64,000 nt of DNA. Source: Aspidapion aeneum (Eukaryota > Arthropoda > Insecta > Coleoptera > Brentidae). The translations under genes and the position numbers were made by a program. Shown here one piece after another: positions 1 to 64,000 of the stretch (its first letter is position 1; each line of letters starts with the position of its first letter). Below the pieces are notes generated by a model, which had not been told where the DNA came from, did not search any database, and saw only the letters and a list, made by a program, of their open reading frames with translations. The stretch is from contig OY755047.1 of assembly GCA_963576565.1 (NCBI GenBank), forward strand, positions 28,991,351 to 29,055,350, given 5' to 3'.

Positions 1-420
1 ATTATTGTATTTCTTCTTTATTTTTATCAAAATTTAGTGAGATATTGTAAACTGATGAGAGATAAATAAAAGTATGATTGTGTGATTAAAAATAATTTTT
101 GAGTAATTTTCTTTTAGTCCAGTCATTATAGAATTTTAGCTTGCAAAAGGTGGTGTAGTCGCGATTTTGACATAGGTTGTTGACATTGAAGTCCTAAAAA
201 CAAATTTAGGTTTTTGACCTTGAGGGGGGGCGCAGACCCCCCGCCATCTTGGACCTAAATTACTTGGTTACTGTACGTTTTAGAAAAAAAAGTTTTAAAC
301 TAAAGTTGAAGACAAATACAAATTTTTTTGTGCGTTTTTTTTTTCTGAGATGAATGGTTTTCGAGTTATGACGCTAAACATTTCGCCGCCATTTTGGATT
401 TTGACCAATTTTTTTTTAGT

Positions 421-2000
421 GACGTTCTTCGAAATTGCTTATTTTTAAGAAAATCTGTAATAAAATCTAAAATCTGAAAATAAAATGTTCTTTTAAACGG
501 CATATTACAAAGTTGTGTTAAAGCTATTATTGACACTCCAGGGGCGTCCGCATTTTGCGGTTATTTTTTTCTAATAATTTTTTAAAATTATTTTATTTGA
601 TTTTTTAATTTTCTTAAACACAAAGCTTCTTGAAAAATCTTGTTTTAATTTATTTTGTTAAAAACTAAATTATCTTTAAAATGATATGTATTTTGTGGGT
701 TTTTGTTAACGGGAACACTCAAAGAATATACGCATGTTTAATGAATTTCTTTTCAATTCAGTTTTTGGACGCCCCTGGTGTATTAACGGTTTCCTAAATA
801 TTATAACTATACACATCGTTCGAAAGAAAATTTAACATAGAGTAAAATACTTTTCCCAGTAAGTTCTGGTTTTACAAAAAAATTGGTAAAACACATGATA
901 ATAATACTTTTTTTGTGATTAAAAAAAGTCACTAAACATTCGTATATAACTTAAAAACTATTCACGTTCAGTAACGACGTTCTAAAGACTGTTAAATGGC
1001 ATACAAAATGAGATATTAGGGACTTATTGGAATAAAACCTGACTTTATTTTAGAGTCGACTTTATTTTGACACATTTACACAGAAAACTAACAGCTGACC
1101 TCTCAAAATTGACATACCAAAGCCAAATTTAATAAAGAAGACGCTAACTTTCATTTAATAAATACCGACACATAAATCCGATTTTTAAATACACAAAAGT
1201 CGAATTTTGAAGGAAAGCAGCTGCTTTTTATATGTAAATCTGTCACCATAGGGTCGATGTTAAAATAAGGTCAGGTTTTATTCCAATAAGTGTCTATTAC
1301 CGAGTTGCCTGGGTAAAAGACTTAGACTGAGATACAAACCCTAAGATGTTAGAGAGACCCTAATTTCCTATATATCCACAATATATCCAAAATTAACCGA
1401 AATAATTAGGTTTTATCTAATTCCTCAAAAAGTAAGCATTTTATAAAAAATATATAAAAAACTTTATTATAGAAAATTAAATTACCTTTTACCTGCGTCA
1501 GGTTGATCGTTAGCACTCCATTGGCGTCCAATACTTTTTGGTTGGAAATGAAATTTTCTTTTAAATGATTTATTGGAAAGTCGTGTTTAAGCTAAGATTA
1601 ACATTTCAAGGAAGTCCGCATACAAAGGTTATTTTGTAAAACCTTAAAAAATATTTTTTTAGTTTTATTTAATTTTTTTTTAAACTAAGCTTTCTGGAGA
1701 AAGTAAAAAAAAAGCTATGTTATAGGCAATAACTGGGACTATATTTTAGGATCACAAATAAGCCCCGTTTAAGGACGCCAATGAAATGGTAACCATAAAT
1801 TGGATCCCCTAAATTATACATTTTTTAAATACCAATTTGATTTCCTATAATAAAGTTTCTTATATAATTTTTGTAGAAAGCTTAGATTTTAAAAAAATCG
1901 GATAAAACCTAATAGTTTCGGTTTATTATAAAAAATATCGTTCACGTTAGGACGTCCATGGATTATTAACCTCAGCTTCAAGACCACCTTGTGATACATC
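421..2000. repeat. Degenerate inverted and tandem repeats with GGGGCGTCC / GGACGCCCC
   Basis: CCAGGGGCGTCC near 538 and GGACGCCCCTGG near 768 are inverted copies; weaker versions recur near 1522, 1612, 1772 and 1952. The flanks (for example ACATCGTT...AAGAAAATTT) also recur, including near 3275. AT-rich, no ORF; probably an old foldback-type repeat. Confidence 0.45.
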
Positions 2001-2107
2001 GTTTACAAGAAAATTTTATTTTCTAAAAAATTGACATTTTTCTCTAAATTGCTTAGTTTTCAGAAAATTAAATAAACCATATAATAAAAAAAAATAATAA
2101 AAAAAAA

Positions 2108-2353
2108 CACCCAACTGCTAAATTTACTTAAGTACTAGTCGCAGTTAAGTAGAAAATTGATAGGTATATGTACCTATAATGTACGACATGCTTCAACTTT
2201 TAGTTTTGATGCCCAAAGCGCACTTACACAATATACAGTTTTGTATTTTCATGAATCAGGTTATTGCATTAACGTATTAACCGGGAATAGGTTATTGGGT
2301 AATTTTGTACCCAACTGCGACTAGTAGTTACAAGTAAATTTAGCAGTTGGGTG
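2108..2353. mobile_element. MITE with CACCCAACTGCTAAAT ends
   Basis: The left end CACCCAACTGCTAAATTTAC and right end GTAAATTTAGCAGTTGGGTG form a TIR of about 20 bp, with more inverted similarity inside (CTAGTCGCAGTT / AACTGCGACTAG). A 141-bp relative is at 26361-26501. Confidence 0.75.
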
Positions 2354-3180
2354 TTTTTTTTCCAACTTTTAGCTTTAATTCTTATTCAGCCTTATAAAAG
2401 GCACTATGCATTTACAATTCATTTAGTTTTACCCAAAAAGTATGTGTAGATTTTCTACGGACGCGAACAGTGTTATCTTCCATTGAGTGAAGGTGGGGGA
2501 GAAGAGAGGGAGGAGGGAACTAGTAAAATGGTGTCGAAAAAAATCTTAAAGCGTGTGCCGAAAGAATTTTTGAAATCGCTTTATATTTGTGAAAGGTCTA
2601 CAACTATTACTAATAGAGAGGGAGGGGAGAAGAGAGGGAGGGGGATACTAGTATAATGATGTTGGAAAAAGGCGTCAAGCGTGTGCAGAAAGAACTTTTA
2701 AAATCGCTTTATATTTCTAAAAGTTATAGCTATAACTATTACTAATAAAGATGGCGGGGAGGAGAGAGGGAGAAGCGGGGGAGGGACTACTAAAATGGTG
2801 TTGGAAAAAAAATCGGAAAGCGTATGCAGAAAGAATTTTTAAAATCGCTCTATATTTAATAAAATTATGCGAATATGATTTTTGAATAGGGTGGGGGACT
2901 GACAGGAGGGGAGATGAGTGGGAGCAGGGAGGACTACAAAGTAACTACAGCAAATGTGAGGACATTTGCAATGGGTAATCAAAGGAATTTCAATAAAATC
3001 GCCTGAAATTTAGATAATTTGTATGCCTTAAAGCCTACGTCAAGTGACAAAATGGCGTCTGAAGACCGCCATGTTGATTCCTGTTTAAAAAATATAGCCT
3101 ATGGCACCTTCGGGATCAGTAGCAATTTAACGACACCTTTCTTGTCAAAATCGGTTCAGCCGTTTAGCCCCTAGCGTGTT
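2354..3180. repeat. Purine-rich 130-bp tandem repeats, shared with 26502-27040
   Basis: Three units of about 130 bp (2490-2870) alternate GGGGAGAAGAGAGGGAGG tracts with CAGAAAGAATTTTTAAAATC. The same block follows the related MITE at 26.5-27.0 kb, so MITE and array travel together as one repeat. Confidence 0.7.
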
Positions 3181-3323
3181 GGGTAAAAACACGTATTTTT
3201 TTGCATGGTCTTTAAAAATAACCCTAACATTTGGACACCAAAGGAGTGCTAATTATTAACTTGACCTAGTGAAATGATACATCGTTTAAAAGGTAATTTA
3301 ATTTTCTATAATAAAGTTATTTA

Positions 3324-3508
3324 CAGTCGAACCTCTCTAACTCGAACCTCTATAACTCGAACCCCTCTATAACTCGAACCTTTTGAGCGGTCCCTGCACT
3401 TTTTACATGTATTTTAACCTATGTAACTCGAGTTTCTATAACTCGAACTCTCCATAACTCGAACTGTTTTGGTTGTCCCTTCAGGTTCGAGTTATAGAGG
3501 TTCGACTG
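3324..3508. mobile_element. Pogo-like MITE, TA-flanked
   Basis: It starts CAGTCGAACCTC and ends GAGGTTCGACTG between TA dinucleotides. It is built almost wholly of iterated words such as ATAACTCGAA and their complements. The TIR type fits pogo/Tigger elements. Confidence 0.75.
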
Positions 3509-3552
3509 TATACATTTTCTTTAAAATGCTTTGTTTTTGAGAAAATCATTTA

Positions 3553-3736
3553 CAGTCGAACCTCTCTAACTCGAGCCTCTATAACTCGAACCTCTCTTTA
3601 ACTCGAACCTCTTAATTGGTCCCTACACTTTTTATATGTATTTTAACCTCTTTAACTCCAATTTCTATAACTCAAACTCTCCATAACTCGAACTTTTTGG
3701 TTGTCCCTTTAAGTTCGAGTTATAGAGGTTCGACTG
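3553..3736. mobile_element. Pogo-like MITE, second copy
   Basis: The same ends and length as the copy 45 bp to its left, also TA-flanked, about 90% similar by eye. Confidence 0.75.
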
Positions 3737-3779
3737 TATTTTAGAAATAAATAAAAAAGCAAAAAATGTCATTCGTCTT

Positions 3780-4113
3780 GTACCTAAATCTAAACGATTT
3801 CTGTGTTTTTAAAAATTGTTACCAATAAATAAATATTTATTTAATTATGAAAACTTAATAATATGAGCCTATGGGTAATAAAATGTCTAAGCCTATGATA
3901 ATTAAACACAATGCACATTTAAATCCAAATTTAAATAGTCCAATAACTTATAAGTCAGAGTGACGATGACGTAAAGACGTGGTTTTTTTCCAGGTCTTTT
4001 TTTAGTTTGTCCCGAAAGTTTGAAAAAACACAATTTTATATTTCAGATATTTAGGAATTAACTTCAAATACGCTGCTTCTTTCTGTTATGATCGAGCCGA
4101 AGCATTACGACTC
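3780..4113. repeat. Dispersed repeat shared with 6800-7118
   Basis: The block including AGCCTATGATAATTAAACAC, GACGTAAAGACGTGG and ATTACGACT is repeated at 6800-7118 with high similarity. It abuts mariner copy 1 on one side. Confidence 0.7.
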
Positions 4114-4765
4114 AGTGATGACTTTCGACAAACAAATGGTGATGTACCAATCGGCAGTTACACTCCTTTTATCTTCCAGAGGAATTGTTGCAACATGACA
4201 TGCTTTTGAGACAAATGTCGCGGCCATATTTTTAGATACATTTCGAGAACGGATGACTCTTGTTGGTTTTTCTTCATCTTGGAACACCCAAACAGACGAC
4301 TGACGTTTATTTTCGGGTTCATATGAGTTAATCCACGATTCATCACCACTGGCAATGATGTACACGTTTTTCGAGTTTCCTGCCTCAAAGCGGTATAGAG
4401 TTTTCTGACAAGAATTTACCCTAGCTTCTTTCTGTTCTTCGGTTAACAGATGCGGTATCCAGCGGAAAACTAATTTTTTTACCCTTAATTCTTCATGCAA
4501 AATTTTGTGAATTCTTTGAAATCCCCAATGAATCGTCAATCTCGCAACATCTCGATCATCCTTTTTCTTGGGTGGCAGCCATTTTTAGCACACCTGGCCT
4601 TGGATCTTTGCTAAGCCTAATCCGTCCACGCTTGAATTCTCCATACCAACGAGAAATTGTCGACCGATGTTGTGTTTTATTACCGAAAACAGAAAACAAC
4701 CCGGCAATGCATTCATTTTCAAGCGCTGCAAATTTAAAACTTCTTTACTTTTGATGTACTCTTAG
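4114..4765 (-). pseudogene. Mariner transposase fragment, copy 1
   Basis: Minus-strand coding matches mariner transposase: the HTH-side SRWYGEFKRGRIRLSKDPRP, then LTEEQKEARVNSCQ, and the first catalytic region IIASGDESWI with ENKRQSSVWVFQD. A frameshift near 4540-4570 separates the N-terminal part from the main 144-residue ORF, and the C-terminal catalytic half is absent, so it cannot make an active enzyme. The upstream neighbour sequence (3780-4113) is repeated at 6800-7118. Confidence 0.8.
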
Positions 4766-4879
4766 GGGAGATAAAGAAAAACTGACCAGTTTTTGTGATA
4801 CTCAAATATCAAGAGAAGCTACAGGGTGAAAAGTGTATTTCAAACTCAAGCCATCTTCTTCAAATAACAGAATATTAGA

Positions 4880-6619
4880 AGTTTAGTACCCGTGAATAAA
4901 AAGACAAAAATTTTTTCGTGGCTAAGCGGGCATAGAAAGATTTTGTTTCTTTTGTACATATTTTTCCGTGGGCAGCTTGAAAGCTGTACACCCACGGAGG
5001 TTCAAGATCTAATGAACACCTATCAACCCACATAGCACAATCACGTGTTTAAACGTAAAAAAGGCGTGAGAAAAAAAAAACGTTAATTTTAAAATCTGCT
5101 AGAAAAAAACGTTTATTTCATATATGAAAACAAGCTTAATAGGTCATTCATTAACGTTATAAAAAATAACGTTGCTAAAAACTGCGTTTTAATAACGCCA
5201 GTATCAAATTAAAACAGCAGTATTTTTACGTTAGTTTCACGTGATTTTTTTCAACGTTAAAATCACATTAGATTCCCGCCTTTTCTACACGAATTTTAAA
5301 ACGCGACTTGCATTGCTTTTCTACCGAATATTTTTGAGATTTTACTAGCAGCAGCGCCACCTATTGTCGGGATTTTTCACTTTGACGAAATCTATCCGGC
5401 AGTGCTTTGGCCTCTAAACTCCAAAACCCTGTTAAGGAACTGATCCCTGATCCACGATCACGACACATCTGTTATTAACCTGATAAAGACGCATTAATAT
5501 TCTGTGAAAGTGGTTACTGTTAAAAAATCTTGTTTAGCTTTTAAAAAAAACATAATGTATATAGATAGATATATAGATATCTTGTCTAGCCTTGAGCGCC
5601 ATCTTTAAAATTGTCTTGAAGTGTTGTAGTCTTAAACTAGTGAACTTTTATAACTTCCTTTCGCGTCTCTTTTAAGTTTTTTTTTTATTTATTTATTTAT
5701 ACTGGGACTTTCCATCCAATCAGGATCAATCAAGTCTCTTTTAAGTTAAAAAAATGTTATTAAAAAAACGTGACTAAAAAAGACGCAGAAAGTTAGTAGG
5801 ATTGAGAAGTCTTAATCTAGTGGCGTTTTAGAACATGTTGTGGAGGACTTTTCAAGTGTGAATTTGGCACATGAAAATAACGAGGGTAAAAATCACGTTA
5901 TATACACAGCACCAGAAACTTCAGCAAAAAGTACATTTTTATAGCATGATTTCTCCTTGTTTTTAAGTTATCTTTAAGCATGTAGATTTAACAAAATAAA
6001 TATTACATGGTATGCGGATGTTTTCAAGTAAAAAAAAAACTTTGTTATTTTTGTTCACGTTAATTTAACGTTGATGGTACATTTTTATACCATGATTTCT
6101 CCTTGGTTTTAAGTTATCTTTAAGCATGTAGATTTAACAAAATAAATATTACATGGTATGCGGATGTTTTCAAGTAAAAAAAAAACTTTGTTAATTTTGT
6201 TCACGTTAATTTAACGTTGATGTGATTTTTGTGCTATGTGGGAAGTGTTGACAGTTAACTGGTCAATGTGACACTTTTGTAAAGCTACACAGAGGGTATA
6301 TGAATCTCATCCTACGATGTTGGTAAGAGAAATAAAGCCTGCGATGCTGTTCGCTTTCACTTAGTGGCGACATCTACATACAAAAGAAACTACCAGAGTA
6401 AAAATAAAAGCAGGCAGATGAAACGAAAAACAGTACTCATGACCGTGGCATAATTTAACCCTCAGGTCAGGTCAATGCATTTTGCTTTTTTTCCGCCTTC
6501 GCAACGTTTTATATCTAACAGGTGATCCGTGGTTTTATGTCGAGTCAGTGGAGCGTGAGCCAAAAATACTACAAACATGAAATTTAGTACTCGTGAATAA
6601 AAAGACAAACATTTTTTGT
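4880..6619 (-). mobile_element. Hammerhead-repeat copy A, interrupted and lacking the ribozyme core
   Basis: The minus-strand unit runs from 6619 to 6243 and from 5026 to 4880; 5027-6242 is a later insertion. Both ends carry the same 35-40 bp (TTTAGTACYCGTGAATAAAA then ACAAA), so slightly more than one unit (about 490 bp) was inserted. Near 6255-6265 the sequence jumps from the stem III side directly to the upstream flank, removing about 36 nt that hold the hammerhead core. Confidence 0.75.
5027..6242. mobile_element. 1.2 kb inverted-repeat transposon inside hammerhead-repeat copy A
   Basis: It starts CCCACATAGCACAA and ends GTGCTATGTGGG, a 12-bp perfect terminal inverted repeat, and cleanly splits a sequence that is continuous in other copies (CCTATCAAGTGTTG). 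AA occurs on both sides, suggesting a 2-bp duplication. It contains no long ORF, has many AACGTT/AACGTTA motifs, and has a 146-bp tandem duplication (5931-6076, 6077-6222). Confidence 0.7.
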
Positions 6620-6628
6620 ATTGTATTT

Positions 6629-6737
6629 GTATAGATCTTGGACCCCTGTGGGTATAGAGCTTTCGAGGTGCCCACGGAAAAATACAAAAGAAACAAAATC
6701 TTTCTATGCCCGCTTCACTACGAAAAATTTTTTTTCT
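6629..6737 (+). mobile_element. Hammerhead-repeat 3' fragment
   Basis: It holds ATAGATCTTGGACCCCTGTG, GCCCACGGAAAAATACAAA and CTTTCTATGCCCGCTT, the segment that follows the ribozyme in the unit, in plus orientation beside the minus-strand copy A. Confidence 0.7.
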
Positions 6738-6799
6738 TAACAGAATTTTTTTAAAAGTGTGCAATTCAAAATTTTATTTTGGAATGTAAGTTGCTTTTT

Positions 6800-7118
6800 T
6801 ACACAAATCAAAAAACCGTCACCATTAAATAATATTTATTTAAGTATGTAAGTATTAACCTTAATGATATGAACCTAAGGGTAATAAAAAGTCTAAGCCT
6901 ATGATAATTAAACACATTTAAATCAAAATTTAAATACTCCAATAATTTATAAGCCAGAGTGACGTAAAGACGTGGTTTTTTTCCAGGTCTTTTTTTTTAG
7001 TTTGTCCTGAATATTGCCAGTTAGTTTAGTAAACACAATTTTATATTTCAGATAACTAGGAATTAACATCAAATACGCTGCTCCTATGTCGGTTATGATC
7101 GGGCTGAAGCATTACGAC
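6800..7118. repeat. Dispersed repeat, second copy of 3780-4113
   Basis: The order and wording match 3780-4113, with a few indels. It lies between a hammerhead-repeat piece and mariner copy 2. Confidence 0.7.
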
Positions 7119-7262
7119 TGACAATTTACAAATTTAGTCAAAACGTAAAAGTTCTATTAAATAAAAAGTTTTAAAATTATAAAAGAGAAGTTATTTGTAA
7201 TAATTGCTAATATATTTAATTTTATTACGACCTAAACGATTAAGAATTTTACAGCTACCTAT

Positions 7263-7423
7263 TACGAGGGTTGTTTTTTAAGTTTTGCATATAGAGCTGG
7301 AATAAAACAGTAGATAACGTTTAAAGACTTTATTGTTTTTCGAATTATTCTCCATGAAAATTAATGCACTTTTGCATGCGTTCAAACCAGTTGTCAAAGC
7401 TGTAATTCCACTCGTTTGTTGGT
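7263..7423 (-). mobile_element. Mariner copy 2, 3' part (left of the insertion)
   Basis: It begins with the TIR-like TACGAGGGTTGT at 7263 and matches the third mariner copy (from 13816) through the transposase 3' end. The same copy resumes at 9308. Frames are broken. Confidence 0.7.
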
Positions 7424-7787
7424 GGGCGATTCCACAGAAAGTGGTCCTAAGCGGATATGTTTTAAACATTTTTATAGGTTATCAAAATTAGTCTTAAATT
7501 AAAGCCAACACTTCTTAGCTTATGATCTTGAGTAAGGATTTTATATAGTTTTTCTATTTTCCCAAAAAATCCGAAGAAAAAAGCATTAAAATAATTTATA
7601 TAAAAATATCATTATTTTAGCTTAAAGATAAACATCTCAAAAAACTGTTTTTTTTTTAAGCGTTTGATATTAAACAATAAATTAACCATACCCTAGTACC
7701 ATATACAACAAATGTACCAATTTTCAAGCCAAAGTTAGCTTGTTTGTACTTGGTTTAGCCTAAAAATACATGGCTTGATAAACTGTT

Positions 7788-9295
7788 GTCACACACGTAA
7801 CGGAAACAGAAATAAAAATGTATAACTCGGAAAATAGGCATTAATTAAATGAAATTTTTCTTGTCAAAAGCCAACACATTTATGAGATACCAGAAATAAA
7901 ATTTAAAAAAATTGCATGTTATAAGTTTTTTTTATCAACAGAAATAAATCTGTCACACACGTAACGAATATTTTAACTTTTGCAATAAAATGCAATATTT
8001 TCTAAGTAATAATTTTGTTTATTCAGTTTTCGCCTTAAATGTCTATTCTTTGAGTAATTCTAAAAGAAATAGTTTGTATAGTCATTGGCGTAAATAAAAA
8101 ACAAAATAATTATATTATTCGTTGTGTTCATCTGCGGAATGCTACTAGACCTAATAATGTTATTCCAGTTAGGCCTAAATTGGCCCTTACTTCTACAAGT
8201 AACACTGTCGAATTTCAACAAAGTTGTGTAGAATTTACTTAGTACATGTTAACATTCTTATGAAAAAATTATATTTACAAAAAGGTTTGACGTATCTTAA
8301 AATCTATACATTTTTAGACCTATGTTTATAAGAACCTCTCTTATAAGAGAAAACTTTTTGATATGCTCGGACACAAAAGAAAATACTAAAAATACCATAT
8401 TTGTATTTGTTAATAAGTCGTTTGAGATAGTTTTTACAGAAGGTCAAAAGGAAGATGTGATAATTTCTAGTGATGGACCATCATCGGAATTCAAAAATAA
8501 ATACTTAATTCCATTTTTAAAAGACAAATTTTATGTTAATTTTACATGGAAGTATTTTTGCACAAACCACGGCAAAGGTGTAGTAGACAGTATAGGAGAA
8601 CGCGTAGAATGTTTGGTTTGGCAACTATCTCAATCTAAAGATGATAAATTGGTAGTCCAAAATTTGCTCGACTTTTATAAAGCTGCATCAAGTGTTTAAA
8701 ATCAACTTCTTTATGAAGACAACAACAGCAGATTACCATTTACAAAACTAAATAGGCCTAACCCAAAAAATTTGAGTAAGAAGTTATTTGGTCAAGTAAT
8801 TATGAAGTTTTTAAAAAAATATCCTTTTTAGTTGTCTAGTTATAGTTCTCTTTAAAAATAAAATACTATTAGCTGTTACTTTCTGTATTTTTTCATTAGT
8901 CACACACGTAACACGTTGTTGTCACACACGTAACTCACTTTTAAGTTTATAAATAAAATAATAAAATGCATAAAGGGGCATTTAAATATAAATCTTATTG
9001 TACAAAGTATTAATTAAAAAATAAAAGTTGAATTCAGTATTTGGCAGTTCGCAGAAAATTTGTAAAATAACAAAAATACATTATTCTGTTAAGAAATAAA
9101 TGTCACACACGTAACGAATTTTTATAATCTTATAAGTAAAATAATATTTTTTAATCAGTGATTTTTTTGGCGTTAACGTAAGCAAAACTAACAACTTAAC
9201 CCAGAAAAATTATATTTAATAATTACGATGAGTTTTTGTTGGGTTTAAAAGCAACAATTCTAAAAAAAATAAGTCTGAATGTCACACACGTAACG
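7788..9295 (+). repeat. Six dispersed copies of GTCACACACGTAAC
   Basis: Exact copies start at 7788, 7952, 8899, 8921, 9102 and 9281, all in the same orientation; four are followed by G. Spacings are irregular (22 to 947 bp) and there are no matching copies elsewhere in the window, so the motif is private to this element and suits a subterminal protein-binding site. Confidence 0.85.
8322..8699 (+). CDS. Transposase-like C-terminal fragment, SDGPSSEFKNKY family
   Basis: This 125-residue ORF contains SSDGPSSEFKNKY, then about 20 residues later WKYFCTNHGKGVVDSIGE. The pattern SDG.(S/A)(S/G)(Q/E)(F/Y)KN....W.FFATSHGK...DGIGG occurs, from memory, in many uncharacterised multicopy proteins of insects and cnidarians; the first aspartate would suit an RNase-H-like transposase, but that is inference. 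It lies midway in the 1.88 kb motif-array element. Only the C-terminal portion is open, so it is probably the last exon or a decayed copy. Confidence 0.5.
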   Translation: MFIRTSLIRENFLICSDTKENTKNTIFVFVNKSFEIVFTEGQKEDVIISSDGPSSEFKNKYLIPFLKDKFYVNFTWKYFCTNHGKGVVDSIGERVECLVWQLSQSKDDKLVVQNLLDFYKAASSV

Positions 9296-9307
9296 GTGGA
9301 ATCACCC

Positions 9308-9721
9308 TGGTACTGTCAAAATTGCATTCTTAAAGGCGTTGACTGCTTCCCTTTGCGATCGAAATCTTTGATCACTCAGTCCATTCTTAATTTTCGGAAA
9401 AGCATAGAAATCGTTGGGACTTTTAATTCAATACCATCGAACTCGAATTTTTAGTTGGGTTAAAAATTCAATGGTTTTTTGTGCTTTGTACGAACTTGCA
9501 TTGTCTTGGTGGAGGATGACTCGTCGTTCGGGGTTTGTTTGTGATGTACCAATCGGCAGTAACAGTCCTTTGATCTTCCAGAGAAATTATTGCAACATGA
9601 CCTGCTTTTAAGACAAATGTCGCGGCCATCTTTTTGGATACACTTCGAGAACGGATGACTTTTGTTGGCTTTTCTCCATCTTGGAACACCCAAACATTCG
9701 ACTGACGTTTATTTTCGGGTG
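9308..9721 (-). mobile_element. Mariner copy 2, middle part (right of the insertion)
   Basis: On the minus strand it encodes pieces such as ENKRQSNVWVFQDGEKPTKV and AATFVLKAGHVAI that match the mariner fragment at 4.1-4.5 kb. It carries frameshifts. The transposase N-terminal half is missing. Confidence 0.7.
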
Positions 9722-10814
9722 TACGTTGCCTTCGATCTATCTTTACGCGAGAACGAAACCTACCCTTTCTTTTAGTTACGTGACTGAATTTAACTCTTTT
9801 GCATATGATCACATCACTGAATTAAATCGATCACTATAACAACATCATTCGTTTTTTCGACAGTTATTTTGTCGTTCCATCAAACCAAAACCGTTTTAAA
9901 ACAGTCCTCGTACTGCATTGCGCGCGCATTGGGATTTTTTGGACAGTTTTATGACTGTCGAACGGGATGATGGTACACTGCTATAACGGCACCGCAAGCC
10001 CAAAAGACGCCATCTCACGGAGTTGGATTAAGGGGTTGTAAAAGTTAATTAAAGGAAAATTTCTACAAATAAACAACTATTATCTACCTATCTATTTTAT
10101 AAATAGAATTGTAATCAACATAATAAATTCTAGTTTATTTTTTTATACCTACAATGTCACCGTTAATGAATGTGCGTGGCTAGACCAGATTACCACTATA
10201 ATGGACAATTTTTCCTTCAAAATCGTTATTAAAGTGCACAGCGTGATCAGTTATATTTTACTCAATAGGTATAGGCACAGCCTTCGTAAACTAACGAGCC
10301 ACGAACCAGAAAAGGCAACATCGCAAATTGGCCGGCTGGTGGGCCGATATATACATGGGAGATATAAACATCTGCTATTTGTTTTGATTATAGTTTGGCA
10401 ATTTTGTATTTTTTTTCGTAAAAACGAATAACCTGTGTTTAGGCGTGTTACATTTAATTTTTAAAACAAACAGAACATTTGGAAATAAATATCAGTGGCC
10501 ATTAATCATGTTAAAAAATATGTAACAAAACCTAGAATAAACAGAAGAGAAATTACTTTTAAACAATTTGTGAGAACAACCCTAAAGTTCGATTCATAGT
10601 ACCGTGAAGTAAGCTGTATGAAGTGAGCAGTAAGAAATAAAAATGGTTCCTTTCTTACTGCTAAGTTATTACTGTCAAGTTTGAACAACAGGATGTTTGT
10701 GGGATAGTTTCTTATGTCTGACTGCTTACTTTACAGAACTATGAATCTAGTTTAAGTGGTAACATGTTAATTTAAAATTTAAATGAACTTACCTTTTTTT
10801 CTATCTATTCTACT

Positions 10815-11478
10815 TAGCCTTCGTCAATCCATCTTTGGCCAAGTTCTCCAGTTTACAATACATTTGTTCCATCAATCGTCTTTCTGTCTGATAATATGAC
10901 CGGCAAATTTCCATTTTAATTTTGCTACTTCTGCTCTGACATCCCGTACTTTTGTTTTATTTCTTATCAATTCATTCTTTTTTCTACCTGTTAGCTTTAC
11001 ATGTAACATTTGTCTTTCCATTGATCTTTGGGCTTTTCTTGCCTTATCCATGTTTGATTTTGTAAGTGTCCATGTCTGGGATTCATAGGTAAGTACAGGA
11101 AGGATACATTGGTTATACACTTCCGTTTTGAGGTACTGAGGATATTTTTTATTTCTTAATATGTTGCTTAATTTACCGAATGCTGCCCACTCGTCTCTTG
11201 ATTTCAGCTGTTTGCTTTTCTTTTTTCAGTTTAATAATTTGTCCCAGGTCCTATATATTCCTCTTCTTGTTCTATTTTCTTTTAGATTGATTGATATTAT
11301 CAGCATATCTTGGTGGTTCAGAATTGTCCGTTTACTTTGATGCCTATTTCTTCCCAATCTAAGCTTTTAAAAACATCTTCAAGGGCCTGTGATCTATTCG
11401 GCTATTAATTAAAGATCTTTTACTGCCCAGTGCTCAATGCTATCGAAAGCTTTTTCGAAGTCTATAAACGCAATATAT
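10815..11478 (-). pseudogene. RTE retrotransposon fragment with internal deletions
   Basis: Minus-strand ORF YNQCILPVLTYESQTWTLTK then KAQRSMERQMLHVKLTGRKK and WKFAGHIIRQKDD match the C-terminal region of insect RTE proteins and the fuller copy at 28.6-29.9 kb; parts of the RT domain (11150-11478) follow with deletions. Confidence 0.75.
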
Positions 11479-11882
11479 ATTTATATATATTTCCATACCC
11501 TCCCTTTCTTCAATTTTTTTTCGCCTGTCGTCAGGATTTTCTCTTACTGGAGGTTTGGGGTTTGACATATACTCGGGTTGAGATTCAAATAGCTGAGGTA
11601 TTGCCCCATTGTTTAACTTAGGGAATGTTAGTGGCACCTCCTTTTGTACTCCCTCTTTATCCCTAATTATCTCGGTTCTAACAACATCACTTATGTCAAA
11701 ATGTTTCCAACAAACCACTGAAGATACAGTCACAACATAGTCTTCTCTGTGTATGGCCTGAAGCCAAGCATTTTATTTTTTAGGTCATTTTCTTTGCTAA
11801 AGGTTGTTTTGTGACCCTCTTCATTAATCGTAGATGCATCGTTACTTTTGCAACCGGGTGCCCAACACTTTCGCGGCATGTT
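11440..11882 (-). pseudogene. THAP domain exon of a P-like transposase, frameshifted
   Basis: It starts PRKCWAPGCKSNDAST, continues with ENDLKNKMLGF, then shifts frame to REDYVVTVSSVVCWKHFDIS and LTFPKLNNGAIP. C-x4-C and C-x2-H ligands and the PKL..GA.P box fit a P-element THAP module. A frameshift near 11730 and truncation by the RTE fragment make it non-functional. The portion below about 11480 is RTE sequence. Confidence 0.6.
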
Positions 11883-12243
11883 TAAAATTTAAAAAAAAAA
11901 ACAGGCCAAAAATTCCAAACAAAAACAAACATCTAACCTCACTTATTACCGGTGTACAAAAGGTCTTTTTTACACAGCTTTTATTAAGTAGGTAATATAA
12001 TTTTAAGTTCAACACACATCTCACTAAAACCAGAACAGTTGTTTTATTTGGTAACGCGATTTGAAATATACTAAAAGTTAAAAAAAAACATTATCTGCGC
12101 GGAAACGGCCAGTAACTAGCGTGGTGGGCGACGCACGTGGACGAAAATGACTGGCCTCCACGCTGTGTTGCCGTTTCTTCTGGTTCGTGGCTCGTTAGTT
12201 TACGAAGGCTGCGGTATAGGTATATCTTTTAATATTGATAACA

Positions 12244-12470
12244 GAGCAAATATAGGTAAATCAAAAAAAAAAAAATAGATGAAATCCATTCATTTATTCA
12301 ACGACTGAAACGACAGCTAACCATGGAAACTAAGTCCATGGCGTGGCGGGACGAAAACGTTCCCCGGTCTATAAGGAAGAAAGACATTTTGTCACTGTTC
12401 AACCAGACTATGCTATCACCGTCTCCACGGCGTCGCATTGGTTCGAAACCGAAAACAAAGTATAATAGCC
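12244..12470 (+). repeat. SINE-like 225-bp repeat
   Basis: Shared with 33286-33507 (GGAAACTAAGTCC, CGGTCTATAAGGAAGAAA, CCAGACTATGCTATCACC). It contains GGTTCGAAACC, like a Pol III B box, but no convincing A box at the right distance. Confidence 0.4.
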
Positions 12471-13480
12471 AAGTTTAGAAAAACATTTGCAAACTAGTAA
12501 GAACCTTTCGTTTTGAAATTTGTACTGGAGAACTTGGCTTTACTTTTATCTCAATTCTTTTTACGGAATACCAATTTCGCTTTTTTTAAATAAAATGTTT
12601 TTGTTATGATTTAATTTCTTTTTTAAAGGAATTGGATAATAATTAATTTTTCAAGTGGTAAAATATGCGGAATATTGTTCAAAGCATTTTTTGGCTTATT
12701 TAAAATTTTGAGGTTTGTTATTTTTTCCCATGGTTTTATCATAGTTCCTATCAGCCTTCCAAAGCTCAGCTCTCTAGCGTTTCTGGAAGTGGACAATGTT
12801 ATTTTTACATAACTTTACATTTATAGGGGAGAGATATAAATGAAAAATTTGGTGTTTTTAAATTTTTTCCTATAATTTTATCATAGAGCCTTACAGTCTT
12901 AAAAAACTCAGCTCCCTAGCGTTTCTGGAAGTGGGCAGTGTTAGTTTTATATACCTTTACATTTATTGGGGAGGGAAGTAAATTATTATTTTGGGGTGTT
13001 TTAATTTTTGTACATAGTTTTTTTATAGTTTCTATCGGCCTTCCAAAGCTCAGCTCTCTAGCGTTTCTGGAAGTGGGCAATGTTACTTTTACATTACTTT
13101 ACATTTATATGGGAGGGAAGTAAATTATAATTTTAAGGTTTTTTAAATTTTTTCCTATAGTTTTATCATAGATCCTATCAGTCTGCCAAACCTCATCTCT
13201 CTAGCGTTTCTGGAAGTGGGCAATGTTACTTTTATATAACTTTACATGTATAGGGGAGGGAAGTAAATTGCAATTTTGGAGTATTTTGAATTTTTCCAGG
13301 GGTTTGGTCATAATTTCTATCAGTCTGCCAGATTTCTGCTTTGTAGCATGTCTAGAATTATACATGAGTGAGTGAGTGAGAGGCAATTTCGACGTTTTTT
13401 GAAATTTCGTAACTACTTTATGGAAGTCCATGAAACTTGAAGGGGTTGTTAACACTATGAAGATCTACGACTGTGCAAAG
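12460..13480. repeat. Large dispersed repeat with about five 125-135 bp tandem units
   Basis: Units contain CTAGCGTTTCTGGAAGTGGG, ACATAACTTTACAT and TAGGGGAGGGAAGTAAAT (12740-13330). They are preceded by GCCAAGTTTAGAAAAACATT and followed by GAGTGAGTGAGTGAG and TTTCGACGTTTTTTGAAATT. The same order recurs at 22870-23770. Confidence 0.75.
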
Positions 13481-13815
13481 TTTGAGATTCGTAGCTCATT
13501 CCGAAGTAGAGTTTTAGATAGGTCAAATATAGGCTGAAATGTTGCAGGAAAAGATGGTACAGCAACGCGAACTTGGCGAGGCACTGCGGTGCCCTCATAT
13601 AGATCACCCTGTACCTGTACGTATTTTTCTCACAAAAAAGTTAATAAAAACAAACAAAATATCAACCACTGAATTCCATAACTGTATAGTATGGACGTCA
13701 ATGGTACGTATTATCACTTTCTTTTTAAATTAAGGTTAAACAAAATACAAATTTTGTTTATAATTGGATTTTATATGGAATAAACAGATCCTTGGGTTAA
13801 AATTTCGTTGCGGAA

Positions 13816-14655
13816 TACGAGGGTTGTCGTTTAAGTTTTGCATATACAGCTGGAATAAAACAGTAGATAACTTTGGAATACTTTATTGTTTCTCGAAGTA
13901 TTCTCCACAAAAATTAATGCACTTTTGCATGCGTTCAAATCAGTTGTCAAAGCTGTAATTCCACTCGTTTGATGGTTCTGTCAAAATTGCATTCTGGAAG
14001 GTGTCGACTGCTTCCTCTGGCGATTGAAATCTTTGACCACGCAGTCCATTCTTGATGTTCAGAAAAGTATAGAAATCGTTGGGACATATGGAGGATGGTC
14101 CGACAATTCGACGTTCTGTTGGGTTAAAAATGCAATGGTTTTTTGTGCTTTATGCGAACTTGTATTGTCTTAGCGGTGGATGATTCGTGTTTCGGGATTC
14201 GTTTTTTGAAGCTCAGCAATGACTTTCGACAAACAAATGGTGATGTACCAATCGGCAGTAACAGTCCTTTGATCTTCCAGAGGAATTGTTGCTTTTGAGA
14301 CAAATTTTGCGACCAGCTTTTTCGATATACTTTGAGAATGGATAACTTTTGTTAGCTTTTCTTCATCTTGGAAGAGTTTTCTGACACCCTAGCTTCTTTC
14401 TATATTTCGGTTAACAGATACGGTATTCAGCGGGAAACTAATTCTTCATGCAGATTGAGGTCTTTGAAATCCTGAAATGAAGCCTTAATCTCGCGTGTCG
14501 ATCTTATGTGATGAGCATGCGTACAGCATTGATATTTTCCTCCATTTTTGGTGCATCTGGCCTTAAATCGTCGCTAAGGTAAATACGTCCACGCTGGAAT
14601 TCTCCAAACCAACGAGAAAATGTCGACTGATATGGTGACCTGAAAACTTCATAAA
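13816..14655 (-). pseudogene. Mariner element, copy 3
   Basis: It starts with TACGAGGGTTGTCG at 13816, includes the transposase 3' end shared with copy 2 and the middle shared with copy 1, and ends with the N-terminal block SRWFGEFQRGRIYLSDDLRP near 14570-14640. Many frameshifts are present. It is the most complete mariner in the window and shows that copies 1-3 are one family. Confidence 0.75.
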
Positions 14656-15078
14656 TTCTATTCAGCGATTCAGGAGCTATCGTGGTCCGGCGAGAGATAC
14701 ACACACGGACGGACAGACGTCACGACGCTAAGGTAGGTCAAAATACATTCAAATTACACATTTCCGGCGTTATCTCGAAAAAAAGTAATCAAAAACAGTA
14801 CCCTCTAGCCGTTGTTGCGTAGGCTAGGAAGGTAAAAATATATATAGCTTTTAAACCACAAAATATAATCTCAAAAAATGTCAAAAGTGTTAAAGAAACT
14901 TTGCTGGAATCCACCGTTTGAGAAAACTCGGAAAAACTGCTTTCATCAGCAAAAAATAAGATTACAGGGTAACTCAAACTGGTACTATTGAAGAGGCAGT
15001 TTTTCTTTATCTTCTCTGGAAGCACATAACCCACGTAGAAACAAAATTTCTGACTTCCATCGTTTTTATTTAGTTTAA

Positions 15079-15120
15079 ACACGACGTTTCGGTTTGTGAG
15101 TATCTCTAACCGTTTTCAAG
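15079..15120 (-). ncRNA. Hammerhead-like segment of the Penelope remnant
   Basis: Minus strand: CTTGAAAAC, stem GGTT...AACC, then GAAACGTCG. The layout resembles Penelope-associated hammerheads, but the first core block is degenerate. Confidence 0.35.
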
Positions 15121-15439
15121 TGTAAACTAAACAATCCAGTCTACAGGCTACTACTTATAATACTTGGTGTGCAGTGAGGTGTGACGGTCAGCCCCCTTTT
15201 TTAATCCTAGATGCTTGTTTTCCTTAAGCAGTTGTCTCCATATGTTTGGTATGTCCATGCTTGGTTGAATGAAAACTTCTTTATTTTGCATTATAAACGC
15301 AATTTTAATAAACTTTAGTTTTCGCCAAATGCTTATGCTTATGCAAAACTTTATATTCTGATTTATTGAATCCGGGATCATTTGACCATGCATGATTCAC
15401 TTAACCGGATTTTTCAATATCCCCTAATTGGGTACTTTA

Positions 15440-15515
15440 CTCTAACCTGAAGAGGGCTTTTCGTTTCACCTACATATGCATTACCACACTCACACGAGAT
15501 TTGGTAAATACATTC
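15440..15515 (-). pseudogene. GIY-YIG endonuclease fragment of a Penelope-like element
   Basis: CIYQISCECGNAYVGET keeps the Y-Q-I and Y-V-G core of the GIY-YIG fold with the cysteine pair typical of Penelope proteins. The frame is short and not part of a long ORF. Confidence 0.6.
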
Positions 15516-15583
15516 TTTATTATTTGAGAGATTTTTTTTGGTAACAAAACTCCTTATCGTATTTCCCGATTAAAATAATGTTA

Positions 15584-15768
15584 CAGTCGAACCTCTATAA
15601 CTCGAACCTGAAGGGACAACCAAAACAGTTCGAGTTATGGAGAGTTCGAGTTATAGAAACTCGAGTTACATAGGTTAAAATACATGTAAAAAGTGCAGGG
15701 ACCGCTTCAAAGGTTCGAGGTATAGAGGGGTTCGAGTTGTAGAGGTTCGAGTTAGAGAGGTTCGACTG
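15584..15768. mobile_element. Pogo-like MITE, third copy, inside the Penelope remnant
   Basis: CAGTCGAACCTC to GAGGTTCGACTG between TA dinucleotides; inverted relative to the 3.3 kb copies in its asymmetric centre (GTGCAGGGACCG). Confidence 0.75.
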
Positions 15769-16424
15769 TATATTATAGTGTTTGGATTAGTCTTATGTTT
15801 TCCTGAAATCCCTTGAAGACATGGAATGTTAATAAAACCCAACGAATTATTATTTTGAGAATTTGCTACATTTGGTTAAAAATATATAAATATTTACGGC
15901 TCTACTAATAAAAACTTCTTATACTGATTACACTTCAAATTTAGGTACTGTCCCGTGTGTGTAGTTTTCCTATATACAGTGGTTTGAATGTTTCTGTCTA
16001 TTCGTTTGACAAGAACATCGAAAGAGATACTTACTAACCAAAACGTCGTGTTTAAAATAAATAAAGAAAATGGTTCAAAATTTTATTTCTACTCAATCAT
16101 TGTCTACGAGTTTCAAACAAAGACCTAACCCAAGTTCTCAATTTGGACCACCCTGTACATAAGGATCACCTTGTTAATTTATCGACATATTATTATAATA
16201 TACAAAGTCAATCAAGTACCCAGTACCTACCATTTATGTTATGATTAACCAAGAAAAGTTGATTAAAAAAACTTTTAAAAATAAAAACAAATCATTGCAC
16301 GTTCATCCTTTTAAATAAAAACAAACATGTTACAGGGTTAACCCTGTTCAGATCATACAACTTTTCCAAGCATCCAAAAAAGTTGAGGGCTATTCCGAGC
16401 CCGTTTTATTTGAGACAACCTCTA

Positions 16425-17661
16425 CAGGGTGTCCCAAAAGTCCGAGGCCATCCAAATATCTTCTGAACTATTGAGGGTAACTGAACCATATTTAACACAA
16501 ATCGATAACGTCATGAAATCTATTTTATAAAATGGCCGTTGTGCCACCCCTACATTGGGGGCGGCATTGGGGCGGTAAACTTAATTTTTTTTTTAAATTG
16601 AAAAGTGAAACCTCGTTTTAAAGCTCTTCAAAAAACAAAAATAAGACATAACTGTCAATTGACACTGTCAAATCTGTCAAGAGCTATAGACTGTCAAACC
16701 TAATGTTTTCAGTTTCTCTTAAAATTCATAAGTTTGTTGTTTTAAACAAAAACCCTATTAAGTGATATCTTGTTTGAAAGCTCTCTGAATAACCTAAATG
16801 TTGACCTAACTGGCCCTTACCTATGTAAAATGTGTCAAATTCTATCTACTGTCAATCTTATTATTTTACCATTTTTTACAAATTTCAGAAGTTTTGTCTA
16901 ACCATAACGATAGCTTGTTCAAAAAATCTTTCAAAAATTAATAGTTGAGGTAACTGTCACCCCTTTACGCCAAACATATTTTTATCTATTGTTTGACAAA
17001 CTTCTGTTTGAAGTGTTTAAAATGCCACAATCAAGTGAAGATAAAGGCGAACAAGGTGTTATAGGGAACATTCTTCTCAGCAATGCGTTTACCGACAGAC
17101 TGTGTCCCCTAAAAAAATAATTTCAACTTTCTCTTCATTTGATTGTGGCATCTTAAAACATTTCAAACTGAAGTTTGTCAAAAAATAAAGAAAACACGTT
17201 TGGCGTAAATAAGTGACAGTTACGTCAACATGTTAGTTTTTGAAACACCTTTCGAAAAAGCTATGGTAAGACACACACAAGAGTTTGTTAAAAATTGTAA
17301 AGGAAAGAGTTTGACAGTCGATAAGTTTTGACGCGTTTGACATAGGTAAGTTAAGTCGAGATGTTGGTTTGTCAAAGACCTTTCAAAAAAGATATCAGTC
17401 CATAGGGTTTTTATTTAAAACAGCGACCTTGTTAGTTTTGAAAAAAATTAAAAAATTAAATTTGCCAGTCTATAGTGTTTGACAGATTTGACACCAACAA
17501 TTGACAGTTATTATAAAATATTGGTTTTTTTAAAGACCTTTAAAATTCCCGTCTTTCATAAAATAGATATCTTGATGCTATCGATTAATGCCAAATATGG
17601 TTCGGTTATCTTTAATAGCTCAGAAGAAATTTGTGTGGACTCGAACTTTTGGGACACCTTG
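16425..17661. mobile_element. 1.24 kb foldback element
   Basis: The ends CAGGGTGTCCCAAAAGTCCG and CGAACTTTTGGGACACCTTG are flanked by TA. The outer 85 bp are clear inverted repeats, and inverted similarity continues through nearly the whole element to a centre near 17075 (GCCACAATCAAGTGAAGAT / CTTCATTTGATTGTGGC). No ORF. Confidence 0.75.
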
Positions 17662-17699
17662 TATATATATTTGAAATCAGAAAAAAAAAATTAAAAACA

Positions 17700-19180
17700 G
17701 GGTGTTTTTTACAAAAAATTGAAACCTAGGTACGGAACGTTTTTTTTAAAACTAATTTTGGCTCTCATAGACTAAAAAAAAATATTTATTGAAAGCCTAT
17801 TTAAGCTTTTTAAATTTAGGTCTGAAACCACTTTAAGTTATCCATTAAATAGTAGAAAGCAAAACAAGAAATTGAAACACGAAAATGTCGCGAAGGTAAC
17901 GGGTCACTAGAGGTTTGTCCAGTTTTTAAATACAAATATGCCCTTCAAAGTGATGGAGTTAATAACTGAAAGTTACTTTTTATAAACATTTAAAGTTTCT
18001 AAATTTGTAAACATATAGCTTTTGTTATATATAATCCACAGAAAATTAAATAACAAATAAAATAATTTGTCACAAGAAATATGTCCCAGGCCGTAACAGC
18101 CAATTTTGGCGCAAAGAAAATTTATTCCATCCGGCAACTCAGAGTTTTAGGATGAATAGTAGTGGGTTATAGAAAACCGCGACGCACAATGTCGGAGAGT
18201 TTTTGAATTATTGATAATATATCGTTATATTATCAATAACTTTAAAATTATTTAAAATTATTTGCATTGGAATCTTTTAAAGATGCAATTCAGTGTAACT
18301 TGTATTCGATTTGCTATACGTTTAGGGGTTGTGTGTACGTTACTATGTCACAAAAAACAACTTTTTTTTCGGTAAAATAAATATCTCCACTCAAACATAA
18401 GACCAATGTCACAAAAAACAACTTTTTTTCGGTAAAATAAATATGTCCACTCATACATAAGACCATAAGAACAAAAATTATGTATCCACATGTATCAGAG
18501 GTGAACGTTTTTAATATAGACTTGGTTGTATCCGAATTATTGCAAGTATAGGTAAAAAAACAAGTAAATTTTGATACACAAAAAATACGAAAACGCCGCA
18601 AAATTTTTTTATTATTATTTGATAAGTCGAAATTTTTATCTGACACATGGTCGTTCGAATTATCGAAGTTCGACTGTATTATTATTCGACTGTATTATTA
18701 TTCCTTAAAAGTAAATTAATGTCACTCAAGTGAAATATAATTTGTACTTGTGTATCATTTATAATTATTGTATTATTAGATTCTGTTGTATTAGGATCCC
18801 TAAAAAATAACAATAAAAACAAATGATGTTGTCCAGTGTTGGATGGGCTCAAACAAACCGGCCCTGGCAATTTTTTTTTATTCAACCCTTGCTACGACAC
18901 AAAATTTGTGTTATTTTTGTTTTTGATATTATGGAGGTGTTGTTATCAAATAACATGCTAATGTTAAAGGATGTAATTTGTATTTTGAGAAAAAAAACTT
19001 CATATAAACATCCTAACTTGTGAGATACAAGGTGTTTCAGAAAATCTCCTTTTCTATTAATATGTGATACTGCTCTAAATATTTTTGTAAGGTTTTATAT
19101 TCTATATGCCTATATTAAATTCTAAGTACCTATTACATAATTAATATCTAATTTTTTCACAAAATGAAAATTCAAAAAAA
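17700..19180. other. AT-rich stretch, no gene seen
   Basis: Contains a 60-bp tandem duplication (18345-18466, TCACAAAAAACAACTTTTTT, GGTAAAATAAATAT) and, at 18655-18678, a lone pogo-like end CGAAGTTCGACTG. The small ORFs have no recognisable family. Confidence 0.5.
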
Positions 19181-19224
19181 AATAAAAACGTCGCTTGGCC
19201 GCAAAATGCTAAAATGTAAAGAAA

Positions 19225-19790
19225 TTGTCCCATCGGTAACACGACTTGTCGCGTTCGGTAACGCTATTTTTCGATTTTAAAGAAATTGTCCCTGTGTTAC
19301 CGGTCGGGATATTAAATTTTATCTTTGAAATTTAGTTGGAAAATAGTGGTATTTATAATCTGACTTGATATTTTTGACCATTACCTATTTTTGTAATTTT
19401 GTTTTGTGCCATAAAATGGGTGATTTTTAATCTCTGTCCCTTCTGTAACACCTAAAATACCTGATATTTTTGTCAAGTTTCCAAGTCCAGTGTTCTCTTA
19501 ACCCAACTTTTGTGATTTTAAGTTGTCTTTTAAATACAATTTAAGTAAAATAATGAGTAATTTTTAAGATAATGTGTATTTCAATCATTTGTAAGGAAAA
19601 AATATTAGCAATACCTGAACAAAATATCTAAAAGTTTTTAAGAAATATTTTGCTAGTTATTTTAATAAAATTATTGCGCGGTGTGTTTTTTTTACTGAGT
19701 TTCTGAATAGCTATCTTATTTCTGGCATATTTTCACACATTTGATTTTGTTGAGTAATATGGCAAAAAATACCGCGTTACCGAAGGGATA
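19225..19790. repeat. Cluster of CGGTAAC / GTTACCG motifs
   Basis: CCCATCGGTAACAC, TTCGGTAACGC, CCCTGTGTTACCGG, CCCTTCTGTAACAC and GCGTTACCGAAGGG lie in 560 bp of AT-rich sequence, in both orientations. Confidence 0.5.
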
Positions 19791-20645
19791 AAAAAATTAC
19801 CATTCCAACAAAAACTTCTTATAGGAAACTCACATATTTCTTACTAACTTTTGGTGACACATAGTTTAAAGTCTGACACGTTGAGTTTACGATAATTTTT
19901 GCTAACAAAAACATTTACTTTTTTCAGCAAACATTTTGTTTGTTACAAAAAAAGTGCCATATGTCAAAAATTTTATAAGAGATTGACATAATGAAGGCAA
20001 AATTTGATAATGAGAAGAATTCCTAAAATACTGATATGATAAATATGATGAAATAGGGGAAAGGCTTGATCATTTTAAAAGATCTGACATCTTAGCCCGA
20101 TTTTTCATTAATTAAAGTCATATAATAAAGAATTACAGTCATTGTCAGATCTGGTCAGATTTTGAAGAATTGGCCCCAATATGTTATTGCTAGCATCAGA
20201 TTCTGACAGCGTTTTGAAAAATGTTGCAACTTTGTTTATTTAACCTACCAATCAATATTAATGAAAAAACGAGCCTGATAATTTTTGAGGCTATGACAAA
20301 TGTGACAACGGCGACTCGCTTAATTCAGAAGTATTGTCATCTGTCATGACGTCATGCTTACTGTAGTTATTTCTACCATGTCATTTGTTATTCACAAATA
20401 CGTTATAGCATAAATACATGTTCAAAGAATCGAAAAGTAAAGCGCTCATAGCTGGCTTTGGAAACAATAGGGTGTTTAACAGTAGTAAAAAATAAATATA
20501 TATTTATTTTTAGATATCTCTTTAGGTCTTGGGAATGCTAAAAACAAACTTTTTTGTTTAATTTTTTCTCAAATTCATAGTTCTCTTAATTAAATAAATT
20601 CATTAAATTAAAACAATTAGCCACGTGATTCAAAACAGGCGGTCT

Positions 20646-20670
20646 ACCAATCAGCTGCGAGTGACGTCAC
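20646..20670 (+). promoter_or_regulatory. CCAAT plus cAMP-response-element-like promoter motifs
   Basis: CCAAT at 20647 and a full palindromic TGACGTCA at 20662 lie about 140 bp before the ATG of the YqaJ-type exon. Another TGACGTCA occurs near 20344. Both motifs are common in core-proximal promoters; the assignment is inference from spacing. Confidence 0.35.
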
Positions 20671-20807
20671 AAAACAGTAAACGCCTCGAACCAACCTATT
20701 TTCTGTGTTCTTTTCTTATGGATGGTAACGTTTTCTTTGCTTTGAAGTGCGAATTATCGTCCTAAATTAGATTTTATTTTGTGTTTTGCTTATAAAAAAC
20801 ATTTTCA

Positions 20808-20935
20808 ATGGAAAACGGATTCTCCAAAGCCGATAGCTCCAACTTGCCAATGCTGAATTCCTTTATGGTGGCAGGCTTCTTTGCCAACAACAGTGATTTT
20901 TATTCTGCGGAATTTAGAAACGTTAAAATGTTGAT
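20808..20935 (+). CDS. First exon of a YqaJ/SWIM-type repeated insect protein
   Basis: An ATG at 20808 opens 42 codons with MENGFSKADSSNLPMLNSF and FFANNSDFYSAEFRNVKML, then a GTAAGT donor two bases into the next codon. FSK...LP.(V/L)..FM.A.FF..N.DF.SAEFR.VK matches, from memory, the N-terminus of a multicopy insect protein family with a SWIM-like zinc region and a YqaJ-type nuclease domain, thought to be transposon-derived. Later exons are not recognised in this window. A CCAAT and a CRE lie about 140 bp upstream, consistent with a real promoter, so this may be an expressed or recently mobile copy. Confidence 0.5.
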
Positions 20936-21174
20936 GTAAGTATTCGATGAGTTGTTTCGTATATAACTGAGTTTTTTTACGATATTCTTCGCGTACTTTT
21001 ACTCATTTAGATTTTGAGGTTAGGTTATATGTTTTGCTTTTTTGATTAATATACCACTTACAATAGATTCAATTAAATACCCAATCATTATTATTTTAAG
21101 CATTAAGAAACAATCAAAAATTGCAGGACAGGTAGGCAAAAAGTATACAACGAACAGCAATACTTGAAATACTG

Positions 21175-21330
21175 CATATTCCTGCGTAGGTACTGCCTAG
21201 TCCCGCCTATGCACTGCCTAGTCTTGCATATTCACTTCTGTCCTACATTTACCTTGCATGTGCACTGCCTAGTCCTGCATTTAGAGGTACTCCCTAGTCC
21301 TGCCTAATAACTGCCTAGCACCACCTAAAA
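21175..21330 (+). repeat. Short minisatellite ACTGCCTAGTCCTGC
   Basis: About five degenerate copies of ACTGCCTAGTCCTGC in 155 bp, within the presumed intron of the YqaJ-type gene. Confidence 0.7.
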
Positions 21331-21465
21331 ATTTGTACACCTTTTATAGTTGTTCACCCCTTGTAATAAACATAACCTCAAAAATTTCATCGTCATCTAC
21401 GAAATAGTTATATATAATATAGACAACGTGAGAAAAATTAATAGAAACAATTTAGTTATACTCAC

Positions 21466-21648
21466 ATCAAAGTGATCTTCACAAATGTAAAGTGAAGATG
21501 TATTAGATAAGGCCCTTGGATCTCTTCGAGCAAGTTCTAGCAACTTTTTTCGTTCTTTTACTGCTGTAGGTACATGAATAAATAGTTTTTCAGGTGTTTT
21601 TATGCTAGTATTCGAACACTGAGGCACTACACACCACTTATAGGACAT
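21466..21648 (-). CDS. First exon of a THAP zinc-finger protein
   Basis: The exon starts ATG at 21648 (MSYKWCVVPQCSNTSIKTPE), continues to SSLYICEDHFD and ends at a GTGAGT donor, 61 codons, phase 0. The C-x4-C near the start and C-x2-H near the end are the zinc ligands of the C2CH THAP fold; the phenylalanine/histidine-rich FIHVP and the EDHF ending fit the family. THAP domains are sequence-specific DNA binders found in host genes and P-element transposases. The next exon, with the AVPTLF-like box, is not seen. The exon is antisense to the presumed first intron of the YqaJ-type gene. Confidence 0.6.
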
Positions 21649-22055
21649 TGTTTTACATAAAAAACAGACCAAAAACAAATAAACACTTGAATGCCGTGTA
21701 TCTGTCCGCGAGTTTACTGCGCTGTGACGTAATTGCAACGCCATGCTAGAAATGAGCGTTTTAGCGGCAAATTCAAATCGGAAATTAGAAAACTTGATTT
21801 TAAATGTAGTCATGATAAGATATACTATTTTAATAATTTTGCGTAGCAACTTAGGGATCTATGTATCATTCTAAAGTGTTTTCTAAAATTTGTCAAATAC
21901 CCTATTGCAAAATTAAATTCGCGGATGCAAATTTTCAAGTGCGCATGCGTGTGTTTTGTCATGTAGACACACAGCTGCTTTGTGGGTGGAGGCCATATTG
22001 ACATTTTGCGGTGTTTTGCGTTTGTCATGTAAAATTATCTTTTTTACTGTGAAAA

Positions 22056-22110
22056 ATGGGAAATAATTCATGTAAAACATGTGCGGTTTGTGGACAAATG
22101 TCCGCGAGAA
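22056..22110 (+). CDS. Possible small first exon with cysteine pairs
   Basis: An ATG in weak context opens MGNNSCKTCAVCGQMSARS with three closely spaced cysteines, followed by GTAAGA. It could be the beginning of a zinc-finger (THAP-like) protein, or chance. No downstream exon is recognised; the plain ORF ends at 22136. Confidence 0.18.
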
Positions 22111-22129
22111 GTAAGAGAGTGCGATTCGA

Positions 22130-22870
22130 TAGATAACTACGCGTATTTTTCTTTATAATTTAAGGTATGTCCACAATAAATCTGCACAATTAGTTTTAGA
22201 AAAACTACAATTTTAATCCACCATTTGATAAATTTTCACCCAATAAACTAGTTTTTATGAAAAATAATAGACATAACCCTAAACATTTGACAATTATTTT
22301 TAATTAACGTAGTGACGTAACGGAGTATGTTCCAAAACCACCAAAGCTGACGCATGCGCAGTAACCGAAATCCTGTCTTCCCGAAAAAGGAACATTAAGA
22401 ATTAAATAGGGGTCCTGGCTTCAAGCATCGCATGTGAGAATGCATGGGTAGGCCCATGACATCATTACAAATGTTTATAATTTGGTCTTTAGTTGAGCTG
22501 GTTGTCAAGATATGATTCCTTTTTTCCTCTTAATTGGAACCATTTTTTGACCTTAATGGTTCAACCACCAGTATCTGTGTTTTCAAAACTAATAAACAAT
22601 AATTATTAAAACTAAACTAAATTTTTATTTCACCAAGAACCATAGTTACTACAACATTAAAGCAAATGTTTCTATAAAAAATATCATTTATTAAAGTTGT
22701 GCCAAAAATATTATTTATCAAAAAAGTTAAAGTTCCCAGGGTGTATAATTACAACAGTAGATATTGGACAAAAGTGTCAGGGATAAACTAGTGACAATAT
22801 TAGTAAAAAAATTATTGGTAAGTCAAAGATGATTTGTAGAATATTGAATCATAACAAAAAACATTTCATG
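22130..22870. other. AT-rich stretch, nothing recognised
   Basis: No repeat shared with the rest of the window and no coding pattern was seen. Confidence 0.4.
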
Positions 22871-23584
22871 TAAAAAAAGCCAAGTACGCGAAAATGGTAT
22901 TCCGTAAAAAGAATTGAGATAAAAGTAAAGCCAAGTTCTCCAATACAAACTTCAAAATGAAGTGTTCTTACTAGTTTAGAAATGTTTTTTTTTTAACTTC
23001 TTTATGTTCAATTTAGCACTGTACCTCAGAATCATTTGCAACCGTAATAGCCAAGTTTAGAAAAACATTTCCAAACTAGAAAGAACCTTTGCTTTTGAAA
23101 TTTGCGCGGACTTGGCTTTTTTTTACTCCTTCTTAAAAGGATTTTAATAATATTTAGGTTTTAAAATAGTAAAATATGCTGAATAATGTTCAAAACTTTT
23201 GCAATGCCTTATTAAAAATGTTGATGTTTTTGAATTTTTTTACCTTTACATAACTTTACATGTAGAGTGGAGGTTCCTATCGGTCTTTCAAAGCTCAGCT
23301 CTCTAGCGTTTCTGGAAGTGGGCAATGTTACTTTTACATAACTTAACATTTTAAGGGGAGGGAAGAAAATTAAAATTTTGGGGTTTTTAAATTTTTTTCT
23401 ATAGTTTTATCACATTTCCTATCAGTCTGCCAAAACTCAACTCTCTAACGTTTCTGGAAGTGGGCAATGTTACTTTTACATAACTTTACATGTATAGGGG
23501 AGGGGAGTAAATCAGAATTTGGGGGTTTTTTCGAGGGTTTTTTGATTTTTTCTAAGGGTTTGGTCATAACTTCTATCAGTCTGC

Positions 23585-23621
<37 letters not shown>

Positions 23622-23770
23622 GAGTGAGTGAGTGAGTGAGTGACTGGCAGTTTCGACGTTTTTTGAAATTTCGTAACTACTTTACTACTTTATGGAAGTC
23701 CATGAAACTTGGAGGGGTTGTTAACTATATGAAGATCTACGGACTGTGAAAAGTTTGAGTTTTGTACCGC
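22870..23770. repeat. Second copy of the 12.5-13.5 kb repeat with fewer units
   Basis: GCCAAGTTTAGAAAAACATT, two to three CTAGCGTTTCTGGAAGTGGG units, a TA run (23587-23619), GAGTGAGTGAGTGAG and the same tail. The first 110 bp also occur inverted at 22882-22985. Confidence 0.75.
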
Positions 23771-23920
23771 TGTGCCCCCAGATATTGCTAGAAAAAATTC
23801 TTGATAGAACAACAATTAATAGAAATTATATTAAGTATAGAAAAACATTTTGTAGAAAATATATTTCGTAGAAAAACATATGGAAGAAACAACATTTGAT
23901 AGAAAAAACCTTAGTAGAAA

Positions 23921-24219
23921 TGAAGACATCGGTGCAAGAACCGGGTAACTTCATCATATACCGAAATTGAGTTATTGTCATTGAGTTGTATAAGGCCCAG
24001 AAGTCAATGGTTATTGTAATTAATACATAGAGTTTGATGTCGCCCATCTTTTGGTGCAAGTATCAGGCAAATCCAGTGATGCTTCATTGACTCAGCACGA
24101 GAAGGAATTTATCTGATAAGCCATTACGGTGCAAGAATCCGGCAACTCTTTGATTTCTTTTGAGCTCTCAACAATTTAAAAAAGTGGAGTTACTCGGTTC
24201 TTGCACCGAGGTCTTCCAT
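23921..24219. mobile_element. 299-bp TIR element with CGGTGCAAGAACCGGGTAACT
   Basis: The left end GAAGACATCGGTGCAAGAAC and right end GTTCTTGCACCGAGGTCTTC are about 29-bp inverted repeats; related words recur inside (near 24053 and 24127). It lies in a larger region edged by TAGAAAAA-type words (23790-23920 and 24780-24860). Confidence 0.6.
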
Positions 24220-24861
24220 TATAAAATATTTGTCATGATTCAAACTGACCTAACCTTATTCATAGTCCACAGTACACTGGTCTATTTTTTAAGTAATGGG
24301 TAACAGGCTAAATTTTCGTACATAGCTTTATTTTACCGAGACGAGAACTTTTTCCTCTGGGAAAATTATAAGTGATTCCTAACAGAATGCACAGGCGCAG
24401 AAATCTTTCAAGCTACGGACTGACTAAACCAAGCATGTGAGTTTGGGGACAATAATGCCATTTATTTATTTTTTAAGCCACCGAATTTTTTTTTTTTTAA
24501 TTGCTCATTCTTTTCTGTTACTTTTTTTTCATAAAAAATTAGTAACCGGCAAGTTTTTTTCTGTGGTTTAAAAAATGCGTTTGAAAGTAAATGGCAAGAT
24601 TGTCCCTAAAATCGCATGGTTTTTCAAAAATTCAACCTGTCACTCATCACTTAACAAATAGACCGATGTACTGTGGACTATCAGCTCATTTCATCAGGTT
24701 ATGTTTGATTAGGTTAGGTTAGGTAATGTAAAGTTAGTTTAGATCATATCAGGTTCGATTCGGTTAAGCTGTTAATTATTTTTCTGCCAAAATAATTTTG
24801 TACCAAATGTATTTTCTACTAAATAATGGGTTTCTATAGAAAAGGTTTCTATAAAATAAAA

Positions 24862-25335
24862 ATCTTCTTGGCTAAGCGGGCATAGAAAGAATGTGTTTCT
24901 CTTGTATTTTTCTGTTGGCAGTTCGGAAGCTGGACACCTACGGGCGTCCAAGATCTAATGGACACCTATTAAGTGTTGACGGTTAACTGTTTCCTCCTTA
25001 AGGGACTCTTCAGACGGTATCATTAACGTGTTAATGGACGGTATATAAATCTCGTCTTGTGATATTGGTAAAAGAAATGAAAAATAATACCTGTGATACC
25101 GAATGCTTTCACACAAGTAGCGACATCTACCAAATGCAAAAGAAACTAACAGTAAAAACAAAAGGCAGGCACATGAAACAAAAAACAGTACCCATGACCG
25201 TGACATAATTTGTCCCTCAGGGCGGGTCAATGCATATTGAATTTTTGCTGCCTTCGGGATGTTTTATGTCAGGTCAGCGAAGTGCGGGCCAAAAATACTA
25301 CAAACGTATAAAATTTAGTACCCGTGAACTTAGAT
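24862..25335 (-). mobile_element. Hammerhead-repeat copy B
   Basis: A full unit on the minus strand, from the TTTAGTACCCGTGAA end to the GCTAAGCGGG end. The ribozyme region (24972-25019) keeps CTGAAGA, GAAA, GTC and AACACT, but has a stem II mismatch and has lost the 5' strand of stem I. Confidence 0.8.
24972..25019 (-). ncRNA. Degenerate hammerhead ribozyme, copy B
   Basis: Read on the minus strand: CTGAAGA, GTCC-CTTAA-GGAG (last pair broken), GAAA, CAGTTAACCG, TC, AACACT. The segment before CTGAAGA (ACCGT) no longer pairs with AACACT. Probably inactive. Confidence 0.55.
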
Positions 25336-25889
25336 AAGGGAAAATTCCGATTTTTTTTTCTTAAGGTAGGAATAAATATTCATGAAATAATACTTTGTAA
25401 CAAGAAATTTTCTTTTCCAGTCTTTAGAATTTATCTTGTATTAAATACTTAGTTTGTAAATGTCAGGTCAAGAGAATGGTTTTCTTCAGCCAAGAACTCA
25501 ACAGCATTTTGTTAGCTTAAGGTAATATACTTTTTATTTAAGAGGTTTTTTTTATCAGTGTATTAAATGTTTTAAAGCTTTGCTTAATAAATAAATTAAT
25601 TAATTAAAGCAGTTTACTAGAAAGCTGTTTGCCAGCCTACAGACATTTAAGTAATCATAATCATAAAAGGTTTAAAAAATAAAAACCGTTTCTTGCCAAA
25701 TCAGTATTTTATCAAATAAGTTAAATTAAAACATGCTGTTTTAGGTAATAATACGTTTTTGATAACACCTTTGTGTAAAATAGTAATTACAGGCAGCCTA
25801 TAGACGCAGTCTATCTTTTAAAAAACAGTGACATACAATAAATTATTGACACTAAAAACTAATAAATGGATCCACGACGGATATGATAC

Positions 25890-26345
25890 CTTCCTACCCA
25901 TTAGCACACTCCAAGTAAACTCCATGCTACATCAACCTTAAAAACAGTTTTTGTAAATAACTCCGAAACGAAAGCTCCTACAAAATTTTTGGTTATAACA
26001 CAAATTTTTGAGAAAAATATGCTTTACTATATTCGGAAACCGCATATTACCGCTCCGTTAAAAAGTTAGCATTTTTTAAATGTTTTAACTGTCAAAAAAC
26101 TGTCATTAGCATTATTGAATTTTAACCAAAATCTAATCAGCTCGTCACAGTATCGAATATTTTACCTGAAAATTTTATGGAAATCGGTTTAGGAGCTATC
26201 GTGTTACGGACAGACATACACACAGTAACACACACATCACGACGATATTGCTAGGATAGGTCAAAATACACGCAAATAACACATTTTCGGCGTTATCTGA
26301 AAAAAGAAATATTGCTGCGTGGGCTAGGAAGGTAAAAAATTATAT
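25890..26345. repeat. Dispersed repeat with GGAGCTATCGTG and GCTAGGAAGGTAAAA tail
   Basis: Its 5' half (CATTAGCACACTCCAAGTAA) recurs at 30195-30290; its 3' half (GGAGCTATCGTG...GGACAGACATACACAC, CACATTTTCGGCGTTATCT, GCTAGGAAGGTAAAA) recurs at 14670-14840. Unclassified. Confidence 0.6.
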
Positions 26346-26360
26346 TTGAATAAAAAAAAA

Positions 26361-26501
26361 CACCCAGCTGCTAAATCTACTACCTACTAGTCGCAGTTAG
26401 GTACAACTATTAGTTTTGATGCCCAAAGCGCACGAAATTATACCGAACCGAACCGTACCCAACTGCGACTAGTAGGTACAACTAGATTTAGCAATTGGGT
26501 G
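26361..26501. mobile_element. MITE, short relative of the 2108-2353 copy
   Basis: CACCCAGCTGCTAAAT to ATTTAGCAATTGGGTG with the same inner TAGTCGCAGTT blocks. It lacks about 100 bp of the centre. Confidence 0.75.
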
Positions 26502-27040
26502 TTTTTTTATTTAAAAATTATTTTATTTCCAACTTTTAGGTTGAATTCTTATTTAGAGAAAGCACGATGCATTTACCATTTATTTAGCGTTACCCCGAAA
26601 GTACGTGTAGATTTTAAAAAAAATCTGAAAGCGTGTGCAGAAAGAATTTTAAAAATCGATCAATATTTGTGAAAGTTATAGCTGCAACTATTACTATTAA
26701 GGACGGCGGGAGGAGAGAAGGAGAGGGAATGCGGAAAACTAGGAAAATAGTGTTGAAAGAATTTTTGAAATCGCCCTGTATTTAAAAAAATTATGCGAAT
26801 ATGGTTTTTGAAAAGGGTGAATGACAGGAGGGGAGTTGGGTGGGAGAAGGGAGGACTACAAAGTAATTACAGCAAATTAGAGGACATTGGCATTGGGTGT
26901 TCACAGGAATTGCATTAAAATCGCCTGAAATTTAGGTAATGCCTTAAAGCCTACATCGTGTGACAAAATGACGTCTGACGATCGCCATGTTAATTCCTGT
27001 TTAAAAAAATATAGCCTATAGCACCCTCGGGGTCATTAAC
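26502..27040. repeat. Second copy of the purine-rich repeat block
   Basis: It matches 2354-3120 in order, with one or two of the internal units deleted. Confidence 0.7.
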
Positions 27041-27044
27041 AATT

Positions 27045-27600
27045 CAACGATACCAGGTTTGTTTCTTTGGCATTTTTCCATGGGTTTCTCAAAAGCTTTG
27101 CACAGAAGCATCAATAATTTTTTTTGTGAGGATGAATTTTTTTAGGATATGAAAAAAACTTGTTGTAATACAGTCGGTACCATAAGTTACATAATTATAT
27201 TTTTTCTTGGCGGAGCGGATAATTACCCCCATTATAGAGGCCCTGTTTCGTCTTGAAGGCACTCATCAGCTTACTGCTTGGCCAATGAAACACTCTTGTT
27301 AAGGTTATTAGACGATTATGAATTATACTTCATGCTGCTTGTACGACAGGTGGATAGCCTTCAGTATTGATCAAATACAAGAAAACCTAAAAACAAAAAG
27401 CAAACAAACAAGAAACTGCGGTGTAAAGAGAAGATGCACCCCTGACCTTGACAACACATTATCGTTCAAGCCGTATGAACACCAATTCGTGCTTGTTCCG
27501 TCTTCGCAACGTCAGTGTGTCGGTCAGCGGAGTAATAACCCAATAATTTATGTTTGTTATCTTATAAACTGCGACTTATTTTATTCTGGAAAAAAAGTAT
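27045..27600 (-). mobile_element. Old or divergent hammerhead-repeat copy F
   Basis: The same order of landmarks as copy B is present but heavily diverged (TTTGTTTCTTTGG, CCATGGG, GTTTCGTC..., CCTTGACA..., GTCTTCGCAACG, CGGTCAGCGGAG). Its ribozyme region has the canonical CTGATGA core instead of CTGAAGA. Confidence 0.5.
27244..27270 (-). ncRNA. Hammerhead core with CTGATGA, copy F
   Basis: Minus strand: GCTGATGA, GTGCCTTCAAGAC as an imperfect stem II, then GAAAC. Stems I and III cannot be drawn confidently, so it is a relic or a divergent subfamily. Confidence 0.4.
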
Positions 27601-28638
27601 AGATCGAAGAAAACATTTTCTCACAAATTTCCATTTGAAGAAACTGTTTCCAAACAAATTTCCATCCGAATAAAATATTTTCGAACAAAGTTTGGTTAAA
27701 TAAAATGTTTTTGAAGAAATATCCGTTCAAAGAAATTTTTTTTGAAGAAATTTCCGTTCGAAGAAAAAGGCTTCCAAAGACAATGTTGTACGATCAATTT
27801 TTCGTTTGAACAAAAAAATAGAACCCAGATTTTCGAACCAGTTTCAGCGACACAACTTAAAATAAAAATGTAAGAAAAATATTGCCATTCCATTTGTTTA
27901 TGTTGTCCAAACGAATCTGCAGGGGGGGATATTACCCGCGTGTCCCTTCTACCCTTATCAGCGCCGTTGACTGTAAGTAAAACCGTCACGGTTGCTTGCA
28001 GTTGCTTAAGCGTGTTTAAAAAAAACTAATTTTAACTAAAGTTTATGAAAAACAAACATGTTTATTAAATTTTTTTGTACTATACTTTTCAACTCCCATA
28101 ACTTTTCTTTAAAAAAAAACTGTTGAAGCTCATGCTTTACATACCTACATAATGACTTTCGAGTTCAGTGGCGTTTTACTGCACTAAAATTTTGTAAAAA
28201 ATTTCAGCTCGGGGTTCATCATCCATACTTTCTATACCCTGGGGGTACCAATGAGTACTATAAGGTTCCAGGTCAAACTCTGGATAACGGAAAAACATGA
28301 AAGCCACTGGTTGTAAAGACAAGGGCTAAGACACAGCAGAGCCTTTATCAAACGCCAGGATACCAAACTCACAAAAAACCTACTCAGTTGCAATAGGATG
28401 CAAGTGAGAACTATAATAGGAATCATGACCGTTCAAAAAAGTTAAAAAGGCTAAAGTTCACTTAAACAGGATGGGTCTGTATCATTGACTTCTATAAAGG
28501 GACCTATACAACTCAATGGTCTGTATCAAAGAAACCTGAGCTGCAGACTATGCAACCAGGAACTGCCTTCTTCAATCCACCTTTGGACATAGGCCTCCCC
28601 CAATATCTTCCACTCTTCTCTGTCTGTCGCCGTGTTCA

Positions 28639-29297
28639 TCAATCTAGTTCCCGCGTGTTTCTTGAGATCGTCCGCCTACTTCTTTTATTTTCCCAAGGTC
28701 TCCAGTTAACAATACATTTGTTCCATCGATCGTCTTTCTGTCTGATATTATGACCGGCAAATTTCCATTTAAATTTTGCTACTTCTCCTCTGACATCCCT
28801 TACTTTTGTTTTCTTTCTTATCCATTCATTATTTTTTGTATCTGTTAGCTTTACATGTAAAATTTGTCTTTCCATTGATCTTTGGGCTTTTGTTACCTTA
28901 TCCATGTTAGTTATACATAGGTAAGTACAGGAAGGATACATTGGTTATACACTTTTGTTTTGCGTTACTGAGGATATTTTTTATTTCTTAATATGTAGCT
29001 TAATTTACCGAATGCTGCCCAGGCCAATCTTACTCGTCACTTGATTTCAGCTGTTTGGTTTTGTTTTTTCAGTTTAATAATTTGTCCGAGGTATATATAT
29101 TCCTCTACTTGTTCTATTTTCTTTTTGTTTATTCTGACCGTAATATCTTCATCTGTGTTTGTTATGATTTTAGTTTTAGTGTAGTTCATACTTAAGCCTA
29201 TATTTTTACCTGCTGCATTCAGTTCTTCCAGCATTTTTATCAGTTCTTCTTTCTTGTCTGTTATTAAGGCGATATCATGAGCATATCTTAGGTGGTT
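28639..29297 (-). pseudogene. RTE reverse transcriptase C-terminal part, catalytic box mutated
   Basis: After the stop the frame continues with LRYAHDIALITDKKEELIKM; the YADD box reads YAHD, losing a catalytic aspartate. LNAAGKNIGLSMNYTKTKII, a frame break, and KAQRSMERQILHVKLTDTKN follow. The copy is dead. Confidence 0.75.
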
Positions 29298-29885
29298 TCA
29301 AAATTGTCCATTTACTTTGATGCCTATTTCTTCCCAATCTAAGCTTTTAAAAACATCTAGGGCCTGGTTAAATAATTTAGGGGATATTGTGTCACCCTGT
29401 CTGACACCTATTATTATTCGGATTGGCTTGGTTCCTTCGTGGATTTTGATTGATGTTGTTGCATCGCTATATATATTGGCTATTAAGTCTGTATGTCTGT
29501 GATCTATTCGGCTATTAATTAAAGATGCTTTTAGTGCCCAGTGCTCAATGCTATCGAAAGCTTTTTCGGAGTTTATAAACGCAATTTTCATGGTTAATAA
29601 GTGGTCAACTGTATTGAAACCTTTTCTAAAGCCTGCGTGTTCCTTTGATTGATATCCGTCAAATTTTGTATTTAGTCTATCTGTTAATATTTTCGTGAAT
29701 AGCTTATAAATTACATTGAGGAGTGTTATAGGTCGATAGTTTTTTAGTTCTGCTCTATCGCCTTTCTTGTGTAGAATAATGGTTATGGATTCTTTCCAGT
29801 TGTTTGGGATTATTTTTTCTTTTAGTATTTTATTCAAGAAAATATGGAGGGTATTAACTACAGTTTTACCATCGTACTTGAGCAT
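29298..29885 (-). pseudogene. RTE reverse transcriptase fragment, first half
   Basis: This 195-residue ORF has the RT motifs NYRPITLLNVIYKLFTKIL, EHAGFRKGFNTVDHL, the palm aspartate block NSEKAFDSIEH (first catalytic motif) and GVRQGDTISPKLFN. It ends at a TGA just before the second catalytic box. RTE elements copy their RNA into DNA at a nicked target. Confidence 0.8.
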
Positions 29886-29944
29886 TTCTGCCGTTACTCC
29901 ATCTTTTCCTTTTTCTTTATTTTCGCTTTGCTTATTTCAGGTTA

Positions 29945-30052
29945 TAGCTGTGAGGCACAGCCTACCTTTAGGTAGGCTGTGTCTGAGGGGTTTTACTCGG
30001 TAGGAATCCGACAATACCCGGCCACAGCCTACCTAACAACAGGTAGGCTGTG
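29945..30052. repeat. Two palindromes sharing the arm CACAGCCTACCT
   Basis: CACAGCCTACCT-TT-AGGTAGGCTGTG and, 50 bp on, CACAGCCTACCT-AACAAC-AGGTAGGCTGTG. Both are perfect 12-bp-arm hairpins directly beyond the truncated end of the RTE copy. Confidence 0.85.
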
Positions 30053-30289
30053 ACCCGTCCTCTCCAGGTAGAGAAGAAATTACTCTATCAGGAAAGTAGG
30101 CGGGCAAGATTTTCCATTAGGAAAAAAAACACTTACTATAAAAACTAAAACATAAGTTTTCCTAAAATAAAGAAATTCCCGCTTTATACGAAAAATCCTA
30201 GCCCATTAGCACACTTCAAGTAAACTCCACGGTTCAAAACAGTTTTTATAAATATCTCAGAAACGGAAGCTCCTACGAAGTTTTATTCC

Positions 30290-31500
30290 GAGAACCGCAT
30301 ATTGATGATGCGAAATAAAAAAAGCCGCCATCTTTATAGTAGAGTAAATTTGTAGGGTATTTCAAGAAAAAGCTGTAAAAAGGGTATATTTTTTTATATT
30401 TGGCATGGCAGTAGCTAACATCAAAAGCTAAATTTTCAATCGAGGATCCCCTATTTTCCGGCATCAGAATCCAAGATGGCGGCTGCCAAAGTTAAGAAAA
30501 AAATGAATTCCCTGTTTTAAGAGAAATTAAATTAATTTTGATAAATCTGCTTTAAGTGGTCCCTACTCAATTCAAAAATGTAAAAAATACACCTGTCACT
30601 TTAAAACAAATTGGCGGCTATATTTTAAAAAAATCGTTCTTCTTCGATATTTTCTTTAATTTTTGCGCGATATTTATTTTGAATACCTCATATTAAAGCC
30701 ACTGACCGGCTCTTTAAGCCTACCGAGAAAAAATTATAAGTTTCTTAGCCGACACAAAGATGGCGCTTAATATGTCAAAAATAAAAGAGACATTTATAGC
30801 CTGTAGAACAAATTAAATTTTGACAAAAAAATTTTTTGGAGTTTGTCAATAGTAAGCCAAGTTCAGATAAAAAAGTTATTTTTTTGTTCTTGTTTGACAC
30901 AACTAGTATTGCCGTGTAATATATCGATTTATACTAAATAGAGGTCGCCGATTTTAAATATTTCATAATAAATGACACATGTCTATTATTAATCAAGATG
31001 GCGGCGTTTAAAATATAAAAACCACAGTATCTTCTTGGTTTGGTTATTTTTTCTACCAAAATATGTAGTTTTATATTACTCTTAATTAGTTTTAAATTAT
31101 AATGTGCAAAAAAGTTTAAAAAAAACATTTTTGTTTATTTTTTAGAAATTTAACAAAAAAATGGAAAAAACAAGACTTCTTAAACAAAACATAGATATTT
31201 TAAAAATGTCAAAAAAGTTGACATATGTCACGTATGGGGTGATTTGATTGAATTGACTATATATTACTTAATAGCTATCTCCGTTAATATTGATCTAACA
31301 GTAACGTTTAAATAAGCAAAGTTAAATAATTTTTCCTAAATCATCAGAATCTGACGTTAAAAATGACATGCGTCATGCACTTGTCAAACTATTGACATAT
31401 TGTTTATTTCTTTAAATAAATCACCCTGTATATATTTTTTTTAATTGAGGTTCCTTTTTCTGATTTTAAAAATATATAATATGTTGACATTTAGTCCAGC
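30290..31500. other. AT-rich stretch with several AAGATGGCGGC motifs
   Basis: GCCGCCATCTTTA (30324), AAGATGGCGGC (30472), AAAGATGGCGC (30758) and AAGATGGCGGC (30994) stand out; otherwise noncoding. Confidence 0.5.
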
Positions 31501-31506
31501 CGTTAT

Positions 31507-31990
31507 TGAAAATCAAGTCAGCGGAGCGTGAGCCAAAAATACTACAAATGTGAAGTTTAGTACCCGTGAATGACATAAAACGTTGCGAAGGCGGAAAAAA
31601 TGCAATATGCATTGACCCGACCTGAGGGACAAATTATGTCACGGTCATGAGTACTGTTTTTCGTTTCATCTGCCTGCTTTTATTTTTACTCTGGTAGTTT
31701 CTTTTGTATTTGGAGATGTCGCCACTTATGTGAAAGCAAACGGTATTGCAGGCTTTATTTCTCTTACCAACATCGTAAGATGAGATTCATATACCGTCTC
31801 TGTAGCTTTACAAAAGTGTCACATTGACCATGCAGTGTTCTGAAGAGTCCCTTAAGGACGAAACAGTTAACTATCAACACTTGATAGGTGTCCATTAGAT
31901 CTTGGACCCCCGTGGGTGTACAGCTTTCGAGCTGGCCCCGGAAAAATACAAGAGGAACAAAATCTTTTTATGCCCGCTTAGCCAAGAATT
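31507..31990 (+). mobile_element. Hammerhead-repeat copy C (best preserved ribozyme)
   Basis: A plus-strand unit from CAGCGGAGCGTGAGCC to CCCGCTTAGCCAAG and a T-rich end. It shares all blocks with copies B, D and E and holds a hammerhead at 31834-31881. Confidence 0.85.
31834..31881 (+). ncRNA. Type-I hammerhead ribozyme, copy C
   Basis: The elements in order are AGTGTT (stem I 5' strand), CTGAAGA (core CUGANGA), GTCC-CTTAA-GGAC (stem II, four perfect pairs), GAAA (core), CAGTTAACTA (short stem III), TC with predicted cleavage after C31875, then AACACT, which pairs perfectly with AGTGTT. All invariant core bases are present; only one stem III pair (C-A) is lost. Known family: small type-I hammerheads in metazoan retroelements. 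Confidence 0.8.
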
Positions 31991-32589
31991 TTTTTTTGTA
32001 TTTTTGAATATAAAGGAAGCTGTGGTAGAGGATATGCCACTGGTAATAATTAAAACAATAAACAATTGTTTTTTGATAACAGCTATTATTGTTTAAAACT
32101 GAAAGCATAATGAACGTATTAAGGAATAACGTAATTTTAGGTATTTGTCGAAGGATTCAGGGGATTTGGAGATCCGAATTTTTATCAGGAAAAAAACTAA
32201 AAAATAAGCATTCAATTTGTTTTAATTGCGCATTTCTCCACCTATGTCAGTGTGTACGTTTAAATTTTGAAAAAAGGTTTTAAAAAAATTTCTAGTGTAA
32301 TACTCAGTTTATTTTTTACTTAATTTTTAAGTTGTGAACATTGTGCCCGTGAATTAGTGAGATAAAATTACAACTGAAGATTCAATTTCTTACAAACAAT
32401 ATTAATTAGTTTATATTTGAAGGTGAGCAAACTCTCTTTTACACTAGTAGGCGTAGTAGTAGTAGGTATATCCCTCCCTCTGTACTTCGATTTGATGTCC
32501 AGTTATAATGTCGGCATATTAGGGTAGTAGGAGTAGTAGTGTGGGTAGGCTCTAGGCCAGGCGACTGGACAGACGAAGCGCCCTTTTCA

Positions 32590-33180
32590 CCAACCCCCGA
32601 GCATCCCCCTACTGCGTCCTTTCTTCGCTAAGGAATCTGCCCGTCTTCTGTACAAAGGCGAGAATATCCGGCCACCTCAGATTCAGAAGGTCCTCCGTCT
32701 CAAAGGCTTCCTCTTCAAATACCTCTCCTCTTGCCTCCTTATAGGTCTCCGAGGCCTCGTCTTTGGCCCAGCATCGCTCGCACGTCGCGTCGGTCTTCAC
32801 TCTCATTTTTGCCAGGAGTCCTTGTAGGACGCAGTGTCCGGTTGGGACTCCCACTATGGCTCCCACCTCTCTTCGTGTTCTACGGAGCAGCAAGTCCCTA
32901 CGTGACTTACTGTATCCTGTCACATACTCCTTCGCCTGTCTAGCGTTTCCTGTGTGGGTCCATTCCTTTTATATCTCTTTCTGGGCCCACGCTGTTAGGG
33001 CCGACTTCATTTGCCCTCTTGTGAGTCCCAGGAAAGGCTCTGGCCCGACGCCGACACATTTCTGCCGGAATCCACCCCTGGCGAGTTCGTCCGCTTTCTC
33101 GTTTTCTGGGACTCTCATGTGGCCTGGCACCCATACGAGCTTACTCAGGCCAACTCTTGAAGTGCATCTGCGCACTCCTT
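32590..33180 (-). pseudogene. I-like non-LTR retrotransposon fragment, RNase H and C-terminus
   Basis: Minus strand: KLVWVPGHMRVPENEKADEL is the end of an RNase H domain (W.PGH.....NE.AD.LA), then FLGLTRGQMKSALTAW; after a frameshift, GYSKSRRDLLLRRTRREVGA, GHCVLQGLLAKM and CERCWAKDEASET. The last resembles the C-x2-C...H zinc region at I/R1-type C-termini. GC-rich relative to the surroundings. Confidence 0.65.
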
Positions 33181-33611
33181 CATAGGGGTATAGTCAACCA
33201 CGGACAACGGTGTTTCGGAAAAAGGCATTTCCTTCCTCAGCGTGGCTTGCCTGACACAAAGTAGAACAAACTGACTACAAGATACAAGGTAAATCAAAAA
33301 GAATGAAAAAATAGGTGAAACCTATTTTTCATTCTATGAGTGAACGATAGCGAACCAAGGAAACTAAGTCCTTGGCGGGACGAAAAAGTCCACCGGTCTA
33401 TAAGGAAGAAAAACTTTTCGTCATAGTTCAACCAGACCATGCTATCACCGTCTCCACAATATCGGTTTGAAACCGAAAACAATGAGTTAACCAAGTATAA
33501 AAGGCAACTTCATAGGGGTATAGTCAACCACGGACACCTATGTTTCGGAAAAAGGCATTTCCTTCCTCAGCGTGGCTTGCCTGACACAAAGTAGAACAAA
33601 CTGACTACAAT
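33178..33611 (+). repeat. 105-bp direct repeats flanking a second SINE-like copy
   Basis: CTTCATAGGGGTATAGTCAA through AACAAACTGACTACAA occurs at 33178-33285 and 33507-33611, bracketing the 222-bp repeat seen at 12.3 kb. Confidence 0.65.
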
Positions 33612-34760
33612 TTCCTGCTTATGTATATTGCTTATTTTCGAATCAACCTTTAAAAATGAGGTGCCACAACCATGTTGAATCGAAGAATGCGGGATGGGTT
33701 CTACCCGTTTACACTTGGTTGCGCTTACGATTTTGATATTGAGCAGCACTGTGCCAGATCTGAATCAGTTTGAAAAATTTGTAATTAATACACCGTAGAA
33801 AGTGCAGAGAATGAGACCAGTATTGAAACAAGAGGATTAAAATCGATTAGCTTAGCAACGTCCGCTTGGCACTTGCCTTTTGGTCATGCGCAGAAGTAGC
33901 TCCAGGCCTACCCAATCAGTTCTTGCTCCGATCCGCGCGATTAATCCGCCTTCTCGTTGCCTTGGAACTCAAACCAACCCACCATTTTTCCATTGCTTAG
34001 GCTCTCTAGCACCTTTGCGAATTCTTTCACACTACTTCAAAATTTTTTACCTATTTGATTAATTGCCTGCTTATGTATGTTACTTATTTTAGAATCAAGC
34101 CTTAAAAATGAGGTGTGTTCGGTTCGGTTTCTACCCGTTCATTCTACGTTGCACATTGATAGGTATGATTTTGATGTTGAGCAGCACTGTGTCAGATCCA
34201 AACACGTTTCCGAGCAGGCTGTAAAATCTTACCGAAATTTGTAATCAATACACCTTACAAAGTTCCGAGAATGAGACCAGTATTGAAACAAAAGGATTAA
34301 AATCGATTAGCTTAACAATGTCTGCTCTGCACTCGTCTTTTGGTCATGCGCAGAGGTGGCTCCAGGCCTACCCAATCAGTTCATGCTCCGATCCGCGCGA
34401 GTAATCCGCCTTCTCGTTGCCTCGGAACTCACACCAGCGTCACCTTTGCGAATTCTTTCATACTACTTCAAAAATTTTTATATATTTGATTAATCGCCTG
34501 CTTATGTATGTTGTTTATTTTAGAATCAAGCTTTAAAAATGAGGTGACACAACCATGTTGAATCGAAGAATGCGAGATGGGTTCTACCCGTTCACTCTGG
34601 GTTGCGCATTGACGGTTACGATTTTGATGTTGAGCAGCAGTGTGCCAGATCTGAACCAGTTTCCGAGCAAACTGTACAATTTTACCGAGATCTGTAATCA
34701 AGAAAGCTTAGAACGTGCCGAGAATGAGACCAGTATTGAAACAAGAGGATTAGGATCGCT
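33612..34760 (+). repeat. 2.6 tandem copies of a 435-450 bp unit
   Basis: CCTGCTTATGTATGTT, TTTTGATGTTGAGCAGCA, GAGACCAGTATTGAAACAA and TGGTCATGCGCAGA recur in order starting near 33612, 34066 and 34497. Small ORFs inside follow the repeat and have no recognised family. Confidence 0.75.
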
Positions 34761-34904
34761 TAGGTATGTCTCAAGCCAGACTCCAACGGTATGCCATAAT
34801 TAAGTTTGTGTTATCATTCCCACGGTATGTCTCGGCTTGCATACACGTTTGTACAGGGCACGGTCTCTAGAAGAGACCGGTCTTTGGATTTTTTATTATA
34901 TATA

Positions 34905-35600
34905 CAGGGTGTCCCAAAACTTAGGGGCCATAGTGCAGCAGGTGATAGAGGAATTTATATAACATGGCGGTCAACACACATCTGTTTTTAATATATAAAG
35001 ATTTTTAAAGTTAGAAGAGTGGGGGGAAAAGGGTTTGACAAAAAAAGAAAATCTGTCACAGCCAGCTAACTACTCAGCTAATTGTGATTTAAAAATGTAG
35101 TATTCCTTTTTTTGATAAAGTTACAAGTTGAGAAGATACAGACTGTCAAAGTAACCTCCAAAAGAATATAAAAAATAATTTAAAAAAAAAATAATTTTTG
35201 CTTACTGGTTCTTTTAAAAAATATCAATAATATTTTATTATTATGTCTCGCTAGAGACTTGTTTTTATTAACTACAAAATTTTAAAAAATATTGCGTTTA
35301 ATATGGCATTTCTAAAAGTTAATACCAAAAAAAGGTTTTTCTAAAAAAAATTACCCAAGTAATTTTTTTTTAAATTATTTTTATTTAAATTTATTGCTCT
35401 TATTCCAATACATGACTTTACCCAATTTCATATTTTTATTGCGTTTTTTTAAAAAGTTATTATGAAAAAAGTTTAAAAAATCGCCGACTTTGATGCTCTC
35501 GACAAATAGTTTTGACCCATGCCTTACAGGAACTTTTTTCTCAGACATGACCTCCTCTATCACCTGTTAGGCTATGGCCCGTAAGTTATGGGACACCCTG
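34905..35600. mobile_element. MITE with CAGGGTGTCCCA ends
   Basis: CAGGGTGTCCCAAAACTTAG at the left and GTTATGGGACACCCTG at the right, TA-flanked, with about 55 bp of TIR including GGTGATAGAGGA / CCTCTATCACC. The interior is AT-rich. Confidence 0.8.
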
Positions 35601-36068
35601 TATATGTCAAATTTTTACGTCAGTGGTGGTCCAGCTGATTTTTGTAAACAAAACATAGATAGAATATCTTTTAAATGAACAACTAATATTTTTAGAATTT
35701 TTTAAAAACTAAGGCAATTTTCCTACTGTGTTTTAGTATATTCCTATAAAATGATATTTTTGAGACTTCCAGAAGTTATTTTTTTTAGCCAGCTTTATTT
35801 TTCTTTACACAAAACTTAAAATTCAAAAAAATAATATATTTGTTTCAGCATCAAAAGTAATCCGCTAACGTACACCTCTGTTTACTTCCCAAGTCCTCGC
35901 GTTACCTTTGATACTAATCCATCATCAGTTTGACTTGTATTTTAAGTTTTGTGTAAAGAAAAATGAAGCAGTCTTTACAAAAATAACGACTAAACGTCTC
36001 ACAAATATTATTTTATAAGGATATACTAAAAAACAGTTGGAAAATTGCCTAGAATTTCAAAAAATTCC

Positions 36069-36083
36069 AAAAATATTATATAT

Positions 36084-36123
<40 letters not shown>

Positions 36124-36124
36124 T
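36069..36124. repeat. TA microsatellite
   Basis: (TA)n with one interruption. Confidence 0.9.
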
Positions 36125-36292
36125 TTAAATTAAAATATTTTATTAGTAACCTAAGTAATAGTCGTATAGTTCGTTTTAATAATATTGATTTTAAAAATGT
36201 TTCATAAAATAATGGATGTGTCTTTTTGAACTTGTGTTTTTTGTATGTTTGTTTTGATTAATGTAAGGTGATTTTGTGAATGTATGAATGTT

Positions 36293-36322
36293 CTGAAGAA
36301 GGTCTTTAGACCGAAACGTTAA
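36293..36322 (+). ncRNA. Hammerhead-like motif CTGAAGA-stem-GAAAC
   Basis: CTGAAGA, A, GGTC-TTTA-GACC (perfect stem), GAAACGTT. This is the pattern of Penelope-type hammerheads with a minimal stem III; stem I is not evident. Confidence 0.35.
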
Positions 36323-36417
36323 TAAATGTAAATTAAAAGTTGCTAGTTGATTAATGAACCACATTCCCAAGAAACCTACAAACCTAAAAAATATATGGTT
36401 CAACAAAAAAGAAAATC

Positions 36418-36418
<1 letters not shown>

Positions 36419-36488
<70 letters not shown>

Positions 36489-36491
36489 ATA
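36419..36491. repeat. AT microsatellite
   Basis: (AT)n of about 70 bp ending TATAATATAATAT. Confidence 0.95.
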
Positions 36492-37669
36492 TAAACCGTT
36501 CATTTTGCTTTTGATTTTGATATTCCATATTTTTTTTGGTTTTCTTAACAAATTTGGTGTTCTTAACACGTGATTTTATTTTTACATTTTATTTTGTGTC
36601 AAATGTAAAACTGAAACAAGGGGGAAGGGGGATAAGACGGCGCACAATTGGTTATATGGCGGAGCTAGCACGACATTAGCCCTGTATATGTTTTTTAAAT
36701 TATGATAACCAAACCCACCCAAATGTATTGTAGATAGTCCAGTTAATAAAAAAAATCCAATTGAAAAAAAAAAGTCTTAATGTATTTATCTGTAACAGAG
36801 CCCTAAAGTTAAAAAATATTTTGGGAAAAAAATTAATGTATTTTTACAGTATTTTTAAATACAAAAAATGAAAATACAAACAGCACTTTTTGGGTATATG
36901 GATAAAAAGTGGGTATAACCAGTAACTGCACTTTTAAAAACTACTAGTAATTTTCTAATTCCAAAACCCTTTTTATGGTTTAAAATTTTTTAAATATAGT
37001 AAGTTTATTTTCGTCACTGTTTTTCTTTGTAAAGCCTGCAGAAACAAGCTTAGCAAGGCTTAGTGAAATCTCCACCAGAATTTTAGAGAGAAGGCTCTAT
37101 TTTACTCAAAACACAAAAAATTTGCTGCCCCTAGTTGCCCCTGTTTTTTGAGGGTAACCCTAAACACTGCCATGTACGTGGTCTTTATACAGTCAGTGTA
37201 ATAGCCAAATGGAATAAATTCGACAGCGGATTGAATTTAGATTATTCTAAAAAATCCAAAAGTACATTGACTGAGATTTTTAACGAGCAATATTTTTGTT
37301 CGAGATTTTTTGTATAGACTCCCGCAAAGGGGTCTACTCGCATACAACTTTTTTTTTTTCAAATCAGATAACCCTACTTGTGGCACCTTGTTCGAAAGCT
37401 TATCAAAAAAGAAAAACGATAAACTCCTTTTTTTTGACACCTGTCAAATATTAAAAAAAGCTAACCTTTATTTTTTTGCCATTTTTACACAATAGAAAAT
37501 ATCCTTTTAAGTAAAATTTATAATTTAATTAAAAAACTTAAGTAAAAAGTTACTAACATCCAACCTCTTTTGCAACTGGTAGACCCAACTTGAGGCAACT
37601 TGTTCAAAAGCTTATTAAAAAAGGAAAAACCTGGTGTGGCGTGATCCTAAATCCCGAAAAACCATCCTT

Positions 37670-38240
37670 AAAGGTGGGGAGTTTCTAACTTTAGAGCTTT
37701 ATAATATTGTATTGTCGCTGTAACTATAATTCCTCACCAAATTTGATGTTGATCGGATATGTACAAGTTGGTCAAAACTGACTGAGGGACAAGGGCGGCG
37801 TCAATTTCACAATTTAAAAAAACCCTATTCAAAGGGGTGGGGGGTTGCCAACTTTAAAGCATTATAATATTGTATTGGCACTGTAACTTATAATAACTAT
37901 AAATCCACAACAAATTTGATGTTGATCGGATATGTACAAGTTGGTCGAAATTGTCATACCAGATTTTCCCAGGGGGAGGGGGGGATTCACTTGCACAATT
38001 TTAAAAATCTAATTAAAAATTCTTGATCCCCATCCCCAAAATCCCTGCATACCAATTTTGAACGATATCGGACATACTTAGATAGTAGCCCCTCTCCAGC
38101 ATTACCAAAAGGGGGGAGCTGTGAACTTCATAATATCATTATATTGTATTGTCATCGGAACTCTAAGTATGTCTCAAATTTGAAGTTGATCCGATGTCTA
38201 GAGGTGGATTAAAACTGAGTTAAAATTGAGTGTCGCGCTA
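37670..38240 (+). repeat. Degenerate 150-bp tandem repeats
   Basis: ATTGTATTG..(G/A)CTGTAAC, CAAATTTGATGTTGATCGG and ATATGTACAAGTTGGTC recur three to four times, with G-rich patches between. Confidence 0.65.
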
Positions 38241-38310
38241 GTCCTCTCATATAACCCATTGTGCGGCGGCCGTTTTAGAATTGCTAGTTTATAACCAGGG
38301 TTATCAAAAC

Positions 38311-38356
38311 TAGAGTCCCTGTATGTTGACAAATATGTCAAAATACAGGGACTCTA
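38311..38356. repeat. Strong 46-nt hairpin
   Basis: TAGAGTCCCTGTAT and ATACAGGGACTCTA flank an inner TTGAC-AAATAT-GTCAA hairpin. About 1.1 kb upstream of the first GT49 exon. Confidence 0.8.
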
Positions 38357-39206
38357 ATCAGAACGAACGGGCCACGATCTACCACTTTGTTGACGTCACA
38401 GCGAAGGCTGAATTTCTTTTTGATGGTCACGTCACGCCACAGCTGATTGTGTTTAAAATATTGAAGTTGGAATGACGGTTGATGAATATTTGATTTTTTT
38501 TTTTAATAAAGCCGGTTTCGTGAATGTTTTTACCATATTCTTGTAAAACAATTTTTTTTTAATTGTATAGTAATCCTTAATTTTTCAGAGCCGCTTCATT
38601 AGCTCACACAAAAATTAAATTTAAAGCAGAAGCAAATGTGTTCGGTTCTGCGTGGAAAGTAATCGGCTCACCTACACATATTTGTTTATATTCGGCAACT
38701 TTTAAAACTTATTTAAATGTGTTTTAAAAACTACAACATAAAAAAATTATTTTTTTAGTGTAATTTTGTTTTAAAAAGACTAACACTGGTATTTTTTGGA
38801 TTTTAAATTAACTTTATTGTAAAAAATCATGAAAAAAGAAGAAGTTTTACAAAATAAACAAATGCCATGACAAACACATATGACATAGTCAAATCCATGT
38901 CAAATATAACAGTTGGCGGGCGGTGCATGGCGGGCAATTTGAATTTAAAATAAATGCTAAATGTTGAAGTTTCTAACCTTTTAATCACCTTTCATCCTTA
39001 CAAAAGTTTGGTGGAATATCGGGATAGTGTCTGGGAATATTTCAGTGAAATTTCGTGAAAATCTGTAGCGCCATTTTGAAAATATCTCAAATAAACCTCT
39101 ATTCTCCCATAAAAGCTAATGTAAAATTCAGCCCACAACAACAGCTGATTTTTTCAGGGTCGTGGACTGTATTTTTTTGTTGGCCTTGGTTTAAATTTGG
39201 TCAGAT

Positions 39207-39239
39207 CCTTAGAGTAAGACAAAATATCTTACTCTAAGG
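39207..39239. repeat. 13-bp-arm hairpin before the first GT49 exon
   Basis: CCTTAGAGTAAGA, 7-nt loop, TCTTACTCTAAGG. Confidence 0.8.
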
Positions 39240-39426
39240 TCAAATCCAATCGAAAATCCCTCTTGCGCGGGACAACGGAGACAAGTCGAAAAATTTGCAT
39301 TTTGAGTTCTAGCTTTTGGGGGTTTTCGAGGGGGGAGGGGGATTTACTGGGCACATTAAGATTAGTAGATTTCACTATCCTAACCTAAGTTTTTGTTTTG
39401 TGTTTTTTTTAGTTAGGAAATGAACT

Positions 39427-46935
<7,509 letters not shown>

Positions 46936-47084
46936 AGATCTTAACTAGTGTACACACTAAAGGCGTATTCCTTTGGGAAAATGAGTGCAGCACTAGTGCA
47001 CAACTGGCTTAGTCTTTACATTCCATTTTACAAACAAAACTTTATCTGGGTTTTACGCCACTATTAAGGAAATTTTTTATTACG

Positions 47085-48376
47085 CCACCCAAAAAAAGTA
47101 TCGCATCACTTATAAAAGTTAAAAAAATTAAATTTTTCTAAACTTTGTAAATGAAGTTGTTTTACCCTTAGTGGAAAATACGCAATTTTGAAACACTTCC
47201 TAAAAGAAAATTATCATCAAATCAAGCAAAAAGGAACATAAGAAGTCATCCCTAAAACCTTGCATACGCTTTGGCATGCTCTTAATTTTTCTTCTGATGT
47301 AATCTTAGCTTAAGTTTGCACATTCTTCTGATAAAGTTTGTGCAAGTTGATCCAAATTAACTGCAGGGTTTACGCGAGCTTGTAAGCGTTTACCAATGTC
47401 ATCCCAAATATGCTCGATCGGATTTAGTTGAGGACTTCCAGATGAGCACTTCATAACTTCAATACCAGCTTCATCAAGGTAGACCGTTACTACCCGGGCA
47501 ATGTGAAGGCGTGCGTTATCGTGCATTAGAACAAAATTGTTCCCAATTAGAGAAGCAATGGGAATAACATGGTGTTCTAGAATGTCTCTAACATACCTCT
47601 GAGCTGTCATTGTACCGCCATGCACTATTACCAAGTCTGTGCGGCTCCCCAAATGAATGCCACTCCAGACCACAACAGAACCTCTCACCATCTTTTCTGT
47701 AAACAGGTATACGTCTGTCTGAGCTATAGAGACAGTATCTGGATTCATCGGTAAACAGAATATTCGTCCAGTCGTCGAGAAAACCATTCTTGTGCAAATC
47801 TTAGCCGTGCTCTACGTTGAGCTGGGGTTACGCTCTTGCTGTGATTCCAGCTTCCTTGAGTCTATTTCTTACTGTTTGTATAGAAATCCGGGTGTTGCGA
47901 ATGGGTACTAGTTCTGCTTGAAGCCTTCTAGCCGTCGTATGTAGAGTGCGAAGAGCCTGCATTGTTAGAAATCTTTCGTCAGCTGCATTTGTACTCCTTG
48001 GCCTTCCTGGTACTGGACGTCCAACAAAATTTCCAAGTTCCCTGAAACGCCTCATTGCCGTGGAAACCGTCGATTGGTTTATGTTCAGGACATTGGATAC
48101 ATATCGCTGTGAACGGCAATCTTGAACCAAAGCAACAATTTGTGCTACTTGTTCCCGGTTTAAGTTCATATTTTTAAAAAAAATCGAATATAAACACAAA
48201 TTTAAATCAATCAGCTCGAATTAAAACTGATACGACAATAAATTGACAAAAAGGATTTCATACAGTTTTACCTTTTTTTTATAGAAGGCAAAAATGTCCA
48301 TAAAATTTTGGTCAGTTAATTCAACAAAAATAAAGTGCGTTTTTCCTAGTGATGTGATACTTTTTTTGCAAGTGTC
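47085..48376 (-). mobile_element. Tc1-like DNA transposon behind the GT49 gene
   Basis: The ends AAAAAAAGTATCGCATCACT (47091) and GTGATGTGATACTTTTTTTG (48349) are inverted copies with one mismatch; outer bases are less well matched. The transposase lies on the minus strand in two frames. It is about 1.29 kb, a normal length, and relatively young. Confidence 0.85.
47305..48199 (-). pseudogene. Tc1-like transposase, frameshifted, DD34E
   Basis: The N-terminal ORF (48199-47828) has an HTH pair: REQVAQIVALVQDCRSQRYV and NINQSTVSTAMRRFRELG, then the GRPR-like GRPVPGRPRST. After frame changes near 47800, ILFTDESRYCLYSSDRR gives the first D, FVLMHDNARLHIA the second, and LNPIEHIWDDIGKRL the E, with 34 residues between second D and E. 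All three catalytic residues exist, but one or two frameshifts separate them. Confidence 0.85.
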
Positions 48377-48446
48377 AAATCATTAATTTGCCAGTGGTTT
48401 ATAAGAAAAAATAAATATTTGCCTAACAAAATCTGAAAAACTTATC

Positions 48447-48525
48447 TTTTTGATAAGAAAAACACAATTGCGACGTTTCGACTGTTCTTCTTATGAACCA
48501 TCAGTGCTGCACTCATTTTCCTAAT
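48447..48525 (-). ncRNA. Hammerhead-like segment next to the Tc1 element
   Basis: Minus strand: GCAGCACTGATGG, a TTC...GAA-type stem, then GTCGAAACGTCG. It resembles Penelope-type hammerhead ends. Its first 33 bp recur inverted at 46968-47000. Confidence 0.3.
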
Positions 48526-48529
48526 GGAA

Positions 48530-51335
48530 TTCGCCATAAATTTCAGTGGTTTGAAAGTACATTTTGCACCTGTTGCATTATCCCCACCAGCAATTTTTTT
48601 GTCTTTGTTATTTCCCTAGACGTATATCAATCTATTATTTCGTTATTTTTCTTTTTTACAATCTTTCGAACGATGTTCAAGTAAAAATTGAAAAAATCAT
48701 TTCATAAAATTTCACGTATTATTCCTTTAACAAAATTAATGATAATTAAGCCTGCAGGTACAAATCATTTTTTGTTAAAAATCACTGGTGTAGTTTTTCT
48801 TCCATACAAAACAGGAAAAACTAAAACAGGAAGTTAAGTATTTGCCCTTACTCTAGAAGTACCCGAAAGTCCCCTCTTAATGTAAGAAATTGTTAACGAT
48901 TTTCGTAAGAAAAAAGCTTAACCCTGTAGATTTTAAATTATAAGGTAAAATATTATGTATATTTGTGTATGTATTGTTTAAATTGTATATAAGATCAGTT
49001 TTATATCCGATATATTGTAAATAAAATTTAGAAACCATTTAATGTAAATACATTTATGATTAATATATTTTTATTTGCTTTAGAAAGTGTTTTATGGTTG
49101 TAAAAAATAATAAAAGTTAAATTTAAATGTTTTATTTGTTATCTGGGAACTTGTGACTACACAGAATTACATAGGAATAACGACATTTTAGAAATAAAGT
49201 AGCAACCGTTTTTTCCTTAATATTTTTAAACAGATTTTGCAATTTTAAAAGTGCAAAAATTATAAGATTTAAGTATATTTTTATCTTTTACCCAAAACAA
49301 ACTTGATTTCGGAATAACATAGCCACTTTAGTTCAAAAATTTATAATGCAGAATTCCCAAAATATAAAAGGCGTTTAGTTAAGTACATCTAAACTTTATT
49401 AAAACAATAAAGTTACATAAAATTATGTAAATAAACAAAAAATCTACGTAATAAAATTTACCAATGTTACCACATAAAAACGAAAGCATAAATCTGTACA
49501 AGCTTAAAAATAAGATATTAAAAACTCTGGTAAAATTAAAATTTGACAGGCAAAGCAGTCGCGTTCTGGAGGGCATAACCAGAAATTTTCAAGATGGGCG
49601 CTCAATCTTCTTTCCAAACCTTGAGCTATTTAAAAGTTGCTTCAGTCTAGGAACCCTTTTTACACGCTATTTGCCAAAGCTATTGCAATTACTTGTTTAC
49701 GTTCCATACAGGGTGTTCTATTAAAAATAATAAAGTTTTTCGCAAAATTTACCACAAAATAGTTCTTATGAGTTTTTATTTGAAATTTATACAATTATAT
49801 AAATATTTTATATTTATTTTAATTTTGAACACCCTGAATATTATTCTAAAAACCGATACTGATGAAAAATAAAAATGTTCCTTACTTACGACCTAACCTA
49901 TAATCTAATGTAATGCACGTTGTTTTAAATCTTACTACAGCTAAAAGTATACGATATTACGGTATACAATAGTATTTCGGGTATACTCAAATATGGATAA
50001 AAAGTTACCAAAAATAAATATCCCATTAACTCACAAAAACACATAAAATATGTTATGTAGAATTACAATTTTATTAGTAAAACACACAAAGTTAAAATCC
50101 CAACGGTTCAAAATAAAAAAAAAAAGATTTTTTGGGTAAACCTGATTTTGTTTAAAAAAAAGTGAAATATTCAGGTCTCGGAGATAAATTTTGTCAAACT
50201 TTTTTTACAGTTCAAAATTAAAAAAATATGTTTTGTCACCACCGAAAATTGTATTTTTGGTAACACTACATCCAAAGATTTATTAAAGCTAAACACGTCA
50301 AAAAATCCACTTTTTAAATGCTAAAATTTGTCCCTTTATCGATTATTTTTTTAAGTCCAAATATTAAAAGGAACCACTCATGCATAAAACACACAGATTT
50401 CAAAGATAAAAACAAGGCAACTTACTAAAACAAAATTACCATGATGATATCCACCTATGATTTTCTTAAAGAGGCATCTTGAAACGACTCACAGAAAAAT
50501 ATAATACTTGATAAAATATTTCTAAACTCCATGCAAAAATAAAGTTTTGACATTACACATTCATTTATTGTTAAAATTAGAAACACATCCCGTTTTAACC
50601 TACATAGATTTATGTAGCACTGGCAACAATGCGTAGGTTCGCCTTTTGACATTTAAATTTTTAGCTTAATATTTTATTTAATCTTTCTTTTTTTTTTTCA
50701 AAGCAAACACAGTCTGGATGGGAAAATCTAAGATACAATTTAAGCCCAGGTAGAAGCCAAAATTTACAATGATCCAAAACAATTGTAAAATCTCAAAACC
50801 CAAGTAACATCATCTTTTATTATACAAGTTTTTAAAAAATTTGGTTCTCAAGTCCTTTAGAGGTTGCACTATTGACTTTAGGATAAATTTGGCTACTTAG
50901 AACGAAGAATATTTATTGACCAAATATTTAAAGAAGTTTTGTAAGAGGATTTAATAAAACTTTTGTTCGATTTGTTTCTTTTCTTTCGGTTATATTGATT
51001 TCCGATTTATAGAGATAACTTTTTTTAGCAGATAACAGAGATACTTCTGGTCATACTAAAATTGTTTTATAAGAAAGCTATAAGGTTTTAGTTGTGTTTT
51101 TATACTACTGGTCATACTTAGAATACATAACTAAAAGGTTTAAGATATTTAAATCGTATATAAACGTTTTGACAAGCAAACATTAAAGGTGCTGGCAACC
51201 TCTTCATGTATAAATAACAAAATGTTACTTGGGAATGTTGCCAGTGTAAAATTCATCACCCGAAGGTGGAACTAAAGGAGATGTGCCCTAATTAGGTGGG
51301 CTGAGTTTAACCGGCCTACCTCCGCCCCCGTACAC
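48530..51335. other. Intergenic region between convergent GT49 and exd genes
   Basis: AT-rich, one 128-bp MITE. It must contain the exd 3' UTR (from 51335 leftward); several TTTATT (AATAAA on the minus strand) sites exist, for example near 50663 and 50816, but none can be chosen. Confidence 0.5.
49709..49836. mobile_element. 128-bp MITE with CAGGGTGTTC ends
   Basis: CAGGGTGTTC to GAACACCCTG, AT-rich centre, in the intergenic stretch between the two convergent genes. Confidence 0.55.
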
Positions 51336-60764
<9,429 letters not shown>

Positions 60765-61049
60765 CTACAGCGGAACAATGAGAGAATACAAAAATTTGTG
60801 GTATCATCATAAAATTTTTTATAAAGGGATAAATGAAAGTATAGCTAAAAATAACACTAAAAAGATGAACTTGAGAGAGAGCTAGAAAAATCTCTTATTC
60901 TGTGCCAGTGGCGTACTGGTCCCGCCCACTATCTAAAAGTGCTACTCTCCATTCTACTTCCGCCATTAGACAGGGTGTAATTTAAATGATGAACCAAACT
61001 TTAAAGGGTGGTAGGAACGGTCAAAAATAGACAAACAGTTCAAATAAGT

Positions 61050-62047
61050 TTTGGCCAAAAGTTTTTTCTTTCCAAGTTATAGAGCATTTCTCTTTCTCAG
61101 TTTGAAGAGTGGGGCAAAAATGTGAATTTTAAAAATAAGAAATTTGACAATGCTACATAATTTTGTGATTAATTATGATGAAAAAATGTTCTATTGCGTT
61201 TTTCAAAAAAATATAGGTTAAGGAGAGACAGTGTGGCCAAATAACTTTGGCAGTAGGTAGCAATTTGGCAATTTTTTTAAGAATTATTCTTTTTATAAAC
61301 AATTCAATTCAAATCAAATAAGCTTTATTGTTCAAAAAACGGAGTTTTCATTAACAAAGCAAAGTTAACGCCATTAATTAAAAAAATAAAATCATAATTT
61401 ATAAATTAGGTCATACAGAATATAAGGAAAATTTAAATAAAAAACAAACATACAGTCAATTAAGAAAACAGATATAATGATTAAACAAAACAACAAAGTA
61501 GTCAGTTAAAAATGTTAAATAAGTAAAAGCATAGATATAAAACGGTATTATAAAACAAAAATAAATAAAAAATAACATCAACCAAACATCAAATGGATAA
61601 AAAACATAAATATAAAAATTAAATTTACAAAAAAAAATCTTATTTTCTTATTAATTTGTTTTATTTAATTTTCTGAAGAACTAAAAAAAAATCATGCTTT
61701 AGGCAATCTATGTTGAAAATAAAATTTTATCTTAATGGATTTTCCATAATTTGTTAAATAAAAATCATGTGTTTACTCATTTTTTTTTCAAAATAAGCTG
61801 GTCAAAAGTTTTTTCTTTCCAAGTTATAGTGCATTTGTCAAGTTTGAAGAGTGGGGGAAAACTGTGAATTTTAAAAATAAAAAATTTGACAGTGTGCTAA
61901 ATAATTTTGTGATTAAGTATGATGAAAAAATGTTCTCTAGCGATTTTTTTTTTAAATATAGGTTAAAAAGAGAGACATTGTGGCCAAATGACTTTTGCAA
62001 TAGGTAGCAATTTGGCATTTTTTTAAAGAATTATTCTTTTTATAAAC
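61050..62047 (+). repeat. 250-bp direct repeats, period 745
   Basis: CAAAAGTTTTTTCTTTCCAA through ATTCTTTTTATAAACAATT occurs at 61055-61306 and 61800-62047. The 490 bp between them is AT-rich with no ORF. Confidence 0.75.
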
Positions 62048-62894
62048 AATTATATTTACAAAAAAAAAAAATTTGTGAATTTTTTGAAGCTTTCTACTGG
62101 GTATCCAATAGAAAAAAGCAAAACATTTTTATAGGCAAAGAAATTTTATTTCAAATGATTTATGACTCATTAATAATATGTTTAACATTCCCGAGGCATC
62201 CTAAGTTGAGGTTGTTTTCCTTGTTTTTTAAAATCACAACAAAAACAAAGAAAACTACATAAGACCTATAAAATTTTTTGTGAATTTTAAAAATAACCAA
62301 CCCTTAATTTAGAGACATCAATGGAGTGCTAACCAAAGTCTATGTTTAAAAGAGTCTATGCGAAAAAAATACTGTATAAATATTTTAAGAGACATATTTA
62401 GAACACATCTAAACTCAAAACTTTAGGACAATACTAATTGGAAAATGTCTGTTTTATTTATCCCGATTTATTCAGTAATTGATTGCACATTTTTTTAGAT
62501 TCTATTGATAGAAGAATTTTTCAGTCTTCTGAGGGGTGATCAGCAACCCACAGTGGGTGTATAAATTTTGTCTACAGGAACATATAGGACCCTAAACTTC
62601 ACTACAGGACCAAGATTTTATAAGTCCTGTAAGATAGTGTACAAATTTGACTCAGCTAATCAAGCAAGAGAAACTATACCTAATATATGTGACTAAGTTG
62701 TCTTTTTTACCAATATACGGGTAGATATCTGGAAAGTGACAGATTTGGAGCAAAAATTGTGGACATACATGAAACTTGATATACAAATAAAAAAAATCAA
62801 TGGAAATATGACCAAAGTCAAATAACATGTTGCCATGGAAAAACGTTCAAATTTTAAAATATTTTCTGTATTTTTGGCCAGTCTTTAATTTTAG

Positions 62895-64000
62895 CATATC
62901 AGGTTACTGATGCACATCACAGGTAACTGATAACCACTAATAAACCTCACAAATGTTGGGATAAAATATAGAACTAACCTTTAATATTGGATTTCTTTTA
63001 AAAATAAGTATATTTTTTTATTTTTTCTTTCAAAATTAATAGCTTCTGCAGTACAGGTAACTAACAACTATAAAAGGTAACTGATTATAAGAACAAACAA
63101 AATTATTTTAAAAAATGTTTTAATTTAAAAAAATGCTAAAATTTGTATATAAAAGTCACAAACGCATTTTTTTATGGAAGGAGGTGGGGGTTAGGGGTAG
63201 ATGGACATTTTTTTATTATTGTTGTATTGTCATCGGACGACTACATGTATACCAAACTTCATCCAAATCAGATAATGGGAAGTGTGTCAAAAACATATTT
63301 TTGTATGAAAGGGGGTAGGAGTGGGAGGATATTTTTTTTTTCAAGTTTGTATTGTCATTGGACCACTATATGTATACCAAATTTCATCCAAATCAGATAA
63401 TGGGAAGTGTGTCAAAAACATATTTTTGTATGAAAGGGGGTAGGAGTGGGAGGATATTTTTTTCTTATCGTTGTATTGTCATGTTTTATCCAAATCGGAT
63501 AATGGAAAGTGTGTCAAAAACGCTTCACAAGATTTGATAGTTAAATAGTTAGTTAGATAGTTAGACAGAACATGTGAAGCTAAATAAAAGCTTGTAAAAA
63601 ACGAGTCAGTTACTTGTAGAGCAGGTCAGTAACCTGTAAGTATTCTCACAGGTAACTGACGATTTTGTCACGTTTTGTCAGATATTATTAATACTACTAA
63701 AATTGAGTCTAATAAACAAGAAAACTCAAAAAGTGTATCCTATTGTAATTATGTTTCACCATTTTTTAAATTGGTTGGTAAAGTGTATCCTATTGTAATT
63801 ATGTTTCACCATTTTTTAAATTGGTTTTTTGTTGTTCTACCTTTTCAAAACTTACCAGGTTACTGATCAAACTGAAGGTTACACACGCGAGTATGGATTG
63901 GTTAAAGGACACACACTATCTTAGATGTGTGACATTGAATTAAACTGTTCGCACGTTTTCCGAATCACAGAGCTATTTTTCACTTAGCAACTGAAGGTTA
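62895..64000. repeat. Cluster of CAGGTAACTGA / CAGTTACCTG motifs
   Basis: Variants of CAGGTAACTGA, either strand, occur near 62903, 62923, 63055, 63078, 63606, 63624, 63648, 63854 and 63990. One pair (GTCAGTAACCTGT, ACAGGTAACTGAC) forms an inverted repeat at 63622-63661. The cluster runs into the window edge. Confidence 0.6.
63165..63530 (+). repeat. 125-bp tandem repeats, about three copies
   Basis: GTATGAAAGGGGGTAGGAGT at 63302 recurs at 63427; AATGGGAAGTGTGTCAAAAA and TTGTATTGTCAT recur three times. Several overlapping small ORFs here are products of the repeat. Confidence 0.8.

Follow-up and report, generated by a model that had tools for sequence, protein, structure and literature searches.

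What kind of element is the hammerhead-bearing repeat at 31.5 kb in the window, and which enzyme moves it? The window is the whole stretch of DNA analysed, 64 kb at C10:28991351-29055350 of a genome of 1.286 Gb (~1.29 Gb) in 149 contigs, by impression probably that of an arthropod. An earlier note on this DNA had read the repeat as a non-autonomous retroelement carrying a hammerhead ribozyme. Short non-coding units with a type I hammerhead, in tandem or dispersed, are retrozymes, and we class the repeat as one. The question of the enzyme that moves animal retrozymes has been left open in print, where Penelope-like elements (PLEs) are named as a strong or likely candidate (PMC7229834, PMC7761336) and retrozymes are said to rely possibly on PLEs (PMC8969392).

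Copies of the repeat in the window

Positions within the repeat are given in unit coordinates, in which u1 is the first base past the predicted cleavage site and the reference unit is 492 bp. Six places in the window had been assigned to one repeat family, and BLAST of the named unit, that at 31.5 kb, against the window recovered relatives at all six, with 76-93% identity to the 31.5-kb copy over the aligned pieces. The mapped pieces and their hammerheads are as follows.

31513-32005, the named copy as a whole (BLAST and unit-coordinate map)
31513..31571, minus strand, outer piece of the named copy, u131-189 (59 bp), inverted relative to the usual family order (map and sequence)
31572..32005, plus strand, named copy, main body, u188-492 followed by u1-130, the right end being a short tail
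31834..31881, plus strand, type I hammerhead of the named copy, predicted cut after C31875, one stem III mismatch
57114..57166, minus strand, outer tail piece of the 57-kb copy, inverted (unit-coordinate map)
57167..57778, plus strand, 57-kb copy, u41-490 then u1-167, long tail on the right side
57573-57620, plus strand, hammerhead of the 57-kb copy, T16.1 and C17 altered (alignment)
39825..40439, plus strand, partial dimer, subfamily-B-like (unit-coordinate map)
40286-40333, plus strand, hammerhead of the 39.8-kb copy, C3 to T, pairing otherwise good (alignment)
24865..25328, minus strand, copy with the core kept and stem I lost (map and motif)
4878..5026, minus strand, split copy, left part, u6-150 (unit-coordinate map)
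6260..6617, minus strand, split copy, second part, u112-447 (unit-coordinate map)
6632..6738, plus strand, split copy, outer tail u21-127, inverted (unit-coordinate map)
27058..27299, minus strand, degenerate fragments of the repeat (unit-coordinate map)

Relatives lie at all six sites for which a common block order had been described, but the piece at 31513-31571 is inverted, the 27.3-kb copy is degenerate and the 4.9-6.6-kb copy is split. A 9-bp TAACAGAAT lies a few bases or less from each outer end of this split copy (4878-6738). The DNA that interrupts it (5027-6259) has inverted ends, CCCACATAGCAC and GTGCTATGTGGG, contains a tandem pair of 146 bp and looks like a DNA transposon. A ~412-bp segment at 31109-31511, which is 88% identical to part of locus L047, adjoins the start of the named copy at 31513. 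No ORF of at least 150 aa overlapped any of the six window copies of the repeat.

The hammerhead motif and the family in the genome

The core of a type I hammerhead reads CUGANGA ... GAAA ... UH and is framed by three stems, of which stem I is open. The best copies of the repeat carry AGTGTT-CTGARGA-GTCC-loop-GGAC-GAAA-CNGTTAACTGTC, then AACACT, a motif that, judged by its letters, fits a type I hammerhead in core and stems and would be expected to cleave itself after the predicted C. The stem III sequence CAGTTAACTG is a 10-bp palindrome, so a longer stem III could be common to two units, and cleavage in dimeric form is considered possible for PLE hammerheads in tandem (PMC7761336). Within the window, the motif string occurs in full or as a close variant at 31840, 40292, 57579 and 25013 (minus strand), which agrees with the four motif-keeping copies of the earlier note, but an intact core and stem I are found together only in the copy at 31.5 kb. 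In that copy stems I and II are also kept and stem III has one mismatch; C3 is changed to T at 40.3 kb, T16.1 is lost and A stands at position 17 at 57.6 kb, stem I is lost at 25.0 kb, most of the ribozyme is missing at 6.2 kb, and the 27.3-kb copy is degenerate. Across 59 aligned distinct copies (63 BLAST rows minus duplicates and edge cases), the core was complete in 34, one of them being the 25.0-kb window copy that lacks stem I, and stems I-III were paired in 90-96%. Compensatory stem changes were all but absent, with 1 of 1702 cells changed on both sides, the copies being too uniform for a covariation signal.

The 35-nt hammerhead core, allowing at most two mismatches, matched the genome 15,972 times (7936 forward and 8036 reverse) and the reversed pattern used as control 0 times, hence the abundance of the family is above chance. 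A search of the genome with the unit, proposed in the earlier note, likewise returned many relatives, at least 175 matches from the best 40 of 3906 candidates scored. Units are about 490-521 bp long, with an array period of about 490 bp, and copies occur as singles, partial dimers and head-to-tail arrays. Most of the 100 core places listed belong to subfamily B (CTGAGGA...CATAA), and the C11 array (L009) belongs to subfamily A. In a comparison of one unit of each subfamily (B from L035), the ribozyme was identical at 44/48 positions and the segment u431-167, which holds the hammerhead and the downstream block, at 194/229, compared with 163/263 in the remainder, u168-430 (Fisher P 1.8e-8 against u431-167). 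This conserved block contains the ribozyme, two hairpins just 3' of it and the insertion-end zone.

The covariance-model check gave no Rfam match at the gathering threshold in the window or in 13 fetched loci, an outcome that the earlier note had named as refuting its reading; for RF00163 and RF00008 the best scores were 26.9 against a gathering value of 48.5 and 24.7 against 34 bits. Permissive runs placed RF00008 or RF00163 on the motif at 21-27 bits (E 0.05 to 2). In the window these were a 26.9-bit match (E 0.18), which covers 31813-31869 in the named copy, and a 21.1-bit match (E 2), in a sub-threshold list that also contains chance families scoring similarly; loci L027 and L035 gave 26.9, 24.7 and 21.0 bits. 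For the PLE-type hammerheads of L044, L037 and L049, Rfam returned no hammerhead match at E up to 1. We did not take the missing match as a refutation, because sub-threshold matches fall on the motif, core and stems fit, and the ribozyme is better conserved between the compared A and B units than u168-430. A loose structural hammerhead scan matched the window once, at 40292, and a set of 60 random windows three times in all; because it finds similar sites in random windows the scan alone is weak evidence. Folding showed both hairpins 3' of the ribozyme (z -3.0 and z -1.4 in two folds), and the full hammerhead was absent from the minimum-energy folds of the repeat.

Arrays differed in the state of the core. 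In the L012 array 0 of 8 distinct rows had an intact core, 7 having G12 changed to C, and in the C8 array (L010/L011) again 0 of 8, 6 having G12 changed to A; two more L010 rows lie outside the C8 array, one of them intact, and all 7 distinct rows of the C11 array were intact. Dead cores in all distinct rows of the L012 and C8 arrays suggest that arrays can grow without ribozyme action, and, given such large arrays, expansion at the DNA level probably happens. The same arrays would suit a conventional satellite or dispersed repeat that spreads through DNA recombination and carries a fossil ribozyme with no present role. We regard this as very improbable, because the ribozyme and its downstream block are conserved above the rest of the unit, and because the copies are dispersed, with target duplications in some, two zones of ends and a strict orientation, as described below.

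Locus L014 contains, at 4868-7143, three consecutive units with an insert of ~390-440 bp in stem-loop II of the hammerhead. The inserts have TTAA on both sides and are 88-99% alike, and the insert-bearing unit has been multiplied.

Insertion anatomy and Penelope-like elements

Insert ends fell mainly in two zones after the cleavage site, u107-137 (36 ends) and u142-169 (28 ends), which together hold 64 of 70, with 6 in neither; the zone limits were chosen after seeing the data, and end positions are aligner estimates that may overrun into the flank. By eye, long-tail ends cluster at a CACGTTTGTA stretch, about u155-159. The left end of the named copy, on the 31513 side, lies outside both zones. 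Many inserts consist of two head-to-head parts with a tail at either outer end, and orientation is strict: among the 100 core places listed, all exact matches in C1:0.35-8.40 Mb from one end of C1, opposite-strand neighbours within 1 kb were 12 (-,+) and 0 (+,-), with tails outward in 12/12, and same-strand neighbours within 1 kb numbered 16.

Target duplications were found at L017 (13 bp), L012 (12 bp), L018 (12 bp) and the split copy at window 4878-6738 (9 bp), and by eye at C2:21787 (13 bp) and C4:11234 (10 bp). A shared flank stretch of at least 12 bp was present in 3 of 23 elements vs 0 of 506 swapped flank pairs, and most flanks of the 23 were without a clear duplication. Dispersed and tandem units, duplications at some copies, ends mostly in two zones and the lack of an ORF of 150 aa or more in the window copies thus support the earlier reading of a non-autonomous hammerhead retroelement, to which the PLE-like insertion anatomy is an addition. 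All six inserts with a 9-13-bp duplication and tails at both ends had one short and one long tail (L024, with a 9-bp A-rich shared stretch and a tail at one end only, was left out of the six). This asymmetry was seen in 14 of 18 classed pairs (one-sided P 0.015). Visual inspection decided the class of C8:27223 and of four C1 pairs, C1:2813 was counted as long/long with one end invisible, and the 18 exclude L010, L020, L026 and window 31.5 kb, in each of which an end falls in neither zone. Among pairs fetched after the idea had been noted it was seen in 5 of 8 (P 0.36), and a forecast of >75%, written beforehand, was not reached, with 3 of 4 pairs. A rule of one short and one long tail is suggestive, and as a firm rule it was given up on the counts of 14/18 overall and 5/8 in later pairs.

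PLEs are present in the same genome. The GIY-YIG domain (PF01541) gave at least 91 genome matches from the best 150 of 633 candidates scored, and L049 has a 627-codon open frame with RVT_1 and GIY-YIG matches above the cut-off in its C-terminal 581 residues. Of the 22 GIY-YIG loci fetched, 14 contained a minimal hammerhead of the form CTGAAGA-A-GGTC...GACC-GAAA-CGTC or a variant of it, and one PLE-type hammerhead core matched the genome 530 times and its control 0 times. Among 100 exact places listed for this core, (-,+) and (+,-) neighbours numbered 8 vs 0 at up to 1.5 kb, 11 vs 0 at up to 3 kb and 11 vs 1 at up to 5 kb. One PLE type ends, by eye, ~70 or ~108 nt past the cut, at sites some 37 nt apart, and both arms of the L049 PLE end ~58 nt past it, with equal tails. 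An equal cut-to-end distance in PLEs and retrozymes was considered and proved wrong, these values standing against 107-169 nt. The two hammerheads also differ in build: the repeat has GTCC/GGAC in stem II and the 10-bp palindrome as stem III, whereas in the PLEs of the genome stem III is minimal and of ACGT type, and stem II is preceded by an additional A. The window itself holds a PLE remnant.

36122..36457, plus strand, autonomous-type PLE 3' end, 93-96% identical to PLE loci L044 and L048
36293..36320, plus strand, minimal PLE-type hammerhead core in that remnant (motif)

Hammerhead, tandem and inverted layout, and tail are all like those of a PLE pseudo-LTR, or pLTR (PMC3846280), and the unit might accordingly be the pLTR of an autonomous PLE family, the copies being pLTR fragments and not an independent retrozyme. 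A flanked PLE could have been missed, as 20 of the 22 GIY-YIG loci were fetched with only ~1.5 kb per flank. However, BLAST found the unit in only one of the 22, L035 (a 20-locus run added chance-level extras), where a three-unit subfamily-B array (193-1451) abuts with its long tail the GIY-YIG portion of an oppositely oriented PLE; this is a retrozyme insertion within or next to a PLE, and L035 as an autonomous PLE with the unit as pLTR was ruled out by that orientation. Moreover, the mapped arrays run unit after unit, and the repeat core is ~30x commoner than the PLE core (15,972 vs 530, for patterns that differ in length and for one PLE type). Hence we consider the pLTR origin rather unlikely.

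Another candidate is a SINE-like element that a LINE mobilises and whose 5' inversions come from twin priming, and another RT remnant, with an RVT_1 match, lies in the window at 29298-29936. Twin priming yields inverted 5' pieces as well, but it puts the RNA 3' end on one side only, and many inserts of the repeat have tails at both ends. Since the PLEs of the genome, too, obey the same orientation rule as the repeat, movement by a LINE is improbable.

Comparison with known elements and a proposed cycle

The ends, orientation and duplications of the repeat resemble published marks of PLE insertion. Like the repeat, endonuclease PLEs have head-to-head inverted ends with an optional 30-40-bp tail, ends shortly downstream of the hammerhead and short target duplications, the latter being clear in six inserts of the repeat (PMC3846280, PMC11167929). 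In rotifers, PLEs have head-to-head inverted pLTRs with 8-10-bp duplications and a 31-bp tail on one inverted pLTR, and a host gene has been inserted in trans between such pLTRs; the same source, in the sections drawn on here, argues that PLE enzymes are co-adapted with cis sequences, cross-mobilisation between PLE families not being seen (PMC3846280). The enzyme of a lizard PLE cuts and extends both target strands and initiates internally on the RNA, mostly 111-118 nt into the ORF (hammerhead cleavage at 26), and two adjacent start sites bound the 30-40-bp tail (PMC11167929). The unit is without an RT/GIY-YIG ORF, unlike an autonomous PLE, and its mapped arrays run unit upon unit.

Metazoan retrozymes share with the repeat a type I hammerhead, tandem copies, low GC and coexisting PLEs, and linear and circular monomer RNAs would be expected of it as of other retrozymes; their reported unit of 170-400 nt, an observed range and not a definition, compares with about 490-521 bp here, and the insertion ends and orientation of the repeat are without counterpart in the parts of that retrozyme description considered here (PMC7229834). 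The pDo500 satellite of Dolichopoda cave crickets is similar to the repeat in its 463-505-bp unit with a 49-bp hammerhead, and its ribozyme is likewise conserved above the remaining unit; it was published as satellite DNA and is likened to the repeat by description only (PMC2837043). We recognised no report of a PLE-like insertion anatomy for retrozymes in the open-access papers searched, subscription papers lying mostly outside this coverage. The family is thus a new retrozyme family with genomic evidence of PLE-type mobilisation. Its insertion anatomy is the new part; that PLEs move animal retrozymes is a published, unproven idea, which is supported by the resemblance of the ends, the orientation and the duplications of six inserts to PLE marks.

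In our view the repeat is probably a metazoan retrozyme that depends for its movement on a PLE of the same genome, whose RT/GIY-YIG endonuclease would act in trans. In the cycle that we propose, a multimeric transcript of the repeat would be cut by the hammerhead into unit or few-unit RNA, possibly circular, and a PLE protein would recognise this RNA by the hammerhead region and the hairpins directly 3' of it. The protein would then cut both strands of AT-rich DNA and start reverse transcription in either zone, ~107-137 or 142-169 nt past the cut; priming on both target strands would produce head-to-head inserts with tails outward and duplications of ~9-13 bp. The insert ends are here read as priming sites, although RNA 3' ends would look alike in DNA. 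The parts of the lizard study used here report that ribozyme mutants still inserted in vitro and that RNA ends at the cleavage site were not found, so cleavage may be unnecessary (PMC11167929).

Some observations speak against mobilisation by PLEs. Among the 22 GIY-YIG loci the unit was linked to a PLE only in L035, in opposite orientation, and recognition by a PLE protein is therefore argued from anatomy; the cut-to-end distances also differ between PLEs (~58/70/108 nt) and retrozymes (107-169 nt). Our confidence was lowered by these distances, by the equal tails of L049 and by the start sites of the lizard PLE, which were alike on both strands in the part of that work considered (PMC11167929). 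The equal tails and the lizard result also weaken a more specific proposal, which we regard as doubtful, namely that animal retrozymes are the SINEs of PLEs and that a PLE enzyme, working on a single RNA, uses two adjacent start sites once each, one per cut target strand. If it were true, a complete insert would be head-to-head with one short and one long tail, and thousands of natural retrozyme insertions would record the start-site rule of PLEs. More generally, a retrozyme family and PLEs of one genome with a common unusual insertion anatomy narrow the question of the enzyme to an RNA and a protein, and the insertion of PLEs, which is poorly understood, would be documented on a large natural scale by the thousands of short copies.

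Two further repeats in the window were observed beside this family. A ~144-bp segment with a long hairpin is repeated at 55224-55367 and 55438-55582, and sub-threshold rli38 matches at these segments are most likely due to chance. On the minus strand, two 103-bp blocks at 33178-33280 and 33508-33610 are 97% alike and lie 330 bp apart. Rfam gave no match on this tandem and folding of the block showed no special stability (z -0.2). The motif of the blocks reads GCCACG-CTGAGGA-A-GGAAA...TTTCC-GAAA-CACCGTTGTC-CGTGGT, a related copy of the block is present in L043, and the tandem is possibly a second retrozyme, of 330 bp.
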